From Streptococcus bovimastitidis (GTDB lineage: Bacteria; Bacillota; Bacilli; Lactobacillales; Streptococcaceae): DNA of 64,000 nt. How positions within the stretch are numbered: position 1 is the stretch's first letter; each line of letters starts with the position of its first letter. Made by a program: the position numbers and the translations under genes. The notes beneath the pieces were generated by a model. That model worked only from the letters and a program-made list of their open reading frames with translations, did not search any database and was not told the DNA's origin. Of the stretch, positions 1 through 64,000 are shown in pieces. The DNA is taken from assembly GCF_001885095.1 (NCBI RefSeq), contig NZ_LZDD01000002.1, forward strand, positions 248,001-312,000. The letters run 5' to 3'.

Positions 1-198
1 TTTCCACAGACCAAATCCATAAGCACGGTAAGAATTCAAATTCCAATCTAACCAGTTCTGACAATCTTGATCAGTAAAACTCTTGTCATAAGCCCACATC
101 ACTTCTTCGTCTTGCAAAAACGACTTTAACTCAGATAAATCTCTGCCATCCCATTCTAATAAAATAAATCGCCTAGTTTCTAAAATTATATTCTTCAT
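1..198 (-). CDS. GNAT family N-acetyltransferase, 3' part cut by window edge
   Basis: Reading leftward from an ATG at 198 gives 66 residues without a stop, running off the window. The start MKNIILETRRFILLEW and the following acidic stretch fit the first strand and helix of the RimJ/RimL-type (Acetyltransf_3) GNAT fold, which transfers acetyl from acetyl-CoA to an amine. An AAGGAC ribosome site lies about 7 bases before the ATG. The acetyl-CoA loop is beyond the edge, so the substrate cannot be judged. Confidence 0.6.
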   Translation of the reverse strand, partial: MKNIILETRRFILLEWDGRDLSELKSFLQDEEVMWAYDKSFTDQDCQNWLDWNLNSYRAYGFGLWK

Positions 199-511
199 TA
201 TTCGTCCTTATTGATGTGACTTGACAAATTTCTTTACATTCTCAATTATTATCCAAACTAACTACAGCAATAAACTAGCTGTTTAAAAATATTTTAATTA
301 TATTATATAATTTTTATCTCAAATAACTACTAAAAAAGCCTTATTGTGAGACTTTGAAATTAATATTAATTTATTTCTGTTATTTTCTCATTAATTATCT
401 AATCAGACAACTTATTTAAAAATAATATTATATTGGAGTAGAATTCTAACCTAAGCACGCGAATAAATAAATTATCTTGTATAAACGTAAAAATCCAAAT
501 ATTACATCTAA
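199..511. other. AT-rich intergenic stretch, no gene seen
   Basis: About 310 bases very rich in A+T lie between the acetyltransferase start and the terminator of the MFS gene. It should contain the promoter of the acetyltransferase. No convincing reading frame, repeat array or RNA gene is visible. Confidence 0.5.
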
Positions 512-552
512 AAAAACTAACCAGCAAATATAATTTTGTCTGATTAGTTTTT
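512..552 (-). terminator. Intrinsic terminator of the MFS transporter gene
   Basis: Inverted repeat AAAAACTAACCAG / CTGATTAGTTTTT around a 15-base loop, one mismatch. It lies immediately after the MFS stop codon, and a T-run follows on the minus strand. Confidence 0.8.
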
Positions 553-556
553 ATTT

Positions 557-1717
557 TTATTTAACAAATTTGAATATCCCAATACTCACTAATAAAAGGA
601 AAATTCCTAAATACATAAATGCGATTGAAAAGCTTAAAGAATCAATAATAATACCCATTAATGGAAAAATAAAAATCATTATCAAGCTTCCAATCATAGC
701 GTTAACGCTTAACATAGTTGCCCTGTTACAAGTTTCAAATTCATGTTGGATGTCATTATTGTAAATAGGCATAAACATAGCCACAAGTCCATCACTAACT
801 ATGAAGATGACAACATAAATGGCTGGATGAGCATATATAGCTAAAATAAATAAGATCGCTGAAATGGGGATTATCATCTTAAAGACTTGTCTTGCTGACA
901 ATCTTTCACCAATATTACTGGCAATCCAAACACCGAATATATTGATACAACAAGAGATTAACATCGTTAAACTAATTTGCCATGATTGTAAATGAGACAT
1001 TTCATTTTGATAATAAAAATAAAACATTGAGGTAAATGTAACTAGTGTTTGGCTGATTACCATCCACTTTATTAATCTCGGATTGGTTTTACATGTCATT
1101 AAGACCGATTTATAGATATCTCCAAAAGTTGAACTAACTTCATTTTGTTTTTTAACTTTCGGCTCTTTCATAAACGAAATAACCAATATTGCTAAAAGTG
1201 ATAAGCCTATCTGAATCATATAGGTAATATCCAAAAAACCATGTACAAAGAAACCTGCTAAAACCATTCCTAGAGCTCTAGTTGCTTCGGAAATTCCCGA
1301 AATAAAGCTAGTATACTTTAAATACTTTTCCTCAAGTTCGGCTTCTTTTGAAGACTCAAACAGCATTGCACTAGTTGTTCCCGAATCAAAATTATATGAC
1401 CAGGCACCAATAATCATTCCTAAGGCATATATCCAAAAATTGCCATTCCCCATTAGCATTAGAAAAGCTGAGCAGATAGTTGAAAGACGACTAAAATACA
1501 AATTAGTCTTATAAGTAAAACGATCTGCCAACATTCCTGAAGGAACCTCAGAAATAAGACTCGTTCCATGAAATAAACTTTCAAGGAGACCAATTTGAAA
1601 GAGACTCATTCCATTTTGACTTAAAAATAAAAGCCAAAAAGAAGTAATACCAAAAAAACTAAGTAATTCACTTGCTCCAAGCAGAGTAATATTACTTTTA
1701 TACGATTGTTTAAACAT
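557..1717 (-). CDS. MFS transporter (drug/solute efflux type)
   Basis: A 386-residue, strongly hydrophobic protein with about 12 predicted membrane segments, the usual length for a 12-TM major facilitator. The loop after the second segment reads SGMLADRFTYK, which matches the MFS motif A pattern G-x-x-x-D-R. Acidic helix-turn stretches near residue 125 and a long central loop near 190-210 (KEPKVKKQNE) separate the two six-helix halves. Family knowledge suggests proton-coupled export of a small molecule, but no residue identifies the substrate. It is a single-gene unit with its own promoter, a long leader and a terminator, just left of an integrated element. Closest in feel to macrolide/antibiotic-type MFS exporters; this is inference. 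Confidence 0.8.
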   Translation of the reverse strand: MFKQSYKSNITLLGASELLSFFGITSFWLLFLSQNGMSLFQIGLLESLFHGTSLISEVPSGMLADRFTYKTNLYFSRLSTICSAFLMLMGNGNFWIYALGMIIGAWSYNFDSGTTSAMLFESSKEAELEEKYLKYTSFISGISEATRALGMVLAGFFVHGFLDITYMIQIGLSLLAILVISFMKEPKVKKQNEVSSTFGDIYKSVLMTCKTNPRLIKWMVISQTLVTFTSMFYFYYQNEMSHLQSWQISLTMLISCCINIFGVWIASNIGERLSARQVFKMIIPISAILFILAIYAHPAIYVVIFIVSDGLVAMFMPIYNNDIQHEFETCNRATMLSVNAMIGSLIMIFIFPLMGIIIDSLSFSIAFMYLGIFLLLVSIGIFKFVK

Positions 1718-1879
1718 ATATTTACATTCCTTTTTTTAAAATTCTAGTTATGAGTCATATCTGACTAAACAATCATAGAGCCTACATCTTTCCTCCAATT
1801 GAATAGTTAAACTATTCAAATCTCCTTCTATCTAAAATTCTTGTAAATATATGTTTTTATCGTTAATAAACCTATTATA
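1718..1879 (-). promoter_or_regulatory. Promoter and structured leader of the MFS gene
   Basis: On the minus strand an extended -10 (TG-C-TATAAT, 1874-1879 as ATTATA on plus) gives a leader of about 150 bases. It contains a perfect 10-bp palindrome with a one-base centre (TTGAATAGTT / AACTATTCAA, 1799-1819). A strong GGAGG site follows, then ATG directly followed by TAG, a start-stop mini-ORF. The palindrome could be an operator or an RNA hairpin. No regulator gene lies next to it. Confidence 0.5.
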
Positions 1880-2019
1880 GCATAATATTCTTTTGAAATA
1901 ATTTAAGATCTTACTACCATCTCAGAAGCATCCTCTCTGATTGGTTTAGTCTTTTGAACAAACATAGACTATCCATCTACTAACTTAATTCAATATTATC
2001 TTAACCTTATGAAACTCCT

Positions 2020-2067
2020 CCCTTCCTATGCTATAATATTACAGTAATCACTTTTACTAAAGAGAAT
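2020..2067 (+). promoter_or_regulatory. Orphaned native promoter of ebfC (extended -10)
   Basis: An extended -10 element, TATGCTATAAT, has its TATAAT at 2032-2037. It is followed by a short leader with AAAGAGAATG at about 2060-2068, then the sequence GAAATCTTAT that also spans the ebfC start codon. Joining this point to 14693 would recreate a normal promoter, ribosome site and ebfC start, so this is most simply the original ebfC promoter cut off by the mobile element. Confidence 0.65.
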
Positions 2068-2092
2068 GAAATCTTATAAGGAATATGCAAAA
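2068..2092 (+). other. attL of the integrated element
   Basis: GAAATCTTAT, four unlike bases, then AATATGCAAAA. The same two blocks with the same spacing occur at 14684-14708, across the ebfC start codon. The 10-base perfect block is the likely crossover region; the second block may reflect integrase binding. Confidence 0.7.
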
Positions 2093-2248
2093 CTTATTCC
2101 ACGATTTTTTAAGTCTCGAAATCGTCAGAAAAGTTAATTTTAAGCCTTTTAAAATTTACTAAGACCAACTAAAATCGCTTAAATTTATTACAATAAGACA
2201 AAAAATAGAAAACTATGGTTTCTTCTGTACATATATAAAACACTTCAC

Positions 2249-2275
2249 TATTTAAGTGAAGTATTTTTATTATTT
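2249..2275 (+). terminator. Hairpin with T-run near the left end of the element
   Basis: CACTTCACT / AGTGAAGT hairpin followed by ATTTTTATT. It would stop transcription entering the element from the orphaned ebfC promoter. Confidence 0.6.
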
Positions 2276-2380
2276 CTTTTGACGTCAAAATCTATTTGTT
2301 TTATTTTCAAGATATGATTATATTATTGTCTGACAAATATTTTTCACATTTCTTAAATTGATCATAGTAATGGTGAAAGT

Positions 2381-2935
2381 TTACAGCATTTTTATTTTTA
2401 ATGCATCTAGTCTATCAATTACCTCAAGTGAATAATTCTCTGTCCCATCTTAAAAATATACAAGCATTAACATTTTATATGTACCATCCACACCTTCAAG
2501 TAAAACAAAAATAAAATGAGATTGATTTTCATTAGGGTTATTCGAAATAAATGATTTTGGTACTATAAAGTTTTCATAGTGAAGTTTTGCAGGTTTAAAA
2601 GTATTAGATAATTCATCCAAATGAATATGAACTGAATTAAATGAAAAATAGTCATTATCAAGTCGATTCTCAAGAAGATTATTATCATTATGGAGTTAAA
2701 ACATAGGTCGATTTTATAGTGCCAGAATTTTCAAATACCCTTATTTTAGGGAATTCAATTTTCTTTTGCTCACCATTAAATGATGTTTTAATGTTTTAAT
2801 ATTTTATTTTTTGCTTTTTTTCTATTTTATAAGAAATTGAAAACCTTGATCTTCTATCTGACTTTATTACATTAGTGGTTTCTAAATTAATGGCTACAAC
2901 ACTGACAATCAATACAAAAAATGAGTTGGGTTTTT
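2381..2935 (-). pseudogene. Decayed membrane-anchored protein gene
   Basis: Minus-strand translation gives coherent but broken protein. It starts with a hydrophobic segment (PNSFFVLIVSVVAINLE), then a basic stretch and a stop. It resumes with KKIEFPKIRVFENSGTIK, shifts frame near 2690, and continues with HIHLDELSNTFKPAKL and FIFVLLEGVDGTYKML. An in-frame TAA follows, then NYSLEVIDRLDALK. The sense-like composition across at least three disruptions argues for a recently inactivated gene with one N-terminal membrane anchor and an extracellular domain. The family is not recognised and there is no intact copy in the window. Confidence 0.5.
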
Positions 2936-3106
2936 AATTATCTGTTTGTAAATATATATAATTATATCGAATAATTGGTTTACTCCAAATAGATCAAATA
3001 TTTTAATATATAGATGAGCAAAAAACATGCTATCCAAAACCAAAAAAAGTAAAAAAATTATTTTAATTTTTTACCTTTTTTTATACTGTTATTTAAAGTA
3101 TTTACA

Positions 3107-4813
3107 TTAAGTCCAAGATGTTTGGAAATCAAGTACTTTTTGATATTTTTTCTCTAAATCTTTAACAATATCGAACTCACCACCACTCTCATCAAACTTT
3201 TTTTTATATTCAATACTAGAATCTGAAAATAAAATTTCCTCAAAAAGTTCTTTCCCATATTCTAAATATTGTAAATTATTGTAAATTTGAAAATTTGCTA
3301 TATTTATATTGTTTTTTTCTTTACTTTGATTAGATATGATAGAAGCAACTAGTTTATAATTTATTTCAATTTGATATAAAATTCCAACACCGTCATTCGG
3401 AAAAATACTATCTACCGGCCAGATATCTGTATTGACTGCTATATTTTTATATAATATTAATTTCCAAAACTGTTCAAAAAATGCTTCAAAATAATTAATT
3501 CCGCCAATTTTTTTCCTAGATGTTAAAGAAGCACATAAATTTCTGCATCCCTCTCGGATATAATTATTATCAGCATATACTTCTGATTCTTTATGATACC
3601 ATTCTGAGAAGTCTTGATTATTATCATGCAATATTTTTAGAACATGTACTGCCATATTTAATATTGAATAGTCAGTTAGTACGTATTCACGTAATAGATA
3701 AAAACTTTGGTTATAGCTTAAATAGTTTCTTAAAAATTTGAATCCGTCATCTATTTTTTCAGCATACTTGTAAAAGTCATCATTTGTATCAAGTTTAAAT
3801 GGTTCAACAATATTAATATAAAAAAAATCAGTACCAAAAGCAGTTTGTTCGATTAACCAATTTTCAAAAGAAATTTTTAAGTTCAATATATCAAAAGATT
3901 CTTTTAGTAATATTATACAATCTCTAAATAATAATTTTTTTACAATTTCAGTGTCTTCGTCTTCATAGGCTAGAAGATAATTCTTCTCTCTCACTAGATT
4001 ACTAAATATCTCTTTACCGATTGTTTGACTAATAACTAATTTTAAGCAATCGAAATATTCTCTCTCAAACTCCTCTATTCGCATAGCGTAGTATGGACTT
4101 TTTATAAACATTGAAGCAATATCATCATTATTCAATTCAAAGAGACTGAATGCAACTTCTGAAGATTTATTACAAAAAAAAGCTAATTTTAACAAATTCT
4201 CATTTGACGGGTAGTCTAATCCGTTTTTCCAACGAGATACTTGCGCCTCACTAACATCTAGTATTTTTGCTAGTTCTTTTTGAACTGAAAGATATCCATG
4301 TACATTTCTACTAATTAGTTTTAGAGATATTAAATTATCATATAGTTCCTTTTTTTGATATCCCTGTAATTTCAAGAAATCTGATTTATCAGTATCATAA
4401 TCTACTTCATAGAGATTTGCTACCTGTTTTATAAAGCAAATAAGCTTATTGAAGTTTATCTTAAAATATTTCCGACGAGTATCTAGTAATTTTTCTTCAT
4501 TTATTTTTCTTAATTTATGAGTTGATAATTCTTTATTACAAAGTTTATATGTTTCAATATATAATTGATTAATTATTTTTTTCAAAGAAATATCAGAATC
4601 TATTGTTTTAGAATTAGTCTTATAAAATTGATCAATATAACTTAAAAATCGTTGTAACAACTTTCTATTTATATTGTTAGAACTTTTTTTCCAATTAGTC
4701 AAAGTATTTGGTGAAATATCTAAAACGTTAGCTAATGATTTAGAAGTTATACCAAACTGTTTTTTTAATACTATCAAAAATTTATTTAAAAATTCACTAA
4801 ATTCTTCATTCAT
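3107..4813 (-). CDS. Large protein with two XRE-like HTH segments, leaderless
   Basis: A 568-residue cytoplasmic protein counted from the ATG at 4813. Two helix-turn-helix segments are visible: residues about 22-48 (LANVLDISPNTLTNWKK) and about 177-204 (LAKILDVSEAQVSRWKNG), both XRE-like. The remaining roughly 360 residues are rich in aromatic and acidic residues and probably all-helical; no family is recognised. I chose 4813 rather than a GTG at 4837 because a promoter (TTGTAT, 17-base spacer, TATAAT) ends six bases before the ATG, giving a leaderless mRNA. It is divergent from the gene at 5061, with palindromes between them. Likely a DNA-binding regulator of the element's cargo; this is inference. 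There is no match to known phage repressors by length. Confidence 0.65.
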   Translation of the reverse strand: MNEEFSEFLNKFLIVLKKQFGITSKSLANVLDISPNTLTNWKKSSNNINRKLLQRFLSYIDQFYKTNSKTIDSDISLKKIINQLYIETYKLCNKELSTHKLRKINEEKLLDTRRKYFKINFNKLICFIKQVANLYEVDYDTDKSDFLKLQGYQKKELYDNLISLKLISRNVHGYLSVQKELAKILDVSEAQVSRWKNGLDYPSNENLLKLAFFCNKSSEVAFSLFELNNDDIASMFIKSPYYAMRIEEFEREYFDCLKLVISQTIGKEIFSNLVREKNYLLAYEDEDTEIVKKLLFRDCIILLKESFDILNLKISFENWLIEQTAFGTDFFYINIVEPFKLDTNDDFYKYAEKIDDGFKFLRNYLSYNQSFYLLREYVLTDYSILNMAVHVLKILHDNNQDFSEWYHKESEVYADNNYIREGCRNLCASLTSRKKIGGINYFEAFFEQFWKLILYKNIAVNTDIWPVDSIFPNDGVGILYQIEINYKLVASIISNQSKEKNNINIANFQIYNNLQYLEYGKELFEEILFSDSSIEYKKKFDESGGEFDIVKDLEKKYQKVLDFQTSWT

Positions 4814-4819
4814 AGTTTG

Positions 4820-4848
4820 ATTATAACCAAAAATCACAATAAATACAA
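4820..4848 (-). promoter_or_regulatory. Promoter giving a leaderless mRNA for the dual-HTH gene
   Basis: On the minus strand -35 TTGTAT (4843-4848), 17-base spacer, -10 TATAAT (4820-4825). The expected start of transcription coincides with the A of the ATG at 4813. No Shine-Dalgarno precedes that ATG. Confidence 0.65.
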
Positions 4849-4884
4849 AATGTCACTTAATTTTCAATTGGGTGACTATTGTAT

Positions 4885-4918
4885 TATTAATTTATGAGGA
4901 AAACCTCATAAATTAATA
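4885..4918. promoter_or_regulatory. 15-bp perfect palindrome between divergent genes
   Basis: TATTAATTTATGAGG, loop AAAA, CCTCATAAATTAATA: a perfect inverted repeat with no T-run after it on either side. It may be an operator for the dual-HTH protein or the first hairpin of the leader of the gene at 5061. Confidence 0.6.
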
Positions 4919-4940
4919 GTTCAAAAAGATGCGCATCGAA

Positions 4941-5060
4941 GAGCTACTAGAAAAATTATTTTGTTCTATTTACTAATTTCAATTTGAAATTGTTTTTAGT
5001 GTGATCTGATTTACAATTATAAAATTTTCCTAGTGGCTCCTTGGACAAAAGGAGCAACCT
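4941..5060 (+). promoter_or_regulatory. Candidate RNA switch masking the ribosome site of the 5061 gene
   Basis: GCTCCTT (5036-5042) pairs with AAGGAGC (5049-5055), which is the Shine-Dalgarno itself, over a 6-base loop. The same left arm can instead join a longer helix: 4941-4957 with 5023-5039, 16 of 17 positions paired counting one G-U. The two helices share 5036-5039 and are mutually exclusive, so the long helix would free the ribosome site. This layout resembles translational attenuators. The trigger is unknown. Confidence 0.5.
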
Positions 5061-5591
5061 ATGTCTAATATCGATGTGATATCTAAACTATACTATACAG
5101 CACTCGGTCAAACGCTAAGAGAGCGAATGAAATCCGAACATGTTAAAATTATTGATTTTGGCTTTGATGATGTCGATGATACAAAATTTTCCTCAGATTC
5201 GACAATTCGAGGAATTCTTAATGGAAATCGTAATCTAACAACGAACTCAGTAAAAATTTTTCTACAAACATTGAATTATAATACTTCACAAGAAATGTAT
5301 TTCCCCTCGGATGGGTTCTGCCTTCAAATCATTAAAGAAATTTTTAAACTAGTTATATATAGTAATCACTTCAATAATTCTTTCTTCAAACAAACAATGT
5401 TACAGCAATTAGGAAATAATCATTCAAATCCTGAATACATTGAGTATTTTGTGGAGGAACACAAAGAAATCTTTTTGAAATCATTCCTTACTATAGTTCC
5501 AAATGAATCAAAAGAATTTTCATCTAAGTATATCTCATTCCTAATCTGTGATTGGTTAATAGAGTTAGCATGTATTATTTCACAAAATTAA
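5061..5591 (+). CDS. Hypothetical protein with a divergent HTH-like N-terminus
   Basis: A 176-residue soluble protein. Residues about 17-75 have an XRE-like pattern: a first helix (LGQTLRERMK), then STIRGILNGNRNLTTNSV, which looks like the recognition helix and following helices of a lambda-repressor fold. The C-terminal 90 residues are helical with hydrophobic periodicity and could be a dimerization or ligand domain. It starts with a good AAAGGAG site at 7-base spacing, but that site is folded into a hairpin. It is divergent from the dual-HTH gene and probably part of the same regulatory circuit. No named family is recognised. Confidence 0.6.
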   Translation: MSNIDVISKLYYTALGQTLRERMKSEHVKIIDFGFDDVDDTKFSSDSTIRGILNGNRNLTTNSVKIFLQTLNYNTSQEMYFPSDGFCLQIIKEIFKLVIYSNHFNNSFFKQTMLQQLGNNHSNPEYIEYFVEEHKEIFLKSFLTIVPNESKEFSSKYISFLICDWLIELACIISQN

Positions 5592-5825
5592 CAAATCGGC
5601 CACCAAATATTTTGGGAGATTTATATTTATGTTTTCACTATTATATAAGTATAAGTAGCTAGTTTTCTTAGAAAACATCATACATGGGGACTTTTACAAG
5701 AAAGAGAAATAAAAATTCACAATAGAATTGATAATCTAAAATATTGAAGAAAAATAATTTTAAATATTAATATTTAGAATCAATCTCTATTATTGACACT
5801 AAAAAAATAAAGAGGACTAAAACAT
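5592..5825 (+). other. Gap with short broken reading frames
   Basis: Sense-like plus-strand fragments (for example LVFLENIIHGDFYKKEK after a stop near 5660) suggest remains of another gene. A weak CACCAAAT/ATTTTGGG dyad lies just after the upstream stop. Near 5785 an ATTGACAC could serve as a -35, but no good -10 follows. The AAAGAGGA ribosome site of the next gene ends the gap. Confidence 0.35.
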
Positions 5826-6215
5826 ATGAAAGAACTAATTACAACCATAGACAATATTATTCCCGACTTGAATGAACTTGATGATTACGTTTCTACAATT
5901 TCGGAAAGTTATTATATCTTCCACAATAAAAAGTATATATTTTCTGAACTTATTAATTCGGTTGGATACATAAGGAATCAAATCACTATAGATGAATTTT
6001 CTTATCACAATGATGATGAAATTAAGTCTCACCTAAATAATATTGATATGTACTTAAAAGATATAAATGCAATTTTATTATTTGTCCAAAAACTGAGTAA
6101 ACTTGAAAAAGAAGAACAATATCTATGCAATGCTTTAAAGGATTTTCAATTATTATGGAGAGAAATAACAAACTTGTTATTGGACTGTGCAATAAATCCT
6201 ATTACAGGTTTCTAA
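5826..6215 (+). CDS. Hypothetical small helical protein
   Basis: A 129-residue acidic protein, predicted all-helical, with leucine/isoleucine heptad-like spacing (LNNIDMYLKDINAILLFVQKL) that suggests a helical bundle or coiled coil. It has no signal peptide, membrane segment or recognisable motif. The start has an AAAGAGGA site about 9 bases upstream. It is followed by short broken frames and then an IS remnant, so it may be a surviving member of a damaged cargo operon. Function unknown. Confidence 0.5.
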   Translation: MKELITTIDNIIPDLNELDDYVSTISESYYIFHNKKYIFSELINSVGYIRNQITIDEFSYHNDDEIKSHLNNIDMYLKDINAILLFVQKLSKLEKEEQYLCNALKDFQLLWREITNLLLDCAINPITGF

Positions 6216-6350
6216 ACAAATCTGGGATGTCTAACTTTGAATCAAAAGATTTTAATAAGTGGTAAATAAATTTCCAAGAAATCATAAAAAAGAGTGAAGG
6301 TATATATTTTTAATCAACATTTAGAAAATTTAATAAAAAGAATGGAAAAT

Positions 6351-6600
6351 TGAAGTGCCCCCCAAATGTTAGACTAAATATTTAAGTTAAGGATTGAGTT
6401 CTGTATTGCACAGGACTTAGTCCTTTTAATGTAAGTTTGATTCGTTTAGTGTTGTAGTAGTTGATATATTCTGAAATAGCTGTTTTTAATGTTTCGAGGA
6501 AAGTAAATTCCTTCTCAAACCCATAAAACATTTCTGTCTTTAATGTTCCAAAGAAAGATACCTTCATGCCGTTGTCTAAGCAATTTCCTTTACGTGACAA
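6351..6600 (-). mobile_element. Terminal fragment of an IS3-family insertion sequence
   Basis: The end GAAGTGCCCCCCAAATGTTA at 6352-6371 has the look of an IS3-family (IS150 group) terminal inverted repeat. The adjoining sequence encodes only the last part of a transposase. The other end of the element and the first transposase frame are missing. Confidence 0.75.
6382..6600 (-). pseudogene. IS3-family transposase orfB, C-terminal remnant
   Basis: About 72 residues beginning SRKGNCLDNG and ending KGLSPVQYRTQS. This is the familiar C-terminus of IS150-group transposases, holding the final part of the DDE integrase core (the region normally reading N-A-x-E-x-F-F-G-x-L-K) and the YYNxKRI motif. 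The usual glutamate region reads GMKVSFFGTLK, so the catalytic E is replaced as well as the N-terminal part being lost. It cannot be active. Confidence 0.85.
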
Positions 6601-6901
6601 ATTTAAATTTTATAACCTTTAAAATCAGTATAAAAGTTATAGATTCTCTTATACCGCTACCTTCTCTCTATGTAGGGAACACATATAACTATATATAAAA
6701 AGCCTTTATTTAAAGGCTTTTATGCTTGTTTAAGTTAGATTTGTAACATCATTTGTCCCAGAAATTATTTACTATATTTTTTGATATTAACTTGAGAATT
6801 AGAAATTTTCTGACTTTCAATTGCTTCAAAATATTCTTTTCATACCTAATGCACAATTTTATTGATTCTCTAATAATTAATTGCCAATTCTTTTTATTAG
6901 T
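6601..6901. other. Intergenic stretch with one terminator
   Basis: AT-rich. Apart from the hairpin at 6698-6721 nothing supportable is seen. A TTG-initiated plus-strand frame starting at 6753 overlaps the 3' end of the next gene and has no ribosome site. Confidence 0.4.
6698..6721. terminator. Bidirectional intrinsic terminator
   Basis: AAAAGCCTTTA / TAAAGGCTTTT perfect 11-bp inverted repeat with a two-base centre and flanking A and T runs. Suitable for stopping the minus-strand gene at 6902-7792 and anything from the left. Confidence 0.75.
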
Positions 6902-7792
6902 TTACTCCTTCAATTTTACATTTAAGACATTTATTATCTCTTCTAAAGCGGGAGTATTAAATGTGTAAAATTTTATAGTTTTGCTTACCATGTATTTTTT
7001 TCCATTAAATTCTATAGGAATATTTTTTTGCGGTAAAGTCATATGAATAGAATCAGGAATAAACAATTTAGAATCAACAAGATTCGGTAATCCGTTTCTA
7101 TATTTAAAATTTGTATAGAATAATTTTTGTTGTTCTTCTGTTATGGTTTCTACATAAACTTCTAGCACTTCAGAATAAAATTCCTCTAATGCATCCCGCC
7201 ACTTATAAAACTCATCTATTAACAATATTTTATCATGATCAATAGTTTTTAAAAATTGATCGTTTTCACGATTAGCCCCATAATTCTTTTCTAAATCCCT
7301 TTTCTCACCGTAGATACTTAATTTATCAAAGGGCTGAGTAAAACTAATACTTCTAGTTAATCCTGAGATAGCTAAAGAATAATGTATGGAATAATCTCTT
7401 AATAATTTCATCATCTTAAAGGATTCGTTTCTATTATACTTTTTCTTTATAGCATTAAACTTGGGGTTTTGTAATTGCTTGCAGAAGTTTTGGTAATTAT
7501 CAAAAAGTAATCTCCCAAATATAACATTTGATACAAATCTATATTTTAGATGGGGATAGATTTTCATAATCTCATCATTATTCTCCTTATTACAATCAGG
7601 AGAACTGATAAAGTCTATTAAGTCAATTAAATCTTGTGTAGATATAATAAAATTATAGTAACAATCAACAATATTTGAAAATTTAGAGAAAGTTTGATAT
7701 AAACCTTCTAATTCATTAAACTCAATTTCAGTTAAATCAAAAATTTGATTTTGAGGTGATGTTTTATCACAAACATAATAGTTGTAATCCAC
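6902..7792 (-). CDS. Orphan protein with a HEPN-like R-x4-H motif
   Basis: A 296-residue soluble protein, GTG start supported by GGAGAG seven bases upstream. It is predicted mostly helical. Residues 131-140 read LRDYSIHYSL, in which R132-D133 followed by H137 fits the R-[N/D/H]-x-x-x-H signature of HEPN ribonucleases; an amphipathic helix precedes it, as in that fold. HEPN proteins are common in toxin and phage-defence systems, but this motif alone is weak evidence. The C-terminal part has beta-like stretches (IPIEFNGKKYMVSKTIKFY). It stands alone, without a partner antitoxin gene, between an IS remnant and the PadR operon. Otherwise unrecognised. Confidence 0.55.
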   Translation of the reverse strand: MDYNYYVCDKTSPQNQIFDLTEIEFNELEGLYQTFSKFSNIVDCYYNFIISTQDLIDLIDFISSPDCNKENNDEIMKIYPHLKYRFVSNVIFGRLLFDNYQNFCKQLQNPKFNAIKKKYNRNESFKMMKLLRDYSIHYSLAISGLTRSISFTQPFDKLSIYGEKRDLEKNYGANRENDQFLKTIDHDKILLIDEFYKWRDALEEFYSEVLEVYVETITEEQQKLFYTNFKYRNGLPNLVDSKLFIPDSIHMTLPQKNIPIEFNGKKYMVSKTIKFYTFNTPALEEIINVLNVKLKE

Positions 7793-7929
7793 TAGTAGAC
7801 TCTCCTGATTAAGTACTTAACAATAAACTTATGAAGTTATTATATGTAACAATTTTTATTGTTAGATAAAAGATGTAGTCAAATAATCTATTTCAAAATA
7901 AGAACTTGACACGATTTTATTCTCATTTT

Positions 7930-9183
7930 TTAATTATACAAATGACTTGGATGTACTGTGTCATATATTATTAATGCATCATAAGATTTTTTCGGTGTGA
8001 TTTGTTCAGTATAGAAAAACTTAATGAAGTTAAACGAACTTGTAACGTTAAATGAAGTCATTCTTTGCTTTTTATTAATGATTTTTTCCCATTTATTATC
8101 ATTTTCAACATCGGAAAATTTGATCCAATATTTCTTAGCTTGTGTAGATTTAAGTTGATCAGTTAACTCATTCTGATTATAACCCTTACTTTTTTTAAAG
8201 CCATTATCGGTTTGTGAATTGAAATGAGTATTCTTCGCATCAGTTCCAATAGCAAAGTATGATTGTTTATATTCATTTAATAATCGATTACCTAAAGATG
8301 TGTATAATGCACCCGATGACTTTCTGATATGACCATTATGCCCATTTATAAAAATGATAGAATTAGGTTCATGCTTTTTAATCCAATTTACTTTACTAAA
8401 CATGACAGAATCTCTTTTTTGATTATAGTTCTTTGCCGTAAATACTTTAGTGTATTGGATAAGAGAGTTTAAACACTCATTTGCAACTTCATAATATGAA
8501 GATCCTTTTCTACTTATTATTTTATCCTTGACAGTTATAAATTCTTTTCTTAATTCCAAAAGTTCTTTCTGTCCTGCTTTAACAGTTGTATTAGATAGGT
8601 TAGTCCTATCCCTATCATTTAAAGCATTTAGTTTCTTTTCATATTGTTGCTTTAATTCGGGATCAGCCAACTCTAGTGCTTCAAATAAGTATTTTTTACT
8701 GAAATCAAATCGTTGCATATCCATACCATAAAAGTGTAATTTTTCAGATGGGTTGGAAACTTTAGCATTATAATTTCTCATCCATTCAATCAGATTTACT
8801 AGCTCTTTTGTATGATACATTTGAAAACCAATATCTTGAACAACTTGCTTAGCCGAACCTTGTCCGCCTTGAATATACTTTTCAACATTTAAAGTTCCAC
8901 CAAAGTCACCTTCAATGACAAAGACTTTTGCTTTATTATTAGTAACCAATGCTTTAAAAATATCTATTTTTGTTTGATGATACTCCGCGACCCCATGACT
9001 AGCTTCTCCAAGTCCTACAATTTTCACTGAGGGATCAACCGAAAAATCTTTCATTTGTGTATTTAGTGTCTCTTGACTAACAGTAGTTGATTTAAAGTGA
9101 ATAAATTGCCAGCCAAAATACCCAATAATTAATATTATCATTATGAACATTGTTTCACCTGATAATTTAAAAAAATTTTTCAT
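7930..9183 (-). CDS. Membrane-anchored erythromycin-esterase-like protein
   Basis: 417 residues. One N-terminal membrane segment (about 12-29) places the rest outside the cell or tethers it to the membrane. The body matches the erythromycin esterase / succinoglycan-type hydrolase family. GLGEASHG at 57-64 carries the conserved Glu and His, FVIEGDFGG is at about 88-96, and INGHNGHI holds the later conserved histidines. Characterised Ere enzymes open the macrolide lactone ring, but they are soluble, so the membrane anchor here suggests another or an extracytoplasmic substrate. It is the last gene of a PadR-DUF2812 operon, and transcription is probably controlled by the PadR protein. Resistance is not shown by the sequence. 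Confidence 0.75.
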   Translation of the reverse strand: MKNFFKLSGETMFIMIILIIGYFGWQFIHFKSTTVSQETLNTQMKDFSVDPSVKIVGLGEASHGVAEYHQTKIDIFKALVTNNKAKVFVIEGDFGGTLNVEKYIQGGQGSAKQVVQDIGFQMYHTKELVNLIEWMRNYNAKVSNPSEKLHFYGMDMQRFDFSKKYLFEALELADPELKQQYEKKLNALNDRDRTNLSNTTVKAGQKELLELRKEFITVKDKIISRKGSSYYEVANECLNSLIQYTKVFTAKNYNQKRDSVMFSKVNWIKKHEPNSIIFINGHNGHIRKSSGALYTSLGNRLLNEYKQSYFAIGTDAKNTHFNSQTDNGFKKSKGYNQNELTDQLKSTQAKKYWIKFSDVENDNKWEKIINKKQRMTSFNVTSSFNFIKFFYTEQITPKKSYDALIIYDTVHPSHLYN

Positions 9184-9242
9184 TTTATCTCCTTTTTATA
9201 AAGTATCATTTTTTATTCTAAATTTTAATTTCAAAGTATATT

Positions 9243-9857
9243 TTATGGTTGATGGTCTTCTATTTTGGGCTTCACTGCTCTCGACATATAATATATTCCC
9301 GCAATTAATATATAAAACAAAGGCAAAATCCTTAATAAAACAAATGGTGTTTCAAATAGGAAAGCTAACCAAAACAATTTTCCATTCATCTCCCAAAGTC
9401 TAGGTGTTAAATACCAGCTTTGAGGATTAAGTATATCAATAGGAGTGATATTTATTAAAATAAAAAAATAAATAATAAAAATGAAAGCATACTCACTAGC
9501 ATATTTATAATAACTATTAGCCATTGCTGTTTTTGATTCATTGTCTGAAAATATTTCTGAACTAGTATTAGAATTTAGTTGCTGAAAATAATGGAGCCCT
9601 CCCCATCGACTCCCATTAATATGTTTCCAACCACTGTCTTCAAATAAAGTAATATAGTCTATATATTTGTCTCTTGACATATATTTTTTAAAATCCATTT
9701 TTATTAATTTATTATTTTCGATTTTATCATTTTTAAAATAGTATAAAGATGGAAGAAATAAGTTAACTCCAGTGAATCTAAAACCCTTTTTTTGAGTCAT
9801 ATTTATCCAGTCTTCCTCTTCTGCTACTGATTTAAAAAATAATTTAAATTTCATCAT
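9243..9857 (-). CDS. DUF2812 family membrane protein
   Basis: 204 residues from the ATG at 9857, chosen because AAAGGAG precedes it; it overlaps the PadR stop by 14 bases, giving translational coupling. The N-terminal 90 residues have the DUF2812 pattern (DYITLFEDSGWKHI and RWGGLHYFQQ). Two hydrophobic segments follow, near residues 120-140 and 165-195, the latter ending in a basic tail. DUF2812 proteins are regularly encoded next to PadR regulators, and their biochemical role is unknown. Here it sits between padR and an erythromycin-esterase-like gene, so the three probably respond to one membrane or drug signal. Confidence 0.8.
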   Translation of the reverse strand: MMKFKLFFKSVAEEEDWINMTQKKGFRFTGVNLFLPSLYYFKNDKIENNKLIKMDFKKYMSRDKYIDYITLFEDSGWKHINGSRWGGLHYFQQLNSNTSSEIFSDNESKTAMANSYYKYASEYAFIFIIYFFILINITPIDILNPQSWYLTPRLWEMNGKLFWLAFLFETPFVLLRILPLFYILIAGIYYMSRAVKPKIEDHQP

Positions 9858-10179
9858 AATTTTCTCCTTTAAAACCAATTAACTTTGCAGTACTCAATAA
9901 CTTAGTTAAGCGATTCGTTTCTAACTCTACAATTTCACGGCCTGCTTCAGTTATGATATAAACTTTTCTTCTACTGTCTTCACCTGGAACAGATTTTATC
10001 CATTTTTGTTTTAGAAGATTTTCAATAGCCCCATACATTGTTCCAGCAGCAATTCGTACATCTCCATCACTCATTTCCTCAACCTTTTGCATGATAAGAT
10101 ACCCGTGAGCTGGCTCAATTAAGGCTAATAGGACATAATAGGTTGTTTCAGTTAATGGGAGATTTTTGTTTCTTTTCAT
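9844..10179 (-). CDS. PadR family transcriptional regulator
   Basis: 111 residues, the length of the short PadR-s2 subfamily. A winged-helix domain covers residues 8-85: LTETTYYVLLALIEPAHGYLI, then IAAGTMYGAIENLLKQKWI as recognition helix, and the wing with YIITEAGRE. A C-terminal helix for dimerization follows. These proteins repress adjacent membrane or efflux genes and release DNA on binding small molecules. It is the first gene of the padR-DUF2812-esterase-like operon. A near-perfect promoter with a palindrome inside its spacer lies just upstream, so autorepression is expected. Confidence 0.9.
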   Translation of the reverse strand: MKRNKNLPLTETTYYVLLALIEPAHGYLIMQKVEEMSDGDVRIAAGTMYGAIENLLKQKWIKSVPGEDSRRKVYIITEAGREIVELETNRLTKLLSTAKLIGFKGENYDEI

Positions 10180-10214
10180 AAATTCACCTTTATATAGTTC
10201 GACTTTATAACACT

Positions 10215-10243
10215 ATTATATATAGCTAAACTATATATGTCAA
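10215..10243 (-). promoter_or_regulatory. padR promoter with embedded operator
   Basis: Minus strand -35 TTGACA (10238-10243), exactly 17 bases, -10 TATAAT (10215-10220): a consensus promoter. The palindrome ATATATAG-N5-CTATATAT (10218-10238) fills the spacer and overlaps both elements, the expected place and form for a PadR operator. Confidence 0.8.
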
Positions 10244-10373
10244 CTGTATATAGAAATTTTATTATTTAATGTTTTTTACTAAAATGACATTTCTTTGCAA
10301 AAGATTGCTGACCACCGGATAGTTTTAAATATTTTTTGATGTGTTTTTTTATGAAAAATTAAAAATAGGTACT

Positions 10374-10402
10374 ATCCACCAAAAATTTTGGCGGATTTTT
10401 TG
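10374..10402 (+). terminator. Intrinsic terminator ahead of the mobilization operon
   Basis: TCCACCAAAA / TTTTGGCGGA hairpin with one A-C mismatch followed by a TTTTTTG run. It isolates the following operon from upstream transcription. Confidence 0.65.
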
Positions 10403-10423
10403 TTACAACCTACAGTATACTTT

Positions 10424-10448
10424 ATTTGTACTTAGCTAAGACACAAAT
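10424..10448 (+). promoter_or_regulatory. Dyad operator candidate before the mobilization operon
   Basis: Perfect palindrome CTTAGCTAAG (10431-10440) flanked by ATTTGT and ACAAAT, just after a TATACT -10-like box (10416-10421) and 20 bases before the first start codon. Confidence 0.4.
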
Positions 10449-10469
10449 AATTTAAAGAGGTAAACTACT

Positions 10470-10784
10470 ATGAAAACAAGAAATCGTCAAAGTGGCTATT
10501 CTGCCAATACTGCTAGTCAATATATTGACTCAAAAAATGCTATTCAATTGTTATCTGTTGACCTAGAACCACAATTAAAATTTGAAGATAATCAACCTAC
10601 AGATGAAATTATCGCTTATAAAGCATGGTTCTCACAAAAAGGACTTCCCCCTTTTCAAGTCAAATTTGAAACTAAGATAAATTTACCTAACTATTTATCC
10701 CTTATCGAATTTGATAATTTAGAAGCATGTGAAGTAGGATTTAATGTATACTTCCGCGCTAATGGTCTTAAAGAGGTTAAATAG
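10470..10784 (+). CDS. Small hypothetical protein, first gene of the mobilization operon
   Basis: 104 residues, AAAGAGG ribosome site. Soluble, with a polar N-terminus and a beta-like C-terminal half (LPNYLSLIEFDNLEACEVG, then VYFRANGL). Its stop overlaps the GTG start of the coupling ATPase by one base. In ICE/IME operons this place is often held by a small DUF961/YdcP-type protein. The ending faintly resembles that family, but I cannot claim it. Probably an accessory mobilization or regulatory protein. Confidence 0.6.
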   Translation: MKTRNRQSGYSANTASQYIDSKNAIQLLSVDLEPQLKFEDNQPTDEIIAYKAWFSQKGLPPFQVKFETKINLPNYLSLIEFDNLEACEVGFNVYFRANGLKEVK

Positions 10785-11860
10785 TGACAGAAAAAGAATT
10801 AAACCAATACCTAATCCAAAGTCTCAATATGGGGCTTGGAGCTCTTATGCAAGGTGAAACTAGCTACACAAACAGCTTTGACACAACTATAATGTCTAAT
10901 GGTTTTCTGTTTATTCCACGGTTGCCAGCTGGCTATATTATTGGTGATGAACTCTATCAGAAAATTTTCCTGATTGCAAATGCTGCTCTATACCCACGTT
11001 ATACCCTCTTAAAACAAAACTCAGCCTATTTTATGGCGCTAGATACTGATGACATTCACATACAACGTGGTCTCTTCTTCCCTTGGAAAAAAGGAGTTTC
11101 CGAACGCCTTATCATCTCAGATTTAGATGATTTTTCAAAAATGCAGGATAAAAACACTCTTCCAATTATGAAAAACCTCACTTTAAATTTTAACAAAGTG
11201 ACATCGTTAGCTATCGCTGGAAATAGTGGTTCTGGGAAGTCATATGCCCTTACTTATTTTCTAAGTTTATTAAAACATTTTTCTGATCTCATCATCGTGG
11301 ACTTCAAATTTGACGCCCCATCTCGTTGGGCTCGTGAAAATGGTATTGCTGTGATTCACCCCCAAAAGAATCGCTCAAAATCGGATTTTGTTTCAGAAAT
11401 TAATGAGAATCTCAGTACTTGCTTAAATCTCATTCAGCAACGCCAAGAAATTCTTTATGATAATCCTGAACATCAGTTTGACCATTTAACTATTGTCATT
11501 GATGAAGTATTAGCTTTGAGCGAGGGTGTCAACAGAACAATAAAAGATTCTTTCTTCTCTCTCTTATCACAAATTGCTCTTCTTGGTCGGGCAACTAAAG
11601 TCCATCTACTATTAGTTAGCCAGCGTTTCGACCACAATACGATTCCAGTATCAGTTCGTGAGCAGTTAAATGTATTGATTCAAATCGGAAATATCAATAA
11701 GAAGACCACACAATTTCTATTCCCTGACTTAGACCCAGAAGGAATTGTTATCCCAATAGGTAAGGGGACTGGTTTGATTCAAATTATTGATAATGAACAT
11801 CCTTATCAAGTACTTCCATTACTTTGTCCTACTTATAACACAAGGAAAGGAATAATCTAA
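10784..11860 (+). CDS. FtsK/TcpA-like DNA coupling ATPase
   Basis: 358 residues, GTG start overlapping the previous stop. Walker A GNSGSGKS at 146-153 and Walker B LTIVIDE at 235-241, followed by GRATKVHLLLVSQRFD (about 268-283), which matches the FtsK/HerA motif III region. The N-terminal 130 residues lack clear membrane helices, so it is a soluble ATPase module that may pair with the next membrane protein. In IMEs such TcpA-like proteins bring the relaxase-DNA complex to the type IV secretion channel of a helper element. Shorter than full FtsK (about 760) and lacking the gamma domain. Confidence 0.85.
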   Translation: MTEKELNQYLIQSLNMGLGALMQGETSYTNSFDTTIMSNGFLFIPRLPAGYIIGDELYQKIFLIANAALYPRYTLLKQNSAYFMALDTDDIHIQRGLFFPWKKGVSERLIISDLDDFSKMQDKNTLPIMKNLTLNFNKVTSLAIAGNSGSGKSYALTYFLSLLKHFSDLIIVDFKFDAPSRWARENGIAVIHPQKNRSKSDFVSEINENLSTCLNLIQQRQEILYDNPEHQFDHLTIVIDEVLALSEGVNRTIKDSFFSLLSQIALLGRATKVHLLLVSQRFDHNTIPVSVREQLNVLIQIGNINKKTTQFLFPDLDPEGIVIPIGKGTGLIQIIDNEHPYQVLPLLCPTYNTRKGII

Positions 11861-11862
11861 AT

Positions 11863-12480
11863 ATGAAAAACACTTTCTTTCAAAAAACATATTCTGTCAT
11901 AGAAACTTCCTTCTTCCTTGGTTTTACTAGTATGTTTTTATATATTGGAGTCTTGTTATTAAAAATAAGTATAGGCTCCATTAGTATAGAACCGTTAGAT
12001 AGCTTTATCAATATTTTTTTACAATATCTAAGTATTTTTTTACACTACTTAAAATTCCTTACGTATGGAATACTTATGATTCCTATCACATTACTTTTAA
12101 CTGAGTTTATGATACGTATTAGGCAAGATAACTTCTGGAATTATTTCAAATCTCTATATCAAACGAGACACCTAAGACAATTTCTAAAACAGGAAGAAAA
12201 GTCAGAGTCTGTCATATCTATAGATGATCAAAGATCTGTAACTAAGTTAAATCCAATATTAGAACAATTTAATCAGGCAATAGATAAGTGTCTTGTGGAT
12301 GTCCGTAATAAATCAGTTATTATATATATCCAATACCCTAAGACACAACAATCTCAAAAGTTATTGAAAGACATGGAAGAACATATTAAAGAGGAAGTTT
12401 CAAATCAAAATCCTAACTACTATTTCTCTGCACCAAACAGGGAAGGTAATAGTCTCTGGTATATTGGAACAAGAAGGTAA
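11863..12480 (+). CDS. Membrane protein of the mobilization operon
   Basis: 205 residues with two predicted membrane helices (about 19-42 and 62-86) and a C-terminal cytoplasmic domain from about 100 onward. It begins two bases after the coupling ATPase stop. The split, a membrane protein next to a soluble TcpA-like ATPase, suggests that it anchors the ATPase to the membrane; this is inference from context only. No named family is recognised. Confidence 0.65.
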   Translation: MKNTFFQKTYSVIETSFFLGFTSMFLYIGVLLLKISIGSISIEPLDSFINIFLQYLSIFLHYLKFLTYGILMIPITLLLTEFMIRIRQDNFWNYFKSLYQTRHLRQFLKQEEKSESVISIDDQRSVTKLNPILEQFNQAIDKCLVDVRNKSVIIYIQYPKTQQSQKLLKDMEEHIKEEVSNQNPNYYFSAPNREGNSLWYIGTRR

Positions 12481-12482
12481 GG

Positions 12483-12530
12483 AAAAGGCTGGCTAGGCTC
12501 ACGAAGTGAACGCCAATAGTACAGCCTTTT
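12483..12530 (+). other. Stem-loop at the end of the mobilization operon
   Basis: AAAAGGCTG / CAGCCTTTT outer stem with an inner TCAC-GAA-GTGA hairpin. It could terminate the operon or form part of the transfer origin. The T-run is short. Confidence 0.45.
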
Positions 12531-12545
12531 CATAACTAATAATTT

Positions 12546-12634
12546 GTAATGGGGCTACTACGACCCCCATTACATCAGTAATCAATAATCATAGATATGG
12601 TACATTGATTAATCAAAGATATAGAAAGATATAG
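12546..12634 (+). other. pMV158-type double-strand origin / oriT with nick site and iterons
   Basis: A perfect 9-bp hairpin GTAATGGGG / CCCCATTAC carries the 10-base loop CTACTACGAC. TACTACG/AC is the cleavage sequence of the pMV158 RepB initiator, so the expected nick is between 12562 and 12563. A 12-bp palindrome TTGATTAATCAA (12605-12616) and two tandem copies of AAAGATATAG (12615-12634) follow and resemble the RepB bind repeats. The rep gene starts 10 bases later. Confidence 0.8.
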
Positions 12635-12643
12635 GTTGTAATA

Positions 12644-13213
12644 TTGACTAAAGATAAACGCTCTAATAAATGGGCTTTCCTTATATATAAAGAAAGTGCT
12701 CCAGAAAATTATTTAGAGGTCTTAGAGGATTTACATATTCCATATATATTAAGCCCTTGGCATGATAAGGATATCAATAAAGAAACTGGAGAGTTCAAAA
12801 AATCACACAAACACGGTGCTTTATACTTCGAATCGTTAAAAAGCTATTCTCAAATATCAGAAATGCTGACTGAAAAACTTAACTCTCCTTCTCATATTGA
12901 AGTAATTATGTCACCAAAAGGTATGTATGACTATTTTACTCATGCAGAGAATCCTGATAAAACCCTTTATGATATCAATGACATTGAATCAGGATGTGGA
13001 TTTGAATTAGATAAATTTATTACTTCAAATAATAGTGATGAGTTTTTATCACAAGTTATTGACATTATTGAGGAAAATAATTTTACCGAATTTAACAAGT
13101 TAGTTCATTATGCAAGAAAGGAAGATAAATTGTTACTTGCTCTTATTATTGATAAAACTTACTTTTTTGCAAAATTTCTTGATTCTAGAAGAAATGAAAG
13201 AAAGGAATCTTAA
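12644..13213 (+). CDS. RepB-like HUH replication initiator / relaxase
   Basis: 189 residues of the Rep_2 (PF01719, pMV158 RepB) family. Motif residues are in the expected order and positions: PWHDKD (H40), SHKHGALYF (metal-binding H55, H57) and MYDYFTH (catalytic tyrosine, probably Y97). RepB itself is 210 residues with a C-terminal hexamerization domain, and here that part is shorter. The start is TTG at 12644, with AGG in ATATAGG upstream. With the origin just before it, the protein should nick TACTACG/AC. In an IME it probably acts both as replication initiator of the excised circle and as a non-canonical relaxase. Confidence 0.85.
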   Translation: MTKDKRSNKWAFLIYKESAPENYLEVLEDLHIPYILSPWHDKDINKETGEFKKSHKHGALYFESLKSYSQISEMLTEKLNSPSHIEVIMSPKGMYDYFTHAENPDKTLYDINDIESGCGFELDKFITSNNSDEFLSQVIDIIEENNFTEFNKLVHYARKEDKLLLALIIDKTYFFAKFLDSRRNERKES

Positions 13214-13214
13214 A

Positions 13215-13466
13215 ATGATAAAACTTGTAAATAAAAATGATTTAATGGTCTTAACTGGTCTCTCTGAGAGTCAAACTAAAAAGCTCATTCGAAATGCTAA
13301 AATTAATCTTGTTTCCCAAGGTTTTAGTTGGTACTCTAATAAACGAGTTGGAAAAGTTCCATTAAAGACTGTTGAAGAGCTTCTCGGAATTGAGTTATTA
13401 GATGAAAATGATATAATAAATAACGTACAGAAAGATACTGTCTCTAGCAAAGAGGAGCAAAAATGA
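13215..13466 (+). CDS. DUF3173 family protein, probable excisionase-like DNA-binding protein
   Basis: 83 residues from the ATG at 13215, one base after the rep stop; the longer frame beginning at 13110 is inside rep and has no ribosome site. The sequence LVNKNDLMVLTGLSESQTKKL is a MerR/Xis-like helix-turn-helix, followed by a wing (SNKRVGKVPLKTVEELLGIE). This is the DUF3173 pattern, regularly found immediately before integrases of streptococcal ICEs and IMEs. It overlaps the integrase start by four bases (ATGA). The likely role is to direct excision, by analogy with Xis. Confidence 0.8.
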   Translation: MIKLVNKNDLMVLTGLSESQTKKLIRNAKINLVSQGFSWYSNKRVGKVPLKTVEELLGIELLDENDIINNVQKDTVSSKEEQK

Positions 13467-14614
13467 CAGTAACTAGACAAAAAAATAAAAAATGGAAGGT
13501 GGATATTAGTGACGGTTATAATCCTATTACAGGTGAACAGAGACGTCACAGGAAAACAGATTTCAAGTCAAGAAGAGAAGCTGAACAGTATGAAGCAGAC
13601 TATCGTTTAAATAAACTCCACCAAGTATCATATAAAGATAGAATCTCAGTTGAATACCTTTATGGTTTAGTAAGGATTGAGGATAAACTCCGAGGTAATA
13701 AACGAGGAACTATTGATACGCAAGAGTCATATTTTAGACAATATGTGTCTACTTATTTTTCTAAAGCCGATATGAGTAAAGTGACTATTTATGATATAAA
13801 AGATTATAGAGATTGGTTAAAATCACAACCTAGCATTAAAGGGGGTAATTTATCAAATTCTCATGTTAATCAACAAATGATTTTTGTACATAAATTATTT
13901 GAAGTTGCTGTAAATAACCAATTAAGGCAAGATAATCCTTGTTCTGGAATACGTAGATTACCTGAAAAACATAAAGAAATGAACTATTATACTCCTGAAC
14001 AATTCAAACAATTTGATAGTGTCTTTAAAGAAGATGAATATTCATTCCAATTATTATATAGACTTCTGATGTATACTGGTGTCCGAATGGGTGAAGCTTT
14101 AGCCTTAACATGGAATAATGTAAACCTTGTCGAAAAGTATATTGATATTCAATATTCGGCATATTATAGAAATAATAAACTCCATATTGGAACTGTTAAA
14201 ACAACCCAGTCTAATAGAAGAATTTATATTCATGATGCTTTCGTTACAGAATTAAAAGAATGGAAATATAAACAGAAAGTAATACTTAAGGATTTCACTA
14301 ATGATTTAGAGAGTTTACAAATTTTTCAAAGTACACCGGAAGTTTTAACAACTCCAAATATTTCTAACTTTAGAATAATTTTGAAAAAAAGATTATCTCC
14401 AAATATAGTGTTAATTCGAAATCACGATTTTCGACATTCTCATGCTGCATTCTTAATCTCACAAGGGCTTCGAAATGTTGAAGGAAAAGATTATATATTC
14501 TTTACTTTGATGAAAAGACTTGGACACTCATCAATTAATACAACTATAAATGTATACTCACATTTATTTCCCACACAACAAAAAGAGATTGCATCTGCTT
14601 TTGATAATTTTTAA
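13463..14614 (+). CDS. Tyrosine integrase of the element
   Basis: 383 residues. An AP2-like arm-binding domain covers about 8-50 (DGYNPITGEQRRHRKTDF), a SAM-like core-binding domain about 62-160, and the catalytic domain 170-380. Catalytic residues are visible: R208 in GVRMGEAL, K246 in TVKTTQS, H321-x-x-R324 in HDFRHSH, H355 in LGHSS and nucleophile Y365 in NVYSHL. All six are present, so the enzyme should be active. It lies 70 bases from attR at the ebfC start codon, the usual place for a site-specific integrase. Translationally coupled to the DUF3173 gene. Confidence 0.93.
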   Translation: MTVTRQKNKKWKVDISDGYNPITGEQRRHRKTDFKSRREAEQYEADYRLNKLHQVSYKDRISVEYLYGLVRIEDKLRGNKRGTIDTQESYFRQYVSTYFSKADMSKVTIYDIKDYRDWLKSQPSIKGGNLSNSHVNQQMIFVHKLFEVAVNNQLRQDNPCSGIRRLPEKHKEMNYYTPEQFKQFDSVFKEDEYSFQLLYRLLMYTGVRMGEALALTWNNVNLVEKYIDIQYSAYYRNNKLHIGTVKTTQSNRRIYIHDAFVTELKEWKYKQKVILKDFTNDLESLQIFQSTPEVLTTPNISNFRIILKKRLSPNIVLIRNHDFRHSHAAFLISQGLRNVEGKDYIFFTLMKRLGHSSINTTINVYSHLFPTQQKEIASAFDNF

Positions 14615-14683
14615 CAATAAGGCAGTGTAAGGCAATTATAAATTAATAACAGGGTCTAAACCCTTGATACGAAAGGAATCTCA

Positions 14684-14708
14684 GAAATCTTATGATGAAT
14701 ATGCAAAA
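14684..14708 (+). other. attR of the integrated element, across the ebfC start
   Basis: GAAATCTTAT-GATG-AATATGCAAAA, the partner of 2068-2092. The perfect 10-base block includes the first two bases of the ebfC ATG. Confidence 0.7.
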
Positions 14709-14991
14709 TATGATGAAACAGGCACAAAAGCTTCAGAAACAGATGGAACAAAAGCAGGCTGATTTAGCGGCTATGTCTTTCGTTGGAAAGTCTGCTCAGG
14801 AACTTGTGACGGCTACTTTTACGGGTGATAAGAAATTGGTTTCCATTGATTTTAAGGAAGCTGTTGTGGATCCTGAGGATCTTGAGACTTTGTCTGATAT
14901 GACGGCGCAAGCGATTAATGATGCTATGACTCAGATTGATGAAGCAACTAAGAAGACGCTTGGTGCTTTTGCTGGCAAAATGCCATTCTAA
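14692..14991 (+). CDS. ebfC: YbaB/EbfC nucleoid-associated protein
   Basis: 99 residues with the [19 protein letters not shown] start typical of YbaB/EbfC. A long N-terminal helix is followed by a beta sheet ([16 protein letters not shown]) and closing helices, forming a dimer that binds DNA without strict specificity and helps organise the nucleoid. The mobile element has joined to its start codon. Its own promoter is at 2032, 12.6 kb away, so expression now depends on readthrough or on a promoter in the element's right end. The ribosome site GAAAGGA lies about 14 bases before the ATG, a longer spacing than usual, as expected if the original leader was exchanged. Confidence 0.95.
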
Positions 14992-15006
14992 CTTTCTGAA
15001 CATATT

Positions 15007-15044
15007 AAAAGGAGCAGAGACCTTGGTCTTTGCTCCTTTCTTTT
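15007..15044 (+). terminator. Terminator of ebfC
   Basis: AAAGGAGCAGAGACC / GGTCTTTGCTCCTTT hairpin with two central bases, followed by CTTTT. Confidence 0.85.
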
Positions 15045-15126
15045 GGGCTTGTTTTCAAGTGCAACTTTGCTTGGGTTTGGTTTGGGGCTGGTATCGTCTC
15101 AACCTTAGGTTAGTTTGGCTGGTTTT

Positions 15127-15714
15127 TTAATCAAAGAAGCCACCCAGGCCGGCGAAGGGGTTGTTGCTGGCCACTTCTTCTTGCTGATTCAGGTATTGTT
15201 TATTGTCGTCCAGTTCCAGGAAGGTTTCGTAAACACGCGCCGTCATGCGGGCGTCCTCTAGGCTGTTGTGCCCCTTGCCCTTGATGCCTAAAAAGCTGGC
15301 AACATTGGTCAACTTGAGGTTGCTGATGCCGTTGAGGTCAGTGCTGCGTCGCTCGAAGGCCTGGTCGTAGAGGTCCACTTGGTATTGCCCATTTAAATCG
15401 AGGCCGTTTTCCGCTAGGATTGGCAGGTCGGACTTTTGGGAATTGTAGCCTATCAGAGGGTAATCACCGACAAACTCTTTAAAGTCCGCTAGAACCGTGT
15501 CAACCTTAGGTGCCCTAGCAATTTTATCGGCAGTTATTCCGGTTAGTCCATTGATAAAGCTTTGGAGGGGAACATCCGTGTAAACATAAGTATCAAATCT
15601 GTCAACTTCTTCATGCTGGTCCATTTTGACAGCTGACAATTGAATCAGGTGACTGACCTCATCAACTGTATTAAATTCTAAATCAAAGGCAATATATTGT
15701 GTCAGATTTTCCAT
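15127..15714 (-). CDS. DEDDh 3'-5' exonuclease, PolIII epsilon-like
   Basis: 195 residues. Exo I YIAFDLEFNT with D-x-E metal ligands, Exo II GYNSQKSDLPIL, and Exo III GHNSLEDARMTARVYE with the general-base His five residues before the Asp. This is a free-standing proofreading-type exonuclease of the DnaQ superfamily that removes nucleotides from DNA or RNA 3' ends; the substrate cannot be told. The C-terminal 30 residues (EEVASNNPFAGLGGFFD) look unstructured. It lies downstream of rocS by about 40 bases and is probably co-transcribed. Confidence 0.85.
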   Translation of the reverse strand: MENLTQYIAFDLEFNTVDEVSHLIQLSAVKMDQHEEVDRFDTYVYTDVPLQSFINGLTGITADKIARAPKVDTVLADFKEFVGDYPLIGYNSQKSDLPILAENGLDLNGQYQVDLYDQAFERRSTDLNGISNLKLTNVASFLGIKGKGHNSLEDARMTARVYETFLELDDNKQYLNQQEEVASNNPFAGLGGFFD

Positions 15715-15756
15715 AAGTCTCCTAGATAAAAAGATCCTTGAGGGCCTTTCTTTGTC

Positions 15757-16284
15757 TTATTTTCCAAATAATCGGCTAAAGAAGCCTCTTTTACCTGCTG
15801 TGCCTTTTACTTCTTCTACTTGATTTTTGGCTTGATCAGCTTCTGCTTTTGCTTCTTCTAATTCCAACTTCAAGGTTTCTTTATCAGCCATTGCTTTGGC
15901 AGTTAATTGTTGTTGTTGGTCTAATTGTTTATCTTTTTCAGCAATTTGAACATCTTTAACCCGCATTTGCTCATCTTTGGCTGCCAACTGCTCATCTTTA
16001 GCCATTAATTGATTATAAAGTCGGGTAATTTCAGTGTTTTTCTCATCAACTAAAATTTCTAATAATTCTCGTTGTTTGGTTTCTTCACTAATCGGTTCAT
16101 CGTCAAAAATCGTTTTTTTATAAATTTCTTCCAACTTAATAAGGCCACTACGTTTAACCACAGTGACACCCTTGTCATTTTTATCAAGATCTTCTTCGGG
16201 AAGTGCTTTGACACGATTATTGACGGCCTGACGACTGACTCCCAAAATTTCAGCTAGTTCACTAACTGTCTTTTCTATTGTCAT
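15757..16284 (-). CDS. rocS: RocS-like chromosome segregation regulator (DUF536)
   Basis: 175 residues with three clear parts. An N-terminal helix-turn-helix covers about 3-30 (VSELAEILGVSRQAVNNRVK). A long coiled coil, about 75-155, is built of near-repeats of AKDEQ / VKDVQ / EKDKQ. The C-terminal tail GKRGFFSRLFGK looks like a short amphipathic membrane-binding helix. This architecture matches RocS of S. pneumoniae, which binds DNA and membrane and helps segregate chromosomes together with ParB and capsule division control. Known in pneumococcus; the role here is inferred from the shared architecture. ATG with AGAGGA upstream. Confidence 0.75.
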   Translation of the reverse strand: MTIEKTVSELAEILGVSRQAVNNRVKALPEEDLDKNDKGVTVVKRSGLIKLEEIYKKTIFDDEPISEETKQRELLEILVDEKNTEITRLYNQLMAKDEQLAAKDEQMRVKDVQIAEKDKQLDQQQQLTAKAMADKETLKLELEEAKAEADQAKNQVEEVKGTAGKRGFFSRLFGK

Positions 16285-16375
16285 ATGATCCTCTTTACAT
16301 TACTGAATATTCTAATAAGCATAGTAACATAATACTAGTATTCTGTCAATTTCAGCTAGGTTAAGGAGCCATTAA

Positions 16376-16514
16376 AAACAAAATAAGCCGTTCTAATGTA
16401 CGGCTCGAGACATAGATATTGGATCACCTTCCTTTCAGTTTTCAGTCGGTTTCAAGGAAAAAGCCTCCATTTCTATTATTGATAAGATTGATGTAAGAAA
16501 TATCATCTCTTACT
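16376..16514 (-). ncRNA. Candidate small RNA between rocS and the flavoprotein gene
   Basis: A minus-strand promoter with -10 TATAAT (16521-16526) and TAGACA 17 bases upstream (16544-16549) should start RNA near 16514. A GC-rich AGCCGT/ACGGCT hairpin (16386-16405) followed by a T-rich tract ends it after about 130 bases. Inside is GAAAGGAAGGTGATCC (16421-16436 complement), almost a full complement of the 16S rRNA 3' end, then ATG and a 6-codon frame running into the terminator. A 23-codon frame with a hydrophobic start (16435-16506) begins within 8 bases of the transcript start. Function unknown. Confidence 0.45.
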
Positions 16515-16609
16515 ACTTTTATTATAACGTGGGAAAGATTTCTTGTCTAATGAATACCTCCTAAATTGCCCTGGCTTATCTGCTATAAAAAAAGCAAGCA
16601 TTATGATAA

Positions 16610-17791
<1,182 letters not shown>

Positions 17792-17843
17792 GATGTGACA
17801 TTTTTTAAAATGTGATTTTTCATAATCAAATGATTTAAGCGGA

Positions 17844-17870
17844 AGACAGGAAATTTATCCTGTCTTTTTT
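17844..17870 (+). terminator. Terminator after the flavoprotein gene
   Basis: GACAGGA / TCCTGTC hairpin followed by six T. Confidence 0.85.
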
Positions 17871-17873
17871 ACT

Positions 17874-17935
17874 TAACTGGTTGCCTATCTTCCCGACTTA
17901 GTGTATAATAGTTTTATGTTTTCTTAACCAGTTAA
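17874..17935 (+). promoter_or_regulatory. rpsN2 promoter with AdcR (zinc) operator
   Basis: -35 TTGCCT (17881-17886), 17 bases, -10 TATAAT (17904-17909). TTAACCAGTTAA (17924-17935) is a perfect match to the streptococcal AdcR motif TTAACYRGTTAA, placed over the start of transcription. A second 10/12 match, TTAACTGGTTGC, covers the -35. AdcR-Zn should repress, so the gene is on under zinc shortage. Confidence 0.8.
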
Positions 17936-17997
17936 TTACCAGTTAAGAAACAGGCCTGATAAACCCAAAGATTATTAATAGAATGAAGGAGAAAGCA

Positions 17998-18267
17998 ATG
18001 GCAAAAAAATCAAAAATTGCTAAATACCAAAAGCAGCTCCAACTGATTGAACAGTACGCTGACCTTCGTCGCGAGCTTAAAGCCGCTGGGGATTATGAAG
18101 CACTTCGCAAATTGCCTCGTGATTCAAACCCTAATCGTTTGAAAAACCGCGATTTAATTGATGGCCGTCCCCATGCTTACATGCGTAAGTTTGGCGTTAG
18201 CCGTATCAACTTCCGCGACCTAGCTCACAAAGGCCAACTTCCTGGCGTCACTAAAGCTAGCTGGTAA
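17998..18267 (+). CDS. rpsN2: Ribosomal protein S14, zinc-independent paralogue
   Basis: 89 residues from [13 protein letters not shown]; the ATG at 17983 lies in the leader and the GAAGGAG site fits 17998. It is the long C-minus form without the C-x-x-C zinc ribbon ([18 protein letters not shown] in its place) and has the conserved C-terminus [20 protein letters not shown]. In zinc-poor cells it replaces the zinc-binding S14 in the 30S subunit. Promoter-overlapping AdcR boxes agree with that role. Single-gene unit. Confidence 0.95.
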
Positions 18268-18570
18268 GCTTGTCACACTTTCAAACACTTATTTTGCAGG
18301 TGGGTGTTTAACTATTAGTAATCATAGAAGCCAATTATTTATCACAGTAAACTCGGTATGCCAAGATACCGAGTTTTTTTGTTTGTACAAAATATGCTTT
18401 CGGCAAATCTTTCTATACAGTTAAGAATGGTTTTCCTTGGATACAGAGATTATAGATTTTGCCATTTTCTGATTCTTAGAGGGTATATTTAGAGTTGTGC
18501 AAACGTGACTGCCATATTTAAATTTTCTGAGATACTAGATAAAAATTGAATCACTTTCACACAATCATAC
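18268..18570. other. Intergenic stretch between convergent genes
   Basis: It contains the rpsN2 terminator (18351-18380). The remaining roughly 190 bases up to the tsaD terminator show no supportable gene or repeat. Confidence 0.5.
18351..18380 (+). terminator. rpsN2 terminator
   Basis: ACTCGGTAT / ATACCGAGT hairpin with six-base loop and seven T. Confidence 0.85.
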
Positions 18571-18602
18571 AAAAAACTCCATGACCAGAAGGTCTAGGAG
18601 TT
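18571..18602 (-). terminator. Terminator of the tsaB-rimI-tsaD operon
   Basis: On the minus strand AACTCCTAGACC / GGTCATGGAGTT with one mismatch, followed by TTTT. Confidence 0.8.
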
Positions 18603-18615
18603 CATTTAGTTATCT

Positions 18616-19626
18616 TTAATCAAGATAACTAAAAGCTAGGCTTGGTTTGGCATTGAGGTCCATTTGACCAAAATGACCCAAGTCATATTCTACGGCTGCT
18701 GCTAAGGCAATCATACCAGCATTGTCTCCACAAAGGCGGAGTGGTGGTATGACTACTGGGACATCGGTGATGTCTTGAGCTAAACGTTCACGCAAGCCTT
18801 GATTGGCAGCAACACCCCCTGCTACAACTAGCATTTTGACTGAGTATTTTGCTAAGGCTTTTTGCGTTTTTACCATCAGGATATCAAGGACCGCTGCCTG
18901 GAATGAGGCACAAAGATCTTCTAGAACGAGTTCCTCTCCTTTTTGTTCTGCGTTGTGGTGCAGGTTGATAAAGGCTGACTTGAGCCCTGAGAAAGAAAAT
19001 TCTAGATGATCTTCTTTGATCATAGCTCTTGGGAAGTTGTAGGTATCCTGCCCTTTGTGAGCTAATTGGTCAATTTCACGTCCGGCTGGGTAGGTTAAGC
19101 CCATTACTCGGCCAACTTTGTCATAGGCTTCGCCTACTGCGTCGTCCCGCGTTTCGCCAACAATGTGGTAGCTTCCCGGTTCTGAGACGTAAACTAACTC
19201 TGTGTGTCCTCCAGAAACTAAGAGTGCCATCAGCGGATATTCTAGTTCTTTCTCTTCACGCGCAGCCATGAGGTGGCCGGCCATATGGTTGACTGGAATC
19301 AGTGGGATTTGATGTGCCCAGGCAAAGGCCTTTGCGGCAGCGATTCCCACCAACAAGGCACCGACTAATCCTGGTCCATATGTAACGGCAACGCCGTCCA
19401 ATTCTTCTGCTGTAATGCCTGCTTCTTGGAGGGCGTCTTCGAAACAGCTGGTGATCACTTCCACGTGATGGCGACTGGCTACTTCTGGAACCACCCCTCC
19501 GAAGCGTTTGTGGCTCTCCACTTGGCTAGCAATGATGTTGCTTAAGAGTTCTTTGTCATTTTTGAGGATGGCGACACTGGTTTCGTCACAGGAACTTTCG
19601 ACCGCCATGAGATATCTATCTGTCAT
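18616..19626 (-). CDS. tsaD: tRNA threonylcarbamoyladenosine synthase subunit TsaD
   Basis: 336 residues, normal length. Actin-like ATPase (Kae1/Qri7) fold: [11 protein letters not shown] near the N-terminus, metal-binding HMAGH, nucleotide loop VSGGHTEL and [15 protein letters not shown]. With TsaB and TsaE it transfers threonylcarbamoyl from TC-AMP (made by TsaC) to A37 of ANN-reading tRNAs. Last gene of tsaB-rimI-tsaD; its start overlaps the rimI end by 11 bases. Essential in most bacteria. Confidence 0.97.
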
Positions 19627-20041
19627 TTCTTCCTTCTCGTTTCATCAATAGTGCCCCTTCGACAGGGTTTTTGTAATAGTCCTTGCGTTTACCGACGACT
19701 GTAAAGTCAGCTTTTTTGTAAAGGGCTTGCGCGGCTAGATTGGATTCTCGGACTTCTAGAAAGATGGGGATGTTATCATCCACGACTCGCTCTAGGAGCT
19801 GTGCCCCTAAGCCTTTTCCTTGGTATTGCGGTAAAACAGCAATATTGGTGATTTCAGATTCGCCTAGTAAATTCTGTAAGGACAGGAAGCCGACAATTTT
19901 CTGATCATCATAGACATAAAAATAGTCCACCTCTGGTGAGGCCATATCACTTGCTACTTGCTCTTTGGTCCAGGGCGATTCTTGGTAAACCTGGCCTAGG
20001 ATGTCATAAACAGCTGTGATTTTATCGTCTTTTGCATTCAT
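19616..20041 (-). CDS. rimI: Ribosomal protein alanine N-acetyltransferase RimI
   Basis: 141 residues, single GNAT domain with the acetyl-CoA loop [12 protein letters not shown] (Q/R-x-x-G-x-G/A) and the RimI-type ending [18 protein letters not shown]. RimI acetylates the N-terminal alanine of S18; in Firmicutes the target is less certain. It lies between tsaB and tsaD, two bases after tsaB, an arrangement common in Firmicutes. Confidence 0.92.
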
Positions 20042-20043
20042 CT

Positions 20044-20736
20044 TTAAACACGCTTAATATAGTTTTCATCATTGCCAGCTTGGTGCGTTTTCAACCAATT
20101 CTCTTCGGCTTCAACTTTTTTCAGATACTCTGGCACAAAGGCGTCGACATTGACTGCTGGCATGGTTTGAGCTTTTAGGCCCAGTTCATAGGCTGATGGG
20201 AGACTTGGTAGGATTTGTGCTTCTGGCATTTCCGTCTTGATCAAGTCGGTGAAGACTGATGCTTCTCCTGTGAAGATGACTTTGTCCTGCTTTTTAACTT
20301 GCTCAAGTAAATCGGATAAGGCTATGTGTTGGTCTGGGCCAACAGATTCTTGATTTACATAGAATCCTGCATAAACATTTTGCCGTCTAGCATCAATTAA
20401 GGGGATAACTAAGGTATCTGGTTCCTTGATTCCTGCTGCTAATGCATAGAGGCTTGAAATGCCGATTAAGTCAATTTTTAGGGAGTAAGCTAGGGTTTTA
20501 GCAGTTGCAACGGCGACGCGTAAGCCTGTATATGAACCTGGTCCTTCTGCGACTGCGATTCGACCCAAATCACTAGGCTTTAAATCCAAGGAAGTCATCA
20601 AGAAGTCGATGGCGGGCATGAGGCTAATGCTGTGATTTTTTTTGATGTTGATGGTCAGGTCGGCTAATAAGGTTTGGTCCTCTAAGATGGCCAAGGACAT
20701 GCTCTTATTTGAGGTGTCAAATGCTAATGTCTTCAT
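20044..20736 (-). CDS. tsaB: tRNA threonylcarbamoyladenosine biosynthesis protein TsaB
   Basis: 230 residues. N-terminal LAFDTSNKSMSLAIL and VAEGPGSYTGLRVA are the conserved TsaB segments of the ASKHA fold; it lacks the metal histidines of TsaD, as expected for the inactive partner. It forms the TsaB-TsaD dimer that carries the t6A-forming activity. First gene of the operon; the ATG at 20736 has AAGGGTAAA upstream. Confidence 0.95.
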   Translation of the reverse strand: MKTLAFDTSNKSMSLAILEDQTLLADLTINIKKNHSISLMPAIDFLMTSLDLKPSDLGRIAVAEGPGSYTGLRVAVATAKTLAYSLKIDLIGISSLYALAAGIKEPDTLVIPLIDARRQNVYAGFYVNQESVGPDQHIALSDLLEQVKKQDKVIFTGEASVFTDLIKTEMPEAQILPSLPSAYELGLKAQTMPAVNVDAFVPEYLKKVEAEENWLKTHQAGNDENYIKRV

Positions 20737-20867
20737 TTTACCCTTCTTTTCTGTGGATTTCTATTGTCCAATTATATCACAAATTGCCCTTTCTGAACAA
20801 AGGGGTGTTCGCCTGATCGCTTGTGGGCTCAAGATTCTTGCATTCAATGCTTTTACTATCAGGCTCA

Positions 20868-20880
20868 AATATGGTATAAT
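20868..20880 (+). promoter_or_regulatory. Extended -10 promoter of rpoY-rnjA
   Basis: ATATGGTATAAT, TATAAT at 20875-20880 preceded by TGG, about 125 bases before the rpoY start. The long leader has no obvious terminator hairpin. Confidence 0.5.
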
Positions 20881-21014
20881 TCTATTAATTGCACAGAATC
20901 AGGATTAAAACTACTACACTCTTACTTATAGCAAACGGTCACTAGACGATTGGGTTATTTGACTTGTTTTATTATAGTTTCAATCATTGATGTACCCAGA
21001 AAGGAAAAATAGAA

Positions 21015-21245
21015 ATGATCTACAAAGTATTCTACCAAGAATCAAAAGACCGCAACCCACGCCGAGAAAATACTAAGGCTTTATATATTGATATTGAAGC
21101 TAAAGATGAGTTGGAAGGCCGTATCAAAGTCCGTAAATTAGTTGAAGAAAAAACAAGCTACAACGTTGAATTTATTGAGCTTCTTTCAGATAAACACTTG
21201 GAATATGAAAAAGAAACCGGTGTTTTCCAAGTAACGGAGTTATAA
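21015..21245 (+). CDS. rpoY: RNA polymerase epsilon subunit RpoY
   Basis: 76 residues. [20 protein letters not shown] and [17 protein letters not shown] are characteristic of the Firmicutes epsilon subunit (YkzG/DUF1447), a small protein that binds beneath the beta-prime jaw of RNA polymerase. It is encoded one base before rnjA, the almost universal arrangement in Firmicutes, so the two are co-transcribed. AGAAAGGA ribosome site. Confidence 0.95.
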
Positions 21246-21246
21246 T

Positions 21247-22932
21247 ATGTCAACTATCGATTTAAAACCTAATGAAGTTGGCGTCTTCGCCATTGGTGGT
21301 CTAGGAGAAATCGGCAAAAACACATACGGCATCGAATATCAAGATGAGATTATTATCGTTGATGCTGGGATAAAATTCCCTGAAGATGATCTTTTAGGGA
21401 TTGACTATGTGATCCCTGATTATTCTTATATTGTTGATAATATTGATCGTGTTAAAGCCTTAGTAATCACCCATGGACACGAAGACCATATTGGTGGGAT
21501 TCCCTTCCTGTTAAAACAAGCTAATATTCCAATTTATGCTGGTCCTTTAGCGCTTGCCTTGATTCGTGGTAAATTAGAAGAACATGGTTTGCTTCGTGAT
21601 TCAACCATGTATGAAATCAACCACAATACAGAATTGACTTTCAAGAATTTGAGTGTGACTTTCTTTAGAACGACTCACTCTATTCCAGAACCTTTAGGAA
21701 TTGTCATTCATACTCCTCAAGGTAAAATTGTTTGTACCGGTGACTTTAAGTTCGACTTTACCCCAGTCGGTGACCCTGCTGATATCCATCGCATGGCTGC
21801 CCTTGGTGAAGAAGGTGTTCTTTGCTTACTATCTGATTCAACCAATGCGGAAGTGCCTACTTTTACCAACTCGGAAAAAGTGGTTGGTCAATCTATCTTA
21901 AAAATTATTGAAGGCATTCATGGTCGGATTATTTTCGCCTCTTTTGCCTCAAATATTTACCGTTTACAACAAGCTGCTGAAGCTGCGGTTAAGACCGGTC
22001 GTAAAATTTGTGTCTTCGGTCGTTCTATGGAAAAAGCCATTGTCAACGGGATTGAACTTGGTTATATTAAGGTGCCTAAAGGGACTTTTATTGAGCCTAA
22101 TGAAATCAAAAATTACCATGCTAATGAAGTATTGATTATGTGTACTGGTAGTCAAGGGGAGTCCATGGCTGCTCTTGCCAGAATTGCCAACGGTACGCAT
22201 CGTCAGGTGACCTTGCAACCTGGTGATACGGTTATCTTCTCTTCAAGTCCAATTCCTGGTAACACAACTAGTGTTAATAAATTAATTAATACCATCCAAG
22301 AAGCTGGTGTTGAAGTTATCCATGGTAAAGTTAACAACATCCATACCTCAGGTCACGGTGGCCAACAGGAACAAAAATTGATGTTGCGCTTGATGAAACC
22401 AAAATTCTTCATGCCTGTCCATGGTGAATACCGGATGCAGAAAGTCCACGCAGGCTTAGCTGAAGATACTGGTATTCCAGAAGAAAACATCTTCATCTTG
22501 GAAAATGGTGACGTGCTTGCTTTGACTAGTGACTCTGCTCGTCGTGCTGGACACTTTAATGCCCAAGACATCTATGTGGATGGTAACGGGATTGGTGACA
22601 TTGGTACGGCTGTTCTTCGCGATCGTCGTGATCTTTCAGAGGACGGGGTTGTCCTTGCCGTGGCTACTGTTGATTTTGACACGCAAATGATTCTGGCTGG
22701 TCCAGATATCCTAAGTCGCGGTTTTATCTACATGCGTGAATCTGGTGACTTGATTCGTGAAAGCCAACGTGTTTTATTCAATGCTATCCGCATTGCCTTG
22801 AAAAACAAGGAAGCAAGTATTCAATCTGTTAATGGAGCTATTGTGAATGCCCTTCGTCCATTCCTATATGAAAAGACTGAACGGGAACCTATCATTATTC
22901 CAATGATTTTAACGCCTGATAAAGAAAACTAA
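21247..22932 (+). CDS. rnjA: Ribonuclease J1
   Basis: 561 residues. Metallo-beta-lactamase motif [10 protein letters not shown] near residue 75, further ligands in TTHSIPEP and CTGDFKFDF, the beta-CASP region with SDSTNAE, and the C-terminal domain [16 protein letters not shown]. RNase J1 is an endonuclease and 5'-3' exonuclease that processes 16S rRNA and degrades mRNA with RNase J2 and RNase Y. Co-transcribed with rpoY. Confidence 0.96.
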
Positions 22933-22934
22933 AA

Positions 22935-22966
22935 TCAACCCCAATCTCCTGATTGGGGTTTTACTT
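22935..22966 (+). terminator. rnjA terminator
   Basis: AACCCCAATC / GATTGGGGTT hairpin followed by TTAC; a strong GC stem with a short T-tract. Confidence 0.8.
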
Positions 22967-23088
22967 TGTCCTCTTGAAAGATACTTCCAAATCAAAAACA
23001 TGAACCAGGGAAGAAATCGTTCTGATTACATATAAGATGTCAGTAAATGACATTTTTAAAATACTCAAGATAAAGCTCTATGCAAAGA

Positions 23089-23115
23089 AAAAAGCAACCT
23101 TCTGGTTGCTTTTTG
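23089..23115 (-). terminator. Terminator of the opp operon
   Basis: AAAAGCAACC-TTCT-GGTTGCTTTT, perfect 10-bp stem with a T-run on both strands. Confidence 0.85.
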
Positions 23116-23116
23116 A

Positions 23117-24052
23117 CTAGATACTGTATTTAGCTTTATAAGCTTCTGCTTCAGCTTCTGTTGCTAAGACAAAGTGACCAGGTGTGATTTCATGCATCTG
23201 ACGTTCTTGTCCATCCATTTCCATACTTGGGTCATAGATTTCAGCAACACGTTGGCGTTCGATATCTGGATCCGGTTCTGGAATGGCTGATAGCAGGCTT
23301 CGTGTATAAGGGTGGATTGGATTATTGTAGACATCGTCTGATGTCCCAATTTCTAACATTTTACCCCAGTGCATAACACCAATTCGATCTGATATGTATT
23401 TTACCATAGACAAATCATGGGCAATAAAGAGATATGTCAAGCCACGTTCTGCCTGCAACTTCTGCATTAGGTTGACAACTTGGGCCTGAATTGACACGTC
23501 CAAGGCAGAGATTGGCTCATCAGCAATGATGAATTTTGGTTTCACAGCAAGAGCACGGGCGATACCGATACGTTGACGTTGTCCACCTGAGAACTCATGT
23601 GGGTAACGGGTCACATGGTCACGGTTAAGACCAACGCGTTCAAGAAGCTCTTGAACACGCTCTTCGCGCTCTTTCTTAGTATTTGTCAATCCATGGATAT
23701 CCAAACCTTCGGCAACGATGTCACGGATTTTCATCCGACCATTGAGGCTAGCTTGTGGATCCTGGAAAATCATTTGGGCATCTTTGCGGAACTCACGAAG
23801 GTCATTACCAGTCAGATTTGAGACAGATTTATCATTAAAGATAATGTCACCTTCGTTGATTTCATAAAGCTTAAGGATAGCACGTCCAACTGTTGTTTTA
23901 CCTGAACCTGATTCTCCTACTAGTCCGAAAACTTCGCCCTCATAGATATCAAAGCTAACATTGTTGATGGCTCTAACTTCATTTTTCTTGCCTTTATTGA
24001 AGATCAATGACACATTTTTAAGCTCAACTAATTTTTTACGTTCTTCAGTCAT
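23117..24052 (-). CDS. oppF: Oligopeptide ABC transporter ATP-binding protein OppF
   Basis: 311 residues. Walker A GESGSGKTTVG, signature FSGGQRQRIGIARAL, Walker B KFIIADEPISALD and H-loop IAHDLS, with the C-terminal oligopeptide extension (HPYTRSLLSAIPEPDP). With OppD it powers peptide uptake through OppBC. Its start shares bases with the OppD stop. In streptococci Opp also imports signalling peptides read by Rgg and PlcR-type regulators; whether this copy does is not visible. Confidence 0.95.
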   Translation of the reverse strand: MTEERKKLVELKNVSLIFNKGKKNEVRAINNVSFDIYEGEVFGLVGESGSGKTTVGRAILKLYEINEGDIIFNDKSVSNLTGNDLREFRKDAQMIFQDPQASLNGRMKIRDIVAEGLDIHGLTNTKKEREERVQELLERVGLNRDHVTRYPHEFSGGQRQRIGIARALAVKPKFIIADEPISALDVSIQAQVVNLMQKLQAERGLTYLFIAHDLSMVKYISDRIGVMHWGKMLEIGTSDDVYNNPIHPYTRSLLSAIPEPDPDIERQRVAEIYDPSMEMDGQERQMHEITPGHFVLATEAEAEAYKAKYSI

Positions 24053-25098
24053 TAAGCTTGACCTCCATTCTTTTCAGCCCATTTTTCCCAACGTTTTTGA
24101 ATTTGTACAGGAGGTGTCACCTTAGGTGCACGCTTATCTAACAACCAAGTCGCTGCGTAGTGAGTGTCTGAAATTTTAAACATTGGTGGTTCTTCTTCAT
24201 GGTCAATATCCAAAGCAAACTCATTACGAGCAGCAAAGGCATCCCCTTTTGGAGGGTTCAATAAATCTGGAGGTGTTCCAGGAATTGACTCAAGACTACC
24301 TGCTTTTGTATCAGTTGTTGGCATTGATTTTAGAAGTCCCCAAGTGTATGGGTGTTGTGGATTATAGAAAACTTCATCAACTGTTCCATATTCAACAATC
24401 TTACCAGCATACATAACCGCTACACGATCAGCCATACCAGCAACAACACCTAAATCGTGGGTGATAAAGATAATAGAAGATGAAATTTGTGATTGCAAGC
24501 CCTTCATTAATTTCAAAATTTGATTTTGAATAGTTACATCGAGGGCAGTTGTTGGTTCATCAGCAATTAAGATTTCTGGATTAGCGGCAAGGGCAATCGC
24601 AATAACTGCACGTTGGCGCATACCACCAGACCATTGGTGAGGGTAATCATTGATATGCTCTTCAGCATTTGGAATACCAACCTGGTTCATCAATTTCAAA
24701 GCACGGTCTAAGGCTTCCTGTTTGGAAACAGACTCATGGATTAAAATAGCTTCCGCAATTTGCTTTCCAATTTTCATGGTAGGATCTAAACTGGTCATGG
24801 GATCTTGGAAGATCATAGCAATTTCCTTACCACGAACTTTTACCCATTCTTCCTCTTTGAGTTCATTTAGTTTTTTACCTTTGAAATCAATATCACCAGT
24901 AATGCTTGCATTTTTGGCATTCAATCCCATTAAGGTACGAGTTGTTACAGATTTACCAGAACCAGACTCACCTACGATGGCAAGTGTTTCACCTTTGTAT
25001 AATTCGAAATTAATATCACGAATGGCTTTTACATCTCCAGCATATGTTTTAAAATCAACGTGGAGGTTTTTAACATTTAAGATAGTTTCATTTGACAT
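24052..25098 (-). CDS. oppD: Oligopeptide ABC transporter ATP-binding protein OppD
   Basis: 348 residues. Walker [13 protein letters not shown], signature [15 protein letters not shown], Walker [14 protein letters not shown], and the C-terminal peptide-transporter extension [18 protein letters not shown] that holds the region often carrying a cysteine cluster; here no cysteines are seen. Partner of OppF. The operon order oppA-B-C-D-F is the standard streptococcal one. Confidence 0.95.
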
Positions 25099-25109
25099 GT
25101 TTTTTCCTC

Positions 25110-26141
25110 CTAGTCGTTACTTGATTTTGGATCAAATGCATCACGTAAACCATCACCTAATAAGATAAAGGCAAGTGAAATAAGAACGAGCGCAAGGGCA
25201 GGAAGCAAGACTTGATATGGGAAATATTGCAAGTTTTCTTGCGCATCCGTAATCAATGAACCAAGCGATGCTGTCGGTGGTTTAACCCCAAGGTTAATAG
25301 CCGAAAGAACTGATTCATACATGATTGCACTTGGAACTGTCATCATAATTTGTACGATAATAATTCCTGAGATATTTGGTAGTACATGCTTAAAGGCAAT
25401 TTTAAAGTTACTTTCCCCTAATGCCCGTGATGCTAGGACAAAGTCCCGCTCACGATAAGACAAGGTTAAATTACGTACTTGACGAGCCATCGAGGTCCAG
25501 CCAACAATTGCAATCGAAATAATGATTGAAAGGACACCATTCCCTAAGAGTAAACCAAGCATAGTTACAATAACCAAGTTAGGAATTGATGAAATAACTT
25601 CGATAATCCGCTGCATAACCGTATCAACTTTACCACCAGTAAATCCTGATACTAAACCATATGTAACCCCAATAATTAAGTCAATAATGGTTGCAACAAT
25701 GGCGATTAATAGTGAAATACGAATACCAACTGTAATCCGTTTTCCAATACTACGGCCTAAATTATCTGTTCCCAATAAGAACTTTTTATCTTCTGGAACC
25801 CCTTGATCAGCATAAGCATCGTTAGGTTCAGTATTTCCAGCATAGGTAATACTACCATTCCAGAAAGGTAAACTTGAGCTAATTTTTGGTGGTAAGTTAC
25901 GATAAATCGAAACTTCTTTACTGTCAAAACTATTAGCATCATTTTTACTAACAACAAAAGTTGAACCAACAGCAAAAACTAATAGGGTCGCCAAAAAGAC
26001 CATAGAAACTACAGCTAATTTGTTTTTCTTAAGGCGTCGCCAAGCATCTTCAAGGAAAGATAAGGCTGGCTTTTCTATTTTTTCTTGTGAGTCAGCAGAG
26101 CCAACACCAACAAGTTTAAATGATTTTGTATCTTCTAGCAT
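25110..26141 (-). CDS. oppC: Oligopeptide ABC transporter permease OppC
   Basis: 343 residues. A cytoplasmic N-terminus of about 38 residues, a first membrane helix (LAVVSMVFLATLLVFAVGS), a large extracellular loop, and five further helices. The EAA loop that contacts the ATPases reads ASRALGESNFKIAFKHVLPN. It forms the channel with OppB. Ten-base gap from oppB and 11 to oppD. Confidence 0.95.
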   Translation of the reverse strand: MLEDTKSFKLVGVGSADSQEKIEKPALSFLEDAWRRLKKNKLAVVSMVFLATLLVFAVGSTFVVSKNDANSFDSKEVSIYRNLPPKISSSLPFWNGSITYAGNTEPNDAYADQGVPEDKKFLLGTDNLGRSIGKRITVGIRISLLIAIVATIIDLIIGVTYGLVSGFTGGKVDTVMQRIIEVISSIPNLVIVTMLGLLLGNGVLSIIISIAIVGWTSMARQVRNLTLSYRERDFVLASRALGESNFKIAFKHVLPNISGIIIVQIMMTVPSAIMYESVLSAINLGVKPPTASLGSLITDAQENLQYFPYQVLLPALALVLISLAFILLGDGLRDAFDPKSSND

Positions 26142-26150
26142 CTTACTCTC

Positions 26151-27065
26151 CTATCCTAGACGTACACGTGGATCTGCAATACTGATAATAACGTCAGTAA
26201 TTAAGATTGCCACCATTAGCATCAAGGCATAAACAATCGTTGTTCCCATAATAACTGGGTAATCTTTAGTTGGGATTGAAGAGACAAATTGTTGCCCGAT
26301 ACCAGGTATTGAGAAAATCTGTTCAATCAAGGCAGACCCTGTTAATATATTAGCAGCCATTGGACCAACTAATGTCAAAACTGGAATCATTGAGTTACGA
26401 TAAGCATGTTTATTGGTTACTTGACGATTAGTCAAACCTTTAGCACGAGCCAACTGGATATAGTCAGTATTTAAAGTTTCAATCATTTCACTACGGAAGA
26501 AACGGGTAACTTGCGCAAATACAGGAATGGCTAAACCAAATGTTGGCAAAATGGTTTGTGCAAAAGAACCCCATCCAGAAAGTGGTAATAGACCCCATTT
26601 GAACCCAAAGTAGTCTAATAGTAATAAGCCAATGATGAAGGCTGGTACAGAAATTCCTAACGTTGAAATAACACTTAAGAAGCCATCAATTTTATTGTTT
26701 TTATTACGTGCTGAAATAGCACCGACTAACAAACCACCAGAAATACCGACAACAAGAGCTTGAATACCTAAATGGACAGAAACGCCAAGTCTTTGTGTAA
26801 TCAATTTGGTTACAGATTGGTTGATAGATTGATAACTTGTACCAAAGTCCCCATGCAATACATCAAATAAGTACTTCAAATACTGTTGCCACAATGGTTT
26901 ATCTAAGCCATATTGCTTATTCATCATAGCAATCATTTCTGCTGTTAATTTGGGACTGTTGTAAGGTGTTCCTGGCATAATTTGCATTAAGAAGAACGAT
27001 AGAGTTACAACTACCCATAAAGTTACTAATAGTATAGCAACACGTTTTAATAAATATCTAGTCAT
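26151..27065 (-). CDS. oppB: Oligopeptide ABC transporter permease OppB
   Basis: 304 residues, six helices. N-terminal MTRYLLKRVAILLVTLWVVV is typical of OppB/DppB, and the EAA loop is ARAKGLTNRQVTNKHAYRN. It pairs with OppC. Preceded by a hairpin in the oppA-oppB gap that probably reduces downstream expression relative to the binding protein. Confidence 0.95.
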   Translation of the reverse strand: MTRYLLKRVAILLVTLWVVVTLSFFLMQIMPGTPYNSPKLTAEMIAMMNKQYGLDKPLWQQYLKYLFDVLHGDFGTSYQSINQSVTKLITQRLGVSVHLGIQALVVGISGGLLVGAISARNKNNKIDGFLSVISTLGISVPAFIIGLLLLDYFGFKWGLLPLSGWGSFAQTILPTFGLAIPVFAQVTRFFRSEMIETLNTDYIQLARAKGLTNRQVTNKHAYRNSMIPVLTLVGPMAANILTGSALIEQIFSIPGIGQQFVSSIPTKDYPVIMGTTIVYALMLMVAILITDVIISIADPRVRLG

Positions 27066-27083
27066 GATTTCCCTCTAACAAAA

Positions 27084-27110
27084 GCAAGAACTGGGGTCAC
27101 CAATTCTTGC
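27084..27110 (-). terminator. Partial terminator between oppA and oppB
   Basis: GCAAGAATTGG-TGA-CCCCAGTTCTTGC hairpin on the minus strand followed by TTTTG. It would let only part of the transcripts into oppBCDF. Confidence 0.7.
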
Positions 27111-27135
27111 ACTATTTCGTTACGATTAAGGTCTC

Positions 27136-28794
27136 TTATTTTTTATAAGCATGTGTAAAGTCAACGTTTAAACCAGTTGAATTACGAACAAGACCTTTGA
27201 TGCTTGGATTTTGTAAAGCTTGTGTAGTTCTGAAGTATACTGGGTTGTAGTAAGCATTGTCATAAAGAACTTTTTCAGCATCTTTATAATCTTTTGCTGC
27301 TGCATCAGTATCTAGAGCATCATCAGTGATAGCTTTTTTGTAAGCTGCATCATATTCTTTACTTGCGAATTTACCATAGTTGTAGGCTGCATTTGAAGTG
27401 AATAGGCCGTAGAAAGTAGAACCTTCTGGATAGTCACCACCCCAAAGAACAAGAGCAACTTCAAAGTTTTGGTTTTTAGTATCTTCAAGACGTTGTTTGA
27501 AGGTTACAAATTTTTCTTCAACTGTAAGACCAGGAAGAGCTTTTTCCCAAGTTTCTTTAATGTAGTCAACTGTCGCTTTAGCAACTGGGCTATCAGCATC
27601 CGCAGTAACTGTTACTTTAACTGAATCTTTACCAAGTTCTTTCAAACCTTCTTTAAAGACTTTAGCTGCTTCTTTTTCATCATATCTATAGCCAGGTTCA
27701 ACAAATTTAGTTAAATCTGAGCCATCTTTAAGTTTTGCAAGGCCTGTTGGGGCGATCGCTGTCGCAGGTTTTGAGCCAGTATCAACAGCTGCCGCTACAA
27801 TTCCTTTACGGTCTGTTGCCAAGTTAAGCGCCTGACGAATTTTAGTGTTAGCAAGAGTTTCCACTTTACCAGTTTGGTTATAAACCATGTATGCAGTTGT
27901 TGCTTCTGGTACATCTACAACATCTTTATTTTTCTTATTGGCATTGTAGATTGCTGAAGTTCCTGAAATATTAGCTAAATCAAGTTTACCTTGTTTATAC
28001 ATTTGAACAGCAGTATCTGGTTTTTTAACAGTTTGAACATTGATTGCTTTAGTTTTAACTTCTTTAGCATTCCAATAGTTTTTGTTTTTAACAAGTTTGA
28101 ATGTACCACTTGTACCATTCCATTTTTCAACAGTGTATGGTCCAGAATAAATTTGTTTGTCTGATGAAGTACCGTAGTCTTTACCAGCTTTTTTCACAAA
28201 TTCTTCTTTTTGTGGCATGAAGTTTGCAAATGACAACAAGCTCATGAATTGTGGTGATGGTTTAGAAAGTGTGAAGATAACTTTGTTACCTTCAGCTTTA
28301 ACACCTAAAGAGTTGATATCTTTGTTCGCACCACTGTTGATTTCTTCAGCATTTTTTAAGTGAGCATCAAAAGTCAAATAAGCATACTCAGAGGCAGTAG
28401 CTGGATCAACAATACGTTGCCAAGAATAAACAAAATCTTTAGCAGTCAATTCACTACCGTCAGACCATTTTAAGCCATCACGAAGAGTAGCTGTGTAAGT
28501 CAAACCGTCTTCTGAAACGTCAACACTTTTAGCTAATTCAGGTTGAAGTTTACCTTTTCCGTCAACACGGAGTAAGTTACTTTCAGAGTTCCCAATTGCT
28601 AAAGCAGAATAGGTGTCCGTATTTTTGGAAATATCCAATGAGATAATTTCGGTTGGTGTATACCAGTTGATTTCATCTTTGTTTCCTGATTGGGCTGTTG
28701 ATTTGTTTCCACAAGCCATTAAAAGGGTTACAGAAGCAAGAGTAACTGCTCCAAGACCTACACGCTTCCAATTTGCTTTTTGTTGCTCTTTCAT
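27136..28794 (-). CDS. oppA: Oligopeptide-binding lipoprotein OppA
   Basis: 552 residues. Signal peptide with lipobox LLMAC (cysteine near residue 28), so a lipid-anchored extracellular protein. The SBP_bac_5 domain includes the family motif YTATLRDGLKWSDGSELTAKDFVYSW-like segment at about 105-130 and ends in the usual FTHAYKK. It captures oligopeptides and delivers them to OppBC. First gene of the operon, with an extended -10 promoter and an upstream CodY-like box. Confidence 0.95.
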   Translation of the reverse strand: MKEQQKANWKRVGLGAVTLASVTLLMACGNKSTAQSGNKDEINWYTPTEIISLDISKNTDTYSALAIGNSESNLLRVDGKGKLQPELAKSVDVSEDGLTYTATLRDGLKWSDGSELTAKDFVYSWQRIVDPATASEYAYLTFDAHLKNAEEINSGANKDINSLGVKAEGNKVIFTLSKPSPQFMSLLSFANFMPQKEEFVKKAGKDYGTSSDKQIYSGPYTVEKWNGTSGTFKLVKNKNYWNAKEVKTKAINVQTVKKPDTAVQMYKQGKLDLANISGTSAIYNANKKNKDVVDVPEATTAYMVYNQTGKVETLANTKIRQALNLATDRKGIVAAAVDTGSKPATAIAPTGLAKLKDGSDLTKFVEPGYRYDEKEAAKVFKEGLKELGKDSVKVTVTADADSPVAKATVDYIKETWEKALPGLTVEEKFVTFKQRLEDTKNQNFEVALVLWGGDYPEGSTFYGLFTSNAAYNYGKFASKEYDAAYKKAITDDALDTDAAAKDYKDAEKVLYDNAYYNPVYFRTTQALQNPSIKGLVRNSTGLNVDFTHAYKK

Positions 28795-28843
28795 GTAAAG
28801 ACCTCCTAGTCAAACATTTTTTTGTGTAAAAGTTGATAGATTA

Positions 28844-28890
28844 AATTATATCACAATTCAGAAAAAAAGGAATAGATTTATCTGAAAATT
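28844..28890 (-). promoter_or_regulatory. opp promoter and CodY-like box
   Basis: Extended -10 TGATATAAT (TATAAT at 28845-28850 on the minus strand). Just upstream, 28876-28890 reads AATTTTCAGATAAAT on the minus strand, 13 of 15 matches to the CodY consensus AATTTTCWGAAAATT. Repression by CodY in rich medium is expected. Confidence 0.55.
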
Positions 28891-28989
28891 TTGATATTAA
28901 ATTTTTATAAAATACTATAATTTTCAAACCTTTTGATACCAAGGATTATGCACTATCGTGTTAATAAAAAATCAGTCAGATGAATATAA

Positions 28990-29022
28990 TAAAAATCACT
29001 AAGAAAACTTAGTGATTTTAGC
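28990..29022 (-). terminator. glnRA terminator
   Basis: AAAATCACTAAG / CTTAGTGATTTTT inverted repeat with TTTTAT on the minus strand. Confidence 0.85.
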
Positions 29023-29023
29023 A

Positions 29024-30370
29024 TTAGTAACTATGTAAATAATTATCGATTTCCCATTGTGAAACAAAGGTTGCATAAGAAGCCCATTCGATACGTTTTG
29101 CTTCAATAAAGTTTGTATAGATATGCTCACCTAGAGCTTCAATCACCACTTCATCTGTTTGAAGTGCTTTAAGGGCATTGTGTAAAGTCGATGGAAGATC
29201 AATAATACCAGCTGATTGACGTTCTTCCATAGTCATTGTATAGATGTTAGCTTCAACTGGGCGTGGAGCTTCAATTTTATTGATGATTCCGTCAATTCCT
29301 GCTTCTAAAAGCACAGCCATTGCTAAATATGGGTTGGCAGTTGGATCTACAGAACGCAATTCTAAACGAGTACCATTGCCACGAGAAGCAGGTACGCGAA
29401 TCAATGGAGAACGGTTACGACCTGCCCATGCTACATAAACAGGAGCCTCATAGCCTGGAACTAATCGTTTATATGAGTTAACAGTTGGATTCATGATTGC
29501 TGTGTAGCTGTATGCATGTTTCATCAGACCACCTAAGAAGAAGTAAGCATCTTCTGATAATTGCATACCGCGGCTATCATTTTCATCAAAGAAAGCATTT
29601 TTACCATTTTTATCAAATAATGACATATTGCAGTGCATACCAGAACCAGCAATTCCAAATTTAGGTTTTGCCATAAAGGTAGCATATAAGCCATGCTCAC
29701 GAGCAATTGTTTTAACAACAAGTTTAAAGATTTGAATATTATCACAAGCTTTTAAGGCATCATCGTACTTGAAGTCAATTTCATGTTGACCAACAGCCAC
29801 TTCATGGTGACTTGCTTCTACTTCAAAGCCCATTTTTGTCAAAACATTAACGATTTCACGACGTGTATTGTCAGCTAAGTCAGTAGGAGCTAAATCAAAG
29901 TAACCACCATTGTCGTTAACTTCGAGAGTTGGATTTCCTTTTTCATCCATTTTGAAAAGGAAAAATTCTGGTTCTGGTCCCAGGTTAAACGATTTATAGC
30001 CAACTTCTTCCATGTGTCTTAGGGCACGTTTTAGATTACCGCGGGGATCGCCAGGGAAAGGCTCACCTTCGGCAGTATAAATGTCACAAATCAAGCCTGC
30101 GACGGCACCATTTTCATCACCCCAAGGGAAAACAATCCATGTATCCAAATCTGGGTATAAATACATATCTGATTCATTAATACGGACAAATCCTTCGATA
30201 GATGAACCGTCAAACATTGCTTTATTTGATAAGACCTTCTCCAACTGTTCGTCGGTTGCTGGAATTTCAACGTTTTTCATAATTCCCATAATGTCAGTAA
30301 ACATTAAACGTAAAAACGTGACATTTTTTTCCTTAACTTCGCGACGAATGTCAGCTGCTGTGATTGCCAT
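29024..30370 (-). CDS. glnA: Glutamine synthetase type I
   Basis: 448 residues from [12 protein letters not shown] at 30370, which has AAGGAG ten bases upstream; the 27 bases before it are leader. GSI-alpha features: [47 protein letters not shown] and [19 protein letters not shown]. It lacks the adenylylation-site loop of GSI-beta, as usual in Firmicutes. It joins ammonia to glutamate using ATP, and feedback-inhibited GS also controls GlnR. Second gene of glnRA. Confidence 0.97.
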
Positions 30371-30412
30371 AGAAATAATTCTCCTTACTATTTCCAAAAA
30401 TCTAGTTCGTAG

Positions 30413-30784
30413 TTAAATACGAAAGTTACCCATTGATTGTGCTGGTGCTCTGAAACCACCTTGATTTAAGAGTTCATCACGTAGAATGCGCCTTACGTCA
30501 GCATCAGTTAATGCTTTATCAGCCTGATTAAATTTTATTTCCCTTTGAATATACTCACGTTTTATGGCAGCGATATTGAGACCATCATCAATAAAATCCT
30601 TAATTTCTAATAACCGGTCCATATCATTCAATGAAAACATTCGACGATTTCCTTCAGTCCGTTCAGGTTTAATCAGCTCTTGATCTTCATAATAACGAAT
30701 TTGTCTAGCAGATAAATCTGTTAACTTCATTACTGTACCAATTGGAAAGACAGCCATCGAGCGTCTTAATTCTTTTTCTTTCAT
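30413..30784 (-). CDS. glnR: Nitrogen-metabolism repressor GlnR (MerR family)
   Basis: 123 residues from MKEKELRRSM at 30784, four bases after AAAGGGGG; a GTG 15 bases earlier lies in the ribosome site. MerR-type winged helix: AVFPIGTVMKLTDLSARQIRYYEDQELIKP (about 10-40), then NRRMFSLNDMDRLLEIKDF. The C-terminal tail (residues about 100-123) is the part that senses glutamine synthetase. It represses glnRA and other nitrogen genes when glutamine is abundant. The operator is directly upstream. Confidence 0.96.
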   Translation of the reverse strand: MKEKELRRSMAVFPIGTVMKLTDLSARQIRYYEDQELIKPERTEGNRRMFSLNDMDRLLEIKDFIDDGLNIAAIKREYIQREIKFNQADKALTDADVRRILRDELLNQGGFRAPAQSMGNFRI

Positions 30785-30806
30785 GAATCCCCCTTTCACA
30801 TCCTTT

Positions 30807-30865
30807 ATTATAACCTATGATATTAAAATGTCAAGAACCGATGTGACATTTTCTCACATCGGTTC
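30807..30865 (-). promoter_or_regulatory. glnRA promoter with GlnR operator inside a 12-bp hairpin
   Basis: Minus strand -35 TTGACA (30829-30834), 16 bases, -10 TATAAT (30807-30812). The operator TGTGA-N7-TCACA (30842-30858) matches the GlnR consensus TGTNA-N7-TNACA exactly. It is the core of a perfect 12-bp inverted repeat (30835-30865) that also lies at the stop codon of the upstream gene and may end its transcripts. Confidence 0.85.
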
Positions 30866-31380
30866 TATTTTTTTCTTTCTTGCCACTTCTTTCGAATATT
30901 TTCGAGATCGGTATTGACTAAAATAGCCACAAAAACACCACAAAAAGTTTCAAAAACTCTAGCTAAAACATAAACAAAAGTATCACCTGTCGGAATAGAC
31001 AAAGTAATAACCAGTAATGCTGCAACAGCTCCTATTATACCAGCTTTATTATTTATCGCTACGTTAATGATAATCGTAAGCATGGTTACAATAGGTACGA
31101 AAACTAATGTCACCCAAAACTGATGGTTAAAGAAAATTTGCAAAACATAATAGAGCATGGCACAAAGGCCACCAATACTATTACCGATAATTCGAGATGT
31201 TCCAAACGAGACCGTTTCATCCATACTTTCGCGAAGACTAAAAACCGCAGTCAGAGCACCAATTTGTAATCCTTCGAGCCCAAAAAGATGAAAGAATAAG
31301 ATAACCAAGAAAACACAGAATCCTGTCTTAAAGGTTCGCATCCCTAATTTTATTTTTTTGGGATCAAAATAATATCTCAT
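30865..31380 (-). CDS. FUSC/aromatic-acid-exporter-like membrane protein
   Basis: 171 residues, four to five hydrophobic segments: FCVFLVILFFHLFGLEGLQIG, then a loop with ESMDETVSFGTSRIIGNSIGG (the conserved FUSC loop), and further helices. It ends in a basic tail KKWQERKK. Corresponds to the short N-terminal membrane module of the FUSC/ArAE_1 (DUF939) family, whose larger members export aromatic acids. Regularly found next to glnRA in pyogenic streptococci. Substrate unknown. Confidence 0.8.
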   Translation of the reverse strand: MRYYFDPKKIKLGMRTFKTGFCVFLVILFFHLFGLEGLQIGALTAVFSLRESMDETVSFGTSRIIGNSIGGLCAMLYYVLQIFFNHQFWVTLVFVPIVTMLTIIINVAINNKAGIIGAVAALLVITLSIPTGDTFVYVLARVFETFCGVFVAILVNTDLENIRKKWQERKK

Positions 31381-31786
31381 CAGTGACTTCCCCTTTCTAA
31401 TTATAGCTAGTTTACCATAATTATAAGCTATTTGTCATTTAGCTTTTGTAACTTGTCATTAGGAAATGGAAAAGATTATTTGAATAAAAACACAATTTTT
31501 TATGGATGTTTATTAGTTAAGATTAGAGCTTATAATATGTTATATTTTTCATAATTTAGGAAAATTTATACGCAGAAAAAGATTGAGTTCCATCAATACT
31601 TGAATTTAAGTTTTGATTTTCTCATTATTTCCTAAAAATAATGAGAAAAAAGAATTGGAAAAATCCAACTCTTTTAAACTTAATGTACATTAGCTGAACG
31701 GCTCTTCTCCTCTTTAGTAGTGTGAACAGCCTATTTAGCCTTGCGGGGATATGTGTCAACGGAATCATAGATTCCTGACTTACCGC
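31381..31786. other. Intergenic stretch with pgk 3' hairpins
   Basis: 406 bases between pgk and the FUSC gene. Near 31400-31435 two TATAAT-like boxes on the minus strand fit the FUSC promoter. 31621-31675 holds two hairpins for pgk transcript ends. The 80 bases just after pgk include GGAATC/GATTCC and other small dyads with unusually high GC; no gene was found. Confidence 0.45.
31621..31675 (-). terminator. pgk terminator region with two hairpins
   Basis: AGAGTTGGA / TCCAATTCT followed by TTTTTTCTC on the minus strand. The T-rich tail runs into a second hairpin (CTCATTATT / AATAATGAG). Confidence 0.65.
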
Positions 31787-32983
31787 CTACTTTTCTGTTA
31801 ATGCAGCTAATCCTGGTAGCTCTTTACCTTCTAGTAATTCCATTGAGGCTCCACCACCTGTTGAAATCCATGAGAATTTTTCTGCACGGCCTAAGTTGAT
31901 TGCTGCTGCTGCAGAATCACCACCACCGATAATAGATTTCACTCCTGGTTGTTTAACGATTGAATCCATCACTCCAATTGTACCTGCTTGGAAATCAGGG
32001 TTTTCAAAGACACCCATTGGTCCATTCCATACAACTGTTTTAGCACCTTCAAGGGCTTTATCAAAGTTTTTGATGGTTTTTGGTCCGATGTCTAAACCTT
32101 CAAAACCTTCATCAATGTTTTGATCTTCTGTATATTTAACTTCTGTGTAGTTTGCAAAATCGTTAGCTTCTTTGTAGTCAACTGGCAAGATTAATTTATC
32201 TCCAGCTTTAGCCAAGATTTCTTTTGCCAATTCAACCTTATCAGCTTCAAGAAGTGAATTTCCAACTTCATAACCAAGAGCTTTGTTGAATGTATATGTC
32301 ATTCCTCCACCGATGATAACTTTGTCAGCTTTTTCCAATAAGTTTGAAATAACACCGATCTTATCTGAAACTTTAGCTCCACCTAAAATTGCCACGAACG
32401 GACGTTCTGGTGTTTCAACTGCTTCTTTGATGTATGCAATTTCATTTTCTAATAGGAAGCCAGCCACAGCTTTTTCCACATTTGCAGAAATCCCAACGTT
32501 AGAAGCGTGAGCTCGGTGAGCAGTACCGAAAGCATCATTTACAAAAATGCCATCGCCAAGTGATGCCCAATATTTACCTAATTCAGGATCATTTTTAGAT
32601 TCTTTTTTACCGTCTACATCTTCAAAACGTGTATTTTCAACTAGAAGTACTTGTCCATCTTCTAAAGCATTAATTGCTTCTTCCAATTCAGCACCACGAG
32701 TTACTCCAGGGAAAACAACATCTTGACCAAGTTTTTCAGCTAAGCTTTTAGCTACAGGTGCAAGTGATTTACCTTCTTTATCTGCTTCTTCTTTAACACG
32801 ACCTAAGTGTGAAAAGAGAATTGCACGACCACCATTTTCAACAATGTATTTAATTGTAGGTAATGCGGCAGAAATACGGTTATCATTTGTGATAACACCA
32901 TCTTTCAAAGGGACATTAAAGTCAACGCGAACGAGAACCTTTTTCCCTTTTAAGTCAAGGTCTTTAACTGTCATTTTAGCCAT
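31787..32983 (-). CDS. pgk: Phosphoglycerate kinase
   Basis: 398 residues. N-terminal [16 protein letters not shown], substrate-binding LFSHLGRVK, hinge and nucleotide site [12 protein letters not shown], and C-terminal GGGDSAAA near [13 protein letters not shown]. Catalyses 1,3-bisphosphoglycerate + ADP to 3-phosphoglycerate + ATP. Next to gap but with its own promoter (GTGCTATAATAG about 35 bases before the start) and terminator. High-expression codon use. Confidence 0.98.
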
Positions 32984-33094
32984 TTGTATAGACTCCTTAA
33001 TAATATTTTATACACCCTATTATAGCACAATTTTAGAAAGATAGATAAAAATGAAAGCAATTAATTATTTTTTTCACAATTTTTTCATGCAAAA

Positions 33095-33122
33095 AAAAAA
33101 GGAAGATTGCTCTTCCTTTTTC
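33095..33122 (-). terminator. gap terminator
   Basis: AAAAAGGAAGA / TCTTCCTTTTT hairpin about 10 bases after the gap stop, with T-runs. Confidence 0.7.
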
Positions 33123-33131
33123 TATCTAAAA

Positions 33132-34142
33132 TTATTTAGCAATTTTTGCGAAGTACTCAAGAGTACGTACAAGTTGAGCAGTGTAAGACATTTCGTTGTC
33201 ATACCATGAAACAACTTTAACTAATTGATTTCCATCAACAGTTTGAACTTTAGTTTGAGTAGCATCAAATAATGAACCGAAAGCCATACCAACGATATCT
33301 GATGATACGATTGGATCTTCAGTGTAACCATATGAATCGTTAGCCGCTGCTTTCATAGCTGCATTAACTTCTTCAACTGAAGTTTCTTTTTCAAGAACGG
33401 CTACCAATTCAGTAACTGATCCAGTTGGAACAGGAACACGTTGTGCAGCACCATCAAGTTTACCATTTAATTCAGGGATAACAAGACCGATAGCTTTAGC
33501 AGCACCAGTTGAGTTAGGTACAATGTTTGCTGCAGCAGCACGAGCACGACGAAGGTCACCACCACGGTGTGGTCCGTCAAGAACCATTTGGTCACCAGTG
33601 TAAGCATGGATAGTAGTCATTAAACCTTGTTTAACACCAAAGTTATCTTGTAAAGCTTTAGCCATAGGAGCTAAACAGTTTGTAGTACATGAAGCACCTG
33701 AGATAACAGTTTCAGTTCCATCAAGGATATCATGGTTAGTGTTAAATACAACTGTTTTCACATCGTCTCCACCAGGAGCAGTGATAACAACTTTTTTAGC
33801 ACCGTTTGCATGTAAGTGTTTTTCAGCAGCCGCTTTTTTAGCAAAGAAACCAGTTGCTTCAAGAACGATTTCTACACCGTCAGTTGCCCAGTCAATTTGT
33901 TCTGGATCTTTTTCAGCAGAAACTTTGATAAAGTTTCCGTTAACTTCGAATCCACCATCTTTAACTTCAACTGTTCCGTCGAAACGACCTTGAGTTGTAT
34001 CATATTTTAATAAGTGTGCAAGCATGTTAGGGTCTGTAAGGTCGTTAATACGAGTTACTTCAACACCTTCAACATTTTGAATACGACGGAATGCAAGACG
34101 TCCGATACGACCGAAACCGTTAATACCAACTTTAACTACCAT
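33132..34142 (-). CDS. gap: Glyceraldehyde-3-phosphate dehydrogenase (Plr/SDH)
   Basis: 336 residues from [18 protein letters not shown] at 34142, preceded by AAGGAGG; the upstream in-frame codons are leader. Active-site segment [12 protein letters not shown] with the catalytic Cys, and the following [15 protein letters not shown]. Oxidises and phosphorylates glyceraldehyde 3-phosphate with NAD+. In pyogenic streptococci the same protein is displayed on the surface and binds plasminogen. Promoter TTGCAA-17-TATAAT lies at 34252-34280, and an ISL3 element begins 115 bases beyond it. Confidence 0.97.
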
Positions 34143-34342
34143 TAGTGATTTCCTCCTTATGAAAATCAAAAGAATTATTATTAAGGGACAAGTCCCTACC
34201 TATTGTGAAAAGATTAACAACAAGAACTTGTCCTAACCTTTCAACAGAACTATTATATAACTATTTCTTAAAAATTGCAAACAAAATAACTAATTTCACA
34301 AACTTTAAAAGTCCCATAATCCCTTATATATCAAGGTTTTTG

Positions 34343-34356
34343 TGAAAGTGTTTTCA
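34343..34356 (-). promoter_or_regulatory. cre-like site upstream of gap
   Basis: TGAAAACACTTTCA on the minus strand, one mismatch (C to T at the central CG) to TGWAANCGNTNWCA. It lies about 63 bases upstream of the gap -35 region, a position where CcpA can activate glycolytic genes. Confidence 0.4.
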
Positions 34357-34387
34357 CTGTTTTATAGGATAGAAATCTTAGATCCAT

Positions 34388-34395
34388 CAAAAAAA
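34388..34395 (+). repeat. Target-site duplication, left copy
   Basis: CAAAAAAA, identical to 35826-35833. Eight bases is the usual ISL3-family duplication. Confidence 0.85.
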
Positions 34396-35825
34396 GGATC
34401 TATAATTTCTGTAGTGGGTAAATCCACAAAAGAGATTATAGGGTCTTTTTCTTTTTCTAAATTCTTCACACAAAAAAAGCCCCATATGTCCTATAATGAA
34501 AAGCGCAAACAATATCATTAGAAAGAATCATATGGAACTACTTAAGAATACCACAGAATTGCTCGGTTTAAAAGACCCTAATATCAAAATGTTATTTGTC
34601 TTAAAACATCAAACCCATATTGAAATGAGAGCTAAGCTAGATTACAAGCCTACTCTTTGTCCTCATTGTAAAGGCACTATGATCAAGTATGACTTTCAGA
34701 AACCATCAAAAATTCCTATACTTGATTGCCAAGGATTCCCTTGCGTCCTCCATCTCAAAAAGCGTCGCTTCCAATGTAAATCGTGCTCTAGAGTAACTGT
34801 TGCGCAGACTCCTCTAGTTCTAAAGAATCATCAAATATCTCAACCTGTACTATTTAAAATGACCCAACTCCTCACTAATACAATGACTCATTCTGACATT
34901 GCTAGAACTCTTCATGTCTCTGTATCTGCCATTCAACGGAAGTTAGCACAATTCACCTCCAAAGAGAACTTTTCATCTTTACCAGAGATACTATCTTGGG
35001 ATGAGTTTTCTCACAACAAAGGAAAACTAGCTTTTATTGCTCAAGATTTTGAAACGCGTAAAATCATCACCATTCTTGACAATAACCGTCAAACCACCAT
35101 CAAAAACTATTTCTATAAATACACTAGAAAGGCGAGAGAACACGTTAAAGTTGTGACTGTTGATATGTCTGGAAGCTATATTCCTATAATTAAACAATTG
35201 TTCCCTAAAGCTAAGATTGTCCTTGATCGCTTTCATCTTATCCAACATTTATCACGTGCTATGATGACTACAAGAATAGCCATCATGAAATCTTTTGATA
35301 CTAAATCTCAGACTTACCGTCTCTTGAAATACCATTGGCGATTCTTTCAGAAAGACAGCCGTAAACTCTCAGTTAAACCCTTTTACTGCAGAACCTTAGG
35401 TCAAACTGTAACTCCGAAGGAAGTGATTCATAAAGCTCTTAGTCATTGTGAGGAACTTCGTTACTACTATGACCTCTATCAATTATTACTTTTTCACTTT
35501 CAAGAGAAGAGAATTGATGCATTTTTTAGTTTGATTGAAGAGAACTTAACAGCCACGAACAAAATCTTTAAAACAGTCTTTAAGACCTTCATGAAACATA
35601 AGACATATATTATCACTAATGTCCTCGAAACTTCTTTTTCTAATGCCAAACTAGAAGCTACTAATAAACTCATAAAAGATATTAAAAGAGCTGCTTTTGG
35701 ATTTCGGAACTTTGAAAACTTTAAGAAACGTATTTTGATTGCTTTGAACCTCAAAAAAGAGAGTATCAATTTGATACTCTCAAGAGCTTAGCTTTTCATC
35801 TACCCACTACAGTTGACAAAGAGCC
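34396..35825 (+). mobile_element. Complete ISL3-family insertion sequence (IS1193-like)
   Basis: 1430 bases. The ends share CTGTAGTGGGTA in inverted orientation, within imperfect repeats of about 25 bases starting GG, and are flanked by 8-bp direct repeats. It encodes one intact transposase. The family, end sequence and duplication length agree. It has landed in the A/T-tract of the fusA terminator, between fusA and gap. Confidence 0.9.
34532..35791 (+). CDS. ISL3-family transposase
   Basis: 419 residues from MELLKNTTELLG at 34532; the upstream ATG at 34496 overlaps a TATAAT -10 box (34491-34496) and cannot be the start. The N-terminal zinc-finger-like CPHCKGTM ... CKSC (about 45-90) and an HTH (HSDIARTLHVSVSAIQRKL) precede the DDE core (VTVDMSGSYIPIIKQLFPKA, VLDRFHLIQH), and the ending is FGFRNFENFKKRIL. 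All parts seem intact, so transposition is plausible. Confidence 0.93.
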   Translation: MELLKNTTELLGLKDPNIKMLFVLKHQTHIEMRAKLDYKPTLCPHCKGTMIKYDFQKPSKIPILDCQGFPCVLHLKKRRFQCKSCSRVTVAQTPLVLKNHQISQPVLFKMTQLLTNTMTHSDIARTLHVSVSAIQRKLAQFTSKENFSSLPEILSWDEFSHNKGKLAFIAQDFETRKIITILDNNRQTTIKNYFYKYTRKAREHVKVVTVDMSGSYIPIIKQLFPKAKIVLDRFHLIQHLSRAMMTTRIAIMKSFDTKSQTYRLLKYHWRFFQKDSRKLSVKPFYCRTLGQTVTPKEVIHKALSHCEELRYYYDLYQLLLFHFQEKRIDAFFSLIEENLTATNKIFKTVFKTFMKHKTYIITNVLETSFSNAKLEATNKLIKDIKRAAFGFRNFENFKKRILIALNLKKESINLILSRA

Positions 35826-35833
35826 CAAAAAAA
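35826..35833 (+). repeat. Target-site duplication, right copy
   Basis: CAAAAAAA, the T-tract of the fusA terminator seen from the plus strand. Confidence 0.85.
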
Positions 35834-35864
35834 GAAGTTAAGACAAAGTCCTAACTTCTTTTAA
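35826..35864 (-). terminator. fusA terminator, T-tract duplicated by IS insertion
   Basis: AAAAGAAGTTAGGAC-TTT-GTCTTAACTTCTTTTTTT on the minus strand. The IS abuts the last T of the tract; the terminator itself is whole. Confidence 0.85.
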
Positions 35865-35873
35865 GTGAATTAA

Positions 35874-37952
35874 TTATTCACCATGATTCTTTTTGATAAT
35901 TTCTTCTTGAACTGATTTAGGAACATCTTCATAATGGTCAAATACCATCATAAATGTACCACGTCCTTGAGTTGCTGAACGAAGGATAGTTGCGTAACCA
36001 AACATTTCTGCAAGTGGAACATATGCACGAACAACTTGTACATTTCCACGAGCTTCCATACCATCAACGCGTCCACGACGAGCAGTAACGTGACCCATAA
36101 CATCTCCTAAATTATCTTCTGGAGCTGTAATAGTTACAAGCATCATTGGTTCTAAGATTGAAGGTTGTGCAGATTTTGCAGCTTCTTTAAGTGCAAGTGA
36201 TGCAGCAATCTTGAAGGCAGTTTCTGATGAATCGACATCATGGTAAGAACCATCGTAAAGTTTAGCTTTAACGTCTACTAATGGGTAACCAGCAAGGACA
36301 CCGTTAGCCATAGATTCAACCAAACCTTTTTCTACTGCAGGGATGAATTCACGAGGAACCACACCACCTACGATAGCATTTTCAAATTCGAATCCTTTAC
36401 CTTCTTCATTTGGAGTAAATTCAATCCAAACGTCACCAAATTGACCTTTACCACCAGATTGGCGTTTGAAGAAACCACGAGCTTGAGTTGAAGCACGGAA
36501 TGTTTCACGGTAAGATACTTGAGGTGCACCAACGTTAGCTTCAACCTTGAATTCACGTTTCATACGGTCAACAAGGACATCCAAGTGAAGTTCTCCCATA
36601 CCAGCGATAACTGTTTCACCAGTTTCAACGTTAGTTTCAACGCGGAATGTAGGATCTTCTTCAGCAAGTTTTTGAAGAGCGATACCCATTTTATCTTGGT
36701 CAGCTTTAGATTTTGGTTCAACCATTAATTGGATAACTGGTTCTGGAACTTCAATTGACTCAAGAATAACTTTTGCTTTTTCATCAGTTAATGAATCACC
36801 AGTTGTAGTGTTTTTCAAACCAACTGCTGCTGCGATATCCCCAGCATACACTTTTTCAATTTCTTTACGAGTGTTTGCGTGCATTTGAAGGATACGTCCG
36901 ATACGTTCACGTTTATCTTTTGAAGTATTCATAACGTATGAACCACTTTCAAGGATACCTGAGTAAACACGGAAGAATGTTAAACGACCTACGAATGGGT
37001 CAGTCATGATCTTGAAGGCAAGAGCTGCAAATGGCTCTTCATCAGATGCTGGACGAGTTTCTTCTTCTTCTGTATCAGGGTTAACACCATTGATTGCAGG
37101 AATGTCAAGTGGGCTTGGAAGGTAGTCAATAACTGCATCAAGCATTAATTGAACACCTTTATTTTTGAAGGCTGAACCACAAAGAACTGGGAAGAATTCA
37201 ACGTTGATAGTTGCTTTACGAATTCCTTCTACAAGTTCTTCATTAGTGATTTCTTCACCTTCAAGATATTTCATCATTAAATCTTCATCAGTTTCAGCAA
37301 CTGCTTCAACTAATTTTTCACGATATTCGTTAGCTTGATCTACATATTCAGCAGGAATATCTTCTTCGCGAATATCTGTACCAAGGTCGTTAGTATAGAT
37401 TTCAGCTTTCATCTTAATCAAGTCAATGATACCAGAGAAATCATCTTCAGCACCGATTGGTAATTGAATTGGATGAGCATTTGCTTGAAGACGGTCATGA
37501 AGTGTGCTTACTGAATAAAGGAAGTCAGCACCGATTTTATCCATTTTATTAGCAAAAACGATACGAGGAACTTTATATTCAGTTGCTTGACGCCAAACAG
37601 TTTCAGTTTGAGGTTCAACACCTGATTGTGCATCAAGAACAGTTACAGCACCATCAAGTACACGAAGTGAACGTTGTACTTCAATTGTGAAGTCCACGTG
37701 ACCTGGTGTGTCGATGATATTTACACGGTGTCCATCCCATTGTGCAGTTGTTGCAGCTGATGTGATTGTGATACCACGTTCTTGTTCTTGCTCCATCCAG
37801 TCCATTTGTGATGCACCTTCGTGAGTTTCACCGATTTTATGGATTTTACCAGTGTAGTAAAGAATACGCTCTGTTGTAGTTGTTTTACCGGCATCGACGT
37901 GAGCCATGATACCAATATTACGAGTTTTTGCTAGTGAAAATTCGCGAGCCAT
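35874..37952 (-). CDS. fusA: Elongation factor G
   Basis: 692 residues. GTPase motifs [26 protein letters not shown] and NKMDKIGAD; domain IV and V sequences ([24 protein letters not shown] region and [14 protein letters not shown]). Moves tRNA and mRNA through the ribosome at each elongation step and assists recycling. Last gene of the rpsL-rpsG-fusA series, separated from rpsG by a terminator-like hairpin and its own extended -10 promoter. Confidence 0.98.
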
Positions 37953-37987
37953 TAGGTTGTTTCTCCTATTATTTTTTTGATAAGTTT

Positions 37988-38034
37988 ATTATATCATGAT
38001 TTATAAAAAACGGATAGGCAGGACCTACCCGTTA
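37988..38034 (-). promoter_or_regulatory. Hairpin and extended -10 promoter between rpsG and fusA
   Basis: AACGGGTAGG-TCCT-GCCTATCCGTT hairpin with six T on the minus strand (38005-38033), then TGATATAAT (TATAAT 37988-37993). fusA can thus be transcribed separately from rpsLG. Confidence 0.7.
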
Positions 38035-38092
38035 TCAAGATTATTAAACTTTTGCAGTCTTGATTATTATCAATTCAAAGAATTGAAAGATC

Positions 38093-38563
38093 TTACCAAC
38101 GGAAGTGTGCAAATGCACGGTTAGCTTCAGCCATTTTGTGAGTATCTTCACGTTTTTTAACTGATGCACCAGTGTTGTTAGCAGCATCCATGATTTCTTT
38201 TGCAAGACGTTCTTTCATAGTGTGTTCACCACGAGCACGTGATGCATTTACTAACCAACGAAGACCTAAAGTTGTACGACGTTCAGGACGAACTTCAACT
38301 GGGACTTGGTAGTTAGAACCACCAACACGGCGTGCACGTACTTCAAGTACAGGCATGATGTTGTCCATTGCAGTTTCAAAAACTTCTAAAGCATCATTTC
38401 CAGTTGCTTCTTTGATTGATGAAAAAGCATCATATACGATAGTTGCAGCAGTACCACGTTTACCGTCAAGCATAACACGGTTGATAAGACGTGTTACAAT
38501 TTTTGAGTTATATAATGGATCTGGCAATACTTCGCGCTTAGGCGCTTGATTTTTACGACTCAT
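38093..38563 (-). CDS. rpsG: 30S ribosomal protein S7
   Basis: 156 residues, full length. [20 protein letters not shown] start and [20 protein letters not shown]-like rRNA-binding segment; ends FAHFRW. It nucleates 3' domain folding of 16S rRNA. Twenty bases after rpsL, same operon; ribosome site GAAGGGAG. Confidence 0.98.
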
Positions 38564-38583
38564 TGATTCTTATCTCCCTTCTA

Positions 38584-38997
38584 TTATCCTTTTGGACGTT
38601 TAGCACCGTATTTAGAACGGCCTTGTTTACGATCAGCAACACCCGCAGTATCAAGTGCACCACGAACGATATGGTAACGTACCCCTGGAAGGTCTTTTAC
38701 ACGTCCACCACGAATAAGAACAACACTGTGTTCTTGCAAGTTGTGTCCGATACCTGGGATGTATGCTGTAACTTCAATAAGGTTGCTCAAACGTACACGA
38801 GCGAATTTACGAAGGGCAGAGTTAGGTTTTTTAGGTGTCATTGTTCCAACACGAGTTGCAACTCCACGTTTTTGTGGTGCAGACATTTTAGTGTGAACTT
38901 TTTTATGACTGTTGTAACCGATGTTTAAAGCTGGTGAATCTGATTTTTCAATTTTAGATTTACGTGGTTTACGTACCAACTGGTTAATTGTAGGCAT
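38584..38997 (-). CDS. rpsL: 30S ribosomal protein S12
   Basis: 137 residues, normal length. [15 protein letters not shown] start; the decoding-site loops [11 protein letters not shown] and [14 protein letters not shown] are wild-type in appearance, with lysine in both PKKPNS and GRVKDLPG, so no streptomycin-resistance change is evident. First gene of the rpsL-rpsG unit with a leader of more than 100 bases. Confidence 0.98.
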
Positions 38998-39112
38998 CTA
39001 CATTCTCCTGTATTTTTTTATTTTTGGTTGATATAGCGCTTGGTGACAGCCTATATCCGGGTGTACTTTTGCAACAATTGTCAGCACGTCTCTGTACACT
39101 TTTGAGAGACCA

Positions 39113-39148
39113 AAAGTAAAAAGTACCGTCTACTATAGTAACATAGAC
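39113..39148 (-). terminator. Terminator of the SEC10/PgrA surface protein gene
   Basis: AGTGCCGTCTA / TAGACGGTACT hairpin followed by TTTTTACTTTT on the minus strand. Confidence 0.75.
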
Positions 39149-39184
39149 GGCACTCTTTGTCAATTCAATTTTACTTGAATTTTC

Positions 39185-41974
39185 TTATTTTTTACTATCT
39201 TTTCTGAGTTTATAGCCTGTTAATCCTACTGCAGCTAACATAACTACTCCCGCGCGGATAGCACGTTTTGTGCTTTCATCGCTAGATGTTGCAATATTCC
39301 CTGCGGTCGTTGAACCAGTGGCATATTCTTTCTTATCAGATTTATTGTTTTTGGTTACATTTTCAGCAACTTTACCAACAACACTTTGACTTCCAACAAT
39401 GCTTGGAACTACAGGCAATGCTTCTTTAACAGTTTCTGTAGCATTTGCAGTTACAGCTTGTGCTGTAGACGCAATCACTTCAGTAGCTTTTTCTTCAACT
39501 TTATTCACTGCACTTGCAATGACTTTACTTGTTTCATTAATATCTGCTGCCGGTGCTTTTTCTTCGCCTGCAACTACTTTTTCAGCATTTGTTGTATCCT
39601 CAACTGGTACAACTGGAGCTGGAACAGTTGGAACAACTGGTACTGTTTCAACAGGTTTTGCAGGTACCGTTGGTGCATCTAAATTCTTATCGCCATTTGT
39701 TACACCTGGGATAATGTTTCCAACAGGTTGTTTAGGTTCATGAGTTGCCCCATGATCAATAGTTGGTTTATTTAATTGACCTTTATCTTCAAGTTGATTT
39801 GCAAGGCGTTCTTTTAAGACTACCACTTGTTGATCATTTGCCTTAATTTCTGCTTCTAAATTAACTTTCAGGCTAGCCAATTCTCCAAGACGTTTATTCT
39901 TCGCAGCTAAATCTGAGATTGTTTTAGCTAAATCACGTTTAGCAGCGTCAAGCTTATCTTGAGCTTGTTGTTGGTTTTTAGAATCTTGTTTGATGTTAAC
40001 TGTTTTTTCCAGTTCAACTTTTTTCGAAACTAAAGCCGTCACTTGTAAACCAAGATTTTTTTGTTGCTCTTCTAAAGTATGAAGGACAACTTTTTGACTA
40101 GCTAAATTCGCTAATACTTTATCTAGTTCAGCCTTAATTTCTGCTTGGTTTGCTTGTGCTTGCTTCAATTGTTTTTGCAAGTAAGCTTTAGATTCTTTTA
40201 ATTGTTCAACTTGTTTAGCTAAGCTTGTCGCTAAAGTTTTAGCAGCATCTAATTGAACTTTCTTAACATTAACTTGTTTCTGAGCGATAACCACTTGCGC
40301 TTCTGATGTCAGGTGATTCAAACGATTTTGAAGTGATGTGATTTTATTAGAAATAGTTGCGATACTTGTTTTAATGCTTGCAACTTTAGTTTGATCAATT
40401 GTCGTTTTCGTTGGAGCAGAAACAAGTGTCTTATCAAATAAACTTGCATACCGGATATTAGAAGCTGGGAAGACAACGTAGTGAGTTCCTAATCCAGCCA
40501 CAGTTTCAGTTGAAACACCTAGATAGATAGGAGCACTTGGGTTGGTTTTGTCACTTCTAAGAAGGTTAGCCGTATGACCAAATGTATTACCATGCATGTT
40601 ATCAGTAAAGAGCATGTATCTCAAAGAATTGTAGATACTACGTTTTATCCCGTTTACTGTATAAACATCATTAAAGAAGCCGATGTTTTCATACATATTA
40701 TCATCATTGCGGATTAAACCGACTGAAGTAGCCGCATTCTCAATTAATGTTCTGTCATGTGGGCCGATGCCATAGTGACCAGCTACACCCGGTTGCCCAT
40801 AATTAAAGAATGGCACCCTAGTTCCGTGAGTTGCTTTGTAAGTTGTTGTCAAAATACGTGCAAATTCTTGTGACCCCTTAGAGACAACAATCGGAGATAA
40901 ACCAAGTTGGCTACGGACAGAATTAATCATCGATGCCGCAAATAATGCCAATTCGTCTTGGATTTCAGGCGTTAACTTATCAGGGTTAACAAAACGGTTT
41001 AAGTCCTTAGCAATATCAACATAATGGTTAATTGATGCGCCTGGATTAGCTTTTGAAACCAAAGTTGATTGCATTTGATAGTAAGCATTAAGATATGATT
41101 GACTTCCAATGTAACCACTAGAAATCAAACGTTTAATTTCATTAATTGGGTAACCAGCTGGAGCAACCATTTTGTTAGCACCAGTAATGTTAACATTGAT
41201 ATTGCTAGTAGCTGTCTGAGCTTTAGCCAATTCCGCTTTTTTACTTGCCAAGGCCGCTTGATTACTAGTCAATTCATTTGTTAATTGTGTTTTAGTTGTA
41301 TTAGTTACAGTTTTTAAGTTTGTCTGTGCTTTGGCTAAGTCACTAGTAGCAGTCTGAACTGCTTTTGTAGCATTTTCAGCCTGTGTCGTAATTGTTTCTG
41401 GTTTCGAAACAAGATTAGTCAAACTAGTGACTTCTTTGTTAGCTTCCTTAGCTTGATCAGCTAATTTTTTTGCTTCATTTGAAGCTACTAAAACTTCTTT
41501 AGCTTGAGTTGCAACTTGAGTACTCACTTTCACTTCAGCTGCTTTTGTAGCCTGAATTTGACTATTCGTTTTTGCTAAATCAGCCTTATGTTGATCAACA
41601 AGTGCTGTAAACTCTTCTTCAGAAGCGTTTGAAACTGTTTTTAAAGTCTTTTCAGCATTCGCAACAGCAGTTTCATTTGCAATCTTTTCAGCTTCCAAAG
41701 CAGCAATTTCTTGAGTTGTTTTTTCAATAGAAGCATTCACGGTCGAAAGTTCTGTTGTTTTCTTTGCTAAAGTTGCTTCTTTAGTATCAAGAGCCACTTG
41801 TGTTTCTTCAGCTGTTGGAGTTGGTGCTGCTGCATTACTTGTTTCACGGCTAGCATATTCATCAGCTTTGACTTGTTGTTGCACACCAACACTTGCTCCT
41901 AATAAAGCCAAAGTAGATGTCAAAGCGATTGTTGTTTTGAGTTGCTTCCCTTTTATTTTTTCGGTTTCCATCAT
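39185..41974 (-). CDS. SEC10/PgrA surface exclusion domain protein, no LPXTG
   Basis: 929 residues from MMETEKIKGKQLKTTIAL at 41974, where AAAGGG and not the upstream 165 codon bases gives the ribosome site. Signal peptide to about residue 40 (VQQQVKADE); Ala/Lys/Glu-rich coiled coil about 45-270; a CAP-like SEC10/PgrA domain about 335-515 (FAASMINSVRSQLGL, GIGPHDRTLIENAA, NTFGHTANLL); second coiled coil about 535-745; Pro/Val spacer (TVPAKPVETVPVVPTVP); and a hydrophobic anchor with the charged tail KLRKDSKK. The expected sortase motif is replaced by EYATGS, so covalent anchoring is doubtful. Related to enterococcal surface exclusion proteins; the chromosomal streptococcal role is unknown. 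Confidence 0.88.
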   Translation of the reverse strand: MMETEKIKGKQLKTTIALTSTLALLGASVGVQQQVKADEYASRETSNAAAPTPTAEETQVALDTKEATLAKKTTELSTVNASIEKTTQEIAALEAEKIANETAVANAEKTLKTVSNASEEEFTALVDQHKADLAKTNSQIQATKAAEVKVSTQVATQAKEVLVASNEAKKLADQAKEANKEVTSLTNLVSKPETITTQAENATKAVQTATSDLAKAQTNLKTVTNTTKTQLTNELTSNQAALASKKAELAKAQTATSNINVNITGANKMVAPAGYPINEIKRLISSGYIGSQSYLNAYYQMQSTLVSKANPGASINHYVDIAKDLNRFVNPDKLTPEIQDELALFAASMINSVRSQLGLSPIVVSKGSQEFARILTTTYKATHGTRVPFFNYGQPGVAGHYGIGPHDRTLIENAATSVGLIRNDDNMYENIGFFNDVYTVNGIKRSIYNSLRYMLFTDNMHGNTFGHTANLLRSDKTNPSAPIYLGVSTETVAGLGTHYVVFPASNIRYASLFDKTLVSAPTKTTIDQTKVASIKTSIATISNKITSLQNRLNHLTSEAQVVIAQKQVNVKKVQLDAAKTLATSLAKQVEQLKESKAYLQKQLKQAQANQAEIKAELDKVLANLASQKVVLHTLEEQQKNLGLQVTALVSKKVELEKTVNIKQDSKNQQQAQDKLDAAKRDLAKTISDLAAKNKRLGELASLKVNLEAEIKANDQQVVVLKERLANQLEDKGQLNKPTIDHGATHEPKQPVGNIIPGVTNGDKNLDAPTVPAKPVETVPVVPTVPAPVVPVEDTTNAEKVVAGEEKAPAADINETSKVIASAVNKVEEKATEVIASTAQAVTANATETVKEALPVVPSIVGSQSVVGKVAENVTKNNKSDKKEYATGSTTAGNIATSSDESTKRAIRAGVVMLAAVGLTGYKLRKDSKK

Positions 41975-42002
41975 TTTTCCCTTTTCTCTCTCGTTCAATT
42001 CC

Positions 42003-42818
42003 TTATTTATTGAAGATATTTCCGACTTCGACAACAACCTTGTTATTTTTAACATCGATTTCAGACACTTTAAGCAGTGACTTGTAAGCCATATCTTCAC
42101 GTTCTTCTCTAGCGTTTTCGGCAAAAACTGCAACACCAACTAGTGTGCTATCAAATTCTGCTAGAAGACTAATCATTCCAGTGATAGTCCCACCACCTTT
42201 TAAGAAGTCATCTACAATCAAAACTCTACTATTTGGTTGCAAGCTTCGTTTAGATAAAAACATCTTTTCAATACGATCACTTGAAGCACTTGCATAGTTT
42301 ACCGATACTGTTGACCCTTCAGTGATTTTTAAATCACGTCTAACAATGACAAAAGGTACATTCAATATATTTGCAACTGCATTTGCTAAAGGAACACCTT
42401 TAGTTGCAACTGTCATTACTGCATCAATTTTTTGTCCTTTAAAAGCATTTGCAATAATTCGGCCAATATTTTGGAGAATTTTCGGTGTACTTAATAGATC
42501 AGATAAGTAAATATATCCGCCAGGTAAAATACGATTATTTTCCGATAGACGTTGACACAAGTCTTGAACAATACTCTTCGCTTCTTCTTCAGAAATACTA
42601 GGTGTAAAGACAACACCGCCACTAGCTCCTGTTAAAGTCTCGATTTCACCGATATTTGATTCTTCAAAAGCTTTTTTTATAATAGCGATATCTTCTGAGA
42701 TAGAAGATTTAGCTGCTTCATATTTCGTTGCAAATGTATTTAAACTTGTTAATTTATACGGATTGTTAATCAAGTAATTTGAAATAACTACCATCCGTTC
42801 ACTACGTCTTAATTTCAT
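42003..42818 (-). CDS. purR: Purine operon regulator PurR
   Basis: 271 residues from MKLRRSERMVVISNYL at 42818; upstream codons are the promoter region. An N-terminal winged helix and a phosphoribosyltransferase-like domain with VLIVDDFLKGGGT, the PRPP-binding loop. PRPP weakens its DNA binding so that purine genes respond to purine supply. In pyogenic streptococci PurR also affects virulence genes. A PurBox-like palindrome overlaps its own promoter. The surface-protein gene lies just downstream and may be co-transcribed. Confidence 0.94.
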   Translation of the reverse strand: MKLRRSERMVVISNYLINNPYKLTSLNTFATKYEAAKSSISEDIAIIKKAFEESNIGEIETLTGASGGVVFTPSISEEEAKSIVQDLCQRLSENNRILPGGYIYLSDLLSTPKILQNIGRIIANAFKGQKIDAVMTVATKGVPLANAVANILNVPFVIVRRDLKITEGSTVSVNYASASSDRIEKMFLSKRSLQPNSRVLIVDDFLKGGGTITGMISLLAEFDSTLVGVAVFAENAREEREDMAYKSLLKVSEIDVKNNKVVVEVGNIFNK

Positions 42819-42848
42819 AATGACCCCATAATAATGTACTTTAGAGCC

Positions 42849-42884
42849 ATTATAACACAAAGACAAAAAAAAGACGAACGTTCG
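42849..42884 (-). promoter_or_regulatory. purR promoter with PurBox-like palindrome
   Basis: -10 TATAAT (42849-42854 on minus). The perfect 10-bp palindrome CGAACGTTCG (42875-42884) holds two opposed CGAAC PurBox cores at the -35 position, pointing to autoregulation. Confidence 0.55.
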
Positions 42885-42953
42885 CAACTGCGACAAATCG
42901 CCTTTTTAAGCTATTCTCGGACTTTTGATGATAATTTAACAAAAATGTAATAT

Positions 42954-43892
42954 TTAATACTTAGGTTTGTAAAACGAGCGGTTATCCATTGCAAAAATAC
43001 GATTGGTCATCTCGCCTTCGCCTACACGGCCCAAGGCAGTTAACATCATCATCATATTGGCGTCAATATTATCAATCATATGTAATATTTCAGCTTCCAT
43101 AATTCTTGGACGAACAGGACTTCCAAATTCTAGTTGTCCATGATGGCTTAGAATTAAATGACGTAAGACAATAACTTCTTCTTTTGTATCATCAATTTGC
43201 AATTCATTAATAACTTTTGTGATTTCTTCATTAATCAATGAAATATGGCCAATTAAATTACCACGAACTGTATATTCTGTATGATCAGGACCGGTTAATT
43301 CTAAAACTTTAGCTAAGTCATGCAACATGATTCCTGAAAAAAGAAGACTCTTATTTAACTCAGGGTAAATATCGCCTATGCTGTCAGCCAAACGTACCAT
43401 GGTAGCAGTGTGATAGGCTAATCCAGATTCAAAAGCATGGTGGTTGGTTTTTGCAGCAGGATATGTATAAAATTCTTTATCGTATTTTCGATAGAGGGCT
43501 CGAACAATTCTTTGCCAAGTTGCGTTCTCAATTTTGAAAAGCATTTGCTCCAAATACTCTTTGACATCGGTAACACTTACAGGGGCTTTTTCTTTAAAAT
43601 CGCGTGGGTCATTTGGTTCTCCCTCACGAGTGTTCCGCAAAGTAATTTGGTTTACCTGAGGTGTCCCATTATAAATTTCCCGTCGGCCTTTCATATGAAC
43701 AATCTTACCCGCCACAAATTCCTCAACATTAAATGGTTGAGCATCCCAAAGGTTCCCCGAGATTTCTCCTGAATCATCTTGGAAGGTAAAGGCAATAAAA
43801 TCCTTCCCCGCCCTTGTCTTTCTGACTTCAGCGGATTTTATCAGATAAAAGCCTTCGAATAATTGGTCTTTCTTCATTTGGTTAATTTTCAT
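42954..43892 (-). CDS. yhaM: 3'-5' exoribonuclease YhaM
   Basis: 312 residues. An N-terminal OB-fold nucleic-acid domain (ISGNLWDAQPFNVEEF, about 20-95) and a C-terminal HD domain (ESGLAYHTATMVRLAD and MLHDLAK with the H-D pair, about 160-285). YhaM trims RNA 3' ends by a few bases after terminator-proximal cuts in streptococci. Its start overlaps the rmuC end by 11 bases. Confidence 0.94.
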   Translation of the reverse strand: MKINQMKKDQLFEGFYLIKSAEVRKTRAGKDFIAFTFQDDSGEISGNLWDAQPFNVEEFVAGKIVHMKGRREIYNGTPQVNQITLRNTREGEPNDPRDFKEKAPVSVTDVKEYLEQMLFKIENATWQRIVRALYRKYDKEFYTYPAAKTNHHAFESGLAYHTATMVRLADSIGDIYPELNKSLLFSGIMLHDLAKVLELTGPDHTEYTVRGNLIGHISLINEEITKVINELQIDDTKEEVIVLRHLILSHHGQLEFGSPVRPRIMEAEILHMIDNIDANMMMMLTALGRVGEGEMTNRIFAMDNRSFYKPKY

Positions 43893-45153
43893 TTGTATCC
43901 TCTTCTAAATCAGGCAAATTAAGTAAGGCTTCGGTATCCTTATCTTGGTAAGTTTCAACTTTGGTTAAGGCTCTAACAATGGCATTTGTTCTAGTAGAAA
44001 TCAAAGAATCCAGTGTTGAATTAGCAGTATTAATTTGTTTTTGCGCTTTAACTAAAATACCGCCAAATTTTTCAAATTCAACCTTAACATTCCCCAAAAT
44101 CTTACTAATATCATCAGCATTTTTTTGAATATTTAAGGTTTTGAATCCTACTGATAGGGAATTAAGCAAAGCAGATAAGGTTGACGGACCGGCAACAACA
44201 ATATTGTCTTCTCTACGGAGAGCATCGAAAAAGGCTGCGCTTCGAACCACTTCTGAATAGAGACCCTCGGTTGGTAAAAATAGAATCCCAAAGTTTGTGG
44301 TTTCTGGTGGCTTGATGTACTTTTTATTCACATCTTTAGCAAATCGCTTAATAGCTGTCAAAAGGGCTTTTCGGGACTGTTCTATTAAGAGTTTATCGCC
44401 AGATTCATAGGCATCTTCCAATCGATAATAATCTTCTAATGGAAATTTGGAGTCAATTGGTAAATAGACATAGTCATCCTCATGTTGACCTGGTAGCTTA
44501 ACGGCATATTCTACCCGTTCGCTAGACCCCTTAATGGTTGCAAACTCTTTTTCGTACTGTTGAACAGTTAAGATGTCTTCAATAATTTGACCTAATTGTA
44601 ATTCTCCAAGAATACCTCTTGTTTTAGTGTTTGAAAGAACTTTATTAAGGGTTCCGACATCTTTGGCTACGGAACGCATTTCTCCCAGTCCCAAATTAAC
44701 ATTTTCCAGTTGTTTTGAGACAGTTTCAAAGGAGACTTGGAGACGTTTATTTAAAGTTTCTTCTAGTTTTTCTTCGACAGTTCGGCGCATTTCTTCTAAA
44801 CGTTTTTCGTTAGAATCTTGCATTTCTTTTACCGATTGTGAAAGATTCTTATCAATCAATGCCAGCCTTTGATCACTACGATCACGACTTTCTGATAAAT
44901 TTTGATAGAGAACTGTTTTTAAATCATTCAATTGTTGATAAAGTTCGTTCTGATTGCGATTCACCAATGAACTCATCTCAATAATCTGATTTTTACTAAA
45001 ACTTTCTAATTGATAAGATAATTGATCTGAAAGATTATCGGCATTGCTCTCTAAAGTTTTTTGCAACTGACCCTCTAAGGCGTGCACTTTTTGATAGAGA
45101 AAAATACTGATAACTCCCATCAGAATGAGTAGAATCACAATAATAATTTCCAA
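43882..45153 (-). CDS. rmuC: DNA recombination protein RmuC
   Basis: 423 residues. One N-terminal membrane segment (IIIVILLILMGVISIFLYQ), a long coiled coil about 25-165, then the RmuC nuclease-like domain (TRGILGELQLGQIIEDIL, YAVKLPGQHEDDYVYLPIDSKFPLEDY-like segment, LPTEGLYSEV). Thought to limit inversions at short repeats. Part of the rsgA-rpe-thiN-rmuC-yhaM operon, one base after thiN. Confidence 0.93.
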   Translation of the reverse strand: MEIIIVILLILMGVISIFLYQKVHALEGQLQKTLESNADNLSDQLSYQLESFSKNQIIEMSSLVNRNQNELYQQLNDLKTVLYQNLSESRDRSDQRLALIDKNLSQSVKEMQDSNEKRLEEMRRTVEEKLEETLNKRLQVSFETVSKQLENVNLGLGEMRSVAKDVGTLNKVLSNTKTRGILGELQLGQIIEDILTVQQYEKEFATIKGSSERVEYAVKLPGQHEDDYVYLPIDSKFPLEDYYRLEDAYESGDKLLIEQSRKALLTAIKRFAKDVNKKYIKPPETTNFGILFLPTEGLYSEVVRSAAFFDALRREDNIVVAGPSTLSALLNSLSVGFKTLNIQKNADDISKILGNVKVEFEKFGGILVKAQKQINTANSTLDSLISTRTNAIVRALTKVETYQDKDTEALLNLPDLEEDTNEN

Positions 45154-45154
45154 C

Positions 45155-45787
45155 TTAACTCCTATCCTTACTTTGAATAATGATAATATAACCTGTTTGC
45201 GTACTAACTTCTATTGCCTGTCCTATGAATTCATTACTAGAATAGACTTTTTTCTGAAAATAATTACTAGCGTCCAAGTCATATTTCGCCCCTCTTATGG
45301 TTAATGGGGATTGACTTTCAGACATGAAAGACACATATTTCATGCCCTTTACTTCTTCAACTAAATGACTACCACTTGGGCGAAACTGGACAATATTTTG
45401 CGCGTCCATCAATTGAATTTGGGACATGAACGGTTCAATTTCCGGATCGCTAGGAAGATAGAGATTGGACATCAAATGATCTAACCGTCCACCAAAAGCT
45501 GCAAAAATAGTCACTTGGGCATCTGGAAATTCCTGAAAAATCATTTTAAGGGCTAGTTCCGTATCTGTATCGTTTTTTTCAGCTGGTGCTTGTTGAAACT
45601 TTTTGGCCCTTACCTTTATATCCGATAATTCTTGAGCAGAAACGGAATCAAAATCGCCAATCGCATAATCAATTGGAAAATTTCCTGCCATGAGGTGTAG
45701 ATTCCCACGATCAATACCAACGAAATAGTCAAATTCCCCAAAAATTCCTGAGAAATCACCACCAGCAACTAAGGCAATCTTAGGCAT
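45155..45787 (-). CDS. thiN: Thiamine pyrophosphokinase
   Basis: 210 residues. GIDRGNLHLM, YAIGDFDSV and EKNDTDTELAL hold the conserved Asp residues for Mg-ATP, and AFGGRLDHLMSNLYL the thiamine site. Converts thiamine to thiamine diphosphate. Overlaps the rpe stop by 8 bases. Confidence 0.95.
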   Translation of the reverse strand: MPKIALVAGGDFSGIFGEFDYFVGIDRGNLHLMAGNFPIDYAIGDFDSVSAQELSDIKVRAKKFQQAPAEKNDTDTELALKMIFQEFPDAQVTIFAAFGGRLDHLMSNLYLPSDPEIEPFMSQIQLMDAQNIVQFRPSGSHLVEEVKGMKYVSFMSESQSPLTIRGAKYDLDASNYFQKKVYSSNEFIGQAIEVSTQTGYIIIIQSKDRS

Positions 45788-46442
45788 CTAATGCTGTCCT
45801 TAAGATTTGAACTTGTGAGACTAGGTCTTCAGCTTTAAAAAGATATGAGCCTGCAACGAAAACGTTAGCTCCTGCTTTGGCACATGCAGCTATGGTTTTA
45901 TCATCTACACCACCATCAACTTCAATATCAAAGTCAAAGCCACCTGCTTGACGTAAGTCAACAACTTGTCTCACTTTATCAAGGCATTCAGGAATAAAAG
46001 CTTGTCCCCCAAATCCTGGATTAACGGTCATAATTAAGACTTGGTCGACTAAAGAAAGAACTGGTTCAAGAGCTGAAACGGGCGTTCCTGGATTAATGAC
46101 AACTCCAGCTTTCATACCGGCAGCTTTAATCTTTTGCAAAGCTCCATGAATATGACTAGTACTTTCTGTGTGAATGGTCATGATATCAGCACCCGCTTGA
46201 GCATAGGCATCGACATATCGTTCAGGGTTTACGACCATTAAATGACAATCAAAAACGAGTTTACTATGTTTACGCATACTAGCAACGACATCCGCACCAA
46301 AGCTGATATTGGGAACAAACTGCCCATCCATAATATCAATATGAACATATTCCGCATCAGTTTCCTCAATACGTTTCAATTCAGAAGCAAAATTAGCATA
46401 ATCAGCTGCTAAAACAGATGGTGCGATTTTGTAACTTGTCAT
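45780..46442 (-). CDS. rpe: Ribulose-phosphate 3-epimerase
   Basis: 220 residues, TIM barrel. APSVLAADYANF, metal-ligand HIDIMDGQFVPNISFG, FDCHLMV, MTVNPGFGGQAFIP and EVDGGVD. Interconverts ribulose 5-phosphate and xylulose 5-phosphate in the pentose phosphate pathway. Nine bases after rsgA. Confidence 0.97.
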   Translation of the reverse strand: MTSYKIAPSVLAADYANFASELKRIEETDAEYVHIDIMDGQFVPNISFGADVVASMRKHSKLVFDCHLMVVNPERYVDAYAQAGADIMTIHTESTSHIHGALQKIKAAGMKAGVVINPGTPVSALEPVLSLVDQVLIMTVNPGFGGQAFIPECLDKVRQVVDLRQAGGFDFDIEVDGGVDDKTIAACAKAGANVFVAGSYLFKAEDLVSQVQILRTALDA

Positions 46443-46451
46443 TAGATAGAC

Positions 46452-47324
46452 CTACTTTCTTTTAATTACTTTTTTAAAGGTTTCACGACGATTTTCAATT
46501 TCACTAAGAAATTGTAAGAAATTATCATAACGTACTTGCCAAATATCACCCGATTCAACCGCTGCTTTTACAGCACACTGCGGTTCATGGCGATGACTAC
46601 AAGAACGGAATTTACAATGATGACTAAAATGTCTAATCTCTGGGAAAGCTTCACTCAAGTCTTCCGCATTGTCAATAGCGTAGTCTAAGTTGGAGAATCC
46701 TGGCGTATCAGCAATTTTTCCACCATTTACATCATAGAAACTGACAGCACGCGTGGTATGGCGTCCGCGTCCCAAACTATCTGAAATAGCTGCCGTCTCC
46801 AAGCCTAGTTCTGGTGAAATTTTATTGAGTAAGGTCGATTTACCAACCCCTGTTTGCCCCATGAAAACAGTAATTTTACCAGTCAAATGAGGTAACAAAT
46901 CTTCCAAGGACAAGGCAAAATCATAGCCAATATCATGATATTTTTGAGCAATAGCCTCAATCTCAGACATGTCATTAAGCAAATCAAGTTTTGAAATATA
47001 AACAATTGGCTTAATCGATTTGTTTTCCAGCAATACTAAAAAGCGATCTAATAGATTACTATTAAAATCTGGTTCTTTAGCCGACATGACTATGACAGCT
47101 TGGTCAATATTGACAATTGGTGGTCTAACCAATTCATTTTTACGCTCTTGAATTGCTAGAATGTAACCTTCTGAATTATCTTCAGCAGAAAATTCCACAA
47201 AATCACCAACATAAGGGACTTGCCCTTTTTTCCTAAAATTTCCACGCGCTCGTGTTTGAAATACTTTTCCATCTGACTCAACATAATAAAAGCCAGCTAA
47301 GGATTTAACAATTCTACCTTGCAA
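46452..47324 (-). CDS. rsgA: Ribosome small-subunit GTPase RsgA
   Basis: 290 residues. OB fold (1-65), then circularly permuted GTPase motifs in the order G4 SKLD, G1 [13 protein letters not shown]3 DTPGFS. A C-terminal zinc knuckle follows ([14 protein letters not shown]). Checks the late 30S particle near the decoding site. First gene of its operon and divergent from the MFS gene at 47578. Confidence 0.97.
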
Positions 47325-47577
47325 ATGAACTCCTCTTAACTATAATAACAATAAGTTCATTATAGCAAAAATAAGGACTTAAAGCAGTAGATTTACATTT
47401 TTGTCAAGTTGAGTAATTCAAAAATGTCTGAGTCTTATTTTTTTATTACAAATTAGTGCAAAATCCTTGCAGGAGATTTTTTCTTGTGGTATAGTTCTCA
47501 GGGTAACTATTTGAATTTCTGAAAATATAATGTATTTCATTCATTTACAAAATCACCACTTACAAAAGGAGAGAACT

Positions 47578-49077
47578 ATGTCAACAGATTACAACGTTGA
47601 TATCCATGGCAAACACTTTAATAGAACAGCAATGGTCATTCTATTATTGGTCGCAACCTTTGCCGGGATTTTAAATCAAACCAGTCTTGGAACTGCTATT
47701 CCTACACTTATGGATAGTTTTAACATCAACCTAGCAACAGCTCAACAAGCAACAACCTGGTTCTTATTAGCAAACGGAATTATGATTCCCGTATCTGCTT
47801 ACCTAGCAACTCGCTTTTCAACAAAATTACTTTATGTATTTGCTTATGCTACTTTGGTTATTGGATTATTGATAACTGCCCTTGCCCCGACATCGAACTG
47901 GTCTCTTTTCCTTGTTGGACGTATTGTTCAAGCTATCGCCGTAGGTATCACAATGCCACTAATGCAAGTGGTTATGGTTAATATTTATCCCCCAGAACAA
48001 CGGGGAGCAGCCATGGGACTTAGTGGACTAGTCGTCGGACTTGGCCCTGCCATCGGCCCAACATTTGCTGGCTGGCTCTTAAAACACGACATCATTATCT
48101 TAGGACACAATTTAGCTTGGAGAGCAATCTTTGTTTTACCGCTCATCATATTGGCTATTTCTTTCCTCTTATCACCATTTTTAATTAAAGATGTCATCCC
48201 AAACAAAAAAATGACCTTAGATGTCCCTTCCTTCATCTTTTCAATTATTGGTTTTGGCCTTTTCCTTTGGGGATTTACCAATGTAGCTAGCGACGGTTGG
48301 GACGATATCAAAACAGTTATCACACCAATCCTCGTGGGCGTGATTTTCATCACAATCTTTATTCACCGTCAATTAATTTTGGACCAACCCTTCCTTGATA
48401 TTCGTGTCTTCAAAGTAAAACAATTCTCCATGACGACCCTTGCTATTGCACTGTCAATGATGGCTATGATGGGGGTTGAGATGATGCTTCCGCTTTACTT
48501 ACAAAATGTCCATGGCCTTTCAGCCCTTGATTCAGGGCTTGTCCTATTACCCGGAGCCCTAATGATGGGACTTGTCAGTCCAATCGCAGGTAGTATTTAC
48601 GATAAAGTTGGTGCTCGCCGCTTAGCCCTAATCGGATTCACAATTTTGGGCATCGGTACTATTCCTTTCATTTTCCTTACAGGAACTACTCCAGACCACT
48701 ACATTACGCTTTTATATGCAGTTCGTATGTTCGGTATTGCTATGATTATGATGCCTTTAACGGCATCAGCGATGAGTGCCTTACCACCGCATGAAGCTGC
48801 TCATGGTACAGCTTCAAATAATACAGCTCGACAAATCGCATCTGCTATAGTCGTTGCCCTCTTATCAAGTGTGACACAAAACGTCATCAATAACAATAAA
48901 CCTTCAAAACTCTTACAAGACCAAAACCCACTCGAATACGCCGCTAAGATGCTTGATGCTAGCCTTAAAGGCTTCCATGTCTCATTTGCCATCGGCCTTT
49001 CCTTCGCTGTAATTGGTTTTGTTGTCTCCCTTTTCCTTCGCAAAGGAAAAGTTATTGAAGTAGAAAAGGAGCTCTAA
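47578..49077 (+). CDS. DHA2-type multidrug MFS transporter
   Basis: 499 residues from MSTDYNVDIHGK at 47578 with GGAGAG upstream; the 48 earlier bases are leader. Fourteen predicted membrane helices, as in the EmrB/QacA (DHA2) family. Motif A-like YLATRFSTKLL after TM2 and motif C GLVVGLGPAIGPTFAGWLL in TM5 mark it as a drug:H+ antiporter. Followed one base later by a DUF4811 gene, a conserved pair in lactic acid bacteria. The pair interrupts the rsmA-rsgA order and is on the opposite strand. No local regulator gene. Confidence 0.88.
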   Translation: MSTDYNVDIHGKHFNRTAMVILLLVATFAGILNQTSLGTAIPTLMDSFNINLATAQQATTWFLLANGIMIPVSAYLATRFSTKLLYVFAYATLVIGLLITALAPTSNWSLFLVGRIVQAIAVGITMPLMQVVMVNIYPPEQRGAAMGLSGLVVGLGPAIGPTFAGWLLKHDIIILGHNLAWRAIFVLPLIILAISFLLSPFLIKDVIPNKKMTLDVPSFIFSIIGFGLFLWGFTNVASDGWDDIKTVITPILVGVIFITIFIHRQLILDQPFLDIRVFKVKQFSMTTLAIALSMMAMMGVEMMLPLYLQNVHGLSALDSGLVLLPGALMMGLVSPIAGSIYDKVGARRLALIGFTILGIGTIPFIFLTGTTPDHYITLLYAVRMFGIAMIMMPLTASAMSALPPHEAAHGTASNNTARQIASAIVVALLSSVTQNVINNNKPSKLLQDQNPLEYAAKMLDASLKGFHVSFAIGLSFAVIGFVVSLFLRKGKVIEVEKEL

Positions 49078-49078
49078 G

Positions 49079-49795
49079 ATGATCTTATTCCTTATCATTT
49101 TATCAACAATCCTATCCTTCGCGACTTGGATGTATATCCAAAAAGCAGGGCTTCGATACCTATTAGGTAGTTTGTCATTAGTCACTCTTTTAGCTAGCAC
49201 TCTTCTTTTAACCAACCATTTTGTCAACCATAGTGGTATGAAAGTAGAAACAAAAACAGAAGAAAAAACGATCTACACAGCCGGTGACCCTAAAGCCACT
49301 TTCGGACTTCTGATTAATCAAAAAATTGGTAGCAAGTCTGACCATCATGTTTTGGTCTTTAGAGACAGCAAAGGCCAAAAAGAAGCCAAGGCTCACTTCG
49401 TTCCAAATAAGAAAAAAATCAACCAAGCCATTAAAAAGACAGCAAACTATAAATTAGCTGACACTGACAAAGCTATTCTTAAAACAAGAACCAAACGATA
49501 CATTTGGGCTTCTGATTTGGATAAACTCATATACGGTTTTGGGGGTGAAAATCATGAACTCATTTCTGAAAAATCACAAGTCATTGTTCCAAAAGATTCT
49601 TGGTTAGCCCTAACACCAAAACAAGCTAAAAGATTAACTAAATTAGCACCTCAGCTTAAAGTAAAACAAGAAAAAGCCATGAAAGCTAACCCCAAAATGG
49701 CTATGCAGATGCAAGCATTAGCCAAAAAAGATCCAAAAGCCTTCACCAGAATGCAAATAGAGCAATTGAAAAAAGCTTTAGGAATGACAGAATAG
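49079..49795 (+). CDS. DUF4811 family membrane protein
   Basis: 238 residues. Two N-terminal membrane helices (LFLIILSTILSFATWMYI and YLLGSLSLVTLLASTLLL), then an extracellular or cytosolic soluble domain rich in lysine, ending with a Met/Lys/Gln-rich helical tail (NPKMAMQMQALAKKDPKA). DUF4811 proteins are encoded beside MFS drug exporters and are presumed accessory. Starts one base after the transporter stop. Confidence 0.85.
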   Translation: MILFLIILSTILSFATWMYIQKAGLRYLLGSLSLVTLLASTLLLTNHFVNHSGMKVETKTEEKTIYTAGDPKATFGLLINQKIGSKSDHHVLVFRDSKGQKEAKAHFVPNKKKINQAIKKTANYKLADTDKAILKTRTKRYIWASDLDKLIYGFGGENHELISEKSQVIVPKDSWLALTPKQAKRLTKLAPQLKVKQEKAMKANPKMAMQMQALAKKDPKAFTRMQIEQLKKALGMTE

Positions 49796-49826
49796 TTTTA
49801 TCGTTTTTAGATTCACAAACATTCAA

Positions 49827-49862
49827 AAAGACCATAACTTTATTTGTTATGGTCTTTTAATC
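49827..49862. terminator. Bidirectional terminator between DUF4811 gene and rsmA
   Basis: AAAAGACCATAAC / GTTATGGTCTTTT inverted repeat with T-runs both ways. Confidence 0.85.
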
Positions 49863-49863
49863 G

Positions 49864-50736
49864 TTAAAATCCAACTTCTTTTAAAGCGTCAGCTAATTTC
49901 CCAAATTCAGGTATCGTTAGGGCTTCACCACGAACGCTTGCTTTAATATCGGCTAACTCCAAAGCCTTTTCCAATTTTGCTTTGACTTCTTCAGTTTTAC
50001 CAAAGTGACTGGTTAAATTGTTCCAAAGAGTCTTACGACGATGGACAAAGCCCATTTTAGCTACTCGGAAGAAGAAATCCTCATCTTGAACCTTAATTAA
50101 GGGTTCAACACGGCGTTCCATTTTCAAGATCGCCGAATCCACATTTGGTGCTGGAACAAAGACTGTTCTTGGAACAATAAAGGCAACTTTTGCAGCCATA
50201 TAATATTGAACGGCAATTGATAAGCTACCATAAGCCTTGGTGTTAGGTTCAGCAGATATGCGATCGGCCACTTCTCTTTGCATCATAACCACAAACTCTT
50301 GGAAAGGAATTTTGCTTTCAATCAAGTGCATGAGGATCGGGGTCGTGATGTAATAAGGTAGGTTCGCAACAACTTTAATAGGTAGTTCTGGATTTTTAAA
50401 AGCCTTAATTTGTGTTTGTAAGTCAGCCTTCAAAATATCTTGATTGATGACTTGCACATTATCAAAATCTCTTAAGGTATCCGCTAAAATTGGCACCAAA
50501 CGATCATCGATTTCAAAAGCCATAACTTCTGCTGCATTCTCAGCTAGAAACTCAGTTAGCGCTCCAATACCAGGTCCAATTTCAATAACATTAACATGCT
50601 TGTCAATCTTTGCCGTATCTACAATCTTTTGCAAGATATTGGTATCCGTCAAAAAGTTTTGACCAAAGGATTTTTTAAAAGTGAAACCATGGCGTTCAAG
50701 GATAGCTCTAGTCACACTGTAATCAGCAATTCTCAT
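49864..50736 (-). CDS. rsmA: 16S rRNA dimethyladenosine transferase RsmA (KsgA)
   Basis: 290 residues. SAM motif [15 protein letters not shown], motif [13 protein letters not shown], and the KsgA-type C-terminus. Dimethylates A1518 and A1519 near the 3' end of 16S rRNA; loss gives kasugamycin resistance. Follows rnmV and tatD in the same direction, separated by about 130 bases with a terminator-like hairpin. Confidence 0.97.
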
Positions 50737-50837
50737 TTAATTTATATTCCTACTTTTTTCTTTTCTCTATTGTAGCATAATTTTTATATCTAATATTAGA
50801 TAGGGTTCATTTTGTCCAAATGCTAAATTACCACTAG

Positions 50838-50868
50838 AAAACTCACAAGCCAACCTTGTGAGTTTTTT
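50838..50868. terminator. Terminator after rnmV
   Basis: AAACTCACAAG / CTTGTGAGTTT hairpin with seven T on the plus strand; on the minus strand the tail is weaker, so some readthrough into rsmA is possible. Confidence 0.7.
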
Positions 50869-51438
50869 TTAATTATTGTAATCAGCCATGGCTTCTTCAA
50901 CTTGGGCTAAAGTAATGCCAAAAAGATCTAATCGTTTCAAAAGTTGTTTGCCATTACAGTAGCCAATGCGGAGTTGATCCCCCAAATATTCCCGTCTTTG
51001 TCGACTTTCTTGACCTAGGGTTAAACCCAGTCTCATTAAATCGGCACTTGTGATATCAAATTGGTTATCATCATCAAAAGCCTGGGTTACTTTTGATAAG
51101 GCTTTTTGCAAGTCATCAAAAGAGGCATGTTCAACGCCCAAGGAGCGGCCTTTGGACTTGGATCCTGGTACAGCCTCGTCACGGTTCAAAAAGGCATGGC
51201 GGACAGTCGGTACAGCTTGCATGATGATTTTTCGAATCCGTTCGCCATTGTAATCTGGATCCGTAAAGACAATAACACCACGCAAGTCTTGGAGCCTTTG
51301 GATCCGTTCTAAATCTTCCTCATTGATCGCTGAACCCTGCGTTTCGTAGGTATCGACATCATAAAAACGCCTTAGATTTGCCGTATCATCCTTACCCTCG
51401 ACCACAACCACTTCCTGAATTTTAATTCTATCTCTCAA
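50869..51438 (-). CDS. rnmV: Ribonuclease M5
   Basis: 189 residues. TOPRIM domain at the N-terminus: EVVVVEGKDDTANLRRF with the catalytic Glu, and IVFTDPDYNGERIRK with the D-x-D pair, then the M5 C-terminal domain. Cuts 5S rRNA precursors on a ribosomal-protein-L18-bound substrate. I prefer the TTG at 51438, nine bases after AAAAGGA; an ATG at 51459 lies further inside tatD and lacks a ribosome site. Overlaps the tatD end. Confidence 0.9.
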   Translation of the reverse strand: MRDRIKIQEVVVVEGKDDTANLRRFYDVDTYETQGSAINEEDLERIQRLQDLRGVIVFTDPDYNGERIRKIIMQAVPTVRHAFLNRDEAVPGSKSKGRSLGVEHASFDDLQKALSKVTQAFDDDNQFDITSADLMRLGLTLGQESRQRREYLGDQLRIGYCNGKQLLKRLDLFGITLAQVEEAMADYNN

Positions 51439-52204
51439 TTCTAAAAATCCTTTTCGCATTTTCTGTCGTTGCCGCAGCCACTTCCTCAACTGAAATACCC
51501 CGCAATTCCGCAATCTTATCAACCACATATCGGGTATAGGCTGTGCGATTCTCCCGACCACGCTTAGGAACAGGTGCTAAGTAAGGGGCATCGGTCTCTA
51601 CCAAAATTTTGTCTAGGGGTAATTGCTGAGCTGCTTCCTGAATGTCTAGTGCTTTTTTGAAAGTGACGACTCCTGAGAAAGAAATGGTCATGCCTAGCTC
51701 AATGAATTTGTTAGCCATTTCTAAGGAACCCGAGTAAGAATGCATGATTCCCCCACGAGGGCCTACACCGGCTTCTTTGATAACTTGATAAGTGTCGTCC
51801 AGAGCATCGCGGGTATGGACCACAAAAGGTAAATCGTAATCTTTAGACAGCTGAATCTGCTTTTTAAAAACCTCAATCTGTACTTCTTTTGGATCTTCCA
51901 TCCAATGATAGTCCAAACCAATTTCCCCTAGGGCAATCACTTTAGGGTCCTTTAAGTGTGAGACAAGCATCTCCTCAACGTCTTGGTTATAGGATCCGGC
52001 TTCTGTTGGATGCCAACCGATGGTGGCATAGATGTCAGGATAGTTATTAGCTAATAAAAGAGCCTCATCAATGGTTTCTTGATCAAAACCAACAACATTG
52101 TGGTAACCAACTCCCATTTCCTTAGAGAGAGCAAGTTCTTCTTCTATTTTTCCTTTGAAATTATCTACATTTAAGTGGGTATGTGTGTCAAAAATAGGGA
52201 TCAT
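51428..52204 (-). CDS. tatD: TatD family metal-dependent hydrolase
   Basis: 258 residues from MIPIFDTHTHLN at 52204 with AAAGGAAG upstream. Metal ligands in DTHTHLN, GEIGLDYHW, VVHTRDA, MHSYSG and VETDAPYLAP. TatD-type enzymes are 3'-5' DNases or D-tyrosyl-type deacylases of the amidohydrolase fold. The tatD-rnmV-rsmA order is conserved in Firmicutes. Confidence 0.94.
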   Translation of the reverse strand: MIPIFDTHTHLNVDNFKGKIEEELALSKEMGVGYHNVVGFDQETIDEALLLANNYPDIYATIGWHPTEAGSYNQDVEEMLVSHLKDPKVIALGEIGLDYHWMEDPKEVQIEVFKKQIQLSKDYDLPFVVHTRDALDDTYQVIKEAGVGPRGGIMHSYSGSLEMANKFIELGMTISFSGVVTFKKALDIQEAAQQLPLDKILVETDAPYLAPVPKRGRENRTAYTRYVVDKIAELRGISVEEVAAATTENAKRIFRIER

Positions 52205-52294
52205 TTGTCTTCCTTTAATCATGCTTTTGATTGACTCATTAGTGTTCCAATTCTCCCTATTATACCATAAAAAGGAATCCTTAATTGGATACCT

Positions 52295-52505
52295 TTATTC
52301 ATAAAATGATAAGAGGTGTAAAATCTCTAGGGCATGATGACTTTGACAAATCTGGTCGATCCGTTCTTGGGATTGACTCACATAACGAATGACTGAAAAA
52401 AGTTTTTTAAATTCCGCATTTTTCAAATATTCTTTACTAACAGAAATCATAATGACAATCCTAATAGCCTCATTATGCCAGTTCCCCTCCCTCCTTCGCC
52501 ATCTG
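52295..52505 (-). pseudogene. C-terminal fragment of a PTS EIIA-type domain
   Basis: A minus-strand frame ending at 52295 gives GNWHNEAIRIVIMISVSK and IRYVSQSQERIDQICQ, ending in LLSFYE. This resembles the last part of a PTS EIIA (fructose/mannitol type) domain, as in BglG/LicR-type activators. There is no upstream remainder and no start with a ribosome site, so it is a gene relic. Confidence 0.45.
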
Positions 52506-52578
52506 TTACAAGTATAAGCTTATCATCTCCTTAACAATATGCTATACTGATTGATAGGGCTTACAGGAGGAAAAGATT
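52506..52578 (+). promoter_or_regulatory. Promoter and leader of the RpiR-type gene
   Basis: TATGCTATACT (TATACT near 52541-52546) forms an extended -10. AGGAGGAAAAG follows as ribosome site. Confidence 0.5.
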
Positions 52579-53391
52579 ATGCGGCATAAACATCATTTCA
52601 TGAGCAAAATTGAGGAAGCCATTGAACAAATGACACCTTTAGAAAAAGAAATTGCGCGTTTTTTTATCGAATCAGATTTGAAAGATGATGATTTAGCATC
52701 TGCCAAAATCATCTCACGTCTACATATTTCAAACGCCGCTTTAACACGCTTTGCAAAAAAATGTGGCTTTTCAGGTTACCGTGCCTTTTCCTTTGAGTAC
52801 AGTAAAAGTGTACAAAAAAATGAGTCAAACGGTCAAAACTTTACCTTAGAACGGACAAAACGGGTTTTATTTGATTACGATTCCCTGATTGATAAAACAT
52901 ACGATCTCATTGATGAGGCTAAGTTGCAAGCTTTAGCTCAAAAAATTGATCAATCGGAACGGATCTATTTCTATGGCAAAGGAAGCTCTGCATTGGTTGC
53001 TCAAGAAATGAAACTTCGTTTTATGAGACTTGGTCTCATCTGCGATGCTTATTCTGACACCGACGGATTTACATGGGCCAATAGTTTAGTCAATGAAAAA
53101 TGTCTGGTTATCGCTTTTTCACTTTCAGGTAAAACGCAATCTGTTATCTCGGCCCTAGAGAAAGCTAGTCAAAAGGGAGCTCCAAGTATTTTACTCACAA
53201 CACATCCTAAACCTGCTTTCCCCAAAGAAATCGAAGTCATCAAAGTGGCTTCTACCCATAAACTCAATTACGGAAACCGCATTTCGCCACAATTCCCCCT
53301 GCTCATCATGATGGATATCATTTACGCCTATGTCTTAGCTATTGACAAAGCGAAAAAAGAAGAAATTTTTAAAGATACGATTATAAATTAA
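52579..53391 (+). CDS. RpiR family regulator, probable sialic-acid operon control
   Basis: 270 residues. N-terminal HTH_6 domain about 1-77 (LHISNAALTRFAKKCGFSGYRAF as recognition segment) and a SIS sugar-phosphate-binding domain about 105-240 (RIYFYGKGSSALVAQEM, LVIAFSLSGKTQSVI). In related bacteria RpiR proteins sense N-acetylmannosamine 6-phosphate or a similar sugar phosphate and control nan genes. It is convergent with the nan operon and shares its terminator. Control of that operon is inferred from position. Confidence 0.85.
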   Translation: MRHKHHFMSKIEEAIEQMTPLEKEIARFFIESDLKDDDLASAKIISRLHISNAALTRFAKKCGFSGYRAFSFEYSKSVQKNESNGQNFTLERTKRVLFDYDSLIDKTYDLIDEAKLQALAQKIDQSERIYFYGKGSSALVAQEMKLRFMRLGLICDAYSDTDGFTWANSLVNEKCLVIAFSLSGKTQSVISALEKASQKGAPSILLTTHPKPAFPKEIEVIKVASTHKLNYGNRISPQFPLLIMMDIIYAYVLAIDKAKKEEIFKDTIIN

Positions 53392-53392
53392 G

Positions 53393-53422
53393 AAAAGAAT
53401 CCTAAGGCATTAGGATTCTTTT
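53393..53422. terminator. Shared bidirectional terminator of rpiR and the nan operon
   Basis: AAAAGAATCCTAA-GGCA-TTAGGATTCTTTTT, perfect 13-bp stem. It overlaps the last codons of the esterase gene. Confidence 0.88.
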
Positions 53423-54390
53423 TCGGATGACATGATTGTAGAACCAATTAAAAAATCATAAATCAAATCATTGACACCAACATTTAAGGCCTCATGACCG
53501 TACTCAGGTAAAACATAATGATGTTTTTGGCCTTCTAATCTGTTAAATATTGCGTATTGCGTTGACGGAGGACAAACATCATCATCCATTCCAGTTACCA
53601 TTAACACGGGATTTTTAATCCGTTGTGCCATATTTTTGACATCAATATAGGATAAGATCTGAAAGATTTTTTCCTCCGTTAGGTGAAACGGATCTGTAAA
53701 TTTAAAATATCTAAATAATTCATCATAAGCTTCTGAATGATTACCAAGTTCAAGAACTCTTTCAAAGTCAGATAGAAAAGGATAAACCGTTACTGTCTTT
53801 TTGATAGAGGGATGAAGGGCTGCCGCTACTAAAGCAAGGGCACCACCTTGTGAAGCTCCTAAACTATAAAGCATATCTTCATCAACCATTGATAAAGAAG
53901 AAACAATTGATATCAGACGGTAAATGTCTAAATACACATGTTTATAGAATAAGTGTTCTCGTCCTTCACTAACTCCCCTAATGACCTGACCTTTGACGGT
54001 AATCCCTTTATATTGACCAGAATCGACTGAGTGACCTGCTTGGCCAGGAACATCCATGCATACGACAGCATAACCTGCTGCAATATATTTGAGATTTTCT
54101 GTCCAATCTGGACTTTGTCCTTGGTAGCCATGAAAGACAAAAATGACTGGAACAGGTTCATTGACATTAGGAAATAGGCATTTTGAATAAACAGTACCTT
54201 TTCCACTAGCTTCAAATGTCAGTTCAAAACAATTGACAAAAGATAAGCCAAAATCTTTTTCTTTCAATTGATAAGGAATAGATTCTTTAATCTTTTGAAG
54301 ATTGGAATTCCAAAAATCGTTAAAATCTTCTGGAACTTCCCTTTTCCCCCTGTATGCCTGTAAGTCTTTTTTTGCTAACGTTTCAATCAT
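53410..54390 (-). CDS. Acetylxylan-esterase / cephalosporin-C-deacetylase-like hydrolase
   Basis: 326 residues from MIETLAKKDL at 54390, sharing ATGA with the nanK stop and preceded by GGAGAG. Alpha/beta hydrolase of the AXE1 family: oxyanion region FHGYQGQSPDW, nucleophile elbow GASQGG, acid MDDDVCPP, and catalytic His in YGHEALN. In the nan operon it probably removes O-acetyl groups from sialic acid or its products so that they can be catabolised; this is an inference. No signal peptide, so it acts inside the cell. Confidence 0.85.
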   Translation of the reverse strand: MIETLAKKDLQAYRGKREVPEDFNDFWNSNLQKIKESIPYQLKEKDFGLSFVNCFELTFEASGKGTVYSKCLFPNVNEPVPVIFVFHGYQGQSPDWTENLKYIAAGYAVVCMDVPGQAGHSVDSGQYKGITVKGQVIRGVSEGREHLFYKHVYLDIYRLISIVSSLSMVDEDMLYSLGASQGGALALVAAALHPSIKKTVTVYPFLSDFERVLELGNHSEAYDELFRYFKFTDPFHLTEEKIFQILSYIDVKNMAQRIKNPVLMVTGMDDDVCPPSTQYAIFNRLEGQKHHYVLPEYGHEALNVGVNDLIYDFLIGSTIMSSEKES

Positions 54391-55286
54391 GCCAAAGTTC
54401 TCTCCTTTTGTTTTTGACAAAAATGGTAATAGGCCCCTAGCATACCAGCATCATTCTTATGTTGAGCAAAACGTACGTCTAAAACCTCGAATAGGCTTGA
54501 AACAAGATACTTTTTAAGAGCTTTTTTTATCAATGGTGCTAGGTAATCCTCTTGAGCCATAATGCCTCCACCTAAAACAATAAGATCTGGATTAGTGACA
54601 TAAGCCATATTAGCAAGCCCTTGACCAAGAAAATCTACCATTTGCTGAATTGCCGCAATACAGTGCTGATCTCCTTTTTTAGCCTCTTCAAAAATACGTC
54701 GTCCATTCCAACTTTCTTCAGACTCATTTTTTCTTTTAGCCACATCTTTTATTAAGGCCGTTGTAGAAGCCAAATCTTGGAAAGAACCTTTTCCAAGATG
54801 CATATAGCCGACTTCACAGGCCGAATTGCCAACACCAGAGAAAATGTGTTTATCGAGTAGCAAACATCCCCCTATCCCTGTACCAATTGTCAAACATAAA
54901 GCCACTTTACTATCTTTTGCATTTCCAGAAATTGCTTCCGCTAAACCAGCGCAATTAACATCATTTTCAATTTCACAAGGAATGTGGAAATAATCTTCAA
55001 TCTCACTTTTAAAGGATGTTCCAGCATAATTGGGAATTTGGGGACCTGAATAAAAAATTTCTCCCTTATCCGGGTCGACCATTCCCGCTGAAGAAATGGC
55101 TACTCCTGAAAGTGGATTTTTTTCCTGATATTGCTTGATCAAGTCTTTCACTTTTTCAAGAATTGCAGGTCCACCTTTATAAGCTTCTGTAGCCATTTCA
55201 TGCTTTTCAATAAAGGTACCAGTTTCCGTTAATAAACCATACTTTATAGCTGTTCCACCAATATCAATAGAGAGATAATAAGTCAT
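54387..55286 (-). CDS. nanK: ROK family kinase, probable N-acetylmannosamine kinase
   Basis: 299 residues from MTYYLSIDIGGTAIKYG at 55286, preceded by AGGAGG. ROK features: phosphate-1 DIGGT, LCLTIGTGIGGCLL and CEVGYMHLG. The usual C-x-C zinc motif after the histidine is absent, as in some streptococcal and clostridial NanK. Between nanA and the esterase, so phosphorylation of N-acetylmannosamine is the natural reading. The frame upstream of 55286 overlaps nanA and is not used. Confidence 0.88.
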   Translation of the reverse strand: MTYYLSIDIGGTAIKYGLLTETGTFIEKHEMATEAYKGGPAILEKVKDLIKQYQEKNPLSGVAISSAGMVDPDKGEIFYSGPQIPNYAGTSFKSEIEDYFHIPCEIENDVNCAGLAEAISGNAKDSKVALCLTIGTGIGGCLLLDKHIFSGVGNSACEVGYMHLGKGSFQDLASTTALIKDVAKRKNESEESWNGRRIFEEAKKGDQHCIAAIQQMVDFLGQGLANMAYVTNPDLIVLGGGIMAQEDYLAPLIKKALKKYLVSSLFEVLDVRFAQHKNDAGMLGAYYHFCQKQKERTLA

Positions 55287-55303
55287 ATCACTTCCTCCTG
55301 TCG

Positions 55304-56221
55304 TTAACAAAATGTTTCCTTTGTTTGCTGAATCAGTTTCGCCGCTTGAAGACAAATAGCTTTGTCCTCATCTCTCAAATTGCTTAAAGGAGAACGAACA
55401 CCTCCAATATCTAAGGAGTCATTGATACGAAGAACCTCTTTTATGACTGCATACATATGCCCATGAGCAGACACCAAGACTGTAATGATATCGTTAATAG
55501 CATATTGCAATTGTTTAGCTTTTTGCAAATCTTTCTCAGAAATGAGTTGATTTAACTTCAAGAAAAGTTCTGGCATGGCTCCGTATGTTCCACCAATTCC
55601 AGCCTCAGCTCCCATTAGGCGACCTGCTAAAAACTGTTCATCAGGGCCATTAAAGACAATATGATTTTCTCCTCCAATAGAACAAAATTGTTGAATATCT
55701 TGTACTGGCATGGAAGAATTTTTAACACCAATAACTCGTTCGTTTTTGAGCATTTCCTGATACAAACTTGCATTGAGTTCAGTTCCAGCTAATTGAGGAA
55801 TATTGTAAATAATGAAATCAGTATCTGGCGCAGAAGCTGAAATGGTCTGCCAATAGTCGGCTACTGCGTAATCAGGGAGTCGAAAATAAATTGGCGGAAT
55901 AGCTGCTATGGCATCTACACCCATTTCCTCTGAGTGTTGGGCTAGAAGAATACTATCTTTAGTATTGTTACAAGCCACATGGTTTATGATGGTTAACTTT
56001 CCTTTAGCTACCGACATCACATTTTCTAGAACTAAGATGCGATCTGCCACACTTTGATAAATACATTCTCCTGAAGAGCCGTTTAAGTATAAACCTTGAA
56101 CGCCTTTATCCATATAATAATGTGTCAAGGCCTGTACTCTTTCAGGGCTAATTTCTCCCTTCTCATCATAGCAAGCATAAAATGCTGGGATAATGCCTTT
56201 ATATTTCTCTAAATGTGTCAT
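55304..56221 (-). CDS. nanA: N-acetylneuraminate lyase
   Basis: 305 residues, DHDPS/NAL TIM barrel. GLYLNGSSGEC, FIIYNIPQLAG with the catalytic Tyr, and VIGVKNSS with the Schiff-base Lys. Splits Neu5Ac into N-acetylmannosamine and pyruvate. Two bases after the yhcH stop. Confidence 0.94.
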   Translation of the reverse strand: MTHLEKYKGIIPAFYACYDEKGEISPERVQALTHYYMDKGVQGLYLNGSSGECIYQSVADRILVLENVMSVAKGKLTIINHVACNNTKDSILLAQHSEEMGVDAIAAIPPIYFRLPDYAVADYWQTISASAPDTDFIIYNIPQLAGTELNASLYQEMLKNERVIGVKNSSMPVQDIQQFCSIGGENHIVFNGPDEQFLAGRLMGAEAGIGGTYGAMPELFLKLNQLISEKDLQKAKQLQYAINDIITVLVSAHGHMYAVIKEVLRINDSLDIGGVRSPLSNLRDEDKAICLQAAKLIQQTKETFC

Positions 56222-56223
56222 GA

Positions 56224-56709
56224 TTATCTCTTCCTATTCTCATTTGTTTCTTTACCGTCAGTCATCCGAACTTTGAAGACAACTTTTTTAACCTGTTCAT
56301 CTTTTAGCACTTGTCCGCCAGGTTGGTGTTTTTCTTCAGGGAAAAAGACAATGAAATACCCTGGTCTCAAGAGAAGATCTGCAATGACTTGGGATTGAGC
56401 CAAGGCAAAATCATTGTCACTATCATATGGTTTGATATCATTTCCCTTTTCATCACCATAAAAAATCTTTTCCGAGCCCTCCAAAATGATATGAATATCA
56501 GCATAATCTTTATGATATTCGTAAGTACTCGAAGTTTTTTCTTCAAAAACGCTGTTAGTATAATTCAAAAAGAGCTCTTGATCCTTGATAACACTTTGAC
56601 CAAAAGGTAGACTCTGAAGGTCATTGTTCAAAATATAATCAATGGCCTCAGCAAGTCTTGGATGTAAATAGCGATAGTTTGACAGTTGGCTGATTGCATC
56701 AAAAATCAT
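56224..56709 (-). CDS. YhcH/YjgK/YiaL (NanQ-like) family protein
   Basis: 161 residues, cupin-like DUF386 family. ADIHIILEGSEKI and FPEEKHQPGG carry the conserved His/Glu metal ligands. The E. coli nan-operon member (NanQ) speeds anomer conversion of sialic acid. Position in this operon supports the same role. Ends in a basic tail NENRKR. Confidence 0.88.
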   Translation of the reverse strand: MIFDAISQLSNYRYLHPRLAEAIDYILNNDLQSLPFGQSVIKDQELFLNYTNSVFEEKTSSTYEYHKDYADIHIILEGSEKIFYGDEKGNDIKPYDSDNDFALAQSQVIADLLLRPGYFIVFFPEEKHQPGGQVLKDEQVKKVVFKVRMTDGKETNENRKR

Positions 56710-56730
56710 GTTATCTCCTTTTTGAAGTGT

Positions 56731-58086
56731 TTATTTAAGTGCTTTGGAATGTTTTTGACCTTCTTCAATTGCTTTATTTCCATTTTTAACAAATGCATCT
56801 AAGGCATCTTTAGAAGATTTTTCCCCTGTTAAAGCTGCTTGAATTTCTGGGAATAAAGCATTTCTGATTTCAACATAACCCGGAGTATTATTTGAAAAGT
56901 TAATCACATGTTTATCATTGTTGATATAGGTTTCAAGCAATGGATTGTTTGCTTTTTCTTTGTCAACCAATGATTTACGTACTGGCATGAAGTTCATACT
57001 AGCTTTGATTAATTCTTCGTTTTCAGAATAATATTTCACAAAATCCTTAGCCAACTTCATACGTTTGTCACCGTTAGTATTAAATACAGCAGAACCTAAA
57101 ACATAGGTGAATGATTTTGGATCTTCTACATTTGGAACATTTGCTAAACGGGCATCAAATTTAGTTAAAGTTCCATTATTCATGCTATCTTGCATGCCTT
57201 TATAAACAACGGAATTGGTAAAACTAATAGCTACTTGTTGATTTTGGAACATGGCATTAACATCATTACTTGTCAATGATTCTGCTCCTGAGGTAATCAT
57301 TTTTTTATCATTAAGCTCTTTAATAAAATCTAGTGCTTCGACACCTTTTTTATCATTAACAGTTAATTTTCCATCTTTACCAAAGAAAGATGAGCCAAAC
57401 ATTCTAAGGTACATCATTGTCCAGGTATCAGCCTGATTATTTTTAGCATAAAATCCAAGCGGAGAAACGTTCTCATTGCTAGCTTTTAAGCCGGTTAAAA
57501 TTGTTTTAAAATCATCTACTGTCCAATCTGCAATTTTTTCTTTATCAGCAATATACTTTTGAAGACCCGCTTTTTCAAACATTTCAGCATTATAGACTAG
57601 CATGCCTGGATTTTGCGCAAATGGGTAAAAATAGGTTTTTTTGTTAATAGAAACATTCTCCCAAACAGATGAAGAAATATCTGATTTGCTTTTTGAGTCA
57701 ATAATGTTATCTAAAGGTGCTAATAGACCTTGATGAGCGTAATTGCTAATAGCAAAAGTAGATTCGAAGAAAACATCTGGAAGAGTTTTCGTTTGTGTGG
57801 CAACACTTAACTTGCTATCTCTTTCCTCGCCTGGGATAACCTGAACACTAATTTTTTTTCCTGGATGTTCCTTTTCATACATGCTTGCTGCCGTTTTAAA
57901 GAAAGAATCATAATCAGCACCTTCCTCTGTCCCGCTGTATGTTCCTTTCCATTGTGGTGTTAACCATACTTCAATTTGATTTTGATTTTTATCACTTTTA
58001 GCTGATTCTTTTTTGGAAGAACATGCTGTAAGTCCTACAAAGGGCAAGATAGCTAGTGTAGCTAATTTTAAGATTTTTTTTGACAT
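56731..58086 (-). CDS. Sugar ABC transporter binding lipoprotein, probable sialic acid
   Basis: 451 residues. Signal peptide with lipobox GLTAC (cysteine about 22) followed by a Ser/Lys linker. Family 1 extracellular solute-binding fold, with EVWLTPQWKGTYSG at the start of the mature domain. Corresponds to the SatA-type binding protein for sialic acid in streptococcal nan operons; ligand inferred from context. Unusually it follows, rather than precedes, the two permease genes. Confidence 0.88.
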   Translation of the reverse strand: MSKKILKLATLAILPFVGLTACSSKKESAKSDKNQNQIEVWLTPQWKGTYSGTEEGADYDSFFKTAASMYEKEHPGKKISVQVIPGEERDSKLSVATQTKTLPDVFFESTFAISNYAHQGLLAPLDNIIDSKSKSDISSSVWENVSINKKTYFYPFAQNPGMLVYNAEMFEKAGLQKYIADKEKIADWTVDDFKTILTGLKASNENVSPLGFYAKNNQADTWTMMYLRMFGSSFFGKDGKLTVNDKKGVEALDFIKELNDKKMITSGAESLTSNDVNAMFQNQQVAISFTNSVVYKGMQDSMNNGTLTKFDARLANVPNVEDPKSFTYVLGSAVFNTNGDKRMKLAKDFVKYYSENEELIKASMNFMPVRKSLVDKEKANNPLLETYINNDKHVINFSNNTPGYVEIRNALFPEIQAALTGEKSSKDALDAFVKNGNKAIEEGQKHSKALK

Positions 58087-58132
58087 TTTGACATTCCTTT
58101 CAACTATATAATTTTAAAATAAACAAAGTGAC

Positions 58133-58969
58133 TTATTCTTTGATAGCACCATTTGTAGCGCCTTTTACAAAGAATCGTTGGAACATAAAGAAGATAATGA
58201 TCATTGGCAAGGCAGCAATAGCCGCACCCGCTACTTTTAAACCAATATTGGGATTGATATCTTGCTGTAAGCTAGCCACCCCAATGGTTAGTGTTTTCAT
58301 TTCTTTACTTCTTGCCATCAATAACTGCCACAAATAATCATTCCAAGCAGTTACAAAGTTTAGAATAAATAGAGCTCCTATACCAGGTTTTACAATTGGT
58401 AACATGAGCTTTGAAAAAACAGTCCATTCACTAGCACCATCAATCTTCGCAGATTCACGGATAGATTCTGGAATAACTTTAAAATAAGAATAAAGCATAA
58501 ATGTTCCAAAACCTGTTGCTAGATTGGGAATGATCATGGATTGGTAGGTATCAATCCAATTCAAATTTTCAATAATATCAAATAATGGCACAATGAAAGT
58601 TTCTTTAGGTATCATGATAGAGGCAATAACCGTTAAAAAGAGAACTGTTCTACCTTTAAATGATAATTTTGAAAAGCCATAGGCTGCTAAAGCTGAAATG
58701 AAGACACTCAATAAAGCTGTTAAAAAAGAAACGATAAAACTATTCAGGACCCATTTTAGTGTTGGTTGCCCGGCAAATAGTTCCCCCAAATTTCCCATGT
58801 ACCATTTTTGAGGGAGAATATCGGGTGGCATTTTGTAAATTTCTGCTGAGGTTTTAAAGGTATTAGTCACTAACCAAAATAATGGAAATAGGAAAAATAA
58901 GGCCAAAACTAAGACTATAACATTTGTGATGAGATCAAATTTTTCCATCTTTTTTAGTTTTTCAAGCAT
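58133..58969 (-). CDS. Sugar ABC transporter permease (CUT1, second subunit)
   Basis: 278 residues, six helices, typical MalG type. The EAA loop reads ESAKIDGASEWTVFSKLMLP. Pairs with the 297-residue permease to import a sugar bound by the downstream lipoprotein. Like most CUT1 sets without a local ATPase, it probably uses a shared MsmK-type ATPase. Confidence 0.92.
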   Translation of the reverse strand: MLEKLKKMEKFDLITNVIVLVLALFFLFPLFWLVTNTFKTSAEIYKMPPDILPQKWYMGNLGELFAGQPTLKWVLNSFIVSFLTALLSVFISALAAYGFSKLSFKGRTVLFLTVIASIMIPKETFIVPLFDIIENLNWIDTYQSMIIPNLATGFGTFMLYSYFKVIPESIRESAKIDGASEWTVFSKLMLPIVKPGIGALFILNFVTAWNDYLWQLLMARSKEMKTLTIGVASLQQDINPNIGLKVAGAAIAALPMIIIFFMFQRFFVKGATNGAIKE

Positions 58970-58977
58970 ATCTTCTC

Positions 58978-59871
58978 CTAACGATCTGTTTTTACAAAGC
59001 TTCTTAATTGTGGCACACTCAGTATGAGTGCAATCATAAACATCAGAACACCAATTGCTGAAGCAGCCCCTGTGTTATTGTAAACAAATGCATTTTGATA
59101 GAGGTAATACATCATTGTCACAGAAGCATTATTTGGACCACCACCTGTTAACAGCTGAATAACGACAAATATTTTTAATACAGCAATAATATTGATAACA
59201 ATGAGGTAGGCTGTTGTCGGACGAACTAAAGGAATAATAATATGGCGAATACGTTGCCATCTGGTTGCCCCATCTAATTGAGCAGCCTCAAAATAATCCG
59301 GTGAAATCCCAATCATGGTCGCTAAATAAAGAATAATAGCTTGTCCCACATTTCCTACAAAGGTCACAAAGACAATAATTGGCATAACTGTTTTAGGATT
59401 ACCTAAGAGATTGACATGACCGGATCCCATTTGTTGAAAGACATAACTGACCAAACCATTCGATGGATTTAGTAAAAAATTCCAAACAATACTCATAACA
59501 ACCATTGAAACCATAACAGGAAGATAGTATGAACCCCTGATAAAAGAGACGTATCTTGTATTTTTATCATAAACTGTCGTTGAGACAAAAAGAGCAAATA
59601 TAATGGTTAATAACACAATGGCGACTACAAAAAAGACCGTATTCAGAATGGATTTGACAAAAACCGCATCTTCAAATAATGCTTTAAAATTATCTAGCCC
59701 TACAAAGTAAGAATCCATGCCGTAAACCTTATAGAGGCTCATCTTGAATCCTTTAATGACCGGATAGACAATAAAAATAAGCATTAAGAGCATTTGTGGA
59801 GCTATAAATAGATAGCCTGCCGTTTGACTCGTGTTCTTTCGTATCCTATTTTTTTCTAAACTCAAAGCCAT
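58978..59871 (-). CDS. Sugar ABC transporter permease (CUT1, first subunit)
   Basis: 297 residues, MalF-like with six helices. EAA loop EAAQLDGATRWQRIRHIIIP. Nine bases before the partner permease. No ATP-binding gene lies in the operon. Confidence 0.92.
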   Translation of the reverse strand: MALSLEKNRIRKNTSQTAGYLFIAPQMLLMLIFIVYPVIKGFKMSLYKVYGMDSYFVGLDNFKALFEDAVFVKSILNTVFFVVAIVLLTIIFALFVSTTVYDKNTRYVSFIRGSYYLPVMVSMVVMSIVWNFLLNPSNGLVSYVFQQMGSGHVNLLGNPKTVMPIIVFVTFVGNVGQAIILYLATMIGISPDYFEAAQLDGATRWQRIRHIIIPLVRPTTAYLIVINIIAVLKIFVVIQLLTGGGPNNASVTMMYYLYQNAFVYNNTGAASAIGVLMFMIALILSVPQLRSFVKTDR

Positions 59872-59886
59872 TCACCTCACATATCC

Positions 59887-60591
59887 TTAGTCTTTCAAAG
59901 CCTTTATAAATCTCGCAGCTATTTCCTTTGGTCTTGTTATAGCACCACCAATGACGATACCCGCAACACCCAATTCATTGATTTGGCGCGCTTGTTCTGG
60001 AGTATGAATCCTTCCTTCTGCGATAACTGGTATACCTTCTTGGCAAAGCTCCGCTATTAAAGTCATATCTGGCCCCTCTTGTTGACGGCTATAGGAAGTA
60101 TATCCAGAGAGGGTGGTTCCTACAAAATCAATTCCTGCTTCAAAAGCTTTAAACCCCTCTTCAAACGTACTAATGTCTGCCATAAAGAGCTGATTCGGAT
60201 ATTTCCTTTTGATTTCCCTAATAAAATCCTCTATTGGTCGACTATCATAACGTTGACGTTTTGTGCAGTCTAATGCTATAACAGCAATGCCTAGTTCTGC
60301 CAGTTGATCAACTTCAGCCATTGTAGCTGTAATAAAAGGCTCCTGAGGTGGATAATCCTTTTTGATGATACCAATAATAGGCAAATCAGTCACCGCTTGA
60401 ATTTCTTTGATATCACGAACAGAATTTGCTCGAATACCAACAGCTCCTGCCTCTTCAGCAGCTTTTGCCATCAAAGGCATAACGCCACCTTCAGGAGAAT
60501 ATAATGGCTCCCCTGGCAAGGCTTGACAAGAGACAATTATGCCATCTTTAATGTTTGTTAAAAAAGTTTCTTTGCTGATTCTATCAGGCAT
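59887..60591 (-). CDS. nanE: N-acetylmannosamine-6-phosphate 2-epimerase
   Basis: 234 residues, TIM barrel of the NanE family. [15 protein letters not shown] near the N-terminus, [20 protein letters not shown], and [11 protein letters not shown]. Converts ManNAc-6-P to GlcNAc-6-P, linking NanK to amino-sugar catabolism. First gene of the operon, starting 50 bases after a cre-overlapped promoter. Confidence 0.95.
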
Positions 60592-60639
60592 TTGATTGCT
60601 CCTTTGGGTAATGTATTAAAGAGAACGTTCACAATCCTC

Positions 60640-60667
60640 ATTATAACAATAAATAAAGCGTTTTCAA
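60640..60667 (-). promoter_or_regulatory. nan operon promoter with cre site
   Basis: Minus strand -35 TTGAAA (60662-60667), 16 bases, -10 TATAAT (60640-60645). TGAAAACGCTTTAT (60653-60666) matches the cre consensus TGWAANCGNTNWCA except the last two bases and overlaps the -35 and spacer, so CcpA repression by glucose is expected. Confidence 0.7.
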
Positions 60668-60742
60668 TAGTTTATAGACCTTTAGATAATACTTTCAAAA
60701 TCAGGTCTTTTTTCTCAAATTCTGAAACTATTTTCAGAGCAC

Positions 60743-60776
60743 AAAAAAACCAAGAGTCTCGAGCACTCTTGGTTTG
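60743..60776 (-). terminator. rpmH terminator
   Basis: AACCAAGAGTGCTCGAGACT paired with CTTGGTT to form a long stem around CTCGAG, followed by seven T on the minus strand. Confidence 0.85.
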
Positions 60777-60796
60777 ATTTTATTTTGTATTCGCAA

Positions 60797-60931
60797 TTAT
60801 GCAGATAATACTTTACGCCCTTTACGACGACGGCTAGCTAGCACGCGACGTCCGTTTTTTGTTGACATACGGTGACGGAATCCGTGTTTACGTTGACGAC
60901 GGATTTTACTTGGTTGATAAGTACGTTTCAC
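60797..60931 (-). CDS. rpmH: 50S ribosomal protein L34
   Basis: 44 residues, GTG start at 60931 with GAGGAGG upstream. [19 protein letters not shown] to the end GRKVLSA is full-length L34. Here it stands alone, without rnpA next to it in the window, as is usual in streptococci. Strong single-gene terminator. Confidence 0.97.
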
Positions 60932-61074
60932 AGTGAATACCTCCTCATAGATTTTCGTATTCGTTTAGCCGGCTATTGTGATATCAGTTACTAAACATAC
61001 CTTAATATTCTATTATATATTGACTGCCTTGTCAAGGTATATTTCCCATTTGTTTCAGATTCTATTATGACCGA

Positions 61075-61461
61075 TTATTTATTTCTTTCTCGCAACTTTT
61101 TGTTAATTTCTTGACTACTACGGTAATTCAAAAAGTAAATACATAGCCAAACAACAATATAAATAAGTGAAAATTCAAGGAAAAATCCTAAATATTCTCT
61201 GGGTGACAGCCAATGATTATAGGTATTCATCCCAAAAACAATAAAAGCAATCGTCAAGAAATGGCAGAAACTTTGTTTCAAGAAGGACCATTTCTCGATA
61301 TCATAATAGAGGCTGGCAAGTCCCATAAAACCGCTAAAAGATAAACAGGAAATAATATTGGATAAGGTCTGTGTTTCAACATCCCCAGCAAGCAAACAAA
61401 AACTATAAATAATGCCCCCTATCCCAATACCGTAGATATACATATTGATTAATTTTTTCAT
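61075..61461 (-). CDS. DUF3021 family membrane protein
   Basis: 128 residues with four predicted membrane helices, ending KLRERNK. DUF3021 proteins are encoded with LytTR regulators and usually inhibit them at the membrane (as in the HdrM/BrsM-type LytTR regulatory systems of streptococci). It begins ten bases after the LytTR gene. The mechanism is inferred from those systems. Confidence 0.85.
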   Translation of the reverse strand: MKKLINMYIYGIGIGGIIYSFCLLAGDVETQTLSNIISCLSFSGFMGLASLYYDIEKWSFLKQSFCHFLTIAFIVFGMNTYNHWLSPREYLGFFLEFSLIYIVVWLCIYFLNYRSSQEINKKLRERNK

Positions 61462-61471
61462 GATCTCACCC

Positions 61472-61921
61472 TCACAGTCCTAGTTTTTCTTCTAAATTCT
61501 TCAAATAGCGACGACTAATAATAACCTTTGTCTTATTAGTTAAAATAGCTAGCATGTTACCTGAAAAAGAAGCCTCCATCATTTGCAAATGGTCTAGATT
61601 AATCAAACTTTGTTTGGAAACTTGGACAAAATAATCACTTGGCAATCGATCCTTCATTTTATAAAGGCGTTCCCGCATGCGAAACGTTTTTTCTTTAGTC
61701 ATTATCACCAAATAATCACCATCAACTTCAATAGCAATGATATCATCCGTCTTCAGCAGGTAAATATGGTCATCTGATTTAACGGCAATCACATCCGTTT
61801 TCATAGCCTGAAAAGCTTCTAAATAGTCTACCAGATCCGAAACTTGTTTATCATATTGTGCTTTCTCAATGGTCAAAACCAAATCGTTCTGCTCTTTGTT
61901 TTCTTTAAATAGCCATTTCAT
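61472..61921 (-). CDS. LytTR-domain transcriptional regulator
   Basis: 149 residues from MKWLFKENKEQ at 61921, with AAGGGG upstream; the earlier in-frame codons lack a ribosome site. A non-receiver N-terminal part of about 50 residues, then a LytTR DNA-binding domain about 52-147 (IAVKSDDHIYLLKTDDIIAIE, KQSLINLDHLQ, VIISRRYLKNLEEKLGL). Forms a LytTR regulatory system with the next gene. May control the ABC-2 exporter genes just upstream. Confidence 0.9.
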   Translation of the reverse strand: MKWLFKENKEQNDLVLTIEKAQYDKQVSDLVDYLEAFQAMKTDVIAVKSDDHIYLLKTDDIIAIEVDGDYLVIMTKEKTFRMRERLYKMKDRLPSDYFVQVSKQSLINLDHLQMMEASFSGNMLAILTNKTKVIISRRYLKNLEEKLGL

Positions 61922-62049
61922 CGACAAACCCCTTCGCTTATTTCTTACCCATATGATACCAAAAAATGGATGCTCAGAGTACAAGAATTCGCCAAGAGGT
62001 CCAATTTAAGAGGTAAGTGGCAAAAGATTTCTCTGGTCTCTAGTAGCAT

Positions 62050-62895
62050 TTATTTTTGACGACTCTTGAAGAAAACCACTAAAACCATGATTACTAATAA
62101 AATCCCAATTGTCAGAAGTACAAGTTGATAATCTTGATTTAGGTTGGATAAAGTCTTTAATTTTATGCCAATTCCCATAAATTCTTTAAAATAAGCTTGA
62201 CCTTTGCCTAAATCAGCAAGAGAAGACTTCAGTAAAATTTGCCGGTAAAGGGAAGCAATATAGGCACCAGGGGTTAATTTAACAAGAGTTTGAGCTGCGT
62301 CTGGTAAAACACCAATGGGCATATAAACACCAACTAAGAAACCGGAGGCAGTCCCAATAATAGTTGACACGCGGCTCTCCACTTCTTTTGTTCCAATAAA
62401 CTGTAAAACAATTGTCGCAAATAAGGAGGATTGTAAAGCTCCCAAGAAAGCAACTAAAGCTAGTTGTGGCAACAAGGAAGTATCAAAAATAACCTGATCT
62501 TGTATCTGGAAATAAAGGGCCATAATTGAAAGAACGACGAGCTGCATGATAAAGGAAATGATGGTGCCACTTAAAAAATAGCCAAGATTTAAGCTTACTG
62601 GACTGACATCGGTTAAGAGAAAATCATCCCAAATGGATTCTTCCTTATCCGTCACGATGCGCGATAGCGCTGCCCAAGAGGTCGTAATAGCAGTGACAGC
62701 CAAGACACCTCCCATAACCCATAAATCTAAATATTTTGTTGGGTGGGGCAAGCTTTCTTTCCAGGATATTTCCAAATTATGTTGTAAAAAAACAAGGTAT
62801 AAAATAAAAGCAATTAAAGCACCAAGCAAGGAAAAGAAAACCCCAGCTTTTTGATTAAAGTACAATTTTAAATGACGTTCAATAGTTGCAATCAT
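62050..62895 (-). CDS. ABC-2 type exporter permease
   Basis: 281 residues, six predicted helices: an N-terminal FNQKAGVFFSLLGALIAFILYLV, central segments, and a C-terminal VLLTIGILLVIMVLVVFF with a basic tail. Start overlaps the ATPase stop by four bases. Typical of ABC-2 drug or peptide exporters; substrate unknown. Confidence 0.88.
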   Translation of the reverse strand: MIATIERHLKLYFNQKAGVFFSLLGALIAFILYLVFLQHNLEISWKESLPHPTKYLDLWVMGGVLAVTAITTSWAALSRIVTDKEESIWDDFLLTDVSPVSLNLGYFLSGTIISFIMQLVVLSIMALYFQIQDQVIFDTSLLPQLALVAFLGALQSSLFATIVLQFIGTKEVESRVSTIIGTASGFLVGVYMPIGVLPDAAQTLVKLTPGAYIASLYRQILLKSSLADLGKGQAYFKEFMGIGIKLKTLSNLNQDYQLVLLTIGILLVIMVLVVFFKSRQK

Positions 62896-63746
62896 GATTC
62901 CATTTCCTTTCCTGTTATCGCAAGGAAAGCATCATTGATGTTCCCTTTTTGGTAGTCAAAATCCTTAATTTGAGCTTGATAGTGATTGAGAACGGCTAAC
63001 GTTTCTCTGGCATCTAAACCTTCAAGGTCCAAATCTTCAACCACTTGAACACTATTGTCGGGATCCGCTTGAGGCTTTTCAAAACTTAAGTGCAAATGAC
63101 TTTTGGCATACTTTTCAATTAATTCCTGACTTGAGCCCATAGCTAAAATATTCCCCTTATCAATGACATAGGTCATCTCTGCATTTTCAGCTTCCTCTAG
63201 ATAATGTGTCGTTAAAAAGAGTGTTAACTGTTCTTCTTTTTGCAGTTTTCTAAATAAATGCCAAAGACTTTCTCGACTTTGAATATCTAAACCCGTTGTT
63301 GGTTCGTCTAAAAAGAGGATATTCGGTTTATGAATCAAAGCTCGAGCAATATCCACGCGCCGTCTTTGCCCACCAGATAAGGTTTTGTATTTTTGATTCA
63401 AAATCTGATCGATACCTGTTAAATCAATCATCTTGTTAAACCACTCTTTATCTTGGTCTTTATACAATTTGAAACGGTTCTTGAGATTGTCAATAACTTT
63501 GAGGTCACCATCTAAAATCGAATCTTGAAAGACCATACCAATTTTAATATCTTTATCCTTAATCACAGTTCCTGAACTAGCCTTTAATAAACCTGTTAAG
63601 ATTTTAATGGTCGTTGACTTGCCAGCCCCATTGGTTCCCAGATAAGCCACTAAACTCCCTTTTTCAATTGTCAAATTGAGTTGATTTAGAACTTGTTTGT
63701 TTCCGTACTTCTTACTTACATTTTTTGCTTCAATTAAAGTTGTCAT
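62892..63746 (-). CDS. ABC exporter ATP-binding protein
   Basis: 284 residues from MTTLIEAKNVSKKYG at 63746, with GGAGG upstream; the longer frame to 63782 is leader. Walker A GTNGAGKSTTIK, signature LSGGQRRRVDIARAL, Walker B ILFLDEPTTGLD and H-loop TTHYLEEAE. Works with the ABC-2 permease. Neighbouring LytTR-DUF3021 genes suggest that it belongs to a stress or bacteriocin-type response. Confidence 0.93.
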   Translation of the reverse strand: MTTLIEAKNVSKKYGNKQVLNQLNLTIEKGSLVAYLGTNGAGKSTTIKILTGLLKASSGTVIKDKDIKIGMVFQDSILDGDLKVIDNLKNRFKLYKDQDKEWFNKMIDLTGIDQILNQKYKTLSGGQRRRVDIARALIHKPNILFLDEPTTGLDIQSRESLWHLFRKLQKEEQLTLFLTTHYLEEAENAEMTYVIDKGNILAMGSSQELIEKYAKSHLHLSFEKPQADPDNSVQVVEDLDLEGLDARETLAVLNHYQAQIKDFDYQKGNINDAFLAITGKEMES

Positions 63747-63855
63747 TGTTACTTCCTCCATGACTATAGAGTAGCAAAGCAAGCAGACAAAAAGACCACT
63801 TTTTCGTCAAGTGATCTATTTCGGGTCCTAAGTGGTTCTATGCTATACTTGACTT

Positions 63856-64000
63856 ATGGAAAAAGAATTGACAAAATCTCACGATCATTACCTTTTACAG
63901 CTGACCTACACGATTTCTTCAGGTCCAAATCAGCTTTGGCACTTGCTAACTAGCTCTAAAGGCTTGGCCCTTTGGTTTCCCCAACTGTCTCGGCAAGAGC
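63856..64000 (+). CDS. SRPBCC (AHSA1-like) domain protein, cut by window edge
   Basis: Forty-eight residues from the ATG at 63856, which is preceded by TATGCTATACTTGAC as promoter; no ribosome site is evident. LTYTISSGPNQLWHLLTSSK and LALWFPQLS fit the first strand and helices of the Bet v1/AHSA1 fold (the W-x-x-L-T-x-x-x-x-x-x-W-x-P pattern). The rest lies beyond the window. Confidence 0.6.
   Translation, partial: MEKELTKSHDHYLLQLTYTISSGPNQLWHLLTSSKGLALWFPQLSRQE

Follow-up and report, generated by a model that had tools for sequence, protein, structure and literature searches.

Upstream of an integrated gene for a RepB-like initiator protein in Streptococcus bovimastitidis, a hairpin carries the sequence at which RepB of plasmid pMV158 cuts its DNA. 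This raises the question whether the locus is where the excised element starts its transfer, its copying, or both. We analysed it within a 64,000-nt stretch of the chromosome (here, the window), to which all coordinates refer unless stated otherwise (Table 1). We consider it about 75% probable that this locus serves a mobilizable element, integrated at ebfC, as its initiation origin and is nicked by the element's own RepB for transfer or copying.

Table 1. Features of the element and its candidate origin, with positions in the window
Feature	Coordinates	Strand	Basis
Candidate attL, 23/25 identical to attR	2068-2092	+	blastn-short; candidate boundary
orf1 of mobilization cassette, 104 aa, no Pfam family	10470-10784	+	Homologues in relatives
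tcpA-like gene, FtsK/SpoIIIE-type coupling ATPase, 358 aa	10784-11860	+	Weak Pfam match, PHROG, homologue
orf3, 205 aa, hydrophobic N-terminal half by eye	11863-12480	+	Conserved position in relatives
Bulged hairpin, candidate single-strand origin or relaxosome recognition element	12484-12529	+	Fold, model R1, covariation
nic hairpin, perfect 10-bp stem and 10-nt loop	12545-12574	+	Sequence, fold, compensatory arms
Nick sequence TACTACG/AC, predicted cut between 12562 and 12563	12556-12564	+	pMV158 identity
7-bp tandem repeats TCAGTAA TCAATAA TCA, proximal-direct-repeat type	12575-12591	+	Sequence; kept in relatives
AAAGATATAG x2, bind locus proposed earlier, not conserved	12615-12634	+	Sequence, cassette comparison
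rep, RepB-family HUH endonuclease, 189 aa, TTG start	12644-13213	+	Pfam, residue alignment
DUF3173 protein between rep and integrase	13215-13466	+	Pfam
Tyrosine integrase	13463-14614	+	Pfam; several close relatives adjoin ebfC
Candidate attR, overlapping ebfC start	14684-14708	+	blastn-short

The nick sequence, as the nine-mer TACTACGAC, occurs once in the whole window. Because 14 of 100 shuffled windows also contained at least one copy (mean, 0.15), nine letters are weak evidence by themselves and conservation is the proper test; the case for a predicted nick site is made by loop position, gene order, and conservation and not by the nine-mer alone. The hairpin arms (12545-12554 and 12565-12574) enclose the loop CTACTACGAC (12555-12564), and the structure folds as DNA at -8.9 kcal/mol (z, -4.5), a stability equaled by 0 of 200 shuffled sequences. 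The intact PF01719 (Rep_2/RepB) gene begins 81 nt downstream of the nick site and 69 nt from the hairpin. The first-pass annotation had placed an exact pMV158 RepB cleavage site in a perfect hairpin loop, with the nick at 12562/12563; the 10+10 stem and the nine letters bear this out, the cut would fall where it had been placed, and the nick sequence is identical to that given for pMV158 in the passages of PMC5030251 used here. The locus thus has one hallmark of a pMV158-type origin, TACTACG/AC in a hairpin loop.

Conservation was assessed on 33 loci from a scan of the genome collection (PF01719 matches were present in 123 of 284 same-genus genomes), 74 further stretches, of which L153 is only the left neighbor of the window itself, and plasmid relatives. 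The resulting survey set comprised 115 loci with 119 rep genes, with broken pieces counted and tblastn hits below 60 bits (e.g., L079) dropped. ACTACGA was found within 400 nt upstream of 112 of the 119 rep genes, a count that includes near-duplicates because some of the genus genomes are the same records as named loci; comparison over 300 nt to either side leaves 88 distinct cassettes. The seven misses are four pieces of two broken Lactobacillus reps that have neither tcpA nor the nick motif (L033 and L034), a distant plasmid with 38% identity (L080), and two one-base motif variants still placed in a hairpin by eye (L119 and L139). The loops are nearly fixed (TTACTACGAC in 57 and CTACTACGAC in 15 of the 88), and the arms vary yet stay paired through compensated changes: among the 34 distinct hairpins of 66 motif loci, 28 to 34 are paired at each of positions 1 to 9, with shuffle means of 8.6 to 16.5 at pairs 5 to 9. 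The motif is still present beside the broken or short rep frames of L030, L078, and L156 and can, therefore, outlive the gene.

Directly 3' of the right arm, the window has conserved repeats of TCANTAA units. At this position, CANTAATCANTAATCA was detected in its strict form in 67 of the 88 distinct cassettes and in a looser form in 9 more, and the 12 cassettes beyond these 76 pattern matches have two copies by eye. Two 7-bp proximal repeats are likewise reported at the pMV158 nick in the parts of PMC9943647 drawn on here, and the locus shares this second trait of a pMV158-type origin (12575-12591). The tandem AAAGATATAG, which the first-pass annotation had proposed as the RepB bind locus, exists, yet is found in only 2 of the 88 distinct cassettes, the window and its near relative L118, and we rejected it in this role. 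The pair is altered in L110, and an unrelated short tandem repeat occupies its position in four other cassettes. The same parts of PMC9943647 place the bind locus of pMV158 84 bp downstream of its nick and give it three 11-bp repeats. Across cassettes, the distance from nick to start codon ranges from 42 to 329 nt and is <84 nt in 52 of 88, so that cassettes do not in general have a distal bind locus at a fixed place; as three 11-bp repeats at this distance were not found at the locus, we do not class it as a complete pMV158-type origin.

The rep product matches Rep_OBD (PF01719; E value, 4.9e-46; 156.3 bits versus a cut-off of 24.6) and, in its C-terminal part, the oligomerization domain RepB_C (PF21861; 1.2e-18; 67.2 bits versus a cut-off of 27.3), and phmmer matched it to RepB structures (E value, 1.1e-12). 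H40, D43, H55, H57, Y97, and Y109 align with H39, D42, H55, H57, Y99, and Y115 of pMV158 RepB, active-site residues as named in the passages of PMC5030251 used here. With Rep_OBD, the HUH metal ligands, the catalytic tyrosine, and the C-terminal oligomerization domain, the protein is a member of the RepB/PF01719 family. Every one of the 112 aligned reps that reach 120 aa retains all six residues; 7 shorter or broken ones were left out of this set, which overlaps with but differs from the 112 motif-bearing reps. The window rep starts with TTG and has a poor ribosome site by eye; 109 of the 119 rep genes start with ATG.

The common gene order in relatives is orf1-tcpA-orf3-origin-rep. Both tcpA and orf3 accompany 93 of the 112 motif-bearing reps, 14 have tcpA only, and 5 have orf3 only; orf1 homologues with 40 to 77% identity lie upstream of rep in 28 of 36 loci. 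orf3 is kept between tcpA and the origin, and its product had only a Pfam match below cut-off, which we read as chance. The tcpA-like protein matches Pfam FtsK_SpoIIIE at 20.6 bits, below the cut-off of 24, matches an FtsK/SpoIIIE-like PHROG at 2.4e-16, and is 77% identical to WP_011669127 of plasmid pLLUC047G, a protein assigned to the TcpA family in the parts of PMC5357655 used here. It is through these FtsK-like matches and this homologue, rather than through a TcpA model, that we recognise the TcpA-type coupling protein of an integrative mobilizable element (IME) of class 2; the other mark of that class, a complete integrase and a PF01719 relaxase in one element, is also present. The locus does, as claimed at first pass, adjoin a coupling ATPase and an integrase. 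The PHROG terminase/FtsK matches of tcpA were considered as a sign of phage and read as a shared ATPase fold, and a phage origin was rejected, all 33 phage records with a PF01719 match having <60% identity. In two genome regions (L096 in G140 and L101 in G222), two rep cassettes lie ~8 to 10 kb apart, and these are probably neighboring elements.

By its candidate ends, a putative att repeat of 25 nt with 2 mismatches between them, the element spans ~12.6 kb and abuts ebfC (14692-14991). Relatives of the integrase (at least 45% identity) follow 9 of the 119 rep genes, the window included, each with a DUF3173 gene, whose product has what appears to be an excisionase-like position. ebfC was found in six of these nine loci, which amount to three or four different records, each of two pairs being a single record; it was not found in L032 or its duplicate L152; the near relatives L118 and L110 also adjoin ebfC. 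Further left, outside the window, a second att-like copy (21/22; window coordinate -5041) points to a pair of adjacent elements at ebfC. In a scan of 10 ORFs, with incomplete coverage of 2068-10400, we recognised no type IV secretion system (T4SS) genes and no other relaxase; AAA_10 (VirB4-type) matches are on contig C1, and the window is on C2. By eye, a short ORF at 6382-6600 resembles the end of an IS3-type transposase and is likely an insertion-sequence remnant within the element, and the ORF at 7930-9183 looks like an erythromycin-esterase-type family protein.

Plasmids with related cassettes bear on what the cassette is for. From 64 records with 60 to 80% identity, seven were chosen and read whole, and in all seven the cassette rep stands beside another initiator, annotated as 'replication initiator protein A' or 'RepB family' and 0.9 to 1.3 kb in size; the seven are not independent, as one and the same Rep or FtsK protein recurs in some of them. 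Six have an FtsK-like gene, pUCCL640F being the exception, and p1196B additionally has a MobT-type relaxase. Five of the seven, with an FtsK-like gene and rep, are typed 'non-mobilizable' by MOB-suite. RepA annotations are also present in pY80 and S. aureus 358 unnamed4, two partly read records, and an integrase beside rep in two partly read records indicates that these are probably integrated elements. Given the other initiator in all seven plasmids, the cassette probably serves as a module for mobilization and possibly, in a second use, for replication, and a relaxase role of rep is favored. The composition of the cassette and these plasmids fit the earlier suggestion that RepB may act as a non-canonical relaxase; the double role as replication origin and oriT proposed with it is plausible, has been published at the class level, and now appears better supported.

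An alternative is that the locus is an oriT only, with Rep as a relaxase and an excised circle that is not replicated beyond the round of transfer. The other initiators of cassette-bearing plasmids suit this explanation, as does the 69-nt gap between origin and rep, which leaves no room for a copy-control gene; against it, the excised forms of ICEBs1 and Tn916 are replicated by their MobT relaxases as well, as stated in the passages of PMC5704250 used here, and on balance we find an exclusive oriT doubtful. For transfer, a TcpA-type helper is proposed in the parts of PMC5357655 and PMC5704250 drawn on here; TcpE had no match in the window's genome, and such a helper was, thus, not found in this genome. 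The genome has a VirD4/TrbL/VirB4-type T4SS region and a PF02486 protein. A conjugation region at G000:C1:222000-241900 (L233), with VirD4-, TrbL-, and VirB4-like proteins and an AbiEii-type gene, is probably another type of integrative conjugative element (ICE) within the same genome. PMC11097999, on mobilization of lactococcal plasmids, mentions neither FtsK nor TcpA nor RepB.

A second structure, between the orf3 stop codon and the nic hairpin, is a bulged hairpin (fold z, -5.0) with a 10-bp outer stem, inner stems of 3, 3, and 4 bp, and 2-nt bulges on the 3' side. Among 25 relatives picked for a good fit to the bulged-stem template (28 before identical ones were removed), 94.4% of cells pair, a value flattered by the template-based selection, and double changes, less affected by it, occur at 18 of 20 pairs and in 118 cells versus 38.6 in shuffles. 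Sliding the partner cuts the pairing to 33 to 46%. The hairpin of the window, which is less regular and outside the training set of model R1, scores 34.3 bits with this model and is its sole match in the window at E values of ≤1. In 60 of 284 same-genus genomes, R1 matches 63 places, of which 62 immediately precede a PF01719 rep and share its strand (comparison by eye) and the last is in G174, in the decayed element L225. No R1 match at E values of ≤1 was obtained in six loci of the orf3 type (L017, L020, L028, L082, L125, and L156), and L078 matched at 0.32 only; folds show the hairpin in all seven despite the poor matches. R1 had no match in 12 loci with a divergent tcpA (24 to 44%) and none at E values of <0.1 in 40 loci around longer, divergent PF01719 matches (L171, 0.28); the matches from the same search of divergent loci were L158 and the window only. 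An earlier pattern search gave 19 hits, with 15 by a PF01719 rep and L158 among the other four; the remaining three (G006, G062, and G220) lie in the coding sequence of an apparent purL and were dropped as chance. Rfam gave no match near the gathering score over the region.

At L158, homologues of tcpA (70%) and orf3 (25%) lie beside a Viral_Rep/helicase-like Rep with Pfam PF02407 and PF00910 matches, both just below cut-off. R1 finds the bulged hairpin in 1 of 16 loci with such a Rep, and L158 has the hairpin core only (21 of 47 model positions; 27.8 bits). The loop of its nick-type hairpin is TAGTATTAC, which we take to be the nanovirus-type nonanucleotide. The bulged and TAGTATTAC hairpins (G055:C1:343000-351500, 4067-4230) are inverted relative to tcpA, orf3, and rep, and the order of hairpin, then nick is preserved on the presumed nicked strand though this is opposite to the genes. 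Of the other Viral_Rep/helicase-like loci, 10 have the motif in a stem of 7 bp or longer, and in all 10 it is on the rep strand.

The inversion with its order kept, a single case, speaks for the bulged hairpin acting as DNA and against its being no more than a terminator of transcription or an RNA regulator in the orf3-rep interval. The position after the orf3 stop codon and the A-rich and T-rich flanks of many copies are what a terminator would have, but the outer stem changes between copies without loss of the 3'-side bulges, and several copies have no T run; the structure is also absent from the list of a terminator scan, which counts for little since the scan seeks unbulged stems. We consider a terminator or RNA regulator unlikely. 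In most rolling-circle plasmids, a single-strand origin lies upstream of the double-strand origin and acts in an orientation-specific manner, according to the passages of PMC4595007 used here. The bulged hairpin occupies this usual position, and our guess, by analogy, is that it may be a single-strand origin. A covarying bulged hairpin 5' of the nick is new here.

A mosaic filter over 73 full cassettes passed 52 of 2,628 pairs, and in 24 of the 52 the best breakpoint was within -50 to +49 of the nick; L101 supplies many of the 52 pairs, and grouping by eye gave about a dozen events, of which four (L101, L022, the window versus L110, and L030 versus L084) have support intervals that reach the nick region. 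The cleanest recombinant, L101, matches L132 at 99.9% identity over ~2.15 kb to the left of the nick and L023 at 100% over ~0.6 kb to the right; it follows both parents almost perfectly up to the shared stretch around TTACTACGA, and its hairpin arms are mismatched. L022 joins an L130-like left part (90%) to an L014-like right part (88%), and the window and L110 are 92.5% identical on the left and 74% on the right, the changeover falling somewhere from -18 to +33. The remaining breakpoints map to gene borders or to other places (about -2100 to -1750, -1194, -657, -77, and +85). An earlier count, which put 26 of 29 breakpoints of mosaic pairs in the interval from -50 to +49, was biased towards the nick because the pairs had been chosen by their contrast there. 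L225 (G174:C1:1861000-1869000) is a decayed element with its junction at the nick (position 4360): its homology to relatives, the best of which are 86 to 89% identical over the preceding 1 kb, ends 2 nt past the nick, and within its 8 kb rep and integrase had no match. A 32-nt stretch just right of this junction recurs (88%) at G174:C1:1861710, and the two copies are possibly flanking att repeats.

In a Tn916-type ICE, a chimera junction at nic has been ascribed to the relaxase, as stated in the parts of PMC7563491 used here. The nick-region recombinants together with L225 suggest cleavage in vivo, and the junctions fit joining by Rep; they could also have arisen by ordinary recombination within the shared sequence around the nick. 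Natural recombinants joined at the nick region are new here. More tentatively, the bulged and nick hairpins might together be a single, strand-specific origin unit passed among unrelated Reps (the RepB type and that of L158), the nick being a natural exchange point where elements swap their orf1-tcpA-orf3 and initiator-integrase halves by strand transfer that Rep carries out. On this reading, the bulged hairpin would be a structure for conversion or for transfer recognition that has not been described before and is common to many mobilizable elements and to plasmids typed as 'non-mobilizable'.

Conversely, the origin and Rep might only copy the excised circle, with the TcpA-like ATPase doing something else and no transfer starting here. 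Although the nick sequence, the active site, and the proximal repeats are those of a rolling-circle replicon, this is quite improbable in view of the tcpA and orf3 genes that accompany most motif-bearing reps, the second initiator of all seven plasmids and the FtsK-like gene kept in six, and the failure to recognise another relaxase among the 10 ORFs scanned. That the locus is a dead plasmid remnant without function, as the TTG start and the TcpA-type helper not found in the genome might indicate, is very hard to reconcile with intact reading frames and active site, a perfect hairpin, and near relatives that also lie by ebfC.

The hairpin, its loop, the repeats, the intact enzyme, the cassette, the covariation, and the nick-region recombinants are observations at the sequence level. 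The locus is most likely a working nick origin of a known element class, very probably the start point of the excised element's transfer and perhaps of its copying. From these sequences we infer how the origin would be bound, cut, and used in transfer and replication, and what the bulged hairpin would do, as follows. After excision, RepB would bind the 7-bp repeats and the right arm, extrude the hairpin, cut TACTACG/AC with Tyr97, and stay on the 5' end, and the strand starting with the right arm, the repeats, and rep would be unwound. For transfer, the element's own TcpA-type ATPase would lead this strand to the secretion channel of a helper; for replication, the strand would simply be displaced during rolling-circle copying. 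The bulged hairpin would become single-stranded last and most likely serve either conversion to double-stranded DNA, as a single-strand origin, or recognition of the strand at termination. The predicted cut, the repeats, the second conserved structure, and the nick-region recombinants make the relaxase proposal of 2017 directly testable, and the features of the locus offer a sequence signature for spotting mobilizable plasmids.

Among known systems, the element belongs to IME class 2 (PF01719 relaxase and TcpA), known since 2017. In the parts of PMC5357655 and PMC5704250 used here, PF01719 proteins are proposed as IME relaxases that work with TcpA and possibly serve both transfer and maintenance, TcpA is present in 34 of 35 PF01719 IMEs with tcpA upstream of the relaxase gene, and neither a nick site nor proximal repeats nor a bulged hairpin is described for these IMEs. 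The element resembles class 2 as given there (Coluzzi 2017, PMC5357655) in its tyrosine integrase, its PF01719 relaxase, and its place at ebfC, a known site of IME integration; the class 2 example IME_SdyRE378_ebfC is, unlike the element of the window, listed without TcpA in those parts of PMC5704250.

The likeness to pMV158, which was absent from the compared collection and whose origin features were taken from papers, lies in TACTACG/AC in a loop, 7-bp proximal repeats, the HUH active site, and the C-terminal oligomerization domain. In pMV158, copG lies between the origin and repB, and the antisense RNAII takes part in control; at the window locus, copG is absent from between origin and rep, where 69 nt are too short for it, and so are the three 11-bp distal repeats at +84. 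The window locus further differs in being chromosomal and in having TcpA and an integrase. With the MobT systems of ICEBs1, Tn916, and ICESt3, it shares an initiator-like protein, here a proposed relaxase, and a nic in a hairpin loop, in these systems with transfer and replication (passages of PMC5704250 and PMC9371924), and a nic-joined chimera is reported for a Tn916-type ICE (passages of PMC7563491); MobT is a PF02486 protein with a CT'AA nic (the same passages of PMC9371924), unlike the PF01719 rep here, and these ICEs carry their own T4SS. IMEs with a Viral_Rep/helicase-like Rep, such as L158, differ in Rep type and in the TAGTATTAC loop and resemble the element in tcpA, in orf3, and, at L158, in a bulged hairpin core placed 5' of a nick-type hairpin.
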